NCBI GenBank assembly: GCA_000817105.1
Contig: JUEP01000001.1
Span: 45,095 to 109,094, forward strand
Direction of reading: 5' to 3'
Source of the DNA: a marine actinobacterium MedAcidi-G3
GTDB taxonomy: Bacteria > Actinomycetota > Acidimicrobiia > Acidimicrobiales > Poriferisodalaceae
DNA length: 64,000 bases
The translations under genes were made by a program, and so were the position numbers. Of this stretch, positions 1-64,000 are shown piece after piece (the first letter of the stretch is position 1; every line of letters begins with the position of its first letter). The notes under the pieces were generated by a model. That model saw only the letters and a list, made by a program, of their open reading frames with translations. It ran no database searches and was not told the origin of the DNA.

Positions 1-1
1 A

Positions 2-331
2 AGGCTAGTTGTATATCAACCGGAAGAACCGGAGTCAGATTCAGTCCAGAATCTGTTAGCCCTATGTGCCACCAAAGATGTGGAAGTGGAGTTCCGTCCG
101 TTACGAACTGAGAGTTTCACAGGAGCCGTTGTTAGGACAACGGCAGAAGTGCAAGCAGACATGGTCGTGTTGTTTGCTGAGCGACCTGAGGGTGCTACGT
201 CTAGATTGGTTTTGTTCCCTTCGGAACGAGTCGCCAGGGAATTGACAGTGCCTGTCCTAACTTTTCCCATAGCAATGCAAGGTCCGCCAGAGCCAGTGCA
301 AAGGACTCGACGTTGGCCATGGTTAAGTTAA
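2..331 (+). CDS. Hypothetical protein, 5'-truncated by window start
   Basis: Frame 2 is open from base 2 (RLVVYQPEEPESDS...) through ORF 80..331 to the stop. Confidence 0.5.
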   Translation, partial: RLVVYQPEEPESDSVQNLLALCATKDVEVEFRPLRTESFTGAVVRTTAEVQADMVVLFAERPEGATSRLVLFPSERVARELTVPVLTFPIAMQGPPEPVQRTRRWPWLS

Positions 332-399
332 CTTCATTTAACAATTGATCTCATGTGGGTGCATTGGGCAAACTGTGATGACTTGACGAAGGGGAATTG

Positions 400-1200
400 A
401 TGTCTGAGCGAGTGACGGTTGCAGTAAAAGGTGGAGTCGCAGATGTGCGGTTGAACCGCCCAGAAAAACTAAATGCGCTCGACAACCAAATGTTCAGAGC
501 GATTGTGGACGCCGGGGAGGAGCTGAAAAGTCGCGATGACGTAAGGGCCGTGGTGCTCAGCGGCGAAGGTAGATCTTTCTGTGCGGGCTTGGACTTTTCA
601 TCATTCCAAGCAATGGGGAGTGACCGAGCAGAGAATCAGGCAGAGCCTCCGGTGGACCACCTCGACGGTCGTATCACCCACCTCGGACAGCAGGCTGCCT
701 GGGTTTGGCAGGAATTGAAAGTACCTGTAATTGGAGCGATAGAAGGTCATGCCCTCGGTGGCGGCTTTCAGATCGCCATGGGTCCGGATATCCGAATTAT
801 TCACCCAGATACGAAAATGTCTATTTTAGAAATTCGTTGGGGGTTGGTGCCCGATATGGGAGCTTCGGTGACGCTTCCGCCAATGATTGGACTCGATGTT
901 ATGAAGGAAATGTATTTCACTGGAAAAATGGTCTCTGGAGTAGAAGCAGTCGAATTGGGAATTGCCACGCGCCTTGATAACAACCCTCATGAGGCGGCCA
1001 TGGAATTGGCTGGCGAGATAGCCCACAAAAACCCAGAAGCAATTCGGCGAATGAAAAGCATTCTTAATGGATTAACGGAACGCACCACGGCGGAGCGTTT
1101 CGCTGCCGAGCGGGAACATATCGAAGCCCTAATTGGCTCACCGAACCAGAAAGAAGCCGTAAAGGCTTTCTTTGAAAAACGCTCACCCGATTTTTCGTGA
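400..1200 (+). CDS. Enoyl-CoA hydratase/isomerase (crotonase) family protein
   Basis: RLNRPEKLNALD, GRSFCAGLD, GGGFQIAMGPDIRI motifs; RBS AAGGGGAA before ATG 400. Confidence 0.93.
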   Translation: MSERVTVAVKGGVADVRLNRPEKLNALDNQMFRAIVDAGEELKSRDDVRAVVLSGEGRSFCAGLDFSSFQAMGSDRAENQAEPPVDHLDGRITHLGQQAAWVWQELKVPVIGAIEGHALGGGFQIAMGPDIRIIHPDTKMSILEIRWGLVPDMGASVTLPPMIGLDVMKEMYFTGKMVSGVEAVELGIATRLDNNPHEAAMELAGEIAHKNPEAIRRMKSILNGLTERTTAERFAAEREHIEALIGSPNQKEAVKAFFEKRSPDFS

Positions 1201-1228
1201 AAAACGACAAACTTTAAGGCCGTAATCT

Positions 1229-2011
1229 GTGTCTGTTTCTCTTGAAGGCTTGTTAGCTGAAGCATCGGAACTCGCCCAAGCCGCCGGTTCTATGACCCTT
1301 GATTGGTTTCGCAGATCGAGCCTAACGGTCGAGTCAAAAATGGATGGGTCTGAAGTTACCGAGGCTGACCGCGTAGCCGAGCGTTTTATTCGTGATGAAT
1401 TAAAGACCCGCCACCCGAGCCACTTAGTCGTCGGAGAAGAAGAAGGAGGGTCGTTTGAGTCCGGAACCTTGACCTGGATCATTGATCCCATTGACGGAAC
1501 CCGGGGATTCGTTCGAGGTGTACCTCTATACGCAACGCTTCTTGCGGTTGTTGATGATTCAGGACCCTTAGTTGGGGTGATCTACGTGCCTGCTCTAAAT
1601 TCGACCGTCGCCGCTGCTCGGGGGAGCGGTTGCTGGCACGATGGCCAACGATGCGCAGTGAGTCAAACCAAAGAACTTGACGGAGCCTTAATAAACACCA
1701 GCAGCTTCGATACATTCTCTGATCCAGCGCTCTTAGCATTGAAACATTCCAAGGCCCTGATGAAAACTTGGGGAGACGCATTTGGCTACTACATGGTCGC
1801 CACTGGTCAAGCCGAAGCAATGATCGACCCAATATGCTCACCCTGGGATCTTGCGCCAATGCCTGTGATTCTTAACGAAGCCGGAGGAAGTTTTACTGAC
1901 ATCCACGGCCAAGCGAATCTTGACCTGAGCGCAGGCCCTAACTCGGTAAGCGGCGTTGCCTCTAACGGATTCCTCCACGAAGACCTCCTAGCGATTATGA
2001 GCTCGTCGTGA
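1229..2011 (+). CDS. Inositol monophosphatase family protein (HisN/IMPase-like)
   Basis: VVGEEEGG, WIIDPIDGTRGFVRGVP, SPWDLAPMPVILNEAGG motifs. Confidence 0.92.
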   Translation: MSVSLEGLLAEASELAQAAGSMTLDWFRRSSLTVESKMDGSEVTEADRVAERFIRDELKTRHPSHLVVGEEEGGSFESGTLTWIIDPIDGTRGFVRGVPLYATLLAVVDDSGPLVGVIYVPALNSTVAAARGSGCWHDGQRCAVSQTKELDGALINTSSFDTFSDPALLALKHSKALMKTWGDAFGYYMVATGQAEAMIDPICSPWDLAPMPVILNEAGGSFTDIHGQANLDLSAGPNSVSGVASNGFLHEDLLAIMSSS

Positions 2012-3108
2012 GTGAAGGAGCCGAAAAGATGCCCAAATGGGTGCCGCGAGCTACGGGAGTATTTCTTGGAGGAGCGACGCTCTTGGCAGCTCTCGTTTGG
2101 GTCCTATTTCGCGTTCGTTCGTTGATCATCGTCATTCTTGTGTCGTTATTTCTATCTTTCGCTATCGAGCCAGCGGTAAATTGGCTTGCCCGACGAGGGT
2201 GGCGGCGTGGACCAGCGACCCTGTCAATGTTTGCGGTAATCCTTATTGGAATCGGCGGATTTTTGTTCGCGATGGGTTCAGTACTTGCCGAGCAAATCAC
2301 GAAGTTGACGGCGGAAGCGCCTGGCTATATTCGTGAAATCGAACACTGGCTAGAGGCCAGATTCGGTGTCGTTCTTGAAACAGATGCCCTGGTTGCTGAA
2401 TTTTCGACTGGAGGTAGCGCAGCTCGTTTAGCGTCTAACGTTGCCGGAGATTTGGTTTCTATCGGAACAGCGCTTATGTCGCTGATCTTCCAAACTCTTA
2501 CAGTCTTGCTATTCACTTTCTACCTGGTTGCAGACGGACCCAAACTTCGCCGCCTTCTGTGCTCGGCCTTATCCGCAAAACGTCAAGAACTGATGTTGAA
2601 GGGCTGGGAAATAGCGATCGACAAAACAGGCGCATATATCTATTCGAGAACCCTCTTGGGTTTAGCGGCGTTTCTTGTTCACTGGTTAATTTTTGCCCTC
2701 CTGGAAGTCCCATCTCCGGTCCCGCTGGCGCTTTGGGTCGGGATTATGTCTCAATTTGTGCCAGTCGCAGGAACTTACTTGGCGGGTCTTCTCCCGATTT
2801 TGATAGCGCTACTTCACCAACCCATAACGGCTCTTTGGGTGTTGCTGGCTATAGCCATTTATCAACAGTTAGAGAATTATTTGTTTGCGCCCCGGATTAC
2901 CTCTCAAACAATGAATATTCACCCTGCGGTTGCCTTCGGAACAGTGATCTTGGGCGCCTCATTGCTTGGGGTTGTAGGCACCCTTCTGGCGGTCCCGGTA
3001 GCCGCAACGATCCAAGCTTTTGTGTCAACCTATATACGACGCCATGAGCTAATCGACTCTGAATTGTTAGAGAACGAGGGTGCTGAACCAGAGAACGAAG
3101 AAGAGTGA
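2008..3108 (+). CDS. AI-2E family transporter (PerM-like membrane protein)
   Basis: Multiple TM segments, typical AI-2E family layout (LIIVILVSLFLSFAIEPAVNWL, LENYLFAPRI). Confidence 0.88.
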   Translation: MSEGAEKMPKWVPRATGVFLGGATLLAALVWVLFRVRSLIIVILVSLFLSFAIEPAVNWLARRGWRRGPATLSMFAVILIGIGGFLFAMGSVLAEQITKLTAEAPGYIREIEHWLEARFGVVLETDALVAEFSTGGSAARLASNVAGDLVSIGTALMSLIFQTLTVLLFTFYLVADGPKLRRLLCSALSAKRQELMLKGWEIAIDKTGAYIYSRTLLGLAAFLVHWLIFALLEVPSPVPLALWVGIMSQFVPVAGTYLAGLLPILIALLHQPITALWVLLAIAIYQQLENYLFAPRITSQTMNIHPAVAFGTVILGASLLGVVGTLLAVPVAATIQAFVSTYIRRHELIDSELLENEGAEPENEEE

Positions 3109-3129
3109 CTAATGTGAAAGTTCTTCCAG

Positions 3130-3681
3130 TCAGCAATCTCCGATAATTAGTTCAATCAGTCGTGCGTCGCCAGCCTCATTATTGATGAATAAGTCAAGAC
3201 CAGTTGCGTCTAAAAGTGGTGACTCGTTTACCTCCAGTACTACGGCAGAGGCCTCGCTACGCTCGACAATAAGAGTGCTAAGAACTGCTAACTGAGGGTC
3301 ACCCGAACGCAACGTGCGGCAGAAGCGAGTGCGATACTCATGGCAGCTGACATGGGTAGAAACAATTAAAAGTAACTCCGAAAGTTTTTGGATCCGTTTC
3401 GATTCGTAAACGATATTCCAAGGGGGACTATTGCTGCGCTGTCTCAGTCCCGAATCACGCAGCCTTCGGACCAACTCGCGACTGTCAACTTTGGTGGCAC
3501 CAGCTTCAAGAGCTAATTGATGTTCATCTTCGTTAATGTCGTAATGATCACCTTGGAATCCAATTCGACGTTTGCCTATGTTTAGGGCAAATGCATGAAG
3601 CTCTTCGAGCGATACATCAGAAACCATGTGACCCCACAGGCGACCTCTCCAAGGCCAGCGTGGTTTATCGAGCAAAATCAT
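3130..3681 (-). CDS. DUF4031 domain-containing protein
   Basis: N-terminal MILLDKPRWPWRGRLWGHMVSDVSLEELHAFALNIG...GDHYDI typical of DUF4031. Confidence 0.8.
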   Translation of the reverse strand: MILLDKPRWPWRGRLWGHMVSDVSLEELHAFALNIGKRRIGFQGDHYDINEDEHQLALEAGATKVDSRELVRRLRDSGLRQRSNSPPWNIVYESKRIQKLSELLLIVSTHVSCHEYRTRFCRTLRSGDPQLAVLSTLIVERSEASAVVLEVNESPLLDATGLDLFINNEAGDARLIELIIGDC

Positions 3682-4766
3682 GAGGCGTCAGCCAGTAAAC
3701 CGTCGAGCAATGAGTCGTATTTCGGAGCGAGAGCCTCCCAAGCAAAGGCCGATATGCACTCCCGGGTCCTACGTCGGTTGATGTGCAGATCATCTCGGGA
3801 CTTCGACAAGGTCGCTCGAAGCGCTTCGTCAAACGGCCCGCTATACAGATATTCAGATGAGAACTCTCTCGGGACTATTTCTGGATAAGAAAGCCGATCT
3901 GGGATTAACGGCCTCGCTCCCGCAGCTATTGCCTCGGCGATCGCTACTCCAAAGAATTCATGGTGTGCCGTAGAAACCACCAAGTCGCTATTACACAGAA
4001 TTTGTCGGTAGGTGTCTCTATTTTGAGTGCCCGATATGAGGACTCGATCTGACAGTTGCTCTGTCATTCTTCGGTGCGCCTTTTCGCCCGCACGTTCGAC
4101 CTCTCCTAGGGCGTACAACGAGAATTCGTAACCTTCTGCTGCTAGGAGTGTCATTGCGTGGACGAATTCTCCCGGGTTTTTGTCATGGGACCATCGGTGG
4201 TTCCATAACACCCGAGTCGGGCCACTAACACTCGCGGGGCTGAGACCGGAGACTTCTATGCCTACTGGAAGAACGTGCAAAGCCTCTAACTTGCTTTGCA
4301 CTTTGCGTCCAGAGCCCTCGACGAGCTCTTCGGCGAAGGTTGGCATTCCTTTTCTGAGAAGATCAGCATGATATTGAGTAGCCACAGCGACCTTGTCGGC
4401 ACTCATAATTGAGTTCAGATCATTAACCATCGCTCGGTAGGGCCGTCCACCTTTAGGGCCTGGAGGGTACCCAATCTGGCTTTCGTGCATGTAGAGCAGA
4501 GTTGGGGGTCGAGAGGTCGACCTATCTATTAAACCGAGCACACTTGCGAGATCTATGGGAGTGCTGGCGACTAGAGCGTCAATTGGCTTCGCTGCGTCGT
4601 TAATCGCCTCCGCAAAACGAGTTGGGGCAGTCACTAAAGAGCGACGCCATCCGGCGTCAGTTCCGTCGATCACGCGAATGCTGTGATTGCTATGGGAGCG
4701 CCATCCTTTTACCCAACTGCGATGAGAGCCCTGGTACCAGGGTTCGAGCACGACAACATTCGCCAC
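3678..4766 (-). CDS. DUF3524/GT4-like glycosyltransferase (tRNA-queuosine alpha-mannosyltransferase-like)
   Basis: VVVLEPWYQGSHRSWVKGW N-terminus; WNHRWSHDKNP; C-terminal GT-B fold-like. GTG start at 4766 preferred over ORF start 4814. Confidence 0.72.
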   Translation of the reverse strand: MANVVVLEPWYQGSHRSWVKGWRSHSNHSIRVIDGTDAGWRRSLVTAPTRFAEAINDAAKPIDALVASTPIDLASVLGLIDRSTSRPPTLLYMHESQIGYPPGPKGGRPYRAMVNDLNSIMSADKVAVATQYHADLLRKGMPTFAEELVEGSGRKVQSKLEALHVLPVGIEVSGLSPASVSGPTRVLWNHRWSHDKNPGEFVHAMTLLAAEGYEFSLYALGEVERAGEKAHRRMTEQLSDRVLISGTQNRDTYRQILCNSDLVVSTAHHEFFGVAIAEAIAAGARPLIPDRLSYPEIVPREFSSEYLYSGPFDEALRATLSKSRDDLHINRRRTRECISAFAWEALAPKYDSLLDGLLADAS

Positions 4767-4828
4767 ACTGATGAAACTACATGGGTCCTTCACATCTGGG
4801 GAATAACCCGGCAAACTAACGCTTCGTG

Positions 4829-6154
4829 TTGAAAAAATTGAGTGCCGTCACATTAACAACGCTGTTGTTGCTTATTCCGGTTCCAGTAGCCGCAGCCAAG
4901 GTAGAACCGGCAGGTGGTGCTGTCATCTATGGCCAACCTGACGAAGCTTCTATGGCGAGTCGAGTTACAGCGATGGCTTCTCATTTAGATGGGAACGGAT
5001 ATTGGGTAGCAACAGCGAATGGGATGGTTCTTAATTTCGGTTCTGCTGGTCACTTTGGCGATATGGACTCAGTAACGCTAAATCAGCCGGTGGTGGGTAT
5101 GGCGCCAACTAAAACTGGTAACGGTTATTGGCTGGTAGCTAGCGACGGCGGAATCTTTTCCTTCGGAGATGCTGCATTTTATGGTTCCGCTGGTGCTGTT
5201 GTCCTGAACAGCCCGATTGTCGGCATGGCCGCTACCAACGCAGGTCGGGGGTATTGGCTCGTCGCGGCCGATGGGGGAGTCTTCTCTTATGGTGACGCTG
5301 TTTTTCATGGATCGACTGGAGATCTAGTCCTAAACCGGCCAATAGTTAGCCTCCTTTCGACCATTACTGATGCTGGCTACTGGCTGTTGGCAGATGATGG
5401 CGGAATTTTTACTTTCGGTGACGCAAAGTTCCATGGATCTGGACCTGGGAAAGGCTTCATCGACCCTTTCGCTGGCATGATCCCAGCGGCCGATGGAAAT
5501 GGCTACTCGTTAGTGCATTCGAATGGGAGAATCACTGCGTTCGGGAGCGCTGCGCTCGCGAGGGAACCGGTCTGTGACCCATGGCCAGTTAGCGACATGT
5601 CAGTCTCAGGAGCAGGAGCGGTGCTTTTGCGAACAGCGGCGAAGGCACCAAACCTTCCACCGTCGAAGGTCTCCGCTTCTCTCGACGCCAACTACATAGA
5701 GACACTCATTACTCATTCGCAAGCTTGTCAGATTTATCGGGCGCCCAACCTAGGATCTTTGGGATCTCCACTGCTCGAGCCAGTGCAGACTTCTGGTTAT
5801 GGCTGGCGTAGACATCCGATATGGGGAGATTTGTCAATTCATAGAGGCGTAGATTTCATAGGGCCCAATAGAACTTCAGGAGGGGCAGCACTGGCTGTTA
5901 AAAGCGGGGTCGTCACTGCTGTTGCTGATTTGACTGCCTACGGCACCACCGTGATCGTCGATCACGGAGAACAAATAGCAACTGTTTACGGTCACCTCAG
6001 AGAGGTACTAGTTGAGGTGGGTCAGGAAGTTGAGCAGGGAATGGGTCTCGGGTTAGTCGGGTCCACCGGTTTGTCGACAGGAGCCCATCTGCACTTCGAA
6101 CTTTGGGCGGGCGGCAAGACCGTTAATCCTCTTCTTTACCTGACGCTCCCGTAA
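4829..6154 (+). CDS. Secreted M23-family metallopeptidase with five N-terminal GYWLVA-type repeats
   Basis: Signal peptide LKKLSAVTLTTLLLLIPVPVAAA; five 42-aa repeats; C-terminal GWRRHP...HRGVDF...HGEQIATVYGHL...GAHLHFEL. Confidence 0.92.
   Translation: MKKLSAVTLTTLLLLIPVPVAAAKVEPAGGAVIYGQPDEASMASRVTAMASHLDGNGYWVATANGMVLNFGSAGHFGDMDSVTLNQPVVGMAPTKTGNGYWLVASDGGIFSFGDAAFYGSAGAVVLNSPIVGMAATNAGRGYWLVAADGGVFSYGDAVFHGSTGDLVLNRPIVSLLSTITDAGYWLLADDGGIFTFGDAKFHGSGPGKGFIDPFAGMIPAADGNGYSLVHSNGRITAFGSAALAREPVCDPWPVSDMSVSGAGAVLLRTAAKAPNLPPSKVSASLDANYIETLITHSQACQIYRAPNLGSLGSPLLEPVQTSGYGWRRHPIWGDLSIHRGVDFIGPNRTSGGAALAVKSGVVTAVADLTAYGTTVIVDHGEQIATVYGHLREVLVEVGQEVEQGMGLGLVGSTGLSTGAHLHFELWAGGKTVNPLLYLTLP
4991..5620 (+). 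repeat. Five tandem 126-bp (42-aa) coding repeats, GYWLVAxDGGIFSFGDAxFxGS type
   Basis: Repeat units begin at 4991, 5117, 5243, 5369 and 5495, exact 126-bp period. Confidence 0.9.
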
Positions 6155-6183
6155 TAACTTTCACCTCGAAGGAAAAGCGAAGG

Positions 6184-6861
6184 CTAAAACACTTCTAGAT
6201 GTTCAAGTACAGCATCGATAAAGCCAAAGTTCTTTGGTGTAGCGAAGTGATCGCATCCTCGCAATTCGGTGTAGCTTCCGTCACTCAGCGCATCTAGTAA
6301 CGGGGCCGCTGGTCCTGCAAAATCTTCTGTGCCTAGGACCACTCTCACGGGGTGAGTGATCTGTTCGAATTGAGTTTTTCCGAGAGGGTGGTGCTTTCTG
6401 CGCATGAAAGCGGCCAAGGCTAAGCCGTCTTGGTCTGGTTCTGCAGCGTAGCGAGCGAATGTTTGAGCGTGAACATCGTCATCTGCGGCGTCTCCTTGCA
6501 CGCCCTTAGCTATTCGCTCGGCTTGTGCTTCGTCGCGTTCAAATAGATTTCTCCCGACTCCTGATACGACGAGTCGTCCAAATTTTTCAGGCGCGATAGC
6601 AGCCATGCAAAGAAGAGTCCGCGCACCCATTGAGAATCCGACGCCGTCTACCTGACCTTCCGGTAGTCGAGTAACGAGTTCTTGCTCCATCTCTGCATAC
6701 GCGCCTGGATCGTGGTGTTTCTCGGCTGTTCCGTGACCAGGGAGGTCCCAAGCGATGACCTCACGCCCTGCGTCGCCAAGAAGTTCAACGATTCCGGTAG
6801 GCACCCAAGTGGACTCTACAGATCCGGTGAATCCATGTAACAGCAGGACTGGATTAGACAT
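6184..6861 (-). CDS. Alpha/beta hydrolase
   Basis: LLLHGFTGS, WDLPGHG, GVGFSMGARTLL nucleophile elbow, CDHFATPKN. Confidence 0.9.
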   Translation of the reverse strand: MSNPVLLLHGFTGSVESTWVPTGIVELLGDAGREVIAWDLPGHGTAEKHHDPGAYAEMEQELVTRLPEGQVDGVGFSMGARTLLCMAAIAPEKFGRLVVSGVGRNLFERDEAQAERIAKGVQGDAADDDVHAQTFARYAAEPDQDGLALAAFMRRKHHPLGKTQFEQITHPVRVVLGTEDFAGPAAPLLDALSDGSYTELRGCDHFATPKNFGFIDAVLEHLEVF

Positions 6862-6971
6862 GAACTCATTCTGTCAGACCGGGCGCAGTTGTGTAGTGCG
6901 ACCTCCCTACTTAGGAGCATCTTCTCGAATTGGATTACCGTAAGGAAGACGTAGCTACAGGAAGAGGAATA

Positions 6972-8744
6972 ATGTCAGCCTCCAGTGAAGAGCCAATGAG
7001 AATCGCAAATTGCAGCGGATTCTTTGGAGATCGTTTAGCAGCAGCTAAAGAAATGGTTTATGGGGGGCCCATTGATGCGTTAACTGGCGACTGGTTGGCA
7101 GAACTGACGATGTTAATCCTGTCGCGGATCCAAGCGAAGGCACCTGGAGGGGGTTACGCCCGAACGTTTGTGACGCAAATGGAAGACGTCATGGGTGAGT
7201 GTCTTGATCGCCAGATTAAAGTCGTCACAAATGCCGGGGGTCTAAACCCAGAAGGTTGCGCTGATGCTGTTCAAGAGCTCGCAGACCAGTTAGGTCTCAA
7301 TCCCAAGATCGCTTACGTAGCAGGTGATGATTTAGCTCCGCGACTGGATGACTTAATCCAATCGGGACACGATCTTGCGCACCTCGATACTGGAGCGCCT
7401 CTAGGAGACCTAGCAGACCGGATCGTCACTGCTAACGCTTATATAGGTTGCTGGGGCATTGTTGAGGCCCTTAACCAGGGAGCGGACATAGTAATAACCG
7501 GCAGGGCAACAGACGCCGCTGTTGTAGCGGGCCCCGCTGCTTGGTATCACGGCTGGCAACGAAATGACTGGAATGCATTGGCTGGAGCCATCGTCGCTGG
7601 CCATGTCATTGAGTGTGGCGGGCAAGCTACTGGTGGAAACTATTCCTTTTTCACTGAAATTGAAGATTTAACCTATCCCGGCTTTCCTTGGGCCGAAGTT
7701 TTCGCGGACGGAAGTTCCATTATTGGTAAGCATGATGGAACCGGAGGCGAAGTCTCGGTTGGGACAGTCACCTCTCAACTTCTTTATGAAATTCAGAGTG
7801 AACGATATTTCAACCCGGACGTCGTCAGTCGTTTCGACACCATAAAAGTTGAAGAGGTAGAGAAAGACCGCGTCAAAATATCTGGGACACAAGGAGAACC
7901 AGCGCCACCCCAACTCAAGGTAGCTATGAATTATCACGGTGGCTTTCGAAATCAGATTTCCATTGGGCTTACGGGGTTGGACATTGAGGCTAAGGCCGAG
8001 CTTATTGAAAGGCAGTTCTGGAACAGTTGTCCTTATGGGCCTGAAGACTACGAAACAGTAGTAAGAAAGTTCTTGCCTACCCATAAGCAGAATCCAGAAA
8101 CCAACGAAGAAGCAGTCGCTGTTTACAAGATCATCGTCAAAGACCCTGACGAGAGGAAGGTGGGAAGGGCTTTTTCGAACGCTGGAACCGAAATAGGGCT
8201 TTGCTCTATCCCAGGGATGTTTGGCACGGGAGGAGGCCCCGGCCCTGGGCAACCCTTTGGTATTTATTGGCCGACGTTGATCGACTCGGATCTAGTTTCA
8301 ATGGAAGTCGTAGTCGACGGCAAGCTGACCCTGGTTGATAGCACTCCGCCTCTTGATGGAGCAGCGATTGATGTTCAGTCCCTTGAGATGCCCGCTTTGC
8401 CGGAAGGGCCAACTCAGTTAGTCCCGCTCGGCGTGCTCTTTGGTACTAGGTCTGGAGATAAGGGCCCCAACGCGAATCTCGGCATATTTGCTCGCTCTCC
8501 TGAGGCATACGTTTGGCTAGAAAATTATTTATCTATCGACATGTTGAAGCAGTTAATGCCCGAAGCTGCCGAACGGAAAATCGACCGCTACGAGTTGCCA
8601 AACTTGTTGAGTCTGAACTTTATTTTCCAAGGCCTATTGGAGGAAGGTGTCGCAGCTTCAACAAGGCAAGATCCCCAAGCAAAAGCGTTAGGGGAATACC
8701 TGAGGGCGAAGCTTGCCGATATTCCTGAAATGTTACTTAGCTGA
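6972..8744 (+). CDS. Acyclic terpene utilization AtuA family protein (DUF1446)
   Basis: IANCSGFFGDRLAAAKEMV, NAGGLNPEGCA, DIVITGRATDAAVV; RBS AGGAAGAGG before ATG 6972. Confidence 0.88.
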   Translation: MSASSEEPMRIANCSGFFGDRLAAAKEMVYGGPIDALTGDWLAELTMLILSRIQAKAPGGGYARTFVTQMEDVMGECLDRQIKVVTNAGGLNPEGCADAVQELADQLGLNPKIAYVAGDDLAPRLDDLIQSGHDLAHLDTGAPLGDLADRIVTANAYIGCWGIVEALNQGADIVITGRATDAAVVAGPAAWYHGWQRNDWNALAGAIVAGHVIECGGQATGGNYSFFTEIEDLTYPGFPWAEVFADGSSIIGKHDGTGGEVSVGTVTSQLLYEIQSERYFNPDVVSRFDTIKVEEVEKDRVKISGTQGEPAPPQLKVAMNYHGGFRNQISIGLTGLDIEAKAELIERQFWNSCPYGPEDYETVVRKFLPTHKQNPETNEEAVAVYKIIVKDPDERKVGRAFSNAGTEIGLCSIPGMFGTGGGPGPGQPFGIYWPTLIDSDLVSMEVVVDGKLTLVDSTPPLDGAAIDVQSLEMPALPEGPTQLVPLGVLFGTRSGDKGPNANLGIFARSPEAYVWLENYLSIDMLKQLMPEAAERKIDRYELPNLLSLNFIFQGLLEEGVAASTRQDPQAKALGEYLRAKLADIPEMLLS

Positions 8745-8747
8745 CTT

Positions 8748-9590
8748 CTAGATCAGTTGAGTATCAGGCTCGGCTACCACCGGGTTGGTAAGTGTTCCGA
8801 TTCCTTCAACTGTGATAGAGACCTCGTCGCCTTCGCTCAACATTTTGGGAGGATCCCAATAGAGGCCGACTCCGGCTGGAGTTCCGGTAGCAATAACAGT
8901 TCCTGCCTCGAGAGTGAATGCCGTTGAAAGATGGTGGACGATGTCAAAACAATCAAATATCAGGTCATCTGTATTTGAGTCCTGACGCACTTCGCCGTTC
9001 ACGCGCGTAGTCAACTGCAGCTTGTGGGGGTCCACCTCGTCACTGGTAACCATCCATGGGCCCATTGGGCCGTGGGTGTCCCACGATTTTCCCATCAACA
9101 TCGTGGGGCTGGCTTTTTGCCAATCCCTGACACTCACATCGTTCATTATTGTGTATCCGGCTATCACCTCGTGAGCCCTATCTAGCGGGACGTGTCTGCA
9201 TCGTTTGCCAATCACGATCGCTAACTCACCTTCGTAGTCGACTTTGTGCGGTGCGGTAGTCGGAATGTGGATACCGGCGCCAGGTCCGATTACGCAGTTG
9301 TGATGTTTGGTAAATATGACTGGTGTAGTGGGAACTTCTCGGCCGCCTTCTTCGGCGTGAGCTCGGTAGTTCAATCCCACTGCGAGAATTGCAGGCGGAG
9401 CTCCGACAGGAGCTAAAAGCTGCGCCTCAGAAAGGGCAGTGCGTTCTCCTGTGGTCATACTCTGAAGATCCAATCCACTGCTTAATAGGCCGGGGAGATC
9501 ATCATGGGCGGTGTCGAGATCAACCAACTCTTCGTCGAGCACTAAAGCAATACGCGTGATCCCTTCGCGAAGGTGTCTGGCAATAAGCAT
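8748..9590 (-). CDS. Fumarylacetoacetate hydrolase family protein
   Basis: NYRAHAEE, FTKHHNCVIGPG, DYEGELAIVIG, GYTIMNDVSVRDWQ; start trimmed to MLIARHL at 9590. Confidence 0.93.
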   Translation of the reverse strand: MLIARHLREGITRIALVLDEELVDLDTAHDDLPGLLSSGLDLQSMTTGERTALSEAQLLAPVGAPPAILAVGLNYRAHAEEGGREVPTTPVIFTKHHNCVIGPGAGIHIPTTAPHKVDYEGELAIVIGKRCRHVPLDRAHEVIAGYTIMNDVSVRDWQKASPTMLMGKSWDTHGPMGPWMVTSDEVDPHKLQLTTRVNGEVRQDSNTDDLIFDCFDIVHHLSTAFTLEAGTVIATGTPAGVGLYWDPPKMLSEGDEVSITVEGIGTLTNPVVAEPDTQLI

Positions 9591-9596
9591 GTAGGG

Positions 9597-9602
9597 ACCA
9601 TA
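9597..9602 (-). promoter_or_regulatory. Candidate leaderless -10 TATGGT-N6-ATG (FAH family gene)
   Basis: Plus-strand ACCATA, 6 nt from ATG 9590. Confidence 0.45.
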
Positions 9603-9744
9603 GTCCCGGGGCGAAGACAAGGAGCGTAGGGACTTAAAAATCCTTCGACTCTTAGCGTCCACCCCTTGTTCTTCCGAGGTTGCTCTGGCACCCTTGCCTG
9701 TCACGTCCTTTATTGACGGACGCGAAACGAGAGATCTAATACTT

Positions 9745-10251
9745 ATGCGTGGACCTGAGTTGAGTCTGGATTCAATAACTAGTTCGGTTACTGGTTTGCC
9801 AGATGGTCGGGTCTTCTCGGTGATGTTAGATCGGAAGATAGCTTTAGCGCGACGAACGTTGAAACCAATCTCGATCATCTTTTTTGAACTAGATGAATTC
9901 GAATCGTTCGCACCTTATGTGCGAGAGCACGCGATGCGCTCCGCTTCGAGGGTGATTATTAACACAGTTCGCGAGTCGGACACCGTTTGCGATTTAGGTA
10001 GCGGGGCTCTTGTCGCCCTGCTGGATGACACTTCAGAAGCTGGAGCGGTGTGGGCTGCTGATCGTGTCAGGAATGCGCACGCTGATTCACCTTCGCGTGA
10101 CGTGGTTACTCTTTCGGCGGGAGTAGCGTGCTACCCCTCCCATGCCATGGATCCGGAGGACCTGCTCGACGCTGCGCGGGCTGCGTGTAGTACGGCAAAA
10201 ATTTATGGATTAGGCAGGATTGAGGTAGCCACCGAGGGTGACCACTTCTGA
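9745..10251 (+). CDS. Degenerate GGDEF-domain-like protein
   Basis: FELDEFESF, SDTVCDLGSGALVALLDDT (GGDEF position altered), LSAGVACYPSHAMDPEDLLDAARAA; start uncertain. Confidence 0.65.
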   Translation: MRGPELSLDSITSSVTGLPDGRVFSVMLDRKIALARRTLKPISIIFFELDEFESFAPYVREHAMRSASRVIINTVRESDTVCDLGSGALVALLDDTSEAGAVWAADRVRNAHADSPSRDVVTLSAGVACYPSHAMDPEDLLDAARAACSTAKIYGLGRIEVATEGDHF

Positions 10252-10291
10252 ATCGTTTTTGTTTCGGGCTATTGTCAGGTTCTCTCAGATT

Positions 10292-10297
10292 TAAGGT
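10292..10297 (+). promoter_or_regulatory. Candidate leaderless -10 TAAGGT-N6-ATG (enoyl-CoA hydratase)
   Basis: TAAGGTACGACGATG. Confidence 0.45.
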
Positions 10298-10303
10298 ACG
10301 ACG

Positions 10304-11119
10304 ATGGAACACGGCTACGAAAACCTTTTAATTGACTTCCCCGAGAAAGATGTCGCGCGCATCGCACTCAACAGGCCCGAACATCTGAACGCGATGACCT
10401 ACGGTTTGGTAACCGACCTACACGAAGCGCTTGATGCCATCGACCGAGACCATTCAGTTCGCGTCCTGATCCTTACTGGAGCTGGTCGGGGTTTCTGTGC
10501 CGGTCTTGATCTCACCGGTTTTGGTCAGATTCCTGGCACCGAAGGTTTTGGGGAACAGCAACAGGGTATGGCCGTTCAACAACACATAGCGGAGTTGGTT
10601 CATCATATGCGTGAAGTCAGGCAGCCAATTATTGCGGCGGTGAATGGTGCAGCAGCTGGCGGCGGGTTTGCGTTAGCTTGCGCATCTGACGTTCGTTATT
10701 GTGGGACGTCGGCAAAATTCGGCACCGCTTTTGTGCGCCTTGGTATATCGGGTTGTGACATTGGTGTCAGTTGGATGTTGCCACGCCTTATCGGTGCATC
10801 TCGGGCATGGGAGCTGATGCTTACCGGTCGGGTGATCGATTCAGAAGAGGCCAATCGTATTGGGTTGGTGAGCAATGTTGTCGCTGATGAAGACCTGGAA
10901 GACAAGTGCCTTTCGGTCGCTAGAGAGATCTCGCGCAACAGCCCGTTTGGTGTTTGGATGACTAAAGAGGTTATGTGGTCGAATCTTGAGATTCCCAGCC
11001 TACGAGCAGGCATAGATCTGGAAAATCGAACTCAGATTCTGGCCGCAGGCACCGAGGACAGCAAGACAGCGATGAGTTCCTTCTTAAGAAAGGGCGAGGC
11101 CGACTGGAAGAATCGTTGA
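10304..11119 (+). CDS. Enoyl-CoA hydratase/isomerase family protein
   Basis: ALNRPEHLNAM, GRGFCAGLDL, AAAGGGFALACASDVR. Confidence 0.93.
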   Translation: MEHGYENLLIDFPEKDVARIALNRPEHLNAMTYGLVTDLHEALDAIDRDHSVRVLILTGAGRGFCAGLDLTGFGQIPGTEGFGEQQQGMAVQQHIAELVHHMREVRQPIIAAVNGAAAGGGFALACASDVRYCGTSAKFGTAFVRLGISGCDIGVSWMLPRLIGASRAWELMLTGRVIDSEEANRIGLVSNVVADEDLEDKCLSVAREISRNSPFGVWMTKEVMWSNLEIPSLRAGIDLENRTQILAAGTEDSKTAMSSFLRKGEADWKNR

Positions 11120-11202
11120 CCTCAGCTTTTTTTGCTTCGACAAGAGTGTGCTGCTGGACTTTGGCGACTCAACCAAATCGAGAAATAGGTGAATTACGTG
11201 TC

Positions 11203-12795
11203 TTAGTAGGCTGCGGTACCTGACACGCTGACCCGAGGTTCGGATGCACCGGACAATACTCCAGCCTCTAAAGAGATGATATGTGCATGGCCAAATGCGC
11301 TGTTGTTGGCGGGCAAGGAGCTGACGGCGTGACCTAAACGCGCAAGCACGTCGGTGAGCTCGGGGTGGTTACCTTCAATTTCAAGTCGGACATTCTGTGG
11401 GTCTGCCCAAGTGTTGAAACCATTGGAAGTGGAGCCACTGAAACGCCAACGTGGGGACGCGAGGGCAGTGCCGGGATCTTCCTCAGCGACAAGTAGCCGA
11501 GCTAATAGTTGTAGAACGATTTGTGGTTGAGAGTCGCCGCCCATCGTCCCGATTAGAGCGCGAAGGGAACCATTGAGGTCTTGAACCAAAGTGGGAGCCA
11601 AGGTGTGTGGCGGGCGGCGTTGAGGACCGTAAGCCGCTTCGCTACTTGGGTCAGTAGAAAAGCCGATCCCTCTGTTGTGCAACGAAATTCTAGTTTCCGG
11701 CAGAAACACTAAAGCGCCCCATCCTGAGGCATTGGATTGAATTAGCGACACTCCCATCCTGTTTTCGTCGACGGCGTTCAAATAGATAGTGTCTCCATCG
11801 TTTACGCCCGTCGGCAGAACGGAAGACTGAGATGCGCTGATTGCGGAAGCTCGTGGTTGTAAACGTCTCGGATCTAACAGCGCTTGTCCGTCGGCATCTT
11901 GATGAAGCACTTCAGGTCGGTCAAATCCTGCTTGGAGCGCAGCTTCTGCAAGGAGATGCCAAAAGATCGGATCTGAAGTGTCGGAGGGAAGGTTAAGTTG
12001 ATCGGCGATCCATGCAGATGAAAGACAGAGGTAGCCCTGGGAATTAGGGGGCAAGCTCCAAATTCGTTGACCAAAGGCTTGAACTGAAAGAGGCTCGACC
12101 CAGTCGGCCTGAGTTGTCTGGAGATCTTCGATTGTGTACTCCCCAGCTCCGAAAGAGAGGAGTTCTTCTCCAAACTTGCCTAGGTAGAAGGATTCGCGCC
12201 CGTCGTTAGCGAGTTCTCGAAGTGTTTCACCAAGCTTGGCTCGCCGGATAAGTTGACCCACCTGCGGCGATCCATTGGCAAAGTAGTCCTGCGTGTTGTC
12301 TATCTCGGTTAGAAGCTTGGTGGCTTGAACGCATTCTGCGCTGATCGGAAACCCATCAATTGCCAGATCGATCGCGTCCGCGAAGACTTCGCGTAATGGA
12401 AGACGTCCGAACCGTTCATGCAGAGCCAACCACCCATCGACGCACCCAGGAATTGGGATACTTCTCGGATCCTTATGGAAGGGCATTTCAACTAGCCCAT
12501 CTCGTTCTAGGCCAGCTATGTCAGCCCCGCTGCCGCTGTGACCACTAGCATTTAGTGCGAATGGTTTCGGTTCCCCCGGTACATGCACCAGTGCCCAGAG
12601 GTCGCCTCCAACACCGCACATGTGTTGATTCGTTACCGCCAATACGGCAGAGGCAGCGATTGCGGCATCTGCAGCTGAACCCCCCTTCCGCAGTGTCGCT
12701 ACACCGGCGCCGCTAGCCAAGTGGTCTGTCGAGCAGACCATGCCATTTCGAGCTGACCGGGTTCTAAAAGGGACCGAGGGACCGCGCAGGTTCAT
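11203..12795 (-). CDS. Gamma-glutamyltransferase family protein
   Basis: ASGAGVATLRKGGSAADAAIAA, GVGGDLWALV, VPGCVDGWL-type motifs. Confidence 0.9.
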   Translation of the reverse strand: MNLRGPSVPFRTRSARNGMVCSTDHLASGAGVATLRKGGSAADAAIAASAVLAVTNQHMCGVGGDLWALVHVPGEPKPFALNASGHSGSGADIAGLERDGLVEMPFHKDPRSIPIPGCVDGWLALHERFGRLPLREVFADAIDLAIDGFPISAECVQATKLLTEIDNTQDYFANGSPQVGQLIRRAKLGETLRELANDGRESFYLGKFGEELLSFGAGEYTIEDLQTTQADWVEPLSVQAFGQRIWSLPPNSQGYLCLSSAWIADQLNLPSDTSDPIFWHLLAEAALQAGFDRPEVLHQDADGQALLDPRRLQPRASAISASQSSVLPTGVNDGDTIYLNAVDENRMGVSLIQSNASGWGALVFLPETRISLHNRGIGFSTDPSSEAAYGPQRRPPHTLAPTLVQDLNGSLRALIGTMGGDSQPQIVLQLLARLLVAEEDPGTALASPRWRFSGSTSNGFNTWADPQNVRLEIEGNHPELTDVLARLGHAVSSLPANNSAFGHAHIISLEAGVLSGASEPRVSVSGTAAY

Positions 12796-14180
12796 GATGA
12801 CTTAGGTGGTAGGAGGACGTTAGGGTTGAGGATTCCCTTTGGGTCAAGTGATGCTTTGATGGCCCGAAAAGCTGCAAGCTCAGATTCGGATCGATTGAGA
12901 TGGAGAAACTCTTTTTTTGCACTGCCGATGCCGTGTTCTGCAGAGATACTTCCTCCAAGCTCAGCTGCATAGTGAAGTACAGCGCGGTCAACCTCTTCGC
13001 TGGGTTCAGTGCCCTGCTCTCCCAAGATGTTGACATGTACATTGCCGTCTCCCAAATGGCCGAACATTAGAGCCGTTGCGCGACTGTCTATCCGCGAAAT
13101 CAGGTGGGGGACTCCGTTGACGAATTCTGCCAGCCGCGATGCGCTGAGGGTCACATCGAGCTTATGTGGAGTTCCTCTCGTGGCGATAGCCTCAGTGATC
13201 TTCTCGCGATATTGCCAAAGATTGTTACGGGCTGCTGGCTCTATGCCCACTGCAACGTCTATGGGAAGTGTTTCGAGTAGGGCGATGCTATTAGCCAATT
13301 CGTCAGTTGGGTCATTGGTTGCTGCTACTTCAACAAGTAACCACGCCCGAGCTTCAGGTCCTACTGGGATAGAGGCTTTAATATGATCCGAGACTAAATG
13401 CATGGTCTCGCCAAAGATGACTTCAACGGCGTGGAGTGACGGCAGTGTTCGGCGAAGCTGCGCAGTTGCAGCTACCGCATCATCAACGGTGTTTAAGGCG
13501 ATCATTGCTGAGCAGCGTTCGCTCAGTTGTGGGTGTAGCCGCAAACGAGCCTTGGTGATGATGCCTAACGTGCCCTCGCTGCCTGCTAGCAAACCAGGAA
13601 AGCTGTAGCCGGTGTTATCCTTTTCCAAGCCTTCGAGGTGACTGATGATCGAGCCATCGGACAGTACAGCTTCAAGGCCTAAGACTTGGTCGCGCATCGC
13701 CCCGTAGCGGACAACGTTTATGCCGCCAGCGTTTGTAGCGATCATTCCACCGATAGTGCAGCTACCGCGGGCAGCGAGGTCAACACCTATGTCAAAACCC
13801 TGTTCGGAAGCGTGTGACTGAGCTTTGGCTAACGTGGTGCCTGCGCCAGCGGTTACCTGCTGAGCCAACCCATCAACTGGCTCGCATTGGTCCAGACGTA
13901 AAGTGGAGATGACAATCTCTTGATTTAGGGGAACGCTTCCACCGACCAAACCTGTATTGCCTCCCTGGGGCACGATGCTGATGCCGGCATGTGCGGCAAC
14001 CTTCACCAGTGCTGCGATTTGAAAGGTATCGGCGGGCCGCAGCACCATGGGCGACCGGCCGACAAATCGTCCAGTCCAGTCTGTCGTGTAGCTAGCTGTT
14101 AGGTCGGGCTCTTGCAAGGCGTGGTTAGGGCCAACGATGTTTAGAAATTCCTGGAGGACGGATTCGTCGAGCTTTCCCAT
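12792..14180 (-). CDS. FAD-binding oxidase (GlcD/D-2-hydroxyacid dehydrogenase family)
   Basis: VPQGGNTGLVGGSVP, CTIGGMIATNAGG, GSEGTLGIITKA, FGHLGDGNVHVN, SAEHGIGSAKK. Confidence 0.93.
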   Translation of the reverse strand: MGKLDESVLQEFLNIVGPNHALQEPDLTASYTTDWTGRFVGRSPMVLRPADTFQIAALVKVAAHAGISIVPQGGNTGLVGGSVPLNQEIVISTLRLDQCEPVDGLAQQVTAGAGTTLAKAQSHASEQGFDIGVDLAARGSCTIGGMIATNAGGINVVRYGAMRDQVLGLEAVLSDGSIISHLEGLEKDNTGYSFPGLLAGSEGTLGIITKARLRLHPQLSERCSAMIALNTVDDAVAATAQLRRTLPSLHAVEVIFGETMHLVSDHIKASIPVGPEARAWLLVEVAATNDPTDELANSIALLETLPIDVAVGIEPAARNNLWQYREKITEAIATRGTPHKLDVTLSASRLAEFVNGVPHLISRIDSRATALMFGHLGDGNVHVNILGEQGTEPSEEVDRAVLHYAAELGGSISAEHGIGSAKKEFLHLNRSESELAAFRAIKASLDPKGILNPNVLLPPKSS

Positions 14181-14184
14181 CAGT

Positions 14185-14952
14185 TCAGCTTTCGTTTGGC
14201 CACAATCCGCGCCCTCTTAATACTTCGAGAAGAGTTGCCGGCACATCAGTCATTATCGCATCGACATTGAGGTCTAAGAGTCGGTTCATGTCAGCCACCT
14301 CATCGATGGTCCAAACGTGAACAGAAATATCGAGCGAGTGCATGCGTTCTATGAAACGCCTATCGGCAATAGGGATTGGCCCCTGACGGATCGGAATTTG
14401 AGCGGCACGGGCTCGAAAGCTCTTCTTTGGCAATCCCCAGGATGAGAGACGCGCCGTGATTACCTCAAATGGCCCCATGCTTAAACAGATTTCTTCGCCG
14501 AACTCATCGTGAAATTTTCCAAGTCTGGCATCAGAGAATGCGCCAACGCACACTCTGTCCAGAGCGTTGAGTTGCTTTAGCTCTTGAATTAACGGGGCTA
14601 CAGCGTTATCTAACTTGGGGTCGATATTGACTTTCAGATCAGGGAAACTCTGCATCAGCTCCGTGAATCGAGGTATTGGCTCTCTTCCGTCGACGAGTGC
14701 TTTTTGGACGTCGCTCCAAGGTAATTCCGAAATCTTTCCTTTTTTGTCAGTGGCACGGTCTAAACGAGTGTCATGGAAGGCCACAAGTACTCCGTCGGCG
14801 GTTGCATGAACATCTGTCTCTACGTACTGAAAGCCAAGATCAACCGCGCCCTGGAATGCGGGCATTGTGTTTTCAGGCCAAGCGCCTGCACCTCCCCGAT
14901 GGGCGATTGGTATTGGAACTGCAGTGTCCAGATAAGGATGAGGGGATGTCAT
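14185..14952 (-). CDS. Glycerophosphodiester phosphodiesterase family protein
   Basis: IAHRGGAGAWPENTMPAF, ETDVHATADGVLVAFHD, VHVWTIDE. Confidence 0.92.
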   Translation of the reverse strand: MTSPHPYLDTAVPIPIAHRGGAGAWPENTMPAFQGAVDLGFQYVETDVHATADGVLVAFHDTRLDRATDKKGKISELPWSDVQKALVDGREPIPRFTELMQSFPDLKVNIDPKLDNAVAPLIQELKQLNALDRVCVGAFSDARLGKFHDEFGEEICLSMGPFEVITARLSSWGLPKKSFRARAAQIPIRQGPIPIADRRFIERMHSLDISVHVWTIDEVADMNRLLDLNVDAIMTDVPATLLEVLRGRGLWPNES

Positions 14953-14968
14953 ATGTTCTGATCTCTCG

Positions 14969-15802
14969 GTGCACCATCGACGTTCCTCGCCAAGCTACTC
15001 TCCGAACCTAGTGACTTCCTCGCCGCTCTCGGATTTGGACCGTTTCAAGACGCTTATGTTGGAAACTCCTGTCCCGCTTGACTTGACCTGTCTGTTGGCG
15101 AGTGGGCATTGCCAAGGACGGACACTTAATTTTGACAGCGAGTTGTCCAAATTAGATCGTCTGGCTGAGGGAGTGACCGTCAAGACCTTGTCGGGCGTAG
15201 TCGAACATATTTTTGGTGAAATGGGCTTCGCTGGAGATGAGATTCACTATTTTGATCCGGTCAATAGCTATCTCGACAAGGTGTTAGAAAGACGAAAAGG
15301 AATTCCAATTTCGCTAGCCGTTGTGATCTTGGAGGTTGCTCGCCGCTGCTCTCTGCAGGCTTACGGTGTAGGGATGCCGGGACATTTTCTCGTCGGAGAT
15401 GCCCATGATTCGGATGTCTTTGTGGATCCTTTTAAAGGGGAAATGATCGATCGATCCCAGGCTCAAGGTTTGTTCAACCGAATGCACCCTTCATCTGAAT
15501 TCAATTCGGACTATCTGTCTGGAGTCACTAACCAAGCGATTTTGTCTCGGATGCTGAATAACTTGCGAATAATTCGTATGAAGGCTCGGGCATCCAAAGA
15601 TTTAATTCCTATTCTCGAATTGATTTTATGCTTCGAGCAGCCGTCGGTGGCGGAAGCTCGGCAATTGGCTTCAGCGTTAGAGTCGCTCGGAAGAATTGAT
15701 GAGGCAGCCCGCCAGATGGAGGCGTTAGCTGACCGGAGCGACCCAGGAGCAGCTATAGAACTCAGAGGGCTAGCAACTCGCCTTTGGAGTCAACTGAATT
15801 GA
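14969..15802 (+). CDS. SirB1-family (transglutaminase-like plus TPR) protein
   Basis: YLDKVLERRKGIPISLAVVILEVARR, GVGMPGHFLV; TPR-like C-terminus. Start uncertain. Confidence 0.8.
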   Translation: MHHRRSSPSYSPNLVTSSPLSDLDRFKTLMLETPVPLDLTCLLASGHCQGRTLNFDSELSKLDRLAEGVTVKTLSGVVEHIFGEMGFAGDEIHYFDPVNSYLDKVLERRKGIPISLAVVILEVARRCSLQAYGVGMPGHFLVGDAHDSDVFVDPFKGEMIDRSQAQGLFNRMHPSSEFNSDYLSGVTNQAILSRMLNNLRIIRMKARASKDLIPILELILCFEQPSVAEARQLASALESLGRIDEAARQMEALADRSDPGAAIELRGLATRLWSQLN

Positions 15803-15947
15803 GTCGTGAGCGCAGGTTTCGGTGGGAATTCGACTCCAAGGTCCGTTGGTTCAAAGGGGATTTTGATTAGTTTCAGAGTAGTTTTTCAATAATTGTCCAT
15901 CGGGAAGCGGAGTTACCGTCCCGCTAGGTACCCAAATCGGAGGATAA

Positions 15948-17135
15948 ATGAGTTCTGATGCTGCGGAAAAGCACCTTGAATCATTGGTAGGCCAGTTGTT
16001 GCTGGATCATGACCCTGCTGGCTCACGGGTGGATTTCCTTGGGGCCCAATACGACTTAGGGCTGGCTTGGGTTCATTTCGACGAAGGATTCGGAGGCTTA
16101 AGTGTGGCTCCGAAGCTCCAAGGCAGAGTTAACGCCCTGCTAACCGAGGCCGGTGCACCGATGTGCTGGCCACGCAATCCAATTGGCTACGGCATGTGCG
16201 GCCCAACTGTGTACACACATGGCAGTGAAGATCAGAAGCAGCGTTACCTCAGGCCCCTGTTTAGTACTGAAGAAATTTGGTGCCAGCTTTTCTCTGAGCC
16301 ATCTGCAGGGAGTGACGTGGCGGGCTTGACTAGTCGTGCTGTCCAAGACGGCGAAGAGTGGGTCGTTAACGGACAGAAAGTTTGGACGACGCTCGCCCAT
16401 GTCTCTCGTTGGGGTTGTCTAGTTACCCGCACTGACCCCGAGGCTCCTAAGCACAAAGGACTGTCCTACTTTGTTGTCGACATGGAGCAACCGGGAGTGG
16501 AAGTTCGTCCGTTGCGTCAAATGACGGGTGACGCAGAATTTAACGAGGTCTATTTTACTGATGCCCGAATTCCTGATTCTGAACGCTTGGGTGCAACGGG
16601 AGATGGATGGAGGGTTGCGCTGACGACTCTGATGAATGAAAGAGTAGCTATAGGAGGTAGTCAGGCTCCTCGAGGCTCCGGAGCAATAGGAGATTCAGTT
16701 GAGCTATGGGCGGATATGGACGAAAGTCGTAAAACTCCTGCCCTTAGGGATCGATTAATGGCGTTGTGGTGTAAGGCCGAGGTTGCGCGATTAACAAATA
16801 TAAGAGCAAGTCAAAACAGAGTAAAAGGAGTTCCTGGACCCGAGGGTTCAACAGGAAAACTAGCTTTCGCAGAGAACAATAAAGACATTCACGAGTTCAA
16901 CATGGAACTCCTCGGTCCCGAGGCAATGCTGTACGACACGTATTCAATCGAACGCTCAGCGATGGCCATGGGAACTTCAAGCGCTCAACAGCAATTCTTG
17001 CGTTCAAGAGCCAATTCGATTGAAGGCGGCACATCCGAGGTTATGCGGAACATATTAGGGGAACGGGTTCTGGGTCTGCCCGGTGATGTTCGGACTGATA
17101 AGGAGCTTCCATTCTCTGAGGTACCGACTAACTAG
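15948..17135 (+). CDS. Acyl-CoA dehydrogenase
   Basis: QLFSEPSAGSDVAG, VNGQKVWTT, C-terminal SIEGGTSEVMRNILGERVLGLP; RBS GGAGG. Confidence 0.94.
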   Translation: MSSDAAEKHLESLVGQLLLDHDPAGSRVDFLGAQYDLGLAWVHFDEGFGGLSVAPKLQGRVNALLTEAGAPMCWPRNPIGYGMCGPTVYTHGSEDQKQRYLRPLFSTEEIWCQLFSEPSAGSDVAGLTSRAVQDGEEWVVNGQKVWTTLAHVSRWGCLVTRTDPEAPKHKGLSYFVVDMEQPGVEVRPLRQMTGDAEFNEVYFTDARIPDSERLGATGDGWRVALTTLMNERVAIGGSQAPRGSGAIGDSVELWADMDESRKTPALRDRLMALWCKAEVARLTNIRASQNRVKGVPGPEGSTGKLAFAENNKDIHEFNMELLGPEAMLYDTYSIERSAMAMGTSSAQQQFLRSRANSIEGGTSEVMRNILGERVLGLPGDVRTDKELPFSEVPTN

Positions 17136-17141
17136 ATTGGC

Positions 17142-17768
17142 CTATGTATTTTGCGTAACTGCTAAATGAGGTTGGCTGCGAAAATGAGTCGTCTCGTTAA
17201 TCGATTTGACGCTTCGGTGTCCCAACCCGGATGCTAAAACCCGAGTAACTGACGTGTAGTCGACGTCGAACTTCATGAACTGCTTAATGTCGATGTCAAG
17301 GCAAACCGATAGGTAGGCGTTGATGACGCCGCCGTGACAAATCACAGCGATCCTGTGACCGCTGTGATCTTTGATAATTCTCTCAAGCTCGTTGACGGTG
17401 TTTGAGTACCAAGATGAGAGCTTTCCTCCAGCGCCGCCCATGGAACCCGAGGCCATAGCCTCCCATGCTGCTCGATTGGTTTCCTTTAAGATTTCCATAG
17501 GCACGTAAGAGCTAGCGTCCTTGTCGAACTCACTGATATCAGCGCGGACAATGGCGGTAAGTCCAAGCCTTTTTTCAATAGGTTCCGCCGTCTCTCGAGC
17601 ACGGCGCATCGGGCTCGTGTAGATCTGGTCTATCGATTCTTCGCTTAACCATTCAGCTACCGCTGCTGCTTGGGCGTGTCCGATGTCAGCAAGTGGTGGA
17701 TCGGCCGGAGTTCCATCAAGCTTTTGAACGTGTTGTGGTCTGCCGTGGCGAACAAAAATTAATTCCAT
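17142..17768 (-). CDS. Histidine phosphatase family protein
   Basis: LIFVRHGRPQ, YTSPMRRARETAEPI, AVICHGGVINAYL. Confidence 0.92.
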   Translation of the reverse strand: MELIFVRHGRPQHVQKLDGTPADPPLADIGHAQAAAVAEWLSEESIDQIYTSPMRRARETAEPIEKRLGLTAIVRADISEFDKDASSYVPMEILKETNRAAWEAMASGSMGGAGGKLSSWYSNTVNELERIIKDHSGHRIAVICHGGVINAYLSVCLDIDIKQFMKFDVDYTSVTRVLASGLGHRSVKSINETTHFRSQPHLAVTQNT

Positions 17769-17883
17769 TGAGCCTGACCATAGAGGCTATGAGGGCACCA
17801 TTGCTATTGGAGGTTATTGACGATCCGATGAACAGTAGAGATTCCTTCTGGCCTTTTCTGGATGCATCGGTACCTTGGAGGTT

Positions 17884-19317
17884 ATGGCAAGGCGTACCAA
17901 GATCATCGCAACTATCGGCCCAGCATCTGAAGATGAAGCGACTCTCAGGGGGATGATCGAGGCAGGAATGGATGTAGCCCGTATTGGGCTCGCTCACGGC
18001 ACCCTTGATGAGCAAGTCGCAAAATTTCAGCTGGTGCGCAAGATGTCTGCCGATCTAGGTAAGCACGTCGGGATTGTTGTCGATTTACCTGGGCCAAAAG
18101 TCAGGTGTGCGCCATTTGGTGAAGAGGGCATTGAACTTATTGAAGACACTCAGGTTTCGATAGGAGTTGACGGAAGCAACAGTTCTTCTGACTTCATTAG
18201 CGTGGATTACCCGAATCTTCTTCAAGACGTCCAACTTGGAGACAGCCTCTCATTCGGTGACGGCCAGGTTGTAGTGGCCGTAGAAGAGCACGAAGGAGAT
18301 CGTTTAAAGGCTCGAGTTGTGCATGGCGGACGCCTAGAAGGTAGACCGGGACTGCATGTCCCTTCGGATCGACTTCGTCTCAGTTCGCCAACTGACCACG
18401 ACCTAACGTTGTTAGACACATTTGTTGAGTTGGGCACTGACATGGTGGCTGTTTCATTTGTGCGCTCAGCACATGACATCAGACGGTTAGGTGTGGAACC
18501 CGCCCCTCGAGGCCCGATGGTCATTGCAAAGATCGAGACAAAAGCAGCGGTATCTAACTTGGAGGGGATTATCGAAGCTTCGGGCGCAGTTATGGTTGCA
18601 CGAGGTGATTTAGGAACAGAAGCAGATATCGAAGAATTGCCCCACCTGCAAAAGCACATAATTCAAGAATGCATTGCTCTGGGGCGACCCGCTATAACAG
18701 CTACCCAGATGCTTGAGTCAATGGTGTCAGCTCCAACGCCCACACGTGCAGAAGCCTCAGATATAGCGAATGCTGTCTTTGACGGCACCTCAGCAGTCAT
18801 GTTGAGCGGTGAAACGGCGATTGGGCGTGACCCTATTAACGCAGTTCGGACTATGGCCCGTATTACGGCCCGAGCAGACGAGAAATTCGATTATGAGAGT
18901 TGGTCCGAACACATCCAAGCTATCCGAAGGCGATCAAACTCCGATGCCGCCTATCTGCGTGTCACTGATGCTTTAACGATGGCGGCATCTCGCACGGCAA
19001 CCGATACTGACGCCGTAGCCGTGATTTGCTTGAGTCGCTCTGGTTTCACCGTTCGAAGTGTCGCCCGTTTCCGACCGACCGTCCCACTATTTGGCATGAC
19101 ATTCGATGACCGCACTGCCAATCAGCTATCTCTTTCCTGGGGGACAAGGCCATTGATTTTCAATGAACAAGCGACTCCAGCTGCTACCGCCGAGGAAGCA
19201 GTGGCGACCGCCGCTCGAGTCGGTGTAGTTCGCTCTGGCGACACAGTTGTGGTCGTGTCAGGTTCAAGCGCCGCTACTCATGCAACGGACACCTTGAGGG
19301 TGTTGCGAGTTCCTTGA
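17884..19317 (+). CDS. pyk: Pyruvate kinase
   Basis: RRTKIIATIGPASEDE, IAKIETKAAVSNLEGII, MVARGDLGTE, ATQMLESM, FDGTSAVMLSGETA; GGAGG RBS before ATG 17884. Confidence 0.96.
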   Translation: MARRTKIIATIGPASEDEATLRGMIEAGMDVARIGLAHGTLDEQVAKFQLVRKMSADLGKHVGIVVDLPGPKVRCAPFGEEGIELIEDTQVSIGVDGSNSSSDFISVDYPNLLQDVQLGDSLSFGDGQVVVAVEEHEGDRLKARVVHGGRLEGRPGLHVPSDRLRLSSPTDHDLTLLDTFVELGTDMVAVSFVRSAHDIRRLGVEPAPRGPMVIAKIETKAAVSNLEGIIEASGAVMVARGDLGTEADIEELPHLQKHIIQECIALGRPAITATQMLESMVSAPTPTRAEASDIANAVFDGTSAVMLSGETAIGRDPINAVRTMARITARADEKFDYESWSEHIQAIRRRSNSDAAYLRVTDALTMAASRTATDTDAVAVICLSRSGFTVRSVARFRPTVPLFGMTFDDRTANQLSLSWGTRPLIFNEQATPAATAEEAVATAARVGVVRSGDTVVVVSGSSAATHATDTLRVLRVP

Positions 19318-19320
19318 ACA

Positions 19321-20070
19321 GTGCCGGCCTCACAAGAGAAGACTCAGGGTCTTGCGATATATCGAAGTCAGTCGACGAATTCGGAAATGCAGATTGTATT
19401 AATCCACGGGGCAGTAGACAGGGCCGCCGGAATGATCCGAGTCGCCAGAAGGATTGACCACTGCGAAGTCGTTCGTTACGACCGCAGAGGGTATGGCCGT
19501 TCCGGGCATCTAGGGCAGCCCTATACCTTCGAAGAACATGTCCATGATTTGGAGCTGGTTATTGGAGGTCGCCCTACGGTACTTTTTGGCCATAGCTATG
19601 GAGGCAGCATTGCATTGGCTGCCGCTAGTAGCGGCAACCGTAATGTTCGTGCGGCAGTGTCATACGAGGCTCCACGAACCTGGGAGAGCTGGTGGCCGCC
19701 CCCGCCTAGCAGTGACATCGACCCATCTGATGCAGCAGAGCATTTCATTAGGCGAATGATTGGCGAGGACCGCTGGAGCGCCCTCCCAACTAACAGCCGC
19801 TCAAAGCTTCGGAGCCAAGGGGTCTTAATGGTCCATGAGCTGAAGACTCAGACAACGCAACGTTACCGCCTCGAGGACGCCAAAATTCCGTTGGTTATCG
19901 GTGTCGGAGAGCTATCTGGAGAGCATGCGCAAAGAGCCGCAACCATCTTTGGGCAAGAAGCAATAAGGGGCGAAGTAGAGCGTTTGAAAGACGCCAAACA
20001 TGATGCCCCTATGTCTCATCCCGATCAGGTTGCCAACCTTATAGAACAGGCTCTTCGTCAAATCTCTTAA
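19321..20070 (+). CDS. Alpha/beta hydrolase
   Basis: IVLIHGAVDRA, YDRRGYGRS, LFGHSYGGSIAL. Confidence 0.88.
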   Translation: MPASQEKTQGLAIYRSQSTNSEMQIVLIHGAVDRAAGMIRVARRIDHCEVVRYDRRGYGRSGHLGQPYTFEEHVHDLELVIGGRPTVLFGHSYGGSIALAAASSGNRNVRAAVSYEAPRTWESWWPPPPSSDIDPSDAAEHFIRRMIGEDRWSALPTNSRSKLRSQGVLMVHELKTQTTQRYRLEDAKIPLVIGVGELSGEHAQRAATIFGQEAIRGEVERLKDAKHDAPMSHPDQVANLIEQALRQIS

Positions 20071-20090
20071 CTGCAGCGAAACAGTCCTAG

Positions 20091-20096
20091 TAGAAT
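20091..20096 (+). promoter_or_regulatory. Candidate leaderless -10 TAGAAT-N6-ATG (DUF3151 gene)
   Basis: TTAACT-N18-TAGAAT-CAAGCC-ATG. Confidence 0.5.
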
Positions 20097-20102
20097 CAAG
20101 CC

Positions 20103-20543
20103 ATGCCGGAGACGCCAATTCACTTAACCACGGGCGGTCTGCCCGAAACAATTATTCCCAGCTACCAATCGGAAGCAGTATCAGCACTAGCGGATGCTCT
20201 CGCTGCTCCTCCCTCGGATCGGAAAGCGATGGTGGCAGCGGTTGCTGCCAAGTGGCCTCGTTTCCTGGACCCTTGGGTTGCCCTTGGGAATATGAGCGAC
20301 GAACTCATAGAGAGATACGCCTATTTCAGGGTTGGTTACCACCGCGGACTTGACACGCTGAGAGCCTCCGGATGGCGCGGTAGTGGGTATGTGCGCTGGA
20401 CGCATGAGACAAATCTCGGCTTCTTGAGGTCCCTACTTGGGCTTCACCGTTCTGCAGTAGCTATTGGAGAGAGTGATGAGGCTGAGCGCTGCGCCCAATT
20501 TCTCATGCAGCTTGACCCTTCCGGAGTGCCTGAGTCGGAATGA
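20103..20543 (+). CDS. DUF3151 family protein
   Basis: ERYAYFRVGYHRGLDTLRASGWRGSGYVRW...CAQFLMQLDP typical of DUF3151. Confidence 0.85.
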   Translation: MPETPIHLTTGGLPETIIPSYQSEAVSALADALAAPPSDRKAMVAAVAAKWPRFLDPWVALGNMSDELIERYAYFRVGYHRGLDTLRASGWRGSGYVRWTHETNLGFLRSLLGLHRSAVAIGESDEAERCAQFLMQLDPSGVPESE

Positions 20544-21130
20544 CAGCCACCGGGGCCGTTCTTTGCGGTGGCAAATCCAGCCGTATGGGAGAAGACAAGG
20601 CATCGCTTCAACTAAATGGGCAACCAATGTCCGAATGGGTTGCTGGCGCTATGAAGAAGGCTGGCTTGGAGTCGGTTGTTGCGTTAGGAGGCCATTCCTC
20701 TATCAACATGCCGATCGTTCCTGATGAGTTGGATGCGCAAGGGCCATTACATGTTCTTATAAATGCTGTTGAGAGGCTAGGAGACATTGTGGTGTGTCCA
20801 TGTGATGTACCTCTGGTTTCGGGGAAATTATTTAACCTAATATTGGCCGCCGGCGAAGCATCGAAGAAACCGGTAGTTCTAGCTAAGAGCGACCGGCTAC
20901 AACCCTTGATCGGCCTTTATAAAAAATCCTCCCTAGAGCTCCTTAAGTTTGGTTTCGACCGCGGGGTGCGTGGACCAAAATTCGCGTTAAGCGAAGGTGA
21001 TTTTTCGGTGGTTGAAGCCTCTTCTAGCGAAACCCAGAACATCAACACTCCCGAAGAATTCGCCGCCCTAACCGATTCTTTGAGGTCCAGTAGTGTTGCT
21101 AGCAGTAGATACCCTCTGGACACGAGGTAG
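20540..21130 (+). CDS. mobA: Molybdenum cofactor guanylyltransferase
   Basis: AVLCGGKSSRMGEDKASLQLNGQPM, CPCDVPLVS. Confidence 0.88.
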   Translation: MTATGAVLCGGKSSRMGEDKASLQLNGQPMSEWVAGAMKKAGLESVVALGGHSSINMPIVPDELDAQGPLHVLINAVERLGDIVVCPCDVPLVSGKLFNLILAAGEASKKPVVLAKSDRLQPLIGLYKKSSLELLKFGFDRGVRGPKFALSEGDFSVVEASSSETQNINTPEEFAALTDSLRSSSVASSRYPLDTR

Positions 21131-21134
21131 GTAA

Positions 21135-21452
21135 ATGATCGTTCCCACAATTTCCGTCGACGCGCTAGCAGATCAGATAGCTATGGGAGCGACTGTTATT
21201 GACGTTCGCGAACCGGAGGAATGGAACCAAGGGAGAATAGCGGGAACATACCTAATCCCTCTCGGCGAAGTCGCAACTCGAATCGACGAAATCCCAGATG
21301 AAGGCCCTGTTTACGTTATGTGTAGGAGTGGGATACGAAGTGATGAAGCCTGTGAGTATCTCCGGATCCAAGGCGTCGATGCATTCAATGTTGTTGGTGG
21401 CATTCTCGCTTGGGTTGACTCGGACCGCGAGATTGAACGTGGGTCTACGTGA
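21135..21452 (+). CDS. Rhodanese-like domain protein
   Basis: VIDVREPEEWNQGRIAGTYLIPLGE, YVMCRSGIRSDEACEYL. Confidence 0.92.
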   Translation: MIVPTISVDALADQIAMGATVIDVREPEEWNQGRIAGTYLIPLGEVATRIDEIPDEGPVYVMCRSGIRSDEACEYLRIQGVDAFNVVGGILAWVDSDREIERGST

Positions 21453-22708
21453 CCCGTCTTCGTCGTCTAACGGCTAATGACAAATTAGAAGGCATTGAAG
21501 CGGGCCTGGTTGCAGGAGCCTCCTATTCCTGGATACAAACCCAAGAAGCTTTTAGCGAGCTAATTGCGAAAGCGCTCAGAGTTCGACGGATAGCACTTGA
21601 TACCGAATTCCATCGCGAGCGAACGTATTGGCCGAAGGTGGCTTTGATTCAGGTGAGAGTTGCTGATGAAATATTTCTTGTCGACCCTTTACAGGTTGAC
21701 TTGGGGCCATTTGCCGAAGTCTTGGAAAGTGACGTGCTTTTTATTATGCACGCTGCTTCACAAGACATTGAAGTGCTTCAACGAGCGTGCGGATTTGGTC
21801 CCCAAAATCTATTTGACACACAGCTGGTAGCCGGTTTTACAGGTATGAGCACTCCTTCGCTTTCGGCACTAGTGGAGAGATATGTTGGTGTTCGTCTACC
21901 CAAGGGAGACCGGTTAACCGACTGGTTCGAACGTCCGCTCCGAAATAATCAACAGGAGTACGCAGCAAATGATGTGCGGTACCTCTTTGAGGTACACGAC
22001 CAACTCGTCGCAGAACTTGAAGAGCGGGGTCGACTGGATTGGGCCCTGGCTGAGTGTCGGTTGTTGCAGCAAAAAATCAAGCCGAATATTTCGCCTGAGT
22101 TGGCATGGACACGTATTAAGGAAGCGCGCCACTTGAAAGGTAAACCACGTTGCGTTATCTCTGTGTTAGCTCGATGGAGAGAAGGAACGGCACAACGAAA
22201 AGACATCCCAATTCGATTCGTACTATCCGATTTGGCGATGGTTGGAATAGCTCAACGCGCGCCGTCAAACCTGGATGAACTTAAGACAATTCGCGGTCTT
22301 GATAGTCGTTCCCTGAAAGAGTCGCTAGCTAAAGAGATTCTCACGCTAGTTGACGAGGGAATGAAGCTTAAGCCGGAGCAAGTCGCCACCCTTGATGTGG
22401 AAGATGGACCAAAACTCGGAAATGAGATGAGAGCCGCAGTGACTCTAGTCTCGGCTTGGATCTCGCAAGTTGCTAAGGATGAAGCCGTAGATCCGAGTCT
22501 GTTGGCAACAAGATCGGATATTAACGACCTCTTACGAGGAGCTAAAAATCCGAAGTTAGCCAGCGGCTGGCGTGCCGAATTGGTTGGTGCACGAATTCGC
22601 GATTTGGTCGAAGGACGTGCATCTCTGGCGTTCGACGCTGAAGGGGGACTGGTTCTCGAAACTCGAGCGGCCGTCTCCAACGAAAATAAAGAGAATTTCG
22701 AACCCTAA
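21449..22708 (+). CDS. rnd: Ribonuclease D (DEDD exonuclease plus HRDC domains)
   Basis: IALDTEFHRERTYWPKVALIQV, HAASQDIEVLQR, YAANDVRYL. Confidence 0.9.
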   Translation: MTRLRRLTANDKLEGIEAGLVAGASYSWIQTQEAFSELIAKALRVRRIALDTEFHRERTYWPKVALIQVRVADEIFLVDPLQVDLGPFAEVLESDVLFIMHAASQDIEVLQRACGFGPQNLFDTQLVAGFTGMSTPSLSALVERYVGVRLPKGDRLTDWFERPLRNNQQEYAANDVRYLFEVHDQLVAELEERGRLDWALAECRLLQQKIKPNISPELAWTRIKEARHLKGKPRCVISVLARWREGTAQRKDIPIRFVLSDLAMVGIAQRAPSNLDELKTIRGLDSRSLKESLAKEILTLVDEGMKLKPEQVATLDVEDGPKLGNEMRAAVTLVSAWISQVAKDEAVDPSLLATRSDINDLLRGAKNPKLASGWRAELVGARIRDLVEGRASLAFDAEGGLVLETRAAVSNENKENFEP

Positions 22709-22742
22709 CCACACGATTTTTGTCTCAATTATCTGCTAGAAA

Positions 22743-22748
22743 TAAGGT
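22743..22748 (+). promoter_or_regulatory. Candidate -10 box TAAGGT, 7 nt upstream of an 11-aa GTG uORF
   Basis: TAAGGT-N7-GTG. Confidence 0.35.
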
Positions 22749-22755
22749 GATTGCC

Positions 22756-22791
22756 GTGGTTTGTTCCACTGTGTGGTCCATTGGGACTTAG
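22756..22791 (+). other. Candidate leaderless uORF, 11 aa (VVCSTVWSIGT)
   Basis: GTG GTT TGT TCC ACT GTG TGG TCC ATT GGG ACT TAG; overlaps hairpin 22766-22797. Confidence 0.3.
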
Positions 22792-22822
22792 CAGTGGGCG
22801 GTTTGGAGACGAGGAGCCATCC

Positions 22823-23053
22823 GTGAAGAAGGGTCGTCATCGCCGATACGAAGAGGCGAGAAAATTTCATAGAGACAATGCGGCCGCTTTTTCGGTTGAA
22901 GACTTTGATTTCGATGAACCTGATTTGTTCTCGAAAGAAGAAGAAGACGCGCCCGATGACCAATACGGCGACCTTGCAGACAAATACGACGATTACTCAG
23001 ATTTGGCTGCCAAGTATGCTGATTTTGATGACACAGAAGAAGGCAAGTCCTAA
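22823..23053 (+). CDS. Small highly acidic hypothetical protein
   Basis: GTG 22823 preceded by GAGACGAGGAG; sequence MKKGRHRRYEEARKF...DLADKYDDYSDLAAKYADFDDTEEGKS. Confidence 0.7.
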   Translation: MKKGRHRRYEEARKFHRDNAAAFSVEDFDFDEPDLFSKEEEDAPDDQYGDLADKYDDYSDLAAKYADFDDTEEGKS

Positions 23054-23063
23054 GTTCTAGTCG

Positions 23064-23810
23064 TCACCGGCGCCTGACTGTCGGGTGCGGAAGAAAAGAA
23101 GTGGACGATTGTCGGAGGTCTAGCTCCGACCTCAGCCACCCGTAGACAGTGGAGCCGCAAATCTCGTCCAACTCCGCTTCCATTTGCTTATATACAGGAG
23201 TGGCCCCTACATGGGCTTGAGGGTCTGATGTGCACCACCACCAAATATCTGTTTCTTCGCCACCCCAGTCGCGTCGCTCCCATTCTCGCACCATGGTGTA
23301 GATGTGGCCGGTAGCTGTCTCGTGATCCTCTCGCCGTATGGGCGCCTGCCAACAAATTTCGGGCTTCAGCTCCATGGGTTTTTCGCCTGTTGATAGCGCT
23401 AGTTGATGGAAAGCGCATCCAGCGCCATTCGGATGATCTGGACGATTTTGAAAAACACAAGCACCTTCTACCACTCTGGTTCGCCACCACCCCTCGTCGT
23501 CCTGCCAGAGGCCGCCCCCAGTATCGTTGGCATGTTCTTTGTATTGCCAAAGTTCTGGAGTAAGACGTTCGATTTGCTCCCGCACATGCTTGAGGTCCTC
23601 ATCGCCCGAGATGTAGGCACCGTGGGTGCAACAGCCGAGCTCTTTTTCAGGTGCCGGTTCGGGTTCCACGCCCGGGCAACCCGCCCCGTAGATGCAAGTC
23701 CAGGCACTACTCAGAAAGGTTATGTCAAAGAGCCAAGTTCGATGTTCACTTGGGTCCTCGAAAGATAACCACTCTCGATCCGGATTAGATGACGTTAAGG
23801 ACTTCGTCAC
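23064..23810 (-). CDS. Conserved Cys-rich hypothetical protein (YkgJ/DUF3109-like)
   Basis: Long ORF with CIYGAGCPG, GCCTHGAYIS, GACVFQN, GAGCAFH, EICWQAPIR. Confidence 0.7.
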   Translation of the reverse strand: MTKSLTSSNPDREWLSFEDPSEHRTWLFDITFLSSAWTCIYGAGCPGVEPEPAPEKELGCCTHGAYISGDEDLKHVREQIERLTPELWQYKEHANDTGGGLWQDDEGWWRTRVVEGACVFQNRPDHPNGAGCAFHQLALSTGEKPMELKPEICWQAPIRREDHETATGHIYTMVREWERRDWGGEETDIWWWCTSDPQAHVGATPVYKQMEAELDEICGSTVYGWLRSELDLRQSSTSFLPHPTVRRR

Positions 23811-23816
23811 AGCTCC

Positions 23817-23826
23817 ATCCTACGGT
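23817..23826. promoter_or_regulatory. Overlapping divergent leaderless -10 boxes (minus TAGGAT 23817-23822; plus TACGGT 23821-23826)
   Basis: ATCCTACGGT; each box 6 nt from its GTG (23810 minus, 23833 plus). Confidence 0.5.
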
Positions 23827-23832
23827 ACGTTC

Positions 23833-25275
23833 GTGTCTGTGCAGAATAAGAGTGATGCCAAGCTGTTTGATGACTTACATGCCGTTTTAGGTGATCGGGC
23901 TAGAGCAGGCGATTTTGAGCTTGGGCTCTACGGCAAAGATGGCTCGGTACTGCAAGGAGAACCGGCGATTGTCTGCTTGCCAGTGGACACCCCGGAGGTG
24001 AGAGAGATTGTTGACATTTGCCTCGATCATGGGCGTCCATTTCTGGCTAGAGGCTCAGGTACTGGTCTTGCCGGCGGCGCTGTGCCGGTTGGCGACCCAG
24101 TCATAATCGCAACGGCGAAAATGAACAAAATTATTGAAGTTGATTTAGACAACAGGATTGCCTGGGTGGAACCAGGGGTTTTGAACTTAGATTTAAGTAG
24201 AGAGTTGATGCCACTTGGCTTTCATTTCGCTCCAGACCCATCTAGTCAACAGGTCTGTTCAATCGGAGGAAACGTAGCCAACAACAGTGGCGGACCTCAC
24301 TGTTTGGCGTACGGAGTGACCAGCGCCCATGTTGCAGCGATAGAGGTAGTGCTGCCTGACGGAAGCGTGACCGTCTTAGGTGATTTGACAGCTGAACCTG
24401 GTGGGTATGATCTCCGAGGGCTCTTCGTCGGTTCCGAAGGAACAATGGGCGTTGCCACCAAGATTGCTGTGCGGTTAACTCCGAATCCTCCGGCAATTCG
24501 CACGCTCCTTCTCGACTTTGAAGATGTTCGGGACGGAGCAGCAGCTGTGTCTGCCATTATTGCTGCTGGACTTATACCAGCCGCTCTCGAAATGATGGAT
24601 AAACGTGCAATCGAAATCGTTGAAGCGTTTGTAAATGCTGGATACCCAACCGAAGCCGATGCAGTTCTGCTAGTTGAACTTGACGGACTACCCGGAGGAG
24701 TTGAACACGGAGTCGAAGTTGTTCGATCAGTCGCAGAACGGCACCAGGTAGGAAATGTTCGAGTAGCCGTTGACGACGAGGAACGAGAACTCCTGTGGAA
24801 AGGCCGCAAGAATGCTTTCGGTGCGGTCGCAAGAATTAAACCTGACTACTACCTGCACGACACTGTGGTTCCTCGAGGAAAGCTCGTTGAAGTGTTGGAA
24901 AAGGTCTACAACATTGCAGACGCCTATGACTTAATTGCCGTCAACGTATTTCACGCGGGCGATGGAAACCTCCATCCTATTTTGGCCTATGACAGCAGTG
25001 AACCAGGTGTTTTGGAAAGAGTGCATGCGGCCGGACGAGCCATCGTGACCGCGTCGATTGAGGCGGGCGGAGTCCTAAGTGGTGAACACGGCATCGGACT
25101 TGAAAAGCGCGATTACATGGGAATGCTCTTTAGCTCTCATGACATGGCCACACAGGATTTGATCCGAGAAGCATTCGATCCTCAAGGCTTCGCTAATCCG
25201 TTGAAAGTCTTGCCTTCCGGATCTCGGTGCAGCGACTCCTTTCACCAGCATGTGCCCGAGGGAGCATGGGTGTGA
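23833..25275 (+). CDS. glcD: FAD-linked oxidase, glycolate oxidase GlcD-like
   Basis: LARGSGTGLAGGAVPV, CSIGGNVANNSGG, GSEGTMGVATK, VNVFHAGDGNLHP, SGEHGIGLEKRDYM; GTG 23833 preferred start. Confidence 0.9.
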   Translation: MSVQNKSDAKLFDDLHAVLGDRARAGDFELGLYGKDGSVLQGEPAIVCLPVDTPEVREIVDICLDHGRPFLARGSGTGLAGGAVPVGDPVIIATAKMNKIIEVDLDNRIAWVEPGVLNLDLSRELMPLGFHFAPDPSSQQVCSIGGNVANNSGGPHCLAYGVTSAHVAAIEVVLPDGSVTVLGDLTAEPGGYDLRGLFVGSEGTMGVATKIAVRLTPNPPAIRTLLLDFEDVRDGAAAVSAIIAAGLIPAALEMMDKRAIEIVEAFVNAGYPTEADAVLLVELDGLPGGVEHGVEVVRSVAERHQVGNVRVAVDDEERELLWKGRKNAFGAVARIKPDYYLHDTVVPRGKLVEVLEKVYNIADAYDLIAVNVFHAGDGNLHPILAYDSSEPGVLERVHAAGRAIVTASIEAGGVLSGEHGIGLEKRDYMGMLFSSHDMATQDLIREAFDPQGFANPLKVLPSGSRCSDSFHQHVPEGAWV

Positions 25276-26186
25276 GTTTAGAAGAACAAATCTCACCGGA
25301 AATACGCAAGTTTGCAGCCGAAGTTGGCCCCACTGGACCAGTAACAGTCGCTGGCGGCCAAACGCAATGGGAAGTAGGCGGGCTTCCTGATCCGAATGTT
25401 AGGAAGGTGGTCGCACCGTCAGGTGTGTGGTCTCATCAGCCTGAGGAGATGACGGTGAGATGCGGGGCTGGAACGACGCTCATCGAACTATCGGAGGTAC
25501 TGGCACAACATAGTCAGATGGTGCCGTTGGATATGGCTCCGAACGCAACTGTGGGTGGAGTTCTAGCCGTTGGAAGGAGTGGAATCCGGCGGCTCAGGTA
25601 TGGCCCTATGCGAGACCTTGTTCTTCAAATTCGACACGTGGACCACGCAGGTAAAATTGTTACCTCTGGTGGACCAACCGTCAAAAACGTATCCGGATAT
25701 GACTTGTGTCGACTGCTCGTCGGTTCCTTAGGGAAATTTGGTTGTATAGCTGAAGTTATCCTCCGGTGCTTGCCAATACCGGCCGCCACGAAGTGGTTAT
25801 CTGGGATCGCTGATCCCTTCGAGGTTTACTCAAAGTTGTATCGGCCGTCCTCGATCCTGTGGGATGGAAAGCGGGTTTGGGTATGCATAGAAGGCGTCTT
25901 ATCTGACGTTGAAGCTGAAGCTGCTCTTTTAAATTTAGAAGAGGTTGAAGGACCGCCTGCGTTGCCCGTAGGAGGGCGAGTAGCACTCGAACCCAAATCC
26001 CTCAAAGATCTCGAAGTCAATGGAAGTAATTGGATTGCCGAGATAGGCGTTGGAATCGTTCACGGCGATATTCCTATTGGCGGCGGGCAGGTGTCTGAAC
26101 GCAACCGTTCCTTGATGAGGGACTTGGAGCATAGGCTGGACCCGACTGGGCGGTTGAACCCGGGTCGACAGGTTGTAGAAGCATGA
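25266..26186 (+). CDS. glcE: FAD-binding protein, glycolate oxidase GlcE-like
   Basis: Between GlcD and GlcF; VAGGQTQWEVGG, GTTLIELSEVL, YGPMRDLVL, TVKNVSGYDLCRLLVGSLGKFG. Confidence 0.85.
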   Translation: MGVSLEEQISPEIRKFAAEVGPTGPVTVAGGQTQWEVGGLPDPNVRKVVAPSGVWSHQPEEMTVRCGAGTTLIELSEVLAQHSQMVPLDMAPNATVGGVLAVGRSGIRRLRYGPMRDLVLQIRHVDHAGKIVTSGGPTVKNVSGYDLCRLLVGSLGKFGCIAEVILRCLPIPAATKWLSGIADPFEVYSKLYRPSSILWDGKRVWVCIEGVLSDVEAEAALLNLEEVEGPPALPVGGRVALEPKSLKDLEVNGSNWIAEIGVGIVHGDIPIGGGQVSERNRSLMRDLEHRLDPTGRLNPGRQVVEA

Positions 26187-27343
26187 CAAAAACTAAAATT
26201 GATCTTGGGATTCCTCAAAGTGACCTGGTTTCATGTGTCTCATGTGGTCTCTGTTTGCCGCACTGTCCGACATATCGAGTTACTCAAGAAGAGTCGGCCT
26301 CACCGCGCGGGCGTATTGCTCTGATGAAAGCAGCGGCTGATACCGGCGTTGTCGATGAAGAGTTTGTCGGATTCATGGATGCGTGTATTCAGTGTCGGGG
26401 TTGCGAAACTGCATGTCCCGCTGGGGTTCAGTTTGGGTCGATGATGGAGACGACTCGAGAGGCCTTGGCGACTCAAACCGCTTATCAGCCGTGGTGGCGC
26501 CGGCTTGGCTATCAGGCGTTGGGATGGCCTAGAATTTTGACGTTTGGTTCCAAGATCTTGGCAGTGCTTCAACGTTTCAAGGTCGTACCAAAGCGGCTGG
26601 GCCTGCCAAAAATTCCACTGACTCAAAAACGACTGGTGGCTAGCGGCAACGACGTTTTTCTCTTTACAGGGTGCATTATGGACGCCTGGATGCGTGAGAC
26701 CCATCAAGCAGTTCAACGGGTTATTGAAGCGACTGGAAATGGAGTCCAATTTCCAGACAGGGGAGCTGCTTGCTGTGGTGCTTTACATGTGCATGCAGGG
26801 CTTGCCGAGGATGCGCGCCGATTAGCAGCAAAAACCATGTCGGCTTTTCCCGGTAAAGCACCAATTTTGGTGGATTCAGCAGGGTGCGGGGCTCAGTTAA
26901 AAGACTATGGTCATCTTCTAAAAACTCAAGAGGCAAAAGACTTTTCTGCTCGGGTACTGGATGTTCATGAGTGGCTGGCAGAACATCTAGATGAATTGCC
27001 GCCGGCGCCGAAAGGTGGCGTCCCGGTCGCTGTTCAGGACCCGTGTCACCTTCGCCATGTTCAGCGATCTCATAAGTCGGTATATGAGGTTCTCGGTCGT
27101 TACACAGAAGCAGTGACCCTCGACGATGAGGGGTTGTGTTGTGGAGCCGGGGGAGCATATTCAGCATTTCACCCTGACACGGCGGCTGAGGTTCGAGACA
27201 GAAAAGTGGCGTCTATTGAGCGATCAGGTGCTGCGATAGTCGCTAGCGCCAATCCAGGTTGCCTTTTGCATCTTCGTTCAGCTGGCCTAGATGTCCGACA
27301 TCCCTTAGAAATCATCGACTCGATCATGACCAAAGATGTTTGA
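26183..27343 (+). CDS. glcF: (Fe-S)-binding protein, glycolate oxidase GlcF-like
   Basis: CVSCGLCLPHCPTYR, CIQCRGCETACPAGV, CCGALHVHAG, DPCHLRHVQR, GLCCGAGGAY. Confidence 0.92.
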   Translation: MTKTKIDLGIPQSDLVSCVSCGLCLPHCPTYRVTQEESASPRGRIALMKAAADTGVVDEEFVGFMDACIQCRGCETACPAGVQFGSMMETTREALATQTAYQPWWRRLGYQALGWPRILTFGSKILAVLQRFKVVPKRLGLPKIPLTQKRLVASGNDVFLFTGCIMDAWMRETHQAVQRVIEATGNGVQFPDRGAACCGALHVHAGLAEDARRLAAKTMSAFPGKAPILVDSAGCGAQLKDYGHLLKTQEAKDFSARVLDVHEWLAEHLDELPPAPKGGVPVAVQDPCHLRHVQRSHKSVYEVLGRYTEAVTLDDEGLCCGAGGAYSAFHPDTAAEVRDRKVASIERSGAAIVASANPGCLLHLRSAGLDVRHPLEIIDSIMTKDV

Positions 27344-27557
27344 CGTGGAAGAGCAGCTAGAGGAAATTCGCTCCCGTTTAGTTGGTATCTCTGAAGAGCT
27401 GGCTGATTTAGGTATTTCGGTCCTGCAAGAAGCGCTTGATGCTGACGGTGGAAATGCCAAGCGCCCAGAGTTAGAAAAGCGACTTTCGAGAGCAAGGCGA
27501 TCTGTCGATAAAGCCGCTGCCATTGTGGGTCAAACACCAGAATCGACAGTTTTTTAG
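27336..27557 (+). CDS. Small hypothetical protein
   Basis: MFDVEEQLEEIRSRLVGISEELADLG...; overlaps glcF end. Confidence 0.6.
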   Translation: MFDVEEQLEEIRSRLVGISEELADLGISVLQEALDADGGNAKRPELEKRLSRARRSVDKAAAIVGQTPESTVF

Positions 27558-27587
27558 GCAGCAGCCCTTTGAAGTACTCTGGACCAG

Positions 27588-30047
27588 TTAAATCTGGTCA
27601 CCCAGAGCTGTTACGGGAATAAGCTTTCTATCCGTTGGATTATCAGCGCCCATAGTTGCGGTCTTAACTACTGGGGGTTTGCCGTCCGCTTCGCCATAAG
27701 AAGTGGTGCGCTGTCGGATAGTCCGTCCGAGCGGTTCAACAAGATTTCTGAAATCGTCTTCGACGAGCCCCTGACCATGTTGAGCTCCAGCAGCCCGACT
27801 GATGTTCTCATCCATGAGTGTTCCACCGAGATCGTTGGCTCCAGCTTTTAGTATTTGTTGAGCGCCCTCAACTCCTATCTTCACCCATGAAAGTTGGATG
27901 TTGTCAATCAGGCCGTGATAGGCGATTCTTCCGACACTATGCATCAAAAGGGTTTCTCTGAATGTTGGGCCTCGTCTGGCCTGTTTTTGGAGATAGATGG
28001 GGCTAGCCATATGAACGAAAGGCAAGGGAACCCATTCGGTAAACCCTCCAGTTCTTTTCTGTAAACTCCTAGTTTTGACTATGTGGTTAGCCCAGTGTCT
28101 CGGTTCTTCAATAGATCCGAACATTATGGTGATATTTGAATGCAGTCCTACGGCATGTGCCGCTTCGTGGCAATCGAGCCATTCATCAGTTGAGATCTTG
28201 TCGGGACAGAGAATTTGGCGAACCTCGTCGTCTAACACTTCCGCTGCCGTACCGGGTAGAGACTTGAGACCAGCTTCTTTAAGTCGGGTGAGGTACTCAA
28301 CCAATGACTCATCGAGTCTTTTTGCGCCCTCAATTACTTCAAGGGCGGTAAAGCCGTGCAAGTGCATCTCTGGGACAACATCTTGAATCGCCTTGCAGAC
28401 GTCTATGTAGTAATCCCCATCGAAACTCGGGTGAATCCCGCCCTGAAGGGTAACCTCAGTCGCCCCTAGCTGAGCTGCTTCGATGACTCTTTCCTGGATG
28501 TCCCCCAAGGTCAGCATGTACGGGGTTCCGCGCAGATTCAGAGACAGTGGCCCTTTGGAGAAACCACAGAATCGACATTTAAATGTGCAGACGTTTGTGT
28601 AGTTAATATTTCGGTTGTGAACCCAAGTCACTCTGTCTCCGACTGCCTCTTGGCGAAGCTGGTCCGCTACTTCAGCTACGGCGACTACTTCGGGTCCTCG
28701 AGCGTTGAAGAGCGCAATTATTTGCTCTGTCTCGACTTCTTGCCCTTTGAGAACTCCATCTAATGCTTCCTTGACAGCCCCACTCGAATACGAGTTGCCC
28801 GCCAAAATCCTGGGAGGGGGATTGGTGGCGCCGCCTGAATACCATTGCGTGCTGTTTTCATCTGCGACGAGTACATCGGCACCTGACCCGGCATCCCGGT
28901 TTTCCATCGTCAATTCCGGCATTTGTGAGCCAGGATCATCTCGTCCTAAACCTTCAGCATCGCTCCGGTCTAACACTGAAAAACGGTTATCTGCATCAAG
29001 CCACTTGGAAGGGTTCAAGGCGTAGCTTGGATGAATAGTTAAACGCGGTGCCAGAGTAAAACGCCGTTCTTCGGTGACTTCCTTGAGTCGATCTAAATCA
29101 GGCCAGGGTCGTTCCGGGTTGACATGGTCTGCCGTCACAGGGGATACACCACCCCAATCGTCAATCCCAGCGTCAATCAGCCCGCCAAAGTCATCGGAAA
29201 GATTTGGTGGTGCCTGCAGATGTATGTCCGAAGGTAAAAGAATACGAGCGAGGGCAATTGCCTGAAGATATTCATCCGGTGGGCAAGGAGGGCTTTTCTG
29301 CATGGTCGTTCCCAGCTTGGGAAGAAAGTTTTGAATGATGACCTCTTGGATGTGTCCATGCACAGAGTGGCTCAGGCTGATCGCTTGTAACGCCTCGACT
29401 CGGTCCCTTAAGGATTCGCCAATTCCGATAAGTAGGCCAGTCGTGAAAGGTATTTGGAGCTCTCCCGCAGCCTCTAGGGTCGCCAAACGTCGAGCAGGCT
29501 CTTTGTCCGGGCAGCCGCGATGACATAGAAGCTCCTCGTTGAGGCTCTCAATCATCATGCCTTGACTCGGGCTCACTGTCCTTAGTTCTGCCAACTCATC
29601 AGGGAAGAGAGCACCCGCGTTAGCGTGGGGGAGAAGACCGGTTTCGTCGCGAACTAAGCGACACATTTCGGTCAGGTAGTGGATAGTGCTGTCATATTTA
29701 TTATCAGCTAGCCACTGCTTAGCGACCGGGTATCGAAGCTCTGGACGTTCACCCAAGGTGAAGAGGGCCTCGTGGCAGCCTTGCATAGCGCCGTGGCGAG
29801 CTAGTTCCAGAATTTGATCTGGCTCTAAGTAAGGCTGATCCAATCTCGCTGGAGGTTGGGCGAAGGTGCAGTATCCACACTTGTCCCTGCAAAGCATTGT
29901 TAGGGGGATGAAAACCTTAGGACTATAGGTGATTCGAGTTCCATAAGTTTTGTCCCTGATCGCAGCGGCGCGCTGCAGCAGTTCTTCAAGCGGAAGCTGC
30001 AATAGCTCACCGGTTTCATCGATAGCTTCGTCGCTGGAAAGTATCAT
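27588..30047 (-). CDS. fbiC: Bifunctional FO synthase (CofG-CofH fusion), F420 biosynthesis
   Basis: N-terminal CRDKCGYCTF and C-terminal NVCTFKCRFCGF radical SAM motifs in one 819-aa ORF. Confidence 0.95.
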   Translation of the reverse strand: MILSSDEAIDETGELLQLPLEELLQRAAAIRDKTYGTRITYSPKVFIPLTMLCRDKCGYCTFAQPPARLDQPYLEPDQILELARHGAMQGCHEALFTLGERPELRYPVAKQWLADNKYDSTIHYLTEMCRLVRDETGLLPHANAGALFPDELAELRTVSPSQGMMIESLNEELLCHRGCPDKEPARRLATLEAAGELQIPFTTGLLIGIGESLRDRVEALQAISLSHSVHGHIQEVIIQNFLPKLGTTMQKSPPCPPDEYLQAIALARILLPSDIHLQAPPNLSDDFGGLIDAGIDDWGGVSPVTADHVNPERPWPDLDRLKEVTEERRFTLAPRLTIHPSYALNPSKWLDADNRFSVLDRSDAEGLGRDDPGSQMPELTMENRDAGSGADVLVADENSTQWYSGGATNPPPRILAGNSYSSGAVKEALDGVLKGQEVETEQIIALFNARGPEVVAVAEVADQLRQEAVGDRVTWVHNRNINYTNVCTFKCRFCGFSKGPLSLNLRGTPYMLTLGDIQERVIEAAQLGATEVTLQGGIHPSFDGDYYIDVCKAIQDVVPEMHLHGFTALEVIEGAKRLDESLVEYLTRLKEAGLKSLPGTAAEVLDDEVRQILCPDKISTDEWLDCHEAAHAVGLHSNITIMFGSIEEPRHWANHIVKTRSLQKRTGGFTEWVPLPFVHMASPIYLQKQARRGPTFRETLLMHSVGRIAYHGLIDNIQLSWVKIGVEGAQQILKAGANDLGGTLMDENISRAAGAQHGQGLVEDDFRNLVEPLGRTIRQRTTSYGEADGKPPVVKTATMGADNPTDRKLIPVTALGDQI

Positions 30048-30505
30048 CGGAGAACCTCCATTGCACCCGGACCCGGACGGCTACGAATCTGTCCTGGGTC
30101 GAGGGAGTCATTGCAGCTAGGACAACGAGTTACTTGATCGAGTGGGGTGCCGCATTCTGCGTGAACAAGAACTGTCGGGGCTGCACCCTCGTTGCACCAT
30201 TGATCTCCCCATCGCATCATCGCTACGAGGCTGGGCGAGAGGTCGCGACCTTTTTGCGTCAGTAGATACTCATGCCGTATTGGTCGCTCCTGGTATGGAA
30301 CTTTTTCGATGATGTCAGCTTGAACGAGTTTATTGAGGCGCGAAGCGAGAAGATTCTTTGCGATGCCTAGATCTGTTTCCAGTTGACTGAAGCGCCTTGC
30401 GCCACGAAACAGGTTTCTGAGGATCAGCAGTATCCACCGATCGCCAATGACATCAAGAGTTTGCTGGATCGAACAACTGCTGGGCTTTGCCGGAATCCTG
30501 GTCAC
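30044..30505 (-). CDS. HxlR-family transcriptional regulator
   Basis: CSIQQTLDVIGDRWILLILRNLFRGARRFSQLETDLGIAKNLLASRLNKL; C-terminal H-x2-C...CPSC knuckle. Confidence 0.92.
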   Translation of the reverse strand: MTRIPAKPSSCSIQQTLDVIGDRWILLILRNLFRGARRFSQLETDLGIAKNLLASRLNKLVQADIIEKVPYQERPIRHEYLLTQKGRDLSPSLVAMMRWGDQWCNEGAAPTVLVHAECGTPLDQVTRCPSCNDSLDPGQIRSRPGPGAMEVLR

Positions 30506-30512
30506 AGCGGAG

Positions 30513-30541
30513 ACAATAGGGGACTCGGTTTAAATTTGCAA
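30513..30541 (-). promoter_or_regulatory. Candidate leaderless promoter of HxlR-fbiC: TTGCAA-N17-TATTGT-N7-GTG
   Basis: -35 TTGCAA (30536-30541) and -10 TATTGT (30513-30518) on minus strand, 7 nt before GTG 30505. Confidence 0.5.
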
Positions 30542-30552
30542 CCCACTTCCGC

Positions 30553-31314
30553 CTACATCAAGGAATCCGCCTTGCTGGTCAGACTTGCTATCAACTCATC
30601 GAAGCTCTTAACGAAAGAAGCCACGCCTTCCTCTTCAAGGACTTGCGCTACATCTTCCAAGTCGATACCGATCTCAACAAGGGAATCTAATATTGCTTTA
30701 GCAGACGCCGGATCTGCGTCTACCGTTCGCTTGACGGACCCACCCTCAATAAAAGCCTCAATCGTATTATCAGGCATTGTGTTCACGGTATTTGGTCCGA
30801 TTAGCTCGTCGACATAAAGGGTGTCCGGGTAGAGAGGGTTTTTGGTACTGGTTGAAGCCCAAAGCGGACGCTGCACTTGTGCGCCCTTTTCCGCCAGCGC
30901 TTCCCAGCGAGGCCCGGAAAAAGTTGTTAGAAAATGTTGGTACGCGACCTGTGCTTGGGCCACAGCTGCTTTTCCGCGAAGTTGCAGGGCCTCTTCACTG
31001 CCCAACTGTTCTAAACGCCTGTCAACTTCAGTGTCGGTACGTGAAATGAAAAATGACGCGACGCTAGCGATATTGGACAAATCGCTATGTCCTGCAGCGA
31101 CAGCATCTTCTAATCCCGCTAGGTATGACTCCATTACTTCGAGATACCGGCTCACCGAGAAGATTAACGTCACATTAATTGACCTACCTTCGCCGATCAT
31201 GGTGCGGATGGATGGCAACCCTTCAGTAGTGCCCGGTATTTTCACCATCAAATTTGGTGCGTTGATGAGCTCGTGGAGTGAACGGGCATCAGTAGTGGTT
31301 CGAGCCGTAGCCAT
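30553..31314 (-). pseudogene. tal: Transaldolase, C-terminal fragment (split gene)
   Basis: ARSLHELINAPNLMVKIPGTTEGLPSIRTMIGEGRSINVTLIFSVSRY; different frame from N-terminal part. Confidence 0.85.
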
Positions 31315-31639
31315 CGATACCGTTAGACGCCTGATAAACCGGATACAAAGCCTTGAGAGCGCCCCGTATATCGCTAGTGACTAAATCCCAGTACGCCTGT
31401 TTGACTGCTATGCCATCTTTAATTAATTCTCGAAACTGAGGGTCGTAGTCCTCGCTGCCTTCTATTGCTTTTTGAAATATGGCGGGGTTGGAGGTCAGGC
31501 CGCGAATTCCAGAACTAACCCACGTATCGAGCTCACCTGATGTGATCCATCCTCGACGCAAGTTATCCAACCAAGGGCTCTGTTGACCTTGGTGATGAAG
31601 ATCCTGAAGTCGCTGAGTTTTTTCAACTGATTGAGTCAT
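31289..31639 (-). pseudogene. tal: Transaldolase, N-terminal fragment (split gene)
   Basis: GIRGLTSNPAIFQKAIEGSEDYD...AYWDLVTSDIRGAL...YPVYQASNGIDGY then out-of-frame GSNHY*. Confidence 0.85.
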
Positions 31640-31658
31640 TAAGGTCTCCGAGAGTTAT

Positions 31659-33611
31659 TTATGAAAGCAAGGAACGGGCAGCTGCCTCGACATTAGAAGC
31701 TGTGATACCGAACTTCTCCATGACGAGGTCGCCGGGTGCACTGGCGCCGAATTCATCAATGGTGACTGTTGTATCCGCCCAACGATCCCAACCCAAGGAA
31801 ACGCCGGCCTCCACTCCAACAACTGGAACACCAGGAGGCAGCACCGTCCGCTGATATTCTTCGCCTTGCGCATGGAAGAGTTCCCATGAGGGCATTGAGA
31901 CAACACGTGACGCTACCCCGTCTTCGGCGAGCGCCCCAGCGGCTTCGACACATAGCTGAACTTCAGATCCAGTGCCGGCAAGAATTACTACTGGATCGGG
32001 CGGGTCTATCAAGATGTATGCACCACGCTCAACCTGGTTTGCTTTCACCGTCCCCTCTAGGACCGGAACATTCTGACGAGTCAAGATTAGCGCTGTAGGG
32101 CCTGTCCGATTAAGAGCAACCTCCCAAGCTTGGCTGACTTCATTTCCGTCGGCCGGACGGATTACCGTAAGATCCGGGATAGCACGCAAAGAAGCTACTT
32201 GTTCAACCGGTTGATGTGTCGGGCCGTCTTCACCAACACCGATCGAGTCATGGCTCCAGACGAAAATTACTTTGGCCGAACTTAATGCAGCCATACGAAC
32301 TGACGGCCTCATATAGTCAGCAAACACTAGAAAAGTGCCGACTACTGGGATTATTCCGCCGTGCAAAGCCATGCCGTTAGCGATGCTCCCCATGCCATGT
32401 TCTCTTACGCCGTAATAGAGCTTCCGCCCGTCTGGGCAGTCGGCGGTCATTGGCTCACTTGCAATGTTGGTGCCAGTATTTCCGGTCAGGTCAGCAGACC
32501 CCGAAACCAAAGACGGGACTGCATCAGCGATGGCGTCAAGGACTTGGCTGTTGGCGTTGCGAGTCGCCAAGGACGTACCGGCTTCGTAGATGGGAAGTTC
32601 ATCCGACCAATTGGCTATCGGCGAACCTGTTAATAGCGTGTCAATCCAAGTCCTGCTGAGGTCACTCGAAGCCACTTGATCAGACCACTTCTCGCGTGCA
32701 GTGGCACCGCGGGTTCCGGCAGCACGGTACGCGGCAAGCACATCTTCATCGACGTTAAAGGTTGCATCGGGATCCATTCCCATCGCACTCTTTGCACCCA
32801 GGATTTCGATGTCGTCTGTGATAGCGCCGTGAGCAGCGGGAGTATCGACGGCGTTCGGAGCCGGGAAACCAATATGGCTTTGGAGAATCAGCAACGTAGG
32901 TTTATCGGTCTCATTGGCGGCCCCTAGAAGTGCCTCCTCCAGAAGTTCTGTATCTTCGGAAGCTTCACCGAGGTTGCGTACATTCCAGCCATAGGCTTCG
33001 AAGCGCTTTTCGGCATTATCCGACATTGCTAAATCGGTGGTTCCATCGATAGTGATCCTATTGTCGTCATAAATTACGACCAAATTCCCGAGCTTCTGGT
33101 GCCCTGCCAGGCTGGCGGCCTCGTGACTGACCCCCTCCATTAAGTCTCCGTCGCCACAGATTGTCCATATCTTGTGGTCGACAACGTCCGAACCCAGGCG
33201 CTCTTTCAGGTGTCTTTCTGCCAACCCCATGCCAACAGCGTTTGCGATGCCTTGACCGAGAGGCCCTGTGGTTACTTCTACCCCGGGTGTCGCTCCGACC
33301 TCCGGGTGTCCGGGTGTGCGTGATCCCATCTGTCGAAAGTCTTTAATGTCATCGAGCTCAAGCCCAAAGCCCGTGAGGTAGAGCATCGAGTACAACAGCA
33401 TCGATGCGTGGCCTGCAGAAAGTATGAACCTGTCCCGATCTGGCCAAGAGGGGACACTGGAGTCGTATTTCATTACCTTGGTAAAAAGGACGTGGGCTAA
33501 CGGGGCTAAGGCCATAGCGGTCCCTGTGTGGCCACTATTAGCCTTCTTAACCGCGTCAAGGGCAAGAGCGCGAATTGTGTTGATCTGCCGAATCTCAAGG
33601 TCGCTGGTCAC
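31659..33611 (-). CDS. tkt: Transketolase
   Basis: NTIRALALDAVKKANSGHTGTAMALAPLAHVLF, GDGDLMEGVSHEAASLAGH, HDSIGVGEDGPTHQPVEQ; RBS AGGAGGT. Confidence 0.96.
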   Translation of the reverse strand: MTSDLEIRQINTIRALALDAVKKANSGHTGTAMALAPLAHVLFTKVMKYDSSVPSWPDRDRFILSAGHASMLLYSMLYLTGFGLELDDIKDFRQMGSRTPGHPEVGATPGVEVTTGPLGQGIANAVGMGLAERHLKERLGSDVVDHKIWTICGDGDLMEGVSHEAASLAGHQKLGNLVVIYDDNRITIDGTTDLAMSDNAEKRFEAYGWNVRNLGEASEDTELLEEALLGAANETDKPTLLILQSHIGFPAPNAVDTPAAHGAITDDIEILGAKSAMGMDPDATFNVDEDVLAAYRAAGTRGATAREKWSDQVASSDLSRTWIDTLLTGSPIANWSDELPIYEAGTSLATRNANSQVLDAIADAVPSLVSGSADLTGNTGTNIASEPMTADCPDGRKLYYGVREHGMGSIANGMALHGGIIPVVGTFLVFADYMRPSVRMAALSSAKVIFVWSHDSIGVGEDGPTHQPVEQVASLRAIPDLTVIRPADGNEVSQAWEVALNRTGPTALILTRQNVPVLEGTVKANQVERGAYILIDPPDPVVILAGTGSEVQLCVEAAGALAEDGVASRVVSMPSWELFHAQGEEYQRTVLPPGVPVVGVEAGVSLGWDRWADTTVTIDEFGASAPGDLVMEKFGITASNVEAAARSLLS

Positions 33612-33664
33612 GGTACCTCCTGTTTCGTGATCCTAGTCCGCTGCTTGGCCGAGACTGGGGAGCC

Positions 33665-34798
33665 TCAGTCATGGAAAATTGCTGCAGATGCGGTATAGCC
33701 GTGTAGGAATGACTGCGTCGAAACGGGACCAATCTCGCCAGCACAGAACATTCCGGCAACCACCTCTCCAGGTATGCAGGAAGCAATTCTGGACGCATCG
33801 TGATTTGGCGATTCAAAAAGGTTTGTTCCGCGACCATTGCACGTGAATAAGAGAGCACCGTCACCGTCAGCTAGTTGAGAAACCTTATGAACTAAGTCAT
33901 CTGAAGCAGTGCGAGCATCTCGTACTTGAAATTGAATGGTGCTACCTACCGGCGCTGCATCACCAATGGCGACTAAACCTTTGTCTGAGTCGGCACCAAT
34001 TACCGCGCGAATCAGAAAATCGCCAGAGGTGAAGTCTGTCTGATGCTCATCAATGACTCGACCGACATGAAGTCCGTGGCTGGCTTGGAGTCTCTCGTCT
34101 TCGTCCATTGATGCAAAGATGCTTTCGAGTCGCTGAAGGGCAGGTTGGCCGCCCAACTCATGGACAAGGTTTCCCTCTGATTTAGTGACGATTAGGGGAG
34201 TTCCTATGGGTCGGCAACCTTGGGAGACGAGAGGCTCGATTTGGACCTCCCCTCCTATGAGGAGAGCCACAGCGCCGTCCCCGTAAATCTCACCGTTAAG
34301 AAACAAAGATCCGGTTGGATGAGTTTGGGCGGAAGAAATGAGCCCTCCAATGAGCTTCATGTTTGGATAAGTTGACTGAAATCGGTCGATGGCCGCCTCG
34401 GCGGGGAACGAAAAGGGATCGGCAAGGAGAAGCATCGTGTGGGCATCTGCTCCCGCAGGACTAACAGAGGCGACTTTAGAAAAGTCCAAGGAGTCTGAAA
34501 TCCGAATAGGACTCACTTTGCCGTCTAAGTTTCCGGCGAAGAGAGTCAAGGCGCTCTGATTTTCGACTTCTTGCCCGCCACAAATGACAGCGTCTGCCGT
34601 GCAGCCCATTAGGGCGGTAGGAGTGAGGAGCTTGTTCACCGCTTCTTGGATTTTGGTGATTTGCTTCTTGAAATATCCCGACATGAACACAATCGCAAAA
34701 TCAGGTGAGGAACCGAGTTTGTCCAGAACCTGCCCGATGGTCTCAGCTGCAGCGACACCCAGGTCCTCATGGGTGGACATGCTTGAGGCGTATGGCAT
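33665..34798 (-). CDS. FIST N/C-domain signal transduction protein
   Basis: LMGCTADAVICGGQEVE, GGLISSAQT, LFTCNGRGTNLFESPNHD, GMFCAGEIGPV. Confidence 0.88.
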   Translation of the reverse strand: MPYASSMSTHEDLGVAAAETIGQVLDKLGSSPDFAIVFMSGYFKKQITKIQEAVNKLLTPTALMGCTADAVICGGQEVENQSALTLFAGNLDGKVSPIRISDSLDFSKVASVSPAGADAHTMLLLADPFSFPAEAAIDRFQSTYPNMKLIGGLISSAQTHPTGSLFLNGEIYGDGAVALLIGGEVQIEPLVSQGCRPIGTPLIVTKSEGNLVHELGGQPALQRLESIFASMDEDERLQASHGLHVGRVIDEHQTDFTSGDFLIRAVIGADSDKGLVAIGDAAPVGSTIQFQVRDARTASDDLVHKVSQLADGDGALLFTCNGRGTNLFESPNHDASRIASCIPGEVVAGMFCAGEIGPVSTQSFLHGYTASAAIFHD

Positions 34799-34808
34799 TT
34801 AGAGCGCT

Positions 34809-35192
34809 CTATGGTGCGCTGATGCTCAGCGGCACCTTCGTGACTGGACCGTTGTCTATCCGGCAATGGGCTTCGATTGTCCCAGGTTCCGAAATTTCTA
34901 AGGTGGCCTGAACTAAGTTGTAACCGAACTTTCCAGGATCCACAGTGACTGGTTGGACGTTGCGAACATCCATTGGCGTCCCGTCTGCTTCGAAGGTTAC
35001 CTCAAGAGCCGCCAATCCTTGATGGTCGCTAGGGCATCTGAGTAAGACCATGAGGTGGGGTTGAATCTTTATAGGAAAGGCTTCTGGGGCAGTGAGTGAA
35101 AAATGAACTCCAGTGAAGTCCAGCCTCGCCGACCCACCCTCCGCTTGTCGCATTTCAAAATGTTCGAGAAATAGTGCCGTAATGATCTCCAC
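34809..35192 (-). CDS. Hypothetical protein (DUF6941-like)
   Basis: GTG start with TACTTT-N6 upstream; ORF ends 10 nt before FIST gene start. Confidence 0.6.
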   Translation of the reverse strand: MEIITALFLEHFEMRQAEGGSARLDFTGVHFSLTAPEAFPIKIQPHLMVLLRCPSDHQGLAALEVTFEADGTPMDVRNVQPVTVDPGKFGYNLVQATLEISEPGTIEAHCRIDNGPVTKVPLSISAP

Positions 35193-35198
35193 AGAACG

Positions 35199-35204
35199 AA
35201 AGTA
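35199..35204 (-). promoter_or_regulatory. Candidate leaderless -10 TACTTT-N6-GTG
   Basis: Plus-strand AAAGTA, 6 nt from GTG 35192. Confidence 0.4.
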
Positions 35205-35310
35205 TGTGGTGTGGCAGCCTTGATCTCAAGTCTCTTTCTCGATTAGTGACGACATTTCGTCTCTTTCTGATAGGAATTTTGGTGTTTGAGCCTAGAAAGT
35301 CCCGACACTA

Positions 35311-35946
35311 ATGACATCTGATTCGCAGGCAGTTCAGAAAGTCCCGATGTTTCCCTTAGGGGTGGTGTTGCTTCCCGGAAGCATTCTGCCGCTACACATT
35401 TTTGAAGATCGTTACAAACAATTAAGCCAGCACTGCATCGAGAGCCAATCTCAATTTGGCGTCGTTCTCATAGAACGAGGACAGGAAGTTGGGGGCGGTG
35501 ACGAGCGTGCCTCAGTTGGCTGTTTGGCCGAAATTATCCAGTCTGATTTGATGCCGGATGGACGATCAAATTTGCTCGTGTTGGGGACGTCGAAAATCGG
35601 TGTTCAAGAATGGCATCTAGACGCGCCATATCCCATTGCTTCAGTGGTGGAGGTCCACGAAGCCTCTAATGACACATCAATTTTGCGGGCGAGAAAGGTG
35701 TTGCGACAGTTCAGCAACTTCGTTCAGAAGGCGAAACTAAGTGGTTACGAGTTACCCGAAATTGACGAAGATGCCATGGCCATAGGCCTCGAGGCGACAG
35801 AGCTCAGCTACCGCATAGCCGACCTGCTACCGGCTGGGCCGTTTGACCGGCAAAGGATGTTGGCGGCTTTGGGAAGCGAAGAGCGATTGACCGTAATTGA
35901 GGACCACTTAGAAGGACTAGAGGAAATTCTTGACAGTCGCGGATGA
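35311..35946 (+). CDS. LON peptidase substrate-binding domain protein
   Basis: VPMFPLGVVLLPGSILPLHIFEDRYKQL. Confidence 0.93.
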   Translation: MTSDSQAVQKVPMFPLGVVLLPGSILPLHIFEDRYKQLSQHCIESQSQFGVVLIERGQEVGGGDERASVGCLAEIIQSDLMPDGRSNLLVLGTSKIGVQEWHLDAPYPIASVVEVHEASNDTSILRARKVLRQFSNFVQKAKLSGYELPEIDEDAMAIGLEATELSYRIADLLPAGPFDRQRMLAALGSEERLTVIEDHLEGLEEILDSRG

Positions 35947-35956
35947 GAAGGCATGA

Positions 35957-36346
35957 GTGATGGTGGCGCGAGGCTACAAGTCTGGCATGCTGAACCCTAA
36001 GAACCCCAACCTGGCAGGCGCTATGGCGAGTAGCAATGGAGGACTAAAAGCAGACTTCGATGACCTAGTGTCTACCTTGCGCGCCTATGTGAAGCAGGAG
36101 ACTCTGGGCCCAATTCGTGGTCTGGGTCGGTACTTGGGCTTCGGCCTAGCAGGTACCGCCTGTTTTGCCGTCGCAGAGGTCTTTTTGGTTCTTGGCGTAG
36201 TGCGAGTACTGCAAAGCACGAATTCAGTCTTTCAAGGTAACTTGGGTTTTGTCCCCTATCTCGCCGGGTTTGCTACTTGCGTGGCTTTCATTTCTCTGAC
36301 GATATTTGTCCTTAAACGTGATCAAAAGAGGCACGCAAATGAGTGA
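35957..36346 (+). CDS. Small membrane protein, phage-holin-superfamily-III-like
   Basis: Two hydrophobic helices after an amphipathic N-terminus. Confidence 0.55.
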   Translation: MMVARGYKSGMLNPKNPNLAGAMASSNGGLKADFDDLVSTLRAYVKQETLGPIRGLGRYLGFGLAGTACFAVAEVFLVLGVVRVLQSTNSVFQGNLGFVPYLAGFATCVAFISLTIFVLKRDQKRHANE

Positions 36347-36563
36347 TCGAGCTGATGATGCTGATTCACGGGTGACTGTAAGTGACCTGGAAGAAAGTTT
36401 CAGCCGCTTAACTGGTGAGTCAGATGAGGGTCCGGTTCCTATGCAGAGGCCTGCAATCGTCGTTGGGGCTGTAGTGGTCTCCGGCCTCTTGGTGTTGGCG
36501 TTCCTATTGGGTCGCCGACTAGGCCATAAACGATCCACATTTGTGGAGATCGTCAGGGTCTGA
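36339..36563 (+). CDS. Small single-TM hypothetical protein
   Basis: ATG 36339 overlaps previous stop; one TM helix (AIVVGAVVVSGLLVLAFLLG). Confidence 0.65.
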   Translation: MSDRADDADSRVTVSDLEESFSRLTGESDEGPVPMQRPAIVVGAVVVSGLLVLAFLLGRRLGHKRSTFVEIVRV

Positions 36564-36799
36564 TGGCACTAAATCTCGAATTTGGTGAGTTGCGCTTGAG
36601 TCGATTCATCAAGTCCTGTTGGCGACGCGGGCGAAACGGAAGTGGCGCTTGGATGGCGTTAGCCTTGGTCGCTACGACGATGCGGGTTCTGCGCTACGTA
36701 AGCCGGAGAAAACCTCGCATCGTACATAAGCGACAATTACTGCCCGGTCAGTCGGTGAGAATTGATCACTTACAAAGAAAGCAAAGTGGTACTCGGTGA
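36563..36799 (+). CDS. Small basic hypothetical protein
   Basis: Stop/start overlap with neighbours on both sides. Confidence 0.55.
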   Translation: MALNLEFGELRLSRFIKSCWRRGRNGSGAWMALALVATTMRVLRYVSRRKPRIVHKRQLLPGQSVRIDHLQRKQSGTR

Positions 36800-37581
36800 G
36801 CGCCGATCATCAACCGGAGTTCGCGTCTGAGGAACGTATCGTCCTTATAGATAGCAAACAGCGTCGCTACTTAGTGACACTGGAAGTTGGTGGCGAGTTC
36901 CATTCGCATGCCGGCGTTATTTCTCATGATCAAATAATTGGCAGCCTGGAAGGAAGTCAATACCGGACTGCTTCGAATGCTCGGTTTCTGGGACTTCGTC
37001 CGACACTTAACGATCATGTATTGAAGATGCCGCGAGGAGCTCAAGTCATATACCCCAAGGATTTGGGTCCGATTCTCGTCCTGGCTGACATCGCTCCAAA
37101 TCAGCAGGTTTTCGAATCAGGCGTTGGTTCGGGAGCCCTGTCTACGGCGTTACTTAGGACTGGTGCTCGCGTTACCGGCTATGAAATACGAGAGGATTTC
37201 GCTCAGAATGCCAAATCCAATGTCGAAGAATTCCTGGGTTCAGAAGCCTTAGAGCGTTACAACGTCAAGATGCGCGATGCCTACGAGCCGCACGATGATG
37301 AAGGTTTCGACCGCGCAGTACTGGACCTCCCGGAGCCTTGGCAAGTGGTGCCGCATTTGGAATCGTCGTTACGGCGTGGCGGAATCCTGGTTGCCTACAA
37401 TCCTTCAGTGATACAAGTTCAGAACCTTCGACGGCGTCTATCCGATGGACCGTGGGCCATGATCGAGACGGTCGAAGTTCTGAATAGAACTTGGCATGTG
37501 GAAGGTAATTCTGTTCGTCCGGACCACCGGATGGTGGCCCATACGGGTTTCTTGACTCATGCTCGGTTGATTGAGTCATAA
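36796..37581 (+). CDS. trmI: tRNA (adenine(58)-N1)-methyltransferase
   Basis: KDLGPILVLADIAPNQQVFESGVGSGALSTALLR, LDLPEPWQVVPH. Confidence 0.92.
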   Translation: MSADHQPEFASEERIVLIDSKQRRYLVTLEVGGEFHSHAGVISHDQIIGSLEGSQYRTASNARFLGLRPTLNDHVLKMPRGAQVIYPKDLGPILVLADIAPNQQVFESGVGSGALSTALLRTGARVTGYEIREDFAQNAKSNVEEFLGSEALERYNVKMRDAYEPHDDEGFDRAVLDLPEPWQVVPHLESSLRRGGILVAYNPSVIQVQNLRRRLSDGPWAMIETVEVLNRTWHVEGNSVRPDHRMVAHTGFLTHARLIES

Positions 37582-37591
37582 GTGAGCCGCC

Positions 37592-38770
37592 GTGATATTT
37601 GATGCAGTGGTCTTCTGCCTATTGCTCCTAGCTGTAGTGGTGGGATGGCGAGGTGGCTTCGTAGGAAGGCTTGGAGCTTGGGTTGGCTTTGCCGTTGGTG
37701 GACTAGCAACCGCACGGTGGGTCCGACAGGGAATTGAGGCCGTCAACTTAGAAGGTGAGCATCAACGCCTTGCCGCTGCAGCCACTGCAGTCTTGTTGGG
37801 CGCAATCGCTGGCCATGCCATCGGATGGCGAGTGGCGCGCGGGCTGCGGGGTTTGGTGCCCCGCCCCTTTAGATGGGTCGATTCGTTGGTGGGGGTCGTC
37901 GTCGCGACAATCTCGGTTGGTCTTTTGGTGTGGATCCTGCTTCCGCCTTTGGCAGCCGCCAACGGTTGGCCGAAAGAACAAGCTGAGAACTCGCGAGCGG
38001 TAGAGCTTGTGGAGAAATATTCTCCCGTCACCCCGACGGTGACCGGTCTTTTGGGTCAACTCTTGAGCGAGTGGCCAAATATTCCGGGCTTTGAGTCAAG
38101 CTCTGGTTCGCTAGAGGTAGGAGAGCCACCAACTGAGATCTCAGTTGCGGGTGAGGTTCTGGAAGTCGCGGCTGCTTCGGTCGCTCGGGTTATGGCTGTC
38201 GCCTGCAGCCAGCGGCAGGACGGCACAGCTTTTGTCGTGTCGCCAAGTCTGCTCTTGACGAACGCCCACGTAGTGGCGGGAGCGAAGGTTGCAGAAGTTG
38301 CTCTGCCGGGTGCGAGTTTGGAAACAGCGACAGTCACTGCCTATGACCCGGAACGGGATCTAGCCCTACTTCGGGTTCAAACATCTTTACCGCCGCTATC
38401 TCTGCAGACACCGCTAGCGGGACAACTAGCGGCAGTGGTAGGACACCCTCTCGGAGGCCCGCTACGCACGGCTCCCATACGGCTGGTTGAGCGTGTCATC
38501 GCTAACGGTAGGGACCTGTACGACTCAGTGGACACTCAGCGCAAAGTATGGTTCGCGGCAGCGAAACTTCAATCCGGCGACAGCGGAGCCCCCGTCATCG
38601 ATACCAACGGTGACGTCCTAGGAATAGTATTTGCGGTCGCTCCACCTGCAGCATCCGACTACGAGCGCGCAACTTACGTTTTAGATAAATCGGAGATAGC
38701 AGCCTTTATGGCGGAAGTAGCAGCGTTTGAGGATCGGAGCGTTGTCAACACTGGCAAGTGTCTAAAGTGA
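37592..38770 (+). CDS. marP: MarP-family serine protease (CvpA-like TM domain plus trypsin-like domain)
   Basis: Four N-terminal TM segments; LLTNAHVVAG, DPERDLALLRV, LQSGDSGAPVID triad. Confidence 0.9.
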   Translation: MIFDAVVFCLLLLAVVVGWRGGFVGRLGAWVGFAVGGLATARWVRQGIEAVNLEGEHQRLAAAATAVLLGAIAGHAIGWRVARGLRGLVPRPFRWVDSLVGVVVATISVGLLVWILLPPLAAANGWPKEQAENSRAVELVEKYSPVTPTVTGLLGQLLSEWPNIPGFESSSGSLEVGEPPTEISVAGEVLEVAAASVARVMAVACSQRQDGTAFVVSPSLLLTNAHVVAGAKVAEVALPGASLETATVTAYDPERDLALLRVQTSLPPLSLQTPLAGQLAAVVGHPLGGPLRTAPIRLVERVIANGRDLYDSVDTQRKVWFAAAKLQSGDSGAPVIDTNGDVLGIVFAVAPPAASDYERATYVLDKSEIAAFMAEVAAFEDRSVVNTGKCLK

Positions 38771-38798
38771 AGCAGTCACCTTCCGTGCCACAGCGCCA

Positions 38799-39026
38799 TT
38801 AGGCCTCGATGTAAATACACTCTCCAGGGCACTCTTCGGCTGACTCGATAACCGCATCCAACTGGCTATCGGGAAAATTAGCGAGCCCTTCTGCGCCGCC
38901 GGCCAACGTTGTGCCTTCCTCAACTACATACGCCAATCCATCATCGAGAAGAGTAAATACATCGGGTGCGATTTCTTCGCAGAGCCCATCACCAGTGCAT
39001 AGGTCCTGATCAATCCAAACCTTCAT
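38799..39026 (-). CDS. Ferredoxin
   Basis: MKVWIDQDLCTGDGLCEEIAPDVF...AEECPGECIYIEA; AAGGAG RBS. Confidence 0.88.
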   Translation of the reverse strand: MKVWIDQDLCTGDGLCEEIAPDVFTLLDDGLAYVVEEGTTLAGGAEGLANFPDSQLDAVIESAEECPGECIYIEA

Positions 39027-39227
39027 GTAAGTGCCTTTCTCCTTCGTGCAAGAAAACGTTAACCGCTCTAGTGCCAAGCCCCGCTTCCGACGGAACAGGC
39101 TCAAATCAATTTACCCTGTTCTATGGGCGCTGCCACGTCTTTTCTCGAGGTCATCTAAAAGGATTCCGAGGGTTGAGCCACTTCAGCGGCAGTTTCGTGT
39201 AGCTTCCCGTCCAGACACCTCCGGCGC

Positions 39228-41009
39228 ATGGGGACCGCTATGTCAAATCAAGATAATTCGAGTGATTCAGAAAACACTGCGGGGGCGATCCCCGCGCTTC
39301 GAAGCCAGGTACGCGCCCTTGAGTCCGAGGTGGGCCTTTTACGTCGAAAGCTCGTTGACACTCCGAAACGAGTGTCCACGCTCGAAGAGCGTCTTCTCGA
39401 GACAAAGACTCAGCTTGCGCAAGCGGTTTCTCAAAACGAAAAACTTACGTTTACTTTGCGCGAGGCCCGGGAGCACATAGCAACGCTTCGAGAAGAGGTT
39501 GAGAAACTCACTAAACCCCCGTCGGCTTATGGAACTTTTATTGGGACCAATGAGGATGGAACCGTCGACGTTCATGCAAACGGCCGAAAAGTGCGGGTTA
39601 GCGTGCACCCAGACCTGAGCTCGGACGATCTGCAGGCAGGGGCCGAAGTAGTTCTAAATGAATCACTAAACGTGGTCATGGCTCGCGACCCGGGGTCCTC
39701 GGGCGAGGTGGTTATCCTCAAAGAAGTTCTCGCTGATGGACAACGAGCGCTGGTCACCGGTCGCGCCGATGAAGAAAGAATTGTCGACCTCGGCAATGAC
39801 TTAAAAGACCAAACGATGCGTTCAGGGGACAGCCTTCTACTCGACGTGCGGGCGAACTTGGTTCTTGAACGTTTACCCCGGCCAGAAGTCGATGATCTAC
39901 TTCTGGAAGAAGTCCCGGATGTGACCTATGACGCCATTGGTGGCTTAGATGGTCAGATTGAACAGATTACGGATGCCGTTGAGCTGCCCTATCTACACCA
40001 GCATCTTTTTCGTGAATATGACCTCCCTGCGCCTAAGGGAATTTTGTTGTACGGCCCTCCTGGTTGCGGTAAAACGCTCATAGCCAAGGCAGTTGCAAAC
40101 TCTCTCGCTAAGAAGGTGGCAGAAGCGTCCGGAGATAACAAAGCTCAGAGCTTCTTCATTAACATCAAAGGCCCGGAGCTCCTCAATAAATACGTTGGTG
40201 AGACAGAGAGACAAATTCGCCAAATCTTCCAACGAGCCCGGGAAAAGGCAAGTGAAGGCTGGCCCGTCATCGTATTTTTCGATGAGATGGAATCGCTTTT
40301 CCGAACTCGTGGAAGTGGTATCAGCTCGGACATGGAATCTACGGTTGTGCCCCAACTATTGGCAGAAATTGATGGCGTGGAAGGCTTAAGGAATGTCATC
40401 GTGATCGGGGCTTCCAACAGAGAAGACCTCATAGACCCAGCGATCCTGCGGCCCGGTCGATTAGACGTCAAGATCAAGATCCACAGACCAGATGAAAGCG
40501 CAGCGTCAGCTATCTTCACGACTTACTTGACGACCGATGTGCCACTTGACCCAATTGAAATAGACGAACTTGGGGGAGGTGAGCCCGACAAGGCGATACG
40601 GGTCATGATTGAACGCACGGTGGAAGAGATGTATCGGCCTGAGGATCACAATCGCTTTTTGGAAGTCACATACCAAAATGGTGACAAAGAGGTGATGTAC
40701 TTTAAAGATTTTGCCTCAGGAGCGATGATCGAAAATATCGTGCGCCGGTCCAAGAAGACTGCGATTAAACGGTCGATAGCGACCGGTAGCTATGGAATCC
40801 GCTTGGATGATTTACTTGGCTCAATTCGCCAGGAATATAAAGAGCATGAAGACCTTCCCAACACAACTAATCCGGATGACTGGGCAAAGATTTCTGGCAA
40901 AAAGGGTGAGCGGATTATTTTCATTCGGACGCTGCTGAGTAGCGATGATGAATTCACTGGCGAAGGCGGAAGAGCTATCGAGCGCGTTCAAACCGGTCAA
41001 TATCTCTAA
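39228..41009 (+). CDS. arc: Proteasome-associated AAA ATPase ARC/Mpa
   Basis: Coiled coil plus OB region, [29 protein letters not shown]-terminal GQYL. Confidence 0.97.
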
Positions 41010-41025
41010 AGGCCATCCGCGACGC

Positions 41026-41031
41026 TAAGGT
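41026..41031 (+). promoter_or_regulatory. Candidate leaderless -10 (TAAGGT-N6-GTG) of dop
   Basis: TAAGGT 41026-41031, GTG 41038. Confidence 0.5.
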
Positions 41032-41037
41032 CGGGGT

Positions 41038-42531
41038 GTGGCCGTACATAAGGTTCTGGGAATAGAAACCGAGTTTGGGATCCTTCACCGCAATGAGGGG
41101 GATTCAAACCCGGTAGCAGCGTCATCAATGATTATTAACGCCTATGTGAACGGATTCTTGGAGCGTCGCGTTGGCTGGGACTTCGAGGACGAGCATCCTG
41201 GCCTTGATGCCAGAGGTTTTAACGAATTCGATGCTCTCGCGCCGGAGATAGAAACCCATCTAGTTAATGCCGTATTGACCAACGGCGCCCGATACTACGT
41301 AGATCATGCGCACCCCGAACTCGCTACTCCTGAATGCACGGACGCGCTTCAATGCACGACTTACGATCGCGCAGCCGAAGAAATCCTCATCAGATCAATG
41401 GATAAGGCCAACGAACTTCTACCAGACGGAGAAGAACTGGTCATCCACAAAAACAACAGTGACGGTAAGGGAAATAGTTACGGATGTCACGAAAACTATC
41501 TTGTTGACCGATCTGTACCGTTTGGGCGCATTGTTCAAGAAATAATGCCTTTTTTCGTTTCTAGACAGATTTTTTGCGGAGCAGGAAAAGTTGGCTCCGA
41601 AGCGCCGGGACTGACGCACTCGGATGTTCCTTTTCAAATAACGCAACGAGCCGATTTCTTTGAAGAGGAAGTGGGGCTTGAAACGACTTTGAAACGGCCA
41701 ATAGTCAACACTCGCGATGAGCCTCACGCAGATAGCAAGAAGTACCGAAGGCTTCACGTAATAGTTGGCGATGCAAATATGAGTGAAGTGCAGACCTATC
41801 TGAAGCTAGGGGTCACGGCAATAGTTTTAGCCATGATTGATGACAACATGGCTCCCAAGGACTGCGCTTTTGAAGCTTCCGTTCAGACCTTGCGGAAGAT
41901 TAGCTACGACATCGACCTATCGATGGTCCATCGTCTGGCGACTGGCGAAAGCGTGTCAGCGATAGATGTCCAGTGGGCGTATTACGCTGCCGCTGAGAAA
42001 TGGGCCGATCGAAACGGTTTTGAAGTAATCGGCGGTCAGGATATCGGCCTCGATCTGATGAAACGATGGCACGACGTACTAGAAGCTTTGGAGAACGATC
42101 CAGACTCGCTTGCAGACTCTATTGACTGGATTGCCAAGCGAAGGCTCTATGAGGGTTACCGCGAACGACATAACCTCAAGTGGTCGGACCCGAAACTCGC
42201 CGCTCTAGATCTCCAATACCACGATTTAAGGCCTGATAAAGGTCTAGCCCGACGAATCGGCCTCAAGAGAATTACTGATGATTCGGAAGTGGAGACGGCG
42301 ATAGGGAACCCTCCGCCATCGACTCGCGCATATTTCCGCGGTCGTTGTCTCGAGCGATATCCTGACGCAATCGTCGCTGCGAATTGGGATTCGATGGTTT
42401 TTGATATCGGTACTGACCCTCTACGTCGAGTCCCAATGCTTGAGCCATTGAGGGGAACTGCTGCGCACGTCGGTAACTTGTTGGACGAATGCACGACCGC
42501 AGCAGAGCTGTTACGGCGCTTAGGAACTTGA
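41038..42531 (+). CDS. dop: Pup deamidase/depupylase Dop
   Basis: [42 protein letters not shown]-like [27 protein letters not shown]. Confidence 0.96.
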   Translation: MAVHKVLGIETEFGILHRNEGDSNPVAASSMIINAYVNGFLERRVGWDFEDEHPGLDARGFNEFDALAPEIETHLVNAVLTNGARYYVDHAHPELATPECTDALQCTTYDRAAEEILIRSMDKANELLPDGEELVIHKNNSDGKGNSYGCHENYLVDRSVPFGRIVQEIMPFFVSRQIFCGAGKVGSEAPGLTHSDVPFQITQRADFFEEEVGLETTLKRPIVNTRDEPHADSKKYRRLHVIVGDANMSEVQTYLKLGVTAIVLAMIDDNMAPKDCAFEASVQTLRKISYDIDLSMVHRLATGESVSAIDVQWAYYAAAEKWADRNGFEVIGGQDIGLDLMKRWHDVLEALENDPDSLADSIDWIAKRRLYEGYRERHNLKWSDPKLAALDLQYHDLRPDKGLARRIGLKRITDDSEVETAIGNPPPSTRAYFRGRCLERYPDAIVAANWDSMVFDIGTDPLRRVPMLEPLRGTAAHVGNLLDECTTAAELLRRLGT

Positions 42532-42539
42532 GAAACCAA

Positions 42540-42545
42540 TAGAAT
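42540..42545 (+). promoter_or_regulatory. Candidate -10 TAGAAT upstream of pup, with short RBS-containing UTR
   Basis: TAGAAT followed by AATAGGAGATTTTTG-ATG. Confidence 0.35.
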
Positions 42546-42566
42546 TGCCCCAATAGGAGATTTTTG

Positions 42567-42758
42567 ATGGCTGAACGAGAACAACGACGTCGATCCACAT
42601 CACGAACGGACGATGCTGAGATAGAGGAAACACCAAGTGCTCAAGCGGGAGAGGAATTGAAAGCCGAACTCGACGATCTGCTTGACGAAATTGACGGCGT
42701 TCTTGAGACCAATGCGGAAGAGTTCGTCAAAAATTACGTACAAAAGGGCGGCGAGTGA
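42567..42758 (+). CDS. pup: Prokaryotic ubiquitin-like protein Pup, C-terminal GGE
   Basis: AELDDLLDEIDGVLETNAEEFVKNYVQKGGE between dop and prcB. Confidence 0.97.
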   Translation: MAEREQRRRSTSRTDDAEIEETPSAQAGEELKAELDDLLDEIDGVLETNAEEFVKNYVQKGGE

Positions 42759-43540
42759 CTTCTATGCCATTCCATCTTCTCGGAGATGACCCCGGGACGG
42801 ACTTTGTGAACCTGTTGCGCCAAAACGGCCTTGACCCGTTCCCACCTGCACTGCCGGGGACCATCGACGCAGGTCACGCCACGACTGTGCTAGCACTCCG
42901 TTTTTCGGGTGGAGTTGTAGTAGCCGGAGATCGGCGAGCTACATCTGGTCACCTAATCAGCCATCGAGACATGCAAAAAGTATTTGCCGCTGATGAATAT
43001 TCAGCGGTAGCGATTGCTGGTGCAGCGGGACCTGCCATCCAGATGGTGCGCGTATTTCAACTCCAACTCGAGTACTACGAAAAGATCGAAGGCAAGCCAC
43101 TTACCTTGGAAGGTAAGGCCAATCAGCTGGCAGAAATGCTACGAGGACACTTGCCACAAGCAATGCAGGGTCTCGCAGTCGTACCAATTTTCGCCGGCTT
43201 CGACCCAGCTCATGAAGCTGGTCGCCTATTTCAGTTTGACGTGACGGGTGGCCGCTACGAGGAACAAGATTTCGCCACAAGTGGATCCGGAAGCCTCCAC
43301 GCAGGCACCGTTGTCAAGCTCGGTTATAGCCGAGATCTCTCAGAGAGCGAAGCGCTATTTCTTGCGGTGAAGGCACTCTGGCACGCAGCTGACGAGGACA
43401 GTGCCACAGGCGGGCCAGATCCCATCCGCGGAATCTACCCGGTCCTTGCCGTCATAGATGGCGAAGGCTTTCGCCAGTTAAGCGACGAAGAGTCGGGTGC
43501 AGTCTTCGCCGACTTCAGACACGAACTAACAGAAGGGTAG
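42755..43540 (+). CDS. prcB: Proteasome subunit beta
   Basis: Propeptide then TTVLALRFSGGVVVAGDRRATSG; overlaps pup stop. Confidence 0.97.
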   Translation: MTSMPFHLLGDDPGTDFVNLLRQNGLDPFPPALPGTIDAGHATTVLALRFSGGVVVAGDRRATSGHLISHRDMQKVFAADEYSAVAIAGAAGPAIQMVRVFQLQLEYYEKIEGKPLTLEGKANQLAEMLRGHLPQAMQGLAVVPIFAGFDPAHEAGRLFQFDVTGGRYEEQDFATSGSGSLHAGTVVKLGYSRDLSESEALFLAVKALWHAADEDSATGGPDPIRGIYPVLAVIDGEGFRQLSDEESGAVFADFRHELTEG

Positions 43541-43548
43541 GAGCAGCT

Positions 43549-44226
43549 ATGGCGATGCCTGGCATGTACGTCAGCCCGGAGCAGTTAATGCAAGATCGAG
43601 CAGACTATGCTCGAAAAGGGATTTCGCGCGGACGAAGTCTGGCAGCGGTTGAGTATCGCGGAGGTATCGCTCTCGTTGCTGAAAACGCCAGCTCAACTCT
43701 GCGCAAAGTCTCCGAAATATATGATCGGATTGCATTCGGCGGCGTTGGTCGATACAACGAGTTCGATCAGTTGCGTATTGCCGGTGTTCGTCATGCTGAA
43801 CTCAAGGGCTATCAATACAGCCGTGAAGATGTTGACGCTCGTAGCTTGGCAAACCAATACGCTCAGATGCTGGGTCAGATCTTTACCCACGAGATGAAGC
43901 CAATGGAAGTGGAAATCGTCGTGGCTGAAATCGACTCGTCGGGAACCCCTGAACTTTACCGAATCCAATATGACGGGACTGTGGTGGACGAGCAACATTG
44001 GTGCTGCATTGGAGGCGATGCCGACGCAGTACTAGGGCGACTCAATGACGGTTGGTCTGCAGATCTCGATCGCGACGACGCAGTGCGGTTGGCCGTGAGC
44101 GCCTTAGCAGGACCCGAAAGATCCCTTGCCGCTGAAGACCTTGAGGTTGCTGTCCTGTCGCCTGGCAGCGGGCGGAGGTGCTTTAAGAGGCTTGAAGACA
44201 ACGAAACTGAAACCCTTCTTGCCTAG
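43549..44226 (+). CDS. prcA: Proteasome subunit alpha
   Basis: MYVSPEQLMQDRADYARKGISRGRSLAAVEYRGGIALVAEN. Confidence 0.97.
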   Translation: MAMPGMYVSPEQLMQDRADYARKGISRGRSLAAVEYRGGIALVAENASSTLRKVSEIYDRIAFGGVGRYNEFDQLRIAGVRHAELKGYQYSREDVDARSLANQYAQMLGQIFTHEMKPMEVEIVVAEIDSSGTPELYRIQYDGTVVDEQHWCCIGGDADAVLGRLNDGWSADLDRDDAVRLAVSALAGPERSLAAEDLEVAVLSPGSGRRCFKRLEDNETETLLA

Positions 44227-44263
44227 GAAAAATTGGAAGCCAGTAGTTTCCTGATCCTGCGAG

Positions 44264-44295
44264 TTGACCTGTACCGGAAAAAGTAACGATACGGT
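44264..44295 (+). promoter_or_regulatory. Candidate leaderless promoter of pafA: TTGACC-N20-TACGGT-N6-GTG
   Basis: TACGGT 44290-44295, GTG 44302. Confidence 0.4.
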
Positions 44296-44301
44296 GTTCC
44301 C

Positions 44302-45663
44302 GTGCAACGACGGATAATGGGGCTTGAAAATGAATACGGCGTCACCTGCACTATCCGTGGGCAACGCCGACTCAGTCCCGACGAAGTCGCGAGGTACCTT
44401 TTTCGAAGAGTTGTTTCTTGGGGCCGGTCAAGCAATGTGTTCCTCGCGAATGGCGCTCGACTTTACTTAGACGTTGGCTCACATCCCGAATATGCGACTC
44501 CGGAATGCGACTCCATATATGAGGTTATTTGTCACGACCGTGCGGGTGAACGAATACTGGAGCGCCTAGTTGATAATGCAGAGGAACGGCTCACAGAAGA
44601 AGGCATTACGGGAAGCACTATCTATTTGTTCAAAAACAACACAGATAGTGCCGGGAATAGCTACGGCTGCCACGAAAATTATTTGACAAGTCGGCGAGAT
44701 GACTTTTCTAACTATGCGGAAGTTCTGATTCCGTTTCTCGTGACACGACAGATTTATACGGGAGCCGGCAAAGTCCTGCAGAGCGCACGGGGCGCGATGT
44801 ACAGCATTGCCCAGCGGGCAGAACACATCTGGGAGGGGGTTTCGAGCGCTACGACGCGCAGTCGACCAATTATTAATACTCGAGATGAACCTCACGCTGA
44901 TGCTGAACGCTTCAGGCGGCTCCACGTCATCGTCGGCGATTCGAACATGAGCGAGTACACCTCGTTTTTGAAGGTTGGGTCCACAGCCTTGTTGCTAAGA
45001 ATGATGGAGGACCCAAGTGTCGTGCTGCGTGACCTCACACTCGAAAACCCAATACGAGCTATTCGAGAAATAAGTCACGACATCACTTGCCGGCGCCGGG
45101 TCCGCTTAGCGAATGGTCGAGAGTTGAGTGCGTTTGAGATCCAGTCGGAATACCTTGAACGGGCCCAGCGTTTCGCTGAGCACAATGACTTGAACGAAGA
45201 GGAGAAACAGGCTTTAGCAATGTGGGAACATTGCATGAGTGCTATCGAACAAGACCCACTCACGTTGGACCGAGAGGTCGACTGGGTAATCAAATATCAC
45301 CTCTTGGAACGCTACAAAGCCAAACATCAACTCGAACTTGGTGACCCGCGGGCTGCTTTGCTGGACTTGCAATACCATGATGTCAACCAGAACAGGGGAG
45401 TCTTCTACCTGATGCAGAGCAATGGTCTCGTGGAGCGTATTCTCGATGATAATGACATAGAGATAGCGATCGAGCAACCTCCGCAAACGACGAGAGCCAA
45501 GCTGCGTGGGGATTTTGTTCGCCAAGCGAAGGAAAAGAAACGTGACTATACGGTCGACTGGGTCCATTTGAAGCTAAACGACCAAGCACAGAGGACCGTT
45601 TTGTGTAAGGACCCGTTCTTGGCTCAAGATGATCGGGTTGAAGCCCTAATTGACTCGTTGTAA
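44302..45663 (+). CDS. pafA: Pup--protein ligase PafA
   Basis: [59 protein letters not shown]. Confidence 0.97.
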
Positions 45664-45672
45664 GGCTCAAAC

Positions 45673-46656
45673 GTGCCTCGATTTCATTCAGCAAAAGTAA
45701 GCCGCACACTTGAGCAGCGAGATGGCTTACAAAAAGTTGTCTTAGAAGATGGTTCCAATGCTTATGCCCTAACAGATGTTGTAGGCCTCATCGATAGAGG
45801 TGACGTGGTAGTCGTAAACACAACGGCCGTAGACCTTGACTTGGGTACCGGTGGCTGGCATGTCGTCCATTGGATCGAAAGCGGCGGGAACGAGTTGGGA
45901 CAACTTAAGGGCAATGTGCTCAAGGCCCGCTATTTGTCTGAGCAACTGGAGGTAGACCCATATATCTCCGATCGTGAAAGCCTGCAGGGAGCACGCGTTC
46001 TGCTCTGCCTGTTACACAGCCATGTCGGCGCGATAGCTATATCCACTAGTGCGACGCCGCTTGGTTATTTGATGACAGACCAAGCCGCGTTGCCGTTGGC
46101 TTTGAGCGATCTCGTACGACAATTAATGGAGGCTGATCTCATCGCAGTGACGGCCACCGCTGGGCAGGCCTTCGGAGGCCAGCTTGAGACAATCAACGTA
46201 GCTTCTGGCGTGGCTGCCTTATTAGATAACAACTGCCGACACATCCTTGTTGGAGCAGGACCCGGACATGTTGGAACTGGTTCTCCCTTGGGGTTTTCGG
46301 GACTTGAACTAGCTGGACACGCATCGGCTCTTAGTGCTCTGGGAGCAGACGTAGCTTTGTGTGTCAGGGCATCAGACGTAGATGCCAGAGAGCGCCATCA
46401 AGGCATTAGTCACCACATAGAGACAATCCTCAAGGCAACGCCATGCCAAATAGAGGTACCGGTCCCATTGGACTGTGATGCATCTTGGGTGAGCGCGTTG
46501 GGCCACAACCCGTGCTCGCTGGAACCCGCCGACGTAGGAGTTGCGGTGAACGAAACTGGGTTAAACGTGACGACCATGACGAGATCGCTAGTAGCCGATG
46601 GTTTGGCATGTTCTTACCTTGGCGCAGCTGCCGCTTGGCTTGCGAGGCCTAGCTAA
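45673..46656 (+). CDS. DUF3866 family protein
   Basis: GDVVVVNTTAVDLDLGTGGWHVVHW...GNVLKARY...GAGPGHVGTGSPLGFSGLE. Confidence 0.85.
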   Translation: MPRFHSAKVSRTLEQRDGLQKVVLEDGSNAYALTDVVGLIDRGDVVVVNTTAVDLDLGTGGWHVVHWIESGGNELGQLKGNVLKARYLSEQLEVDPYISDRESLQGARVLLCLLHSHVGAIAISTSATPLGYLMTDQAALPLALSDLVRQLMEADLIAVTATAGQAFGGQLETINVASGVAALLDNNCRHILVGAGPGHVGTGSPLGFSGLELAGHASALSALGADVALCVRASDVDARERHQGISHHIETILKATPCQIEVPVPLDCDASWVSALGHNPCSLEPADVGVAVNETGLNVTTMTRSLVADGLACSYLGAAAAWLARPS

Positions 46657-47225
46657 TGGGTCGCCTGCGAGATGGTTTGAATCGAGGGACGAAGTCGAGA
46701 CCCATAAGTTGGAAACCGTTTCGAGAGTGGATCACTGTGGTTGTGGTTGCTTTGGTGGTCGCCTTCGGTATCCGGGCGGCCCTAGTTCAAACTTATTTCA
46801 TCCCCTCGGAATCGATGACCCCGACATTGGAAGTCGGCGACCGACTAATGGTTTATAAACTTGCTTACAGCCTCGGTGACGTTGACCGCGGTGATCTAGT
46901 TGTCTTCAATCGGCCACCAGCATTAATGGACACGGAAATCAAAGATTTCGTCAAGCGAGTAATAGGGCTAGCTGGTGAACGAGTGTCAGCGGAAAATGGG
47001 GTATTGCTCGTTAACGGTAAACCGTTAGAGGAGTCATATCTAAAAAAGGATGTTCGGACAGAAGACTTCTCTGAAATTTGGGTACCCGACAATCATATTT
47101 TCGTAATGGGTGACAATCGCCCAAGTAGTCGTGATAGTCGAAGCTTTGGCCCGATCCACGAAAACCGTCTAGTGGGCGAGGTTTTCGTGAGACTATGGCC
47201 CTTGAACACCTTCGGACGTCCGTAA
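46656..47225 (+). CDS. lepB: Signal peptidase I
   Basis: TYFIPSESMTPTLEVGDRLMVYKL, VKRVIGLAGE, FVMGDNRPSSRDSRSFG. Confidence 0.96.
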   Translation: MGRLRDGLNRGTKSRPISWKPFREWITVVVVALVVAFGIRAALVQTYFIPSESMTPTLEVGDRLMVYKLAYSLGDVDRGDLVVFNRPPALMDTEIKDFVKRVIGLAGERVSAENGVLLVNGKPLEESYLKKDVRTEDFSEIWVPDNHIFVMGDNRPSSRDSRSFGPIHENRLVGEVFVRLWPLNTFGRP

Positions 47226-47228
47226 ACG

Positions 47229-47972
47229 TCAGTCAGCTTCGTTAAACCCTGCCTGAAGTCGATCGACATGGTCGCTATGCACTCCGTCAATCCCCATTCG
47301 TATTAAATCTCGGATAATGCGGACGTGTTGAGCATCCCAAGCGATGCAATACCGGTTGAATCGATGAAACAGAGTCGTCAAACCTCCGCTCCAGTCACTG
47401 TGGTGCAGGTTTACGGCATCGATACCTGCCGCCGCTAACTCGGCTGCACGTCGCTCTGGCCCATGTTTCATGTGTTTTAAGCGTGTGGAATTGACCAGGC
47501 GAGCATTGGTCTTACTCCTTGACTCGGCGAGCATTTCCCAGTTGGGGTGACATAACCACAATCGTGCTTCAGCTTCGTGTTTACGAGCGACAGAAATTAC
47601 AGCGTCGAAGGCCTCATCATCTTTAATGTCTATGGACAGTTCGAAGTCTGTTCCGCAGGTTCTATATAGATCGTCAAGTGAGGGGATATGCGCCGGAAGA
47701 GCCGAGCGTATTTCATTAGAAAAAGGTCGGCGCAATAGACCCCTGCGCACGATTCCGTCATGATCTAAGACAGGGACGCCATCTTCAGTTATCCATGCAT
47801 CAGTTTCGAGTCCGGTCGCACCAAGGCGGAGCGCCAGTTCAAAGGCATCGAGGGTATTTTCTAGAGCATGAGCCCGCGCTCCACGATGTGCGAACAAAAT
47901 AGCGGGGTTACGAAGCGAGGGGAGACGTTGCTGCACCAAACCATCATTCTCTATCGGTGCGGTAGCACGCAA
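47229..47972 (-). CDS. Glycerophosphodiester phosphodiesterase family protein
   Basis: ILFAHRGARAHALENTLDAFELAL, ETDAWITEDGVPVLDHD; TTG start. Confidence 0.88.
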   Translation of the reverse strand: MRATAPIENDGLVQQRLPSLRNPAILFAHRGARAHALENTLDAFELALRLGATGLETDAWITEDGVPVLDHDGIVRRGLLRRPFSNEIRSALPAHIPSLDDLYRTCGTDFELSIDIKDDEAFDAVISVARKHEAEARLWLCHPNWEMLAESRSKTNARLVNSTRLKHMKHGPERRAAELAAAGIDAVNLHHSDWSGGLTTLFHRFNRYCIAWDAQHVRIIRDLIRMGIDGVHSDHVDRLQAGFNEAD

Positions 47973-47978
47973 GAATGC

Positions 47979-47987
47979 ATCTAACGT
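47979..47987. promoter_or_regulatory. Overlapping divergent leaderless -10 candidates (minus TTAGAT 47979-47984; plus TAACGT 47982-47987)
   Basis: Each 6 nt from its start codon (TTG 47972 minus, GTG 47994 plus). Confidence 0.4.
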
Positions 47988-47993
47988 GTTGGA

Positions 47994-48248
47994 GTGAGTG
48001 CATTTTTCTTAGCCGGCGTCGCAAGCTTCGCTTTGTTGGGATTTGTCCTTTGGAGGCTTACGGAAAAGCTAAGAGCCGAAGCTCGAAGAGCCGTCGAAGC
48101 GGTCCAGAGGGCGGCCAGTGTTATGGGTGCAATTGAGGTAGAGGCGAGCCGAGCAGATCTCCACCTTTATCGGCTTAAACGACTGAGGGTTAGGCCGATT
48201 TCTATTAGGCGTTTCTTAAGTCGTCTCCTAGCGAGCCGCAGGACCTAG
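47994..48248 (+). CDS. Small single-TM hypothetical protein
   Basis: GTG start with TAACGT-N6 upstream; TM helix then basic coiled region. Confidence 0.6.
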   Translation: MSAFFLAGVASFALLGFVLWRLTEKLRAEARRAVEAVQRAASVMGAIEVEASRADLHLYRLKRLRVRPISIRRFLSRLLASRRT

Positions 48249-48258
48249 CCTCTTGGGT

Positions 48259-48519
48259 GTGAATCTCACCCCCAACGAGATACTGATCATTAGTCTGGTA
48301 GCCCTAATTGCGCTAGGCCCTAAGCAGCTTCCTGATGCTGTGCGCAGAGTTGCAAAGGGCATCGCCGAATTGCGACGCCATACCTCAGAGTTGCGGAACC
48401 AGGTGTCCTCAGTGGTCGATAAATCTGTCGAAGATTCTCATGACGTCGAGTTGCAGCGCCAGGTTCAAGAAAGTGAAGACCTGAAGTCGCGTAAAGATAA
48501 AACCAGCGAGTCGGAATGA
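48259..48519 (+). CDS. tatA: Sec-independent translocase TatA/TatB-type protein
   Basis: LTPNEILIISLVALIALGPKQLPDAVRRVAKGIAELRR; immediately upstream of tatC. Confidence 0.85.
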   Translation: MNLTPNEILIISLVALIALGPKQLPDAVRRVAKGIAELRRHTSELRNQVSSVVDKSVEDSHDVELQRQVQESEDLKSRKDKTSESE

Positions 48520-49295
48520 GGTTTAGGAAACGGCGCGCCGCTGCCACAGTTACCTTTTGGGATCATGTCGCGGAGCTCCGGGTGCGTCTGATAAGCAGTC
48601 TGCTAGCTATCGGGTTGGCAGCGGTAGTCGGCCTATTTTTGTACAATTGGTTACTAGACAGCGTCTTTTTGCCTCCCTACTGCAGGGTTCTTGTGAGTCA
48701 AGGCATTGACCGAGCGTGCACCTTGGTGATCACGGAACCCCTGGATGGTTTCAAGACTCGGATTCGGGTGTCGATCTATTTTGGTGTGGTTCTCTCGATG
48801 CCTCTTCTGCTCTGGAATCTATGGAGGTTTGTCACACCGGCCCTTGACCGCCGTGAGAAGCGCTATGCCATTCCATTTGTCCTAAGTGGTGTTCTCCTAT
48901 TCATTTGCGGTGCAGTCGTCGCCTACGCCACCTTCGAACGAGCCCTTGAATTTCTTATTTCCTTTGGGGGAGACGCTGTTGACCCGCTGTTCTCGCCTGG
49001 TGCTTATCTCGGCCTGATTACATACATGATGATTGCCTTTGGAGTTGGCTTCGAATTTCCCATCTTGTTAGTGTTTTTGCAGATGGCAGGGGTAATCACT
49101 CCTGGTCAACTCAGTAGTTACCGGCGTTACTCAATTGTGGGAATTGTGGTGGTTGCCGCCTTAATCACTCCGTCCGGAGACCCTGTTTCCTTAGCTGCCC
49201 TGTCGGTGCCGATGTATATCTTCTTTGAACTTTCGATTCTCGTTGGCCTTATGCTGCAGCGCGCCAAACGTCGAAATACGGAATTGGACCGGTAA
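48516..49295 (+). CDS. tatC: Sec-independent protein translocase TatC
   Basis: TFWDHVAELRVRLISSLLAIG, six TM segments, GVGFEFPILLVFLQMAGVI. Confidence 0.95.
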   Translation: MRFRKRRAAATVTFWDHVAELRVRLISSLLAIGLAAVVGLFLYNWLLDSVFLPPYCRVLVSQGIDRACTLVITEPLDGFKTRIRVSIYFGVVLSMPLLLWNLWRFVTPALDRREKRYAIPFVLSGVLLFICGAVVAYATFERALEFLISFGGDAVDPLFSPGAYLGLITYMMIAFGVGFEFPILLVFLQMAGVITPGQLSSYRRYSIVGIVVVAALITPSGDPVSLAALSVPMYIFFELSILVGLMLQRAKRRNTELDR

Positions 49296-51883
49296 TGCCT
49301 ACTGAATCGAACGAAGGTAAATTAACTCTGCTTCGCGAGCGCGGGATAACACCTGATGAATATCAAATCCAAAGCTTTGCGGCTATCGATGCGGGTTCTT
49401 CGGTCCTTGTAGCTGCTCCTACCTCCTCTGGTAAGACGTTGGTCGCGGAGTATGCGATAGACCGGGCGCTCGAAAGAGGGGAAACGGTTGTCTATACAAC
49501 CCCAATTAAGGCACTCTCTAACCAAAAATTTAAGGACTTGTCGAGATGGCTCGGCAAGGATCGAGTCGGACTCTTAACTGGAGACAACGCGATACGCCCA
49601 GAGGCTCATGTGGTTGTGATGACTACTGAGGTTTTAAGGAACATGATCTATGCGGACAGTCCTTCTTTGGTGAACCTTGGCTTAGTCGTCTTGGATGAGG
49701 TCCACTTCCTTCAAGATCCATATCGCGGCCCCGTCTGGGAAGAAGTGATCATGCAACTTCCCTCGGCAGCGCGGTTGGTTTGTCTGTCTGCGACTGTCAG
49801 TAACGCCCATGAAGTAGCTGGCTGGATCCAAGAAGTCCACGGTGACTGCGAAGCGGTTATCGAGACGACGAGACCGGTTGAGCTTCATGACCACTTTCTA
49901 GTCTTTGATAAGCGCCACCAAAGGTTGCAGGAATTCAGAACTCTTCGTTACGGCGAAAGCAACATCGAAGTCGAACGGTACTTGGGAAAGATGAGCGGTC
50001 AGAGATCCAGGGGTCCGCAGAAGCGAGGAGGTGCCGTTGGTCGCCCACGCAGGAGCGAGGTAATAACCCATCTCGACCAGAGCGACCGTCTCCCAGCTAT
50101 CTTTTTCGTCTTCTCGCGCCAAGGGTGTGATGATGCTGTGCAGGGCTGTCTTGACTACAACGTTGACTTTCTTGACGGCCGCGAGAAATCGCGCGTGGAG
50201 TTAATCGTCGAGCAGCACGTGGATGAGATCTCCGAGAAGGATTTGCAGCTGCTCAACTTTGATAGCTGGCTAAACGGTTTGCGGTCTGGCGTAGCCGCAC
50301 ACCACGCCGGCATGGTTACGCCATTCAAAGAAGCAGTTGAGGACTGCTTTGCCGCCGGTCTCCTAAAGGTTGTATTTGCAACAGAGACCTTAGCTATGGG
50401 CGTTAATTTGCCGGCCAGGTCTGTTGTAGTCGAACAGCTAAGTAGGTTCCGAGGCGAAGGACACGTTGTCTTAACGCCAGGTGAGTACACACAACTAACC
50501 GGTCGGGCCGGACGCCGAGGGATCGACTCAACTGGACATGCTTATGCCCTTTGGAGTCCCTACGAATCTTTCTACCAGTTGGCTCAACTCGCAAAAAGTA
50601 ACGACTTCATTTTGGAGTCAGCTTTTCGACCGACATACAACATGGCAGCGAATCTGATGGCGCGTGCTGAACGAGACGAAGCTATCAGTCTGCTTCAGCG
50701 ATCTTTTGCTCAATACCGATCCAATGGCAGCGTGGTTCGACTCACAACAGATTTAGACAAGGCAAAAGCGTCCCGAAAGACTGCACAAGCTGAGGTCAAA
50801 CGGTTGGGCGGTACTCCTAAGGAAACCCTGTTGAGCCAAACAAAATCCGCAGAGGAGGTATCGACATCGTTGGCACGACTCCGACCCGGTGCTTTGATAT
50901 CTCGGCTTCATGGGGACGACAAGCAATATCTGTTGGTCCTAGGAACTACAAGTCGTCGGGGTGGAGAAAACCGAGTACGCGTTGTTACTCCCCGGGGCAA
51001 GGTAATGATGTTGACAGAAACCGATTTTGATGTGATCCCGGATGTCCTCTCCCACGTTGAGCTTCCTAAGCCATACGCACCAAACCGTCGCGAATACCAA
51101 CGAACTTCTGCAAAACTTCTGAAGCAGGAGTTAGCAGAGCTTGGCCTGGTACTTGAGGTTCGGTACCCGGATCGTGATCTTCAGTCGGAGCGGATGAAAG
51201 CGGTGCGACGCGTCGACTCGGCTGATACAAAAATTGCCGCTTTGCGCGAGCAAATTTCGGCAGTTGAGGGGGGATTGGGTCGCTCCCTGAGAGCTATTGA
51301 AGAGATTATGGAAGTCTTCGGTTTGGCGGAATCCTGGATCTTGAGTGAAAGAGGCAAAGTACTGCAGAGCATCTTCCATGAAATGGACCTACTAGTTGCC
51401 TTGTGCGTCGACGGAGGGGTTTTCGAGGGAGTCAGTGCGGCAGAGTTAGCTGCTTTGATATCGGTGGTGACCTACGAACACAGAAGCAGACTCGACCCGC
51501 CTCCGCCTTGGTTTCCAAACCAGGCAACCAAGAAGAAGTCTGAGAAGATCATGGCCTACGGTCGCCATATTCGAGCTGAGGAAAACAAACGCGGCCTACC
51601 CGAAACAAGGACGCCGGACCCAACCATCTTTGGTCAAGTACACGGATGGGCCTCTGGGCACGAACTCAAGGACGTGCTGGAGGATGACACCTCAGCAGGA
51701 GACTTCGTGAGACATATCAGGCAGGTCATCGACTTACTTGGCCAACTCGCTGACTGCAGTCCCTCTCGAGATCTGAAAAAAACGGCGATAGAGGCCGGAC
51801 GATTGTTAGACCGGGGGCTGGTATCGGCAGCAGCTCGAGTCCAAGACGGTGATTTGGACCCGGAAGCACTAAATGACGATTGA
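49295..51883 (+). CDS. helY: DEAD/DEAH box RNA helicase (HelY/Mtr4-like)
   Basis: APTSSGKTLVAEYAI, LDEVHFLQD, SATVSN, QLTGRAGRRGIDSTGHA, DSHCT-like C-terminus. Confidence 0.93.
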   Translation: MPTESNEGKLTLLRERGITPDEYQIQSFAAIDAGSSVLVAAPTSSGKTLVAEYAIDRALERGETVVYTTPIKALSNQKFKDLSRWLGKDRVGLLTGDNAIRPEAHVVVMTTEVLRNMIYADSPSLVNLGLVVLDEVHFLQDPYRGPVWEEVIMQLPSAARLVCLSATVSNAHEVAGWIQEVHGDCEAVIETTRPVELHDHFLVFDKRHQRLQEFRTLRYGESNIEVERYLGKMSGQRSRGPQKRGGAVGRPRRSEVITHLDQSDRLPAIFFVFSRQGCDDAVQGCLDYNVDFLDGREKSRVELIVEQHVDEISEKDLQLLNFDSWLNGLRSGVAAHHAGMVTPFKEAVEDCFAAGLLKVVFATETLAMGVNLPARSVVVEQLSRFRGEGHVVLTPGEYTQLTGRAGRRGIDSTGHAYALWSPYESFYQLAQLAKSNDFILESAFRPTYNMAANLMARAERDEAISLLQRSFAQYRSNGSVVRLTTDLDKAKASRKTAQAEVKRLGGTPKETLLSQTKSAEEVSTSLARLRPGALISRLHGDDKQYLLVLGTTSRRGGENRVRVVTPRGKVMMLTETDFDVIPDVLSHVELPKPYAPNRREYQRTSAKLLKQELAELGLVLEVRYPDRDLQSERMKAVRRVDSADTKIAALREQISAVEGGLGRSLRAIEEIMEVFGLAESWILSERGKVLQSIFHEMDLLVALCVDGGVFEGVSAAELAALISVVTYEHRSRLDPPPPWFPNQATKKKSEKIMAYGRHIRAEENKRGLPETRTPDPTIFGQVHGWASGHELKDVLEDDTSAGDFVRHIRQVIDLLGQLADCSPSRDLKKTAIEAGRLLDRGLVSAAARVQDGDLDPEALNDD

Positions 51884-52487
51884 GCGCGGTCGAAACTGGG
51901 GGGGCCCGGCGTCACCGGGCTCCGTCGATGAGGTCGCATCGAGTAACGAAGAATTGAGGCGCCTCGTTGAGGATCAGTGGCAGGTTCGGGGCCATAGTCC
52001 AAGAATCGGACTGACCGGCGGAGATCTTTGGAAAGCGCTCGGTGAACCTTCCGGGGGCATTGAACGGATCAACAGTTCGAAAGCTCGGCAAGTACCGGTT
52101 GACGTCATCGAGTGCCGTCTAGACGGGCGACCCTGCCTGGCAGTAGCGCACGTGTTCTTGTTTAATAATTGGTGGCGAGGTCCAGTTGTAGCGATCATGA
52201 ATTCCGAATGGCGCGGTGTTTGGCGGGTAGCGCCGAAAGCGCACCCTAATGATGGGATGCTCGATTTGGTCGAGGGCGACCTCCCTATTCGCCAGCGGAT
52301 TCTCATTAGACGTCGTCTGTTGACAGGTGACCACCTGCCGAACTCAGCTTTAAAGGTAAATCGAATCAAGGAATTCACTCGTGAATTCAGGCGACCAGTT
52401 CGTGTAGTCATAGATGGCGCAGAACAAGAGCGATGTCGGCAAGTTTCACTTCGGGTGCAGCCGGACGCGTTGACAATTGTTTATTAG
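51873..52487 (+). CDS. YegS/DAGK C-terminal-domain-like standalone protein
   Basis: VAPKAHPNDGMLDLVEGDLPIRQR...VRVVIDGAEQERCRQVSLRVQPDALTIVY; only 204 aa, no N-terminal catalytic domain. Confidence 0.6.
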   Translation: MTIERGRNWGGPASPGSVDEVASSNEELRRLVEDQWQVRGHSPRIGLTGGDLWKALGEPSGGIERINSSKARQVPVDVIECRLDGRPCLAVAHVFLFNNWWRGPVVAIMNSEWRGVWRVAPKAHPNDGMLDLVEGDLPIRQRILIRRRLLTGDHLPNSALKVNRIKEFTREFRRPVRVVIDGAEQERCRQVSLRVQPDALTIVY

Positions 52488-52566
52488 TGCTCAGCTACAT
52501 GAGGGTGCGCGACTCGGTGCCCGGAGCGACCTACGATCAAGGGTGGATTGAATAATTAGTCCGTCC

Positions 52567-54192
52567 GTGCCCACTAGTTTGAGTTCCGCCTTGAACAATT
52601 ACGCCATCGAACAATTCACGGATACCGAAGGAGACATTCTTCGTCGGTACTTCACGAACTTAGACGAGCCTGTTTTCGCGTTGGTTAATTTGCCTGAAGT
52701 CGTTAAGGGGGCCCTATTCGCTCGATATAGCAGAACCCATAAGAGCCTTCGGCGACTCTTCTTAGATGAGTTCGTGGAGGACCTTGATGTGTCGGGTGAC
52801 CACTCCATAGATGCAACAGTTGGCTTGGCAAAAGCCGAGGAACTCTACCAAAGGGTCTTCGTTGAATACGGAGATGATTCTGTCGCCCAGTTAGGGGGAG
52901 TGCACCTCGCTTGCGAACAAGCATCTAACCTCCTAACCAAAGTTTTGGAGTGGGGCAGGCTCATGTCCTATCTGGAGCAGTCGACTCGCTATTTGAGTTA
53001 CGACACACGGATCGATGGTCGATATCGCTATCACCGAGATCCGGATGTATTGGCCTCTCCTCTGGGTACGAAGTATGTGGGCGAACTCGACCGCATCTTC
53101 GACACCTACGCCGAGTTGGTTCCGAAGCTTCAAGAATTTTACAAAAACCAACATGCACAGGGAAGCGATATCGGAGACTTGGCGTACCGCCAAACTATAC
53201 GAGCTAAGGCCTTTGATGCGGTGCGAGGTCTTCTCCCTGCAGCGAGTCTTTCTAATGTCGGGATATATGGCACAGGCCAGGCTTATGAGGCTCTTCTTTT
53301 GCGCATGAGAGCGCACTCCCTGCCTGAAGCGCGCTCTTATGCGGATTTAATGCTTACAGAACTACGAAAGGTAATACCGTCTTTCTTGCGTCGAGTTGAC
53401 GTCGAAGATCGGGGCATCGCCTGGTCTAACTATTTGGAGTCCAATGCCACGGCAATGAAAGACTTCACCGAAAATCTTTTGGGCGAGACAGTGCCCGAAC
53501 CGGCTGAAGAAGTCGCGCTCATCGACTGGGATCCGGATGGCGAGCGGAAGATGCTGGCGGCGATGATGTACCCCTATAGCCATTTGCCGGAGAGGCAATT
53601 GATTGATGTCGTTGATCGCTTGACATCAGAAGAACGGTTAGAGCTAGTGCGTCGCTATGTGGGTGAACGAAGCAATCGGCGCCACCGTCCTGGTAGAGCA
53701 CTTGAGCGTCTTGATTATCGCTTTGACATCCTCGGTGATTACGGGGGCTTTCGAGATTTGCAGCGCCACCGCCTGCTCACCATCGAATGGCAGTCACTCA
53801 GTCCAGAACATGGGTATGAAGTTCCGGAGGCGGTTGTAAGTGCCGGCTTAACAGATCGCTACGACGGAGTGATGGAACGATCCTCTGCCTTGTATGGCTT
53901 ACTGCTTCAAGATTTTCCAGAACAAGCCTCTTACGCGGTGTCAATGGCATACAGAGTTCGTTACGTAATGCAATTTAATGCGCGAGAGGCATTGCACATG
54001 ATTGAACTGCGTAGTCAGCCGCAAGGACATCCCAACTATCGACGTATTGCGCAAGCGATGTATGAACAGATTGCATCTAAAGCAGGTCACTTGGCTGTAG
54101 CCGAGATGTTTAGCTATATCGATCTAACCGCTGGCGAGGATGGACGGTTGCAGGCCGAAAAGGCCTTAGATGTTCGGCGGTCCGCACAATGA
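52567..54192 (+). CDS. Double-domain ThyX-like (FAD-dependent thymidylate synthase family) protein
   Basis: YGDDSVAQLGGVHLACEQ...MSYLEQSTRYLSYD and LQRHRLLTIEWQSL...NAREALHMIELRSQPQGHPNYRRIA. Confidence 0.8.
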   Translation: MPTSLSSALNNYAIEQFTDTEGDILRRYFTNLDEPVFALVNLPEVVKGALFARYSRTHKSLRRLFLDEFVEDLDVSGDHSIDATVGLAKAEELYQRVFVEYGDDSVAQLGGVHLACEQASNLLTKVLEWGRLMSYLEQSTRYLSYDTRIDGRYRYHRDPDVLASPLGTKYVGELDRIFDTYAELVPKLQEFYKNQHAQGSDIGDLAYRQTIRAKAFDAVRGLLPAASLSNVGIYGTGQAYEALLLRMRAHSLPEARSYADLMLTELRKVIPSFLRRVDVEDRGIAWSNYLESNATAMKDFTENLLGETVPEPAEEVALIDWDPDGERKMLAAMMYPYSHLPERQLIDVVDRLTSEERLELVRRYVGERSNRRHRPGRALERLDYRFDILGDYGGFRDLQRHRLLTIEWQSLSPEHGYEVPEAVVSAGLTDRYDGVMERSSALYGLLLQDFPEQASYAVSMAYRVRYVMQFNAREALHMIELRSQPQGHPNYRRIAQAMYEQIASKAGHLAVAEMFSYIDLTAGEDGRLQAEKALDVRRSAQ

Positions 54193-54662
54193 CCGAAGGA
54201 GTTCGTTTAGCGACGCTGGCTGACCTAGAAATTCTTGAACGATTTACTGCTGAAGCGGTAGCAGAGCAAGCCGATAATAGAGGCGGAATGATCTGGGCTA
54301 AGCGAGAAACCAGAAACCCGCCCTATCGAGCAAGTCTTGAAGCAGTGTTTCATAACCCCGATCAAAATATTGTGCTGGGCGTTATCAACGATGTCCCGGT
54401 GGGTTATGCAGTTACATCCGTGGAGCTACTCCGCACGGGTGATGTGCTGGGCATCGTCTCAGATTTATGGGTGGAACCGGAAGCTAGAGAAGTCGGCGTG
54501 GGGGAGGCCCTGATAAATGCAATTATTGAGTGGTGTAAAGAGCGAAATTGCGTGGGTATTGATTCGTTGGCATTACCCGGCAATAGAGCTACCAAAAACT
54601 TCTTTGAAACCTTTGGTTTCAAGGCCCGCCTGTTAACTGTCCATCACTCTTTGGATACTTAA
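54189..54662 (+). CDS. GNAT family N-acetyltransferase
   Basis: LGIVSDLWVEPEAREVGVGEALINAIIEWCKER...FFETFGFKAR. Confidence 0.9.
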   Translation: MTEGVRLATLADLEILERFTAEAVAEQADNRGGMIWAKRETRNPPYRASLEAVFHNPDQNIVLGVINDVPVGYAVTSVELLRTGDVLGIVSDLWVEPEAREVGVGEALINAIIEWCKERNCVGIDSLALPGNRATKNFFETFGFKARLLTVHHSLDT

Positions 54663-54665
54663 AAG

Positions 54666-55073
54666 GTGTCATCGACTGCCGGCCCTATTTGCTGCGTTGG
54701 GGCTGTCTTGGTCAGGAACCAGAAGATCCTATTAATTCAAAGGAAAAATTCACCTGCGAAGAATCTCTGGTCAATTCCCGGAGGTCGGCTAAACCAGGGT
54801 GAGAGTTGGCAGGCGGCAGTAGAGCGCGAAGTGAGGGAAGAGACAGCGCTAGTTGCTTCGTGCGGTTCATTAATTGGATGGGTGGAACGTAAATACGACG
54901 ACCGTCGATACTTAATTGCCGATTTTCAAATAGAAGCGGACAACCTAGAAGAAGCCTCGCCGGGCGATGATGCGATAGACCTAGTCTTTGCGTCACGACG
55001 TCAACTTGGTGAACTCGAGTTGACTCCCGGATTAATTGAGTTCTTGACCCAGCACACGGTCTTAAACTTCTAG
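54666..55073 (+). CDS. NUDIX hydrolase
   Basis: IPGGRLNQGESWQAAVEREVREETAL Nudix box. Confidence 0.95.
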   Translation: MSSTAGPICCVGAVLVRNQKILLIQRKNSPAKNLWSIPGGRLNQGESWQAAVEREVREETALVASCGSLIGWVERKYDDRRYLIADFQIEADNLEEASPGDDAIDLVFASRRQLGELELTPGLIEFLTQHTVLNF

Positions 55074-55828
55074 CGGCCCTTCCATATCGGGTCACGCTTT
55101 TCTACAAAAGCCAAGGGTCCTTCTTTGAAGTCTTCGGTCTTAACGACGACCCGAAAGTGCTCCTTCGTAATTTCCCATCCGTCATCATCGGACCGCCCAT
55201 GGGTCGCAAGCACGACTTTTCGGCTCTCCCGCACTGCAACGGGGGCATTCACCACGATTCGAGATGCTAACTCGGTCGCAACTTGGACAACCGAGCCTGG
55301 CTCGCAAAGAGCGTTTACAAGGCCCAGCTGAAAGGCGCGCTCCGCAGACATCGGATCCCCTGTCAGCGCAAGCTCCATGGCGACATTTCGGGCGATAGCT
55401 GCGGGTAGCCGAAACAGTCCGCCTGCCCCTGCTATCAAGCTGCGCTTGACCTCAGGAATCCCGAAAGTTGCGGCCGTTGATGCAACCACTAGATCGCAGG
55501 ACAAAACAATTTCCAGGCCGCCCGCCAGCGCTGGACCATCCACAGCCGCAATTAACGGCTTGCTTCGCGGATACCGCACCAACCCAGCGAATCCACCCTT
55601 GTCGGTCTCGATCCGCTTACCGCTGCTAACAGATTTAAGATCCGCACCAGCACTGAATACGGGCCCGGTGGCTGCGAGGATCCCAACCCAGGCCTCTTCA
55701 TCAGCCTCAAAATTATCGAGATGCTCCTCAAGTTCGGTTGAAACATCATGGCTAATTGCATTGCGTGCTTCTGGGCGATTCAACGTAAAAAGACCGATAT
55801 TTCCGCGTTTCTCATAGTCGACAACCAA
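55070..55828 (-). CDS. Enoyl-CoA hydratase/isomerase family protein
   Basis: LFTLNRPEARNAIS, GPVFSAGADLKSV, GPALAGGLEIVLSCDLVVAS; TTG start at 55828 likely. Confidence 0.9.
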   Translation of the reverse strand: MVVDYEKRGNIGLFTLNRPEARNAISHDVSTELEEHLDNFEADEEAWVGILAATGPVFSAGADLKSVSSGKRIETDKGGFAGLVRYPRSKPLIAAVDGPALAGGLEIVLSCDLVVASTAATFGIPEVKRSLIAGAGGLFRLPAAIARNVAMELALTGDPMSAERAFQLGLVNALCEPGSVVQVATELASRIVVNAPVAVRESRKVVLATHGRSDDDGWEITKEHFRVVVKTEDFKEGPLAFVEKRDPIWKGR

Positions 55829-55841
55829 CGGATGGGCTCCT

Positions 55842-57290
55842 CTACTCAGCTGCAGACTCTTTAGAGTCCTCATCAACTATTGCGATATTGGGCGAAGGTG
55901 GGTTTTCCAATTCGGGTTGGATCGCCGTGTCCGATTCCAATCCAACGTCCGGCTCAGCGTGGCCGTCGACCCGGGCATCATTGTTGGCAGCAGCATCATC
56001 ACTTTCAGCGGACGCTTCATCCGCAATGTTGTTTTCTTGCGAAGGTTCGATGATTTGCTGGCTTTGCTCGGTCTCACCCTTTGCGGGCTTTGGGCCTTTA
56101 GGGCGACCCTTGGGCTTGCCGCGTTTGCCTCGTGTTCTCTTAACCGGTTCAATTCCGAACTGTTTAGCAATCGCAGGGATGCGGTCTGCGACTTTGGTTA
56201 TCACCCCGAGCAATTCTTGGCCGGGTTCGGTTGGGGTCTGAGCAAGAGCTGCGTAGGGTCGAATTGGGGAGAAAGCGATTGCCTCCAGGACAATCCCCAG
56301 TCTTTGTTGACTGATATCCCCGCCCAATGCCTGGTTGGCCTGAACCGTGAGAGTCTCCGCAATATCGGGCGGCAGGGGACTGCCTGCCTTTGGAGGTCGC
56401 GAACTGAGTCTCAGGGCTCGGACCACCCGCTCTTCCTTCAAGGCACTTCGAATTTCATCTTGCCATTCAAGCTGGGCTTTCTCGACACGTTGGTTCAGTC
56501 CCGAGCGGATGGCCTCAGCCAATTCTCTGCTCTCTTCGTCTCGAGCGGAGTCCTCTGCAGCTACTAAGACTGTTCGCAGATCCCGGATATCGACATCAGA
56601 CATGTTAGCTAGTGCCGCATCGGCGCGGTCTCGCCACTCAGCGATTTTGAGTTGAGGAAGGAGAGCCTCTGCCAGCGCAATCAAGGCGTCGGCTCGAACT
56701 GCGTCATTGCCTTCTTGAGAGGCTCGTTCGTTCTGGGTATCGATCTCCTTGCGAACTGCAGCAATGCCGCCACGGGACACCTGGTCTGCGATAATCCGTT
56801 GCTCCTCAGGTAATGCGTCGATAAAGGCTTTCCTGTGGACGCGGCCTGGCTTTAGCTTGCGCGCCTTTGGTTTACTGGGAGCGTCAGTCTGGGGCTTCCG
56901 CGGCTTTCGATCGCCGTCATTCTTTTTTCTATTGTTCGGTTTTTTGGCTCGATCTGATTTGTCGCGCTGACCGCCGCCTTTTCTCCGATCTGAGCGACCT
57001 TTACGCGCTAGTTGGGTAGTTACTCCATCGACTTCCTTACCGGTTCCCATGAGTTCGATACGTTCGTCGTCAGGACGTCCGCTGCGACCTTTTGGAGGGA
57101 GCACAGCGGTAATGAAGATCCCATCTATCTCAAAGTCGGCATCAGCTCGGCAAACATCACCCACTCCTGCTCCGGGATAAAGGACATCCCCTTCGAGAGT
57201 TCCCTTAGGTTGCTTGGCGCCGGCGGCTCGCCAGGTCCAGGTTCCATCGTCTCGCTGACTTGTCAGCTCAACTTCGATACGTCGGCTCAT
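55842..57290 (-). CDS. Large Lys/Arg-rich hypothetical protein with basic low-complexity linkers
   Basis: [34 protein letters not shown]; basic [29 protein letters not shown] linker and acidic tail. Confidence 0.8.
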
Positions 57291-57498
57291 CGTTGCTCCG
57301 GGCTTTCCGGCTAGTCGGGCGGGAGGCGGCAGGGGAGAATTGGCCCCCTCGCTGGTCCCTAAGTACAAAGGTAAACGTTACCGAAATAACTGTGCGTTGC
57401 AGTACATCCTCGCGAAGTGCTTTTTGTTCGGAATTGACCCGCTTCATGCGCAGAAGCGTCCTACCCTCGGCTTGACGCACAGAATCCGCAGGAATGGC

Positions 57499-59928
57499 AT
57501 GGCAAAAGCGAAAGCCCCCGAACAAATCGCTCGAGAAATCGTTGATATTCCCGTTGACGATGAAATGCGTGACTCGTTTATGCCCTATGCGCTTTCGGTA
57601 ACCACTAGTCGCGCTATCCCCGATGTTCGCGACGGTTTAAAACCTGTTCAACGGCGAATTCTATATGTTATGGCGGACCTGGGTTTGAGGCCGGGAACTC
57701 CGTTTCGTAAGTCAGCTGGAGTGGTAGGGGAGGTAATGGGGAAATACCACCCTCATGGCGACGGCGCCATATACGAGGCCATGGTGCGTATGGGTCAGTC
57801 ATTTTCGATGTCCGTGCCATTTGTTGACCCCAAGGGCAATTTCGGAAGTTTGGATGACCCACCAGCTGCATACCGCTACACGGAAGCCCGCTTGACTGCG
57901 GCAGCAATGGCAATGGTCGAGAATCTGGACGAGGACACGGTTGACTTCGTGGCAAATTTTGACGGCGAGCGCGATGAACCTATTTGTTTGCCGGGTGCGC
58001 TCCCAAACCTTTTAGTAAATGGAGCTTCCGGTATTGCTGTAGGAATGGCCACTAATATGCCGCCTCATAATCTCGCTGAAATTGGTGCTGCTATCGAACA
58101 CGTGTTGCTCAACCGCAGACCAAAGCCGACGGTTCATGAGCTAATGGAGCATGTCGAAGGCCCGGATTTTCCCACGGGTGGGGTTATCGTCGACGACGGA
58201 TCGCTTAGCGAAGCGTACGAAACGGGTCGAGGAACAATACGTATTCGAGCAAGGGCGGAAATCGAGAACATCACTGCGCGCCGACAGGGAATAGTAGTGA
58301 CGGAGTTGCCGTACGCAGTAGGGCCTGAGCGTGTCCAGGCGAAGATTAGGGAGCTGATCGCTGGCGGAAAGCTAGACGGCGTAGCTGCGGTCGTCGACCT
58401 CTCTGACCGTCACCATGGACTGCGTCTAGTGATTGAGTGCAAATCAGGCGTAGGCCCACATTCACTGTTGGAACGACTCTATAGATTGACACCACTAGAA
58501 GAGAGTTTCGGCATTAACAACGTCGCTTTGGTCGATGGTGTACCGACGACACTCGGATTGCGAGACCTCTGTCAGTACTACATAAATCACCGCCTAGATG
58601 TAGTTGTCAGGCGAGCGACTTATCGCCTTAACCGCGCTGAAGAGCGCGAACATATTCTCCTGGGCCTCCTGCGAGCTTTGGACAACATCGATCAGGTGAT
58701 ATCAATAATCCGCGGCTCTAAGGATGCTGCCAGAGCTAAAAGTCAGCTAATAGAAGAATTGAAACTGACCGATGTACAAGCCACTCACATCCTCGATATG
58801 CAGCTGCGTCGGCTCACGGCGCTTGAGGTTGATAAGTTGCGCGCTGAACTTGCTGAACTGCAAGCTGAAATAACTGACCTGAAGAAACTGCTTTCGTCTG
58901 AAACCCGGCAGCGGAACACTGTTCGCGATGAGCTGCGTGAACTCGTTAAGGAGTTTGCGCTGCCGAGGCGAAGCAAGGTGACAAGCGCCTCAGATCTTGT
59001 GACTATCGAGGATAATATTCCTGAGCAAGACTCCTCCGACCTAGAGGAGACCACGGACCAGCCCACTCTGGTGACCTTATCCACCTCAGGGCTTCTTGGC
59101 CGACGATCCCCTAATGAAGAGTTCACGGCGAAGCCCGGTCGTCACGACGTGCTCGCTAGGAGCTTAGAGACGTCGGGTTTTGCCACTGTGTCTGCTCTCA
59201 CTGATCATGGACGGGCCTTGACGGTGCGTGCTCGCGAAATACCCGAGATGGTCAGGGGCAGTCGCGGAGCCTCCGTAACAGAAATGTTCTCATTAAGCCG
59301 GGGTGAGAAAGTCGTGGGCCTATTCGGTGACGGCTCCGATCCAATTGTCTTGGTGACTCGTCAGGGAACAGTTAAACGACTAGAGGCCGATGCCTTGAAG
59401 CGGCTCCGCTCGGGTAGTTCCGCGATCAACCTTAAGGGCGATGATCGCGTTGTGTCCGCCTTCGTAGCGAGCGAAGATAGTGAAATTGTTATGATCGCTT
59501 CTGATGGTCAGGCATTGCGGACTGCAGCAGCCGGCGTCTCCCTTCAAGGCCCAGGAGCCGGTGGAGTAGCCGGGATGAAATTGAAGCCGGGTTCTAATGT
59601 GATGGCCGCTGGCATCGTTGAATTCGGTGCTGCTGTGGTGGTGATTAGTGACGAAGGCGCGATCAAAGCCACCGACGTAGCGGAGATTCCCAGCAAAGGT
59701 CGAGCAACAGGGGGTGTTCGGACAGTCAAATGGCGAGATTTCGAAACGACAGCTGCCTTCGGTTGGGTTGGTCGAGGCCAGCAGCTCGCAGCAGTTGTGG
59801 CCGACGCTAGCGACAGCAAAAAAGCAACGGGTGCACCGGTACCTCTATCTTTAGAACTGACACGGCGTGATGGTATGACAAGTGCTGGTGAGGATCGGAT
59901 ATTACTGATCGGGGAGTACCGCTTGTAA
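57499..59928 (+). CDS. parC: Type IIA topoisomerase subunit A (ParC/GyrA family)
   Basis: [72 protein letters not shown]; no canonical QRRGGKG GyrA box. Confidence 0.88.
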
Positions 59929-61982
59929 TGGCCGCTGGTACCAAGAGAAATCAAACCAAAGAGGGTGCCGGGAGTTACACGGCTGAACACATCGAGGTGC
60001 TTGAAGGTCTTGAGGCGGTGCGGAAACGCCCCGGTATGTACATCGGAGGCACAGGATCAGGAGGCCTTACACACCTGCTCTGGGAAATTATCGACAATGG
60101 TGTCGATGAAGCCGCCGCAGGCCACGCAAAAATCGTGGAAGTCATTTTTCACCCAGACGGTTCCTACGAGGTCACTGACGATGGGCGGGGTATACCGATT
60201 GAGGTAAAAGACGGAAGTATCACTGCGCTCGAAGTCGTATTCACAGAGCTACATGCCGGGGGCAAATTCGGTAATGGTGCTTATGGCGCATCTGGAGGTC
60301 TCCATGGGGTAGGTGCCTCCGTGGTCAACGCGTTGTCCAGTCGTATGGTGGTTGAAGTTGATCGCAAAAGCGCCACTCACTGTCTGGCTTTTAAAGAGCA
60401 AGTTGCGGGCCAAGTTGGAAACAGCGGGCGTTTCGTTCCCGGTCACAGCTTGCGGAAAACGGGCAAAGTCCCCTCGGGTCGAACTGGCACTCGTGTTCGG
60501 TTTTGGCCCGATAAGGACATCTTCGACCCAGACGCTGAGATTAACTATGAAGAAGTCCGAGAACGTTTAGGGCAGATCTGTTTCCTGGTGCCTGGGTTGA
60601 AGATTCGGTTGGCCGACAAGCGCAAAGGCTCCAAGCGCCCGTCTGAAGAGTTTGTATCGAAGGGCGGATTGGCGGACTACGTCGATTTCTTATCAGGTGA
60701 AAACACTTCTGTGACTGGCCTGGTGCGAGTTCAAGGTGTTGGCGAGTTTCTAGAGAAAGTCCCCGTTGACGGCAAGCTGACGGAGGTCACGAGGGAATGT
60801 CAAGTCGATATTGCACTTAAGTGGGTTCAGAACTACGAGAGTCAGATAGTGAGCTTCGTGAACACAATCCCTACGCCTGATGGTGGCACGCACGTAGCGG
60901 GCTTCGAGCGTTCTCTCACCACCTCTCTAAACCAAGCGCTCGCTGCCGCTGACCCCCGCAAACTCCGGAAACTGAAAGAAGAAGCGAAAGTCCAAAAAGA
61001 GGACGCCCAGGAAGGCCTGATAGCTGTCATACGTGCGGTATTCCCCGAGCCGCAATTTCGGGGTCAGACGAAACGCGAGTTGGGTACTCCCGAAGTTCAA
61101 AAGATTGTCGGAGCCATTGCGCGGGATGGCCTTAAAGCATGGTTTGAGGGGACGGCGAAAGGTTCTAAGAAAATCCACGTTAAAGCAATCTTGGACAAGG
61201 CAACCGAAGCCATCGTGAACAGGGTCAGTACAAAACAGGCGCTTGACAATCGACGAAAAGCAGCTCAGCTTGGAAACAACGGTCTGCCTGACAAATTGTC
61301 TGATTGTCGCTTGCATCCCGATGGAGAACTACTGATCGTCGAGGGCGACTCAGCAGCCGGGCCCGCCAAACGAGCTCGCGACAGCGCCTGGCAAGCCGTC
61401 TTGCCTCTCAGGGGCAAAGTAGTCAATGCTGGTAAGGGAACAAAGAAGGCGGTCCTGGACAACGCTGAGGCGACAGCACTATTCACTGCAGTGGGGTCTG
61501 GGTCAGGTCCGGAATTCGATCTTTCGGCACGTCGGTACGACCGAATAATCCTCCTAGCTGACGCTGATGTTGATGGCAGTCATATCCGATGTCTGGTGTT
61601 GACATTGATTTATCACTACATGAGGCCGCTTCTTGCGAATGGTCATGTTTATGCAGCGCAGCCGCCCACTCATGCTTTGGTAATGGGTCAAGACAAAGAG
61701 TTTGTTTACTCCGAAGAGGAACTCGATCTGCGCGTTGCTGAGTTGACGGGAAAAGGTAGGCGTTATCGTGTTACCAGGTTCAAGGGCTTGGGTGAAATGG
61801 ATGATGATGAGCTTTTGGAGACCACGCTGAACCCCGAAACACGGGTTTTGCGACGAATAACGCTCGATGATGCCAAGACTGCAGAAAGAGCTTTCACGGT
61901 CATGATGGGCGCGCCCGTCGAACCCCGCAAGGAGTTCATTATCAAACACAGCAAAGACTATGGACACGCCTTGGACGTTTAG
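59928..61982 (+). CDS. parE: Type IIA topoisomerase subunit B (ParE/GyrB family)
   Basis: VRKRPGMYIGGTGSGGLTHLLWEIIDN, GGLHGVGASVVNALS, EGDSAAGPAKRARDSAWQAVLPLRGK, ADADVDGSHIR. Confidence 0.92.
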   Translation: MAAGTKRNQTKEGAGSYTAEHIEVLEGLEAVRKRPGMYIGGTGSGGLTHLLWEIIDNGVDEAAAGHAKIVEVIFHPDGSYEVTDDGRGIPIEVKDGSITALEVVFTELHAGGKFGNGAYGASGGLHGVGASVVNALSSRMVVEVDRKSATHCLAFKEQVAGQVGNSGRFVPGHSLRKTGKVPSGRTGTRVRFWPDKDIFDPDAEINYEEVRERLGQICFLVPGLKIRLADKRKGSKRPSEEFVSKGGLADYVDFLSGENTSVTGLVRVQGVGEFLEKVPVDGKLTEVTRECQVDIALKWVQNYESQIVSFVNTIPTPDGGTHVAGFERSLTTSLNQALAAADPRKLRKLKEEAKVQKEDAQEGLIAVIRAVFPEPQFRGQTKRELGTPEVQKIVGAIARDGLKAWFEGTAKGSKKIHVKAILDKATEAIVNRVSTKQALDNRRKAAQLGNNGLPDKLSDCRLHPDGELLIVEGDSAAGPAKRARDSAWQAVLPLRGKVVNAGKGTKKAVLDNAEATALFTAVGSGSGPEFDLSARRYDRIILLADADVDGSHIRCLVLTLIYHYMRPLLANGHVYAAQPPTHALVMGQDKEFVYSEEELDLRVAELTGKGRRYRVTRFKGLGEMDDDELLETTLNPETRVLRRITLDDAKTAERAFTVMMGAPVEPRKEFIIKHSKDYGHALDV

Positions 61983-62078
61983 GGTCTAGCGCTCATAAGC
62001 TACATTATGTAACGTAGTGTAATTATGCTATGAATCCCAGAACATCGCCGTAATGGAACCGGCCAGGTTGGCTAGTGC

Positions 62079-62276
62079 CTATCGGTCTCGTCCGCCGGTT
62101 CGTTTGGGGGCGCCTCCCCCGTAACCGGTGTTTTTGCCAGCGGACCGACCGGTTGTTGGCCTGCCCTGTTGCTGCGATTGTTTTGCTTCGATTGCCTGCT
62201 TGACTTTGTCAGGCAAGGAGTCAAGCTTGTCTCGTTTAGGTTTTCGAGCGGATTTGGGTTTTTTCGGTCGGGCCAC
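62079..62276 (-). CDS. Small highly basic hypothetical protein
   Basis: MARPKKPKSARKPKRDKLDSLPDKVKQAIEAKQ...GGGAPKRTGGRDR; TAAGAT-N6-GTG upstream. Confidence 0.65.
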   Translation of the reverse strand: MARPKKPKSARKPKRDKLDSLPDKVKQAIEAKQSQQQGRPTTGRSAGKNTGYGGGAPKRTGGRDR

Positions 62277-62282
62277 GACATG

Positions 62283-62288
62283 ATCTTA
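62283..62288 (-). promoter_or_regulatory. Candidate leaderless -10 TAAGAT-N6-GTG
   Basis: Plus-strand ATCTTA, 6 nt from GTG 62276. Confidence 0.45.
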
Positions 62289-62312
62289 CGTACTCGAAGG
62301 GTTCAGAAAGCG

Positions 62313-62618
62313 CTATTCCTTGTTTCGACGCATTTTGACGATGTATCCATTCTCAGCGGCTACCCCTTCCAACCCCAGCCGGGTCGTTTGCTGCTCTTCA
62401 CGCCCGGGTACAAGACGTCCGTTTGCGGTAACAACTCTCCACCAGGGGTAGCCGTCGCTGTTGCGCAGGAAGCTCCCGACAGCTCGTGCGCTCCGAGGAA
62501 AGCCAGCTTCCTGTGCTACTTCGCCGTAGGTCAAGACCTCGCCCGGTTTTATAGACTTGAGGACTTCACCCACTGCTTGCCGGAAGGGGTAATTCTCGAC
62601 ACGACTGTCAGGCTCCAC
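62313..62618 (-). CDS. MGMT-family alkyltransferase-like (ATL) protein, PWWRVV motif
   Basis: IKPGEVLTYGEVAQEAGFPRSARAVGSFLRNSDGYPWWRVVTANGRL; start uncertain. Confidence 0.85.
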   Translation of the reverse strand: MEPDSRVENYPFRQAVGEVLKSIKPGEVLTYGEVAQEAGFPRSARAVGSFLRNSDGYPWWRVVTANGRLVPGREEQQTTRLGLEGVAAENGYIVKMRRNKE

Positions 62619-62702
62619 GCACCGATGTTGCCAGATGATTACGCTGTGCAGAGAACAGGGCGGGATTTTTTGTCTTGGTAGCTGAGGATCAAGGGGGCAA
62701 GT

Positions 62703-64000
62703 ATGGCTGAATATGACATTCATATAGCTGGAGGGACAATTGTCGACGGGACGCGTGTTCCGAGATTCAAAGGCGATTTGTGGATCAAGGATGGCACGAT
62801 CTCGAAGATCGGCGGTCGGGCAGATGGAGTCGCTAAGGAAGTGGTGGACGCGAGTGGAAAGATTGTGGCGCCCGGATTCGTTGACCTACATACCCACTAT
62901 GACGCACAAATTCGTTGGGATCCCTGGTGCACGATTTCGGGTTACCACGGTGTGACGTCTGTCGTTCTTGGAAACTGTGGCTTTGGCTTTGCTCCTGTGG
63001 CGGAAGATTTTCGCGAGCGTTCTATGTTGACGATGACTCGCACTGAGGCGATCCCATTCGAATCGATGAAACAAGGTATGGATTGGGACTGGGAAACAAT
63101 CCCTGAATATCTTGATTCGCTAGATCGTGCCCCGAAGGGTGTCAACGTTATCCAGTACATGCCCACCGCTTCCTTGATGACTTATGTGATGGGTTTGGAA
63201 AAGGCGAAGGCCGGCACACCGGCGTCAGATGTTGAGCGTAAAGAGATGGCTCGGCTCTTACATGAGGGAATGGACGCTGGGTTGTGTGGGTTTTCGATTC
63301 AACGGTTGGGGCCAGATAGCGTTCAGGCGGATTTCGATGGTAGTCCCATGGTTACTGACATCATGTGTGATGAAGACATTCTAAATCTGGCACAGGTTTT
63401 GGCTGATCGTGACGAGGGCTTTATCCAAATCACACAAGGCACTGGTGATATTAGAGGCGACATAGCATTTCTTGAAGAGCTTGCGGCTGTTGCTCAGCGA
63501 CCGCTTCTCCATAATGTGGTTGCCCCTGCTCGTCAGGACCCCGAAGTTCATCGACGTCCCTTGCGCTGGATTGACGGTTGCCGTGAAAAGGGTTTACCAA
63601 TTTACGCTCAGTGCGGAACTGGCCGAGCTGGTTTCGCGTTCACTTTGGAGCACTGGAATCTTTATGATGCCTCTCCCGCTTGGAGAGCAGTAACGACCGG
63701 GTCAAAAGAAGAGAAAATTGCCAAAATGCAAGACCCTGAACTGCGGCGCGCTTTGGTCGAAGAGGCCGAGGAGGCTGATCGGCGCTTGCAGGTTATTCAG
63801 GCCGGGGTCGGCGGGAATCCACGTAGCTTGGTTGTCCAGGGTGTGAATAGACAAGCAGACCTGCAGGAGTATGTTGGTAAATCGGTCGGAGAGATTGGGG
63901 AAGCTGAAGGCAAACATCACATCGAAGTAATGCTGGACTTATCGTTGCGTGGCGACCTAAACGTTGAGTTTTTAGGACCAGACAAGGGTTCGAACGCCGA
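62703..64000 (+). CDS. Amidohydrolase, N-acyl-D-amino-acid deacylase-like, truncated by window end
   Basis: Open frame from ATG 62703: MAEYDIHIAGGTIVDGTRVPRFKGDLWI...APGFVDLHTHYDAQIRWDPW; RBS AAGGGGG; no stop before 64000. Confidence 0.88.
   Translation, partial: MAEYDIHIAGGTIVDGTRVPRFKGDLWIKDGTISKIGGRADGVAKEVVDASGKIVAPGFVDLHTHYDAQIRWDPWCTISGYHGVTSVVLGNCGFGFAPVAEDFRERSMLTMTRTEAIPFESMKQGMDWDWETIPEYLDSLDRAPKGVNVIQYMPTASLMTYVMGLEKAKAGTPASDVERKEMARLLHEGMDAGLCGFSIQRLGPDSVQADFDGSPMVTDIMCDEDILNLAQVLADRDEGFIQITQGTGDIRGDIAFLEELAAVAQRPLLHNVVAPARQDPEVHRRPLRWIDGCREKGLPIYAQCGTGRAGFAFTLEHWNLYDASPAWRAVTTGSKEEKIAKMQDPELRRALVEEAEEADRRLQVIQAGVGGNPRSLVVQGVNRQADLQEYVGKSVGEIGEAEGKHHIEVMLDLSLRGDLNVEFLGPDKGSNA

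Follow-up and report, generated by a model that had tools for sequence, protein, structure and literature searches.

In Actinobacteria, leaderless genes carry a TANNNT -10 hexamer, with the start codon about 12 bp downstream (PMC3160421, PMC3898074). In M. tuberculosis, closely juxtaposed divergent promoters are called common, and one such pair of neighbours, Rv1129c/prpD, consists of two leaderless genes, one of them a regulator, that are induced together in starvation (PMC3898074). Bidirectional promoters of the Warman type are defined by divergent starts 7-25 bp apart with reciprocal overlap of the -10 elements (PMC12825309; PMC10268837); leaderless transcripts are mentioned in neither of these two papers. 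In five bidirectional promoters of E. coli, basal transcription is too low for polymerase competition, and the partner is repressed only if one direction is strongly activated (PMC12825309).

The locus described here lies in a stretch of 64,000 nucleotides (the window) from a 2.1 Mb genome, the assembly of which is 88.6% complete; this genome has its closest named relatives among metagenome assemblies of Acidimicrobiaceae/Acidimicrobiales, of which many are marine. On the plus strand, glcD, encoding the FAD subunit of glycolate oxidase, extends from a probable GTG start at 23839 to 25275 and is followed by glcE-like (25227-26186, plus strand) and glcF-like (26183-27343, plus strand) genes, both identified by Pfam and NCBIfam matches, which together complete a glcDEF operon. 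The glcD product contains the FAD_binding_4 and FAD-oxidase_C domains and matches TIGR00387 (glcD) over the full length with 457 bits, below the equivalog cut-off of 567.9; given that glcE and glcF are found alongside, the name GlcD serves well as a working label. On the minus strand, 12798-14060 encodes another FAD-oxidase (GlcD-like) paralogue, which shares 29% identity with glcD.

The divergent neighbour of glcD (23064-23810, minus strand, GTG start) encodes a Cys-rich protein of 248 amino acids, in which six Cys are invariant and other residues are conserved across the order. Its match to Pfam PF11307 (DUF3109) scores 28.1 bits, under the curated gathering score of 33.5, and judging by this the protein may be at most a distant DUF3109 relative. 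It was found in 59 of the 61 genomes searched, an occurrence expected for a housekeeping gene. Structure, PHROG and PADLOC searches with this protein gave nothing useful, and no mention of DUF3109 was found in the literature searched. Convergent with this gene is an acidic 100-aa ORF with no family match (22751-23053, plus strand).

Between the GTG codon of the Cys-rich gene (23810-23808 on the minus strand) and a GTG at 23833-23835 on the plus strand there is a 22-bp spacer, 23811-23832, with the sequence AGCTCCATCCTACGGTACGTTC. According to the sequence-only reading, this spacer contains TAGGAT-N6-GTG on the minus strand (ATCCTA on the plus strand, 23817-23822) and TACGGT-N6-GTG on the plus strand (hexamer at 23821-23826, GTG at 23833), the two hexamers having 2 bp in common, and, if both are real, would form a mutually exclusive switch. 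All these letters and coordinates agree with the window sequence. Our analysis makes it likely that the spacer consists of two adjacent divergent leaderless TANNNT promoters, and that the arrangement reflects compaction rather than a switch.

For the analysis of conservation, we compared 17 distinct Acidimicrobiales genomes (the window and 16 others), with the loci placed by tblastn with both genes. The conservation of the spacer in related genomes, proposed earlier as a check, is indeed observed: the start-to-start geometry is identical in all 17 genomes, with the identity of the Cys-rich protein going down to 70%, and in the 14-bp core 23819-23832 all columns but one are invariant (13 of 14, the sole exception being 23825, A/G). 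Among third codon positions in the same genomes, the invariant fraction is 8% in the Cys-rich gene and 1% in glcD, and any other run of 14 columns within 300 bp contains fewer than 13 invariant ones. In more distant relatives within the order the Cys-rich gene is often kept and the glcD neighbour sometimes, but not the spacer. One relative (L058 / L102) has a frameshifted Cys-rich gene and a spacer longer by 1 nt, due to either an assembly error or decay.

Conservation of this kind, together with the direct repeat TACG-R-TACG formed by the 14 conserved bases, could also be due to the binding of a transcription factor by which both genes are co-regulated or toggled. This is highly unlikely, as the block can be divided neatly into two promoter modules and no regulator gene was found directly beside the pair; moreover, outside the spacer CCTACGRTACG is found only once in the 2.1 Mb genome, within a coding region, and the block was thus rejected as a regulon motif.

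The two-promoter reading agrees with the general properties of this genome. In a sample of 838 kb with 721 called genes (simple ORF/hexamer gene calling, not full annotation), TAnnnT precedes the longest-ORF starts with the spacing N6 in 6.9% of genes, N7 in 5.3%, and N8 in 2.8%, compared with 0.2-0.3% at internal ATG/GTG codons, which means about 10-35-fold enrichment before gene starts. The net fraction of leaderless-looking genes is about 14% (the published average for Actinobacteria is 19%; PMC3160421), and hence a leaderless setting is normal for this genome. Taken together with the geometry and the core kept in 17 genomes, the enrichment shows that the layout is more than chance. A scan of the locus with the sigma-70 consensus found nothing, this being uninformative for actinobacterial promoters. 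The -35 element is often absent from promoters of Actinobacteria.

On the minus strand, the leaderless assignment is well supported by comparison of the sequences. The N-terminus of the Cys-rich protein aligns from residue 1-2 in 17 genomes, and GTG at 23810, present in 17/17, is the sole start codon of this gene that they all have in common; it is preceded four codons upstream by an in-frame TAG that is itself part of the -10 hexamer of this gene. The hexamer (23817-23822) is TAGGAT in the window and TAGGCT in many relatives; its TA and final T are unchanged in all 17 genomes at the N6 distance, and both the start codon and the -10 element that had been assigned to this gene thus hold. A positional weight matrix (PWM) was built from the TAnnnT-before-start sites of the window's genome with the focal pair left out; TAGGAT-N6-GTG scores 6.8 bits, the mean of the training sites, chosen by the same TAnnnT rule as used for the enrichment, being 7.5. 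Bases 23811-23815 differ among the relatives, and consequently these lack a conserved counterpart of the GGAG near the start codon; with the in-frame stop four codons upstream, neither room nor signal is left for a Shine-Dalgarno leader.

The start of glcD, in turn, probably has to be revised. The codon at 23833, which had been taken for the start, is GTC or ATC in 16/17 genomes (C at 23835), GTG being a private change in the window's genome, and the only plus-strand start codon common to all 17 genomes is 23839-23841 (GTG in 16, ATG in one). Hence GTG at 23833 was probably a wrong assignment, and the true start, as far as the alignment tells, is probably 23839, 6 bases downstream. The alignment of homologues, suggested earlier as a way to reveal starts located further downstream, does so for glcD and leaves the minus-strand start at 23810. 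The opposite possibility is that glcD starts inside the Cys-rich gene, at ATG 23692, in which case the spacer would be coding. In the window's genome the frame is open to 23692; still, we give this start almost no credence, since the conservation of the spacer ignores codon positions, and in 9/17 genomes an in-frame stop between the Cys-rich coding region and the codon at 23839 excludes any upstream start, which refutes ATG 23692 for the relatives.

Measured from the revised start, the glcD promoter would be formed by the block CGRTACGTTC (23823-23832, plus strand), in which the hexamer TACGTT (23826-23831) stands N7 before GTG 23839 in 17 genomes. The hexamer and C23832 are invariant in 17/17 genomes; with 9.8 bits in the window, TACGTT is the best plus-strand site according to the PWM, and it remains the best one in each of the 17 genomes. 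A CGN extension of the TACGTT -10 element explains why CG is conserved at 23823-23824, CGN being the most common extension before TANNNT in M. tuberculosis (PMC3898074). The hexamer proposed earlier, TACGGT at 23821-23826 (TACGAT in 10/17 genomes), scores about 3.2 bits (identical sequence in L031; range about 2-4) and is followed by A, which constitutes 4% at this position of the leaderless logo; it is probably not the main -10 element of glcD.

This hexamer underlies two further explanations. According to the first one, TACGGT, sharing TA with the minus-strand hexamer, drives glcD from 23833, yielding a leaderless GTG here and a 6-nt leader elsewhere. Indeed, all 17 adjacent loci retain TACGRT, the GTG at 23833 lies in frame, the distance of 23 bp from the minus start is a common spacing of transcription starts at bidirectional promoters (PMC12825309), and the same layout is seen in two other conserved pairs (see below). 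Nonetheless, this explanation is unlikely in view of the low PWM score, the unfavourable A and the lack of a start codon in 16/17 genomes. According to the second one, both plus-strand hexamers are active, so that transcription would start in tandem, at 23833 and at about 23839, with slightly differing 5' ends, as TACGRTACGTT keeps both of them in adjacent loci; this is somewhat less doubtful, but the conservation of CG is accounted for by the extended second -10 element.

Both explanations meet a further difficulty in g5, a second genus of the same family, where the two genes are adjacent in four loci and split in seven (L048-L053, L057). The four adjacent loci have CCTACGGTACGGTC followed by GTG, with the second TACGGT at N6 from the glcD start. 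In the seven split loci, 109-131 bp separate the two promoter elements; AGCCTA remains with the Cys-rich gene and TACGGT-N6-GTG with glcD, while the first, overlapping TACGGT is absent from 7/7 and is thus dispensable in g5. As each gene keeps its own hexamer when the genes are split, the promoters are separable units that do not require the 2-bp overlap. The claims that TACGGT is the -10 element of glcD and that the overlap is a working design are therefore not upheld, TACGTT, which does not overlap the minus-strand hexamer, being better supported. Split and adjacent g5 loci interleave in the tree of both proteins. The insert between the Cys-rich gene and glcD in g5 carries a dispersed GC-rich repeat with the core about CGGGGCCCGAGCGGCCCGTGAGC, which is matched at 24-43 places in each g5 genome but nowhere in the genome of the window.

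Compact divergent pairs are not restricted to this locus. Among 117 divergent pairs in the sample of the window's genome, the starts on both sides are of the leaderless type in 13, four of these pairs being within 40 bp, compared with 0-4 both-side pairs and 0-1 within 40 bp for control patterns and offsets. Therefore, the back-to-back pair is less unusual than described earlier, the more so given the Rv1129c/prpD precedent (PMC3898074). In the window itself, a histidine phosphatase and a pyruvate kinase gene also form a divergent pair with leaderless-type starts on both sides (17768/17884), 116 bp apart.

Two of the four pairs within 40 bp consist of housekeeping genes: HIT/CDP-alcohol phosphatidyltransferase and ribulose-phosphate epimerase (rpe)/tRNA-methyltransferase-like (L070 6064/6089; L132 15567/15592). 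In both, the -10 hexamers do share TA and stand N7 from the respective starts, and the 24-bp spacers are conserved across genera. Judging by these sequences, the TA-sharing design exists in this lineage, and the glcD/DUF3109 pair is not its best example. The TA-sharing pattern was compared with the reversed-pattern control in 61 genomes, giving 93 v 86 in the family and 50 v 24 in the rest of the order; since within the family the counts barely exceed the control, the motif alone is no proof, and TA-sharing pairs were counted only with two long ORFs and conservation.

The preferred reading, i.e. two adjacent promoters, draws on what was observed in the sequences: the conserved columns, the shared start codons, the leaderless signature of the whole genome and the separable hexamers. 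TAGGAT-N6-GTG would serve the DUF3109-like housekeeping gene, and CGR-TACGTT-N7-GTG 23839 the glcDEF operon, with RNA polymerase carrying the main sigma factor taking one promoter or the other. The predicted transcription starts coincide with 23810 and 23839, 29 bp apart, or lie about one base away, and leaderless initiation of the 70S type would follow. The polymerase footprints should overlap, and we infer that two polymerases are sterically unlikely to bind both promoters simultaneously and would not be found on the spacer together. Thus, what is supported in the sequence-only reading is two divergent, essentially UTR-free promoters that occupy a conserved spacer of 22 bp and extend upstream into the opposite gene. 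A mutually exclusive switch, on the other hand, is not supported, the basal activity of the E. coli promoters being too low and similar pairs comprising unrelated housekeeping genes. Since the Cys-rich gene is nearly ubiquitous in the genomes searched and the other compact pairs combine housekeeping genes of unrelated function, compaction of the genome explains the arrangement more simply. It is improbable, but conceivable, that in Acidimicrobiales UTR-free bidirectional promoters (with shared TA or a 22-24 bp spacer) form a class that recurs and is maintained by selection, with polymerases competing at them in vivo; if so, this class would couple unrelated genes, as in the pairs HIT/CDP-alcohol transferase, rpe/tRNA-methyltransferase-like and DUF3109/glcD.

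Compared with the described systems, the locus resembles actinobacterial leaderless TANNNT genes in the hexamer, the spacing, the lack of a Shine-Dalgarno sequence and the genome-wide signature, but here two such promoters stand back to back in 22 bp. As in Warman-type promoters, divergent starts arise, by prediction, from nearly the same DNA with one site being contested; unlike in those, the predicted spacing of 29 bp with TACGTT exceeds the range of 7-25 bp, and the hexamers have no bases in common. With TACGGT instead, the predicted spacing would be 23 bp, that is, the 23-bp class of Warman promoters, but the sequence evidence favours 29. Rv1129c/prpD is similar in that the divergent neighbours are both leaderless (predicted here), but differs from the window pair in that its genes are co-induced in starvation and one of them is a regulator.

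Leaderless TANNNT promoters are already standard in Actinobacteria, and the glcD/DUF3109 pair is a further well-conserved case. It shows the extent to which promoters can be compressed, with two genes served from 22 bp with, as predicted, no untranslated leader, and it corrects, in all probability, the start of glcD for this lineage. Moreover, the split and adjacent loci within one genus provide a natural comparison for the effect of separating abutting promoters.
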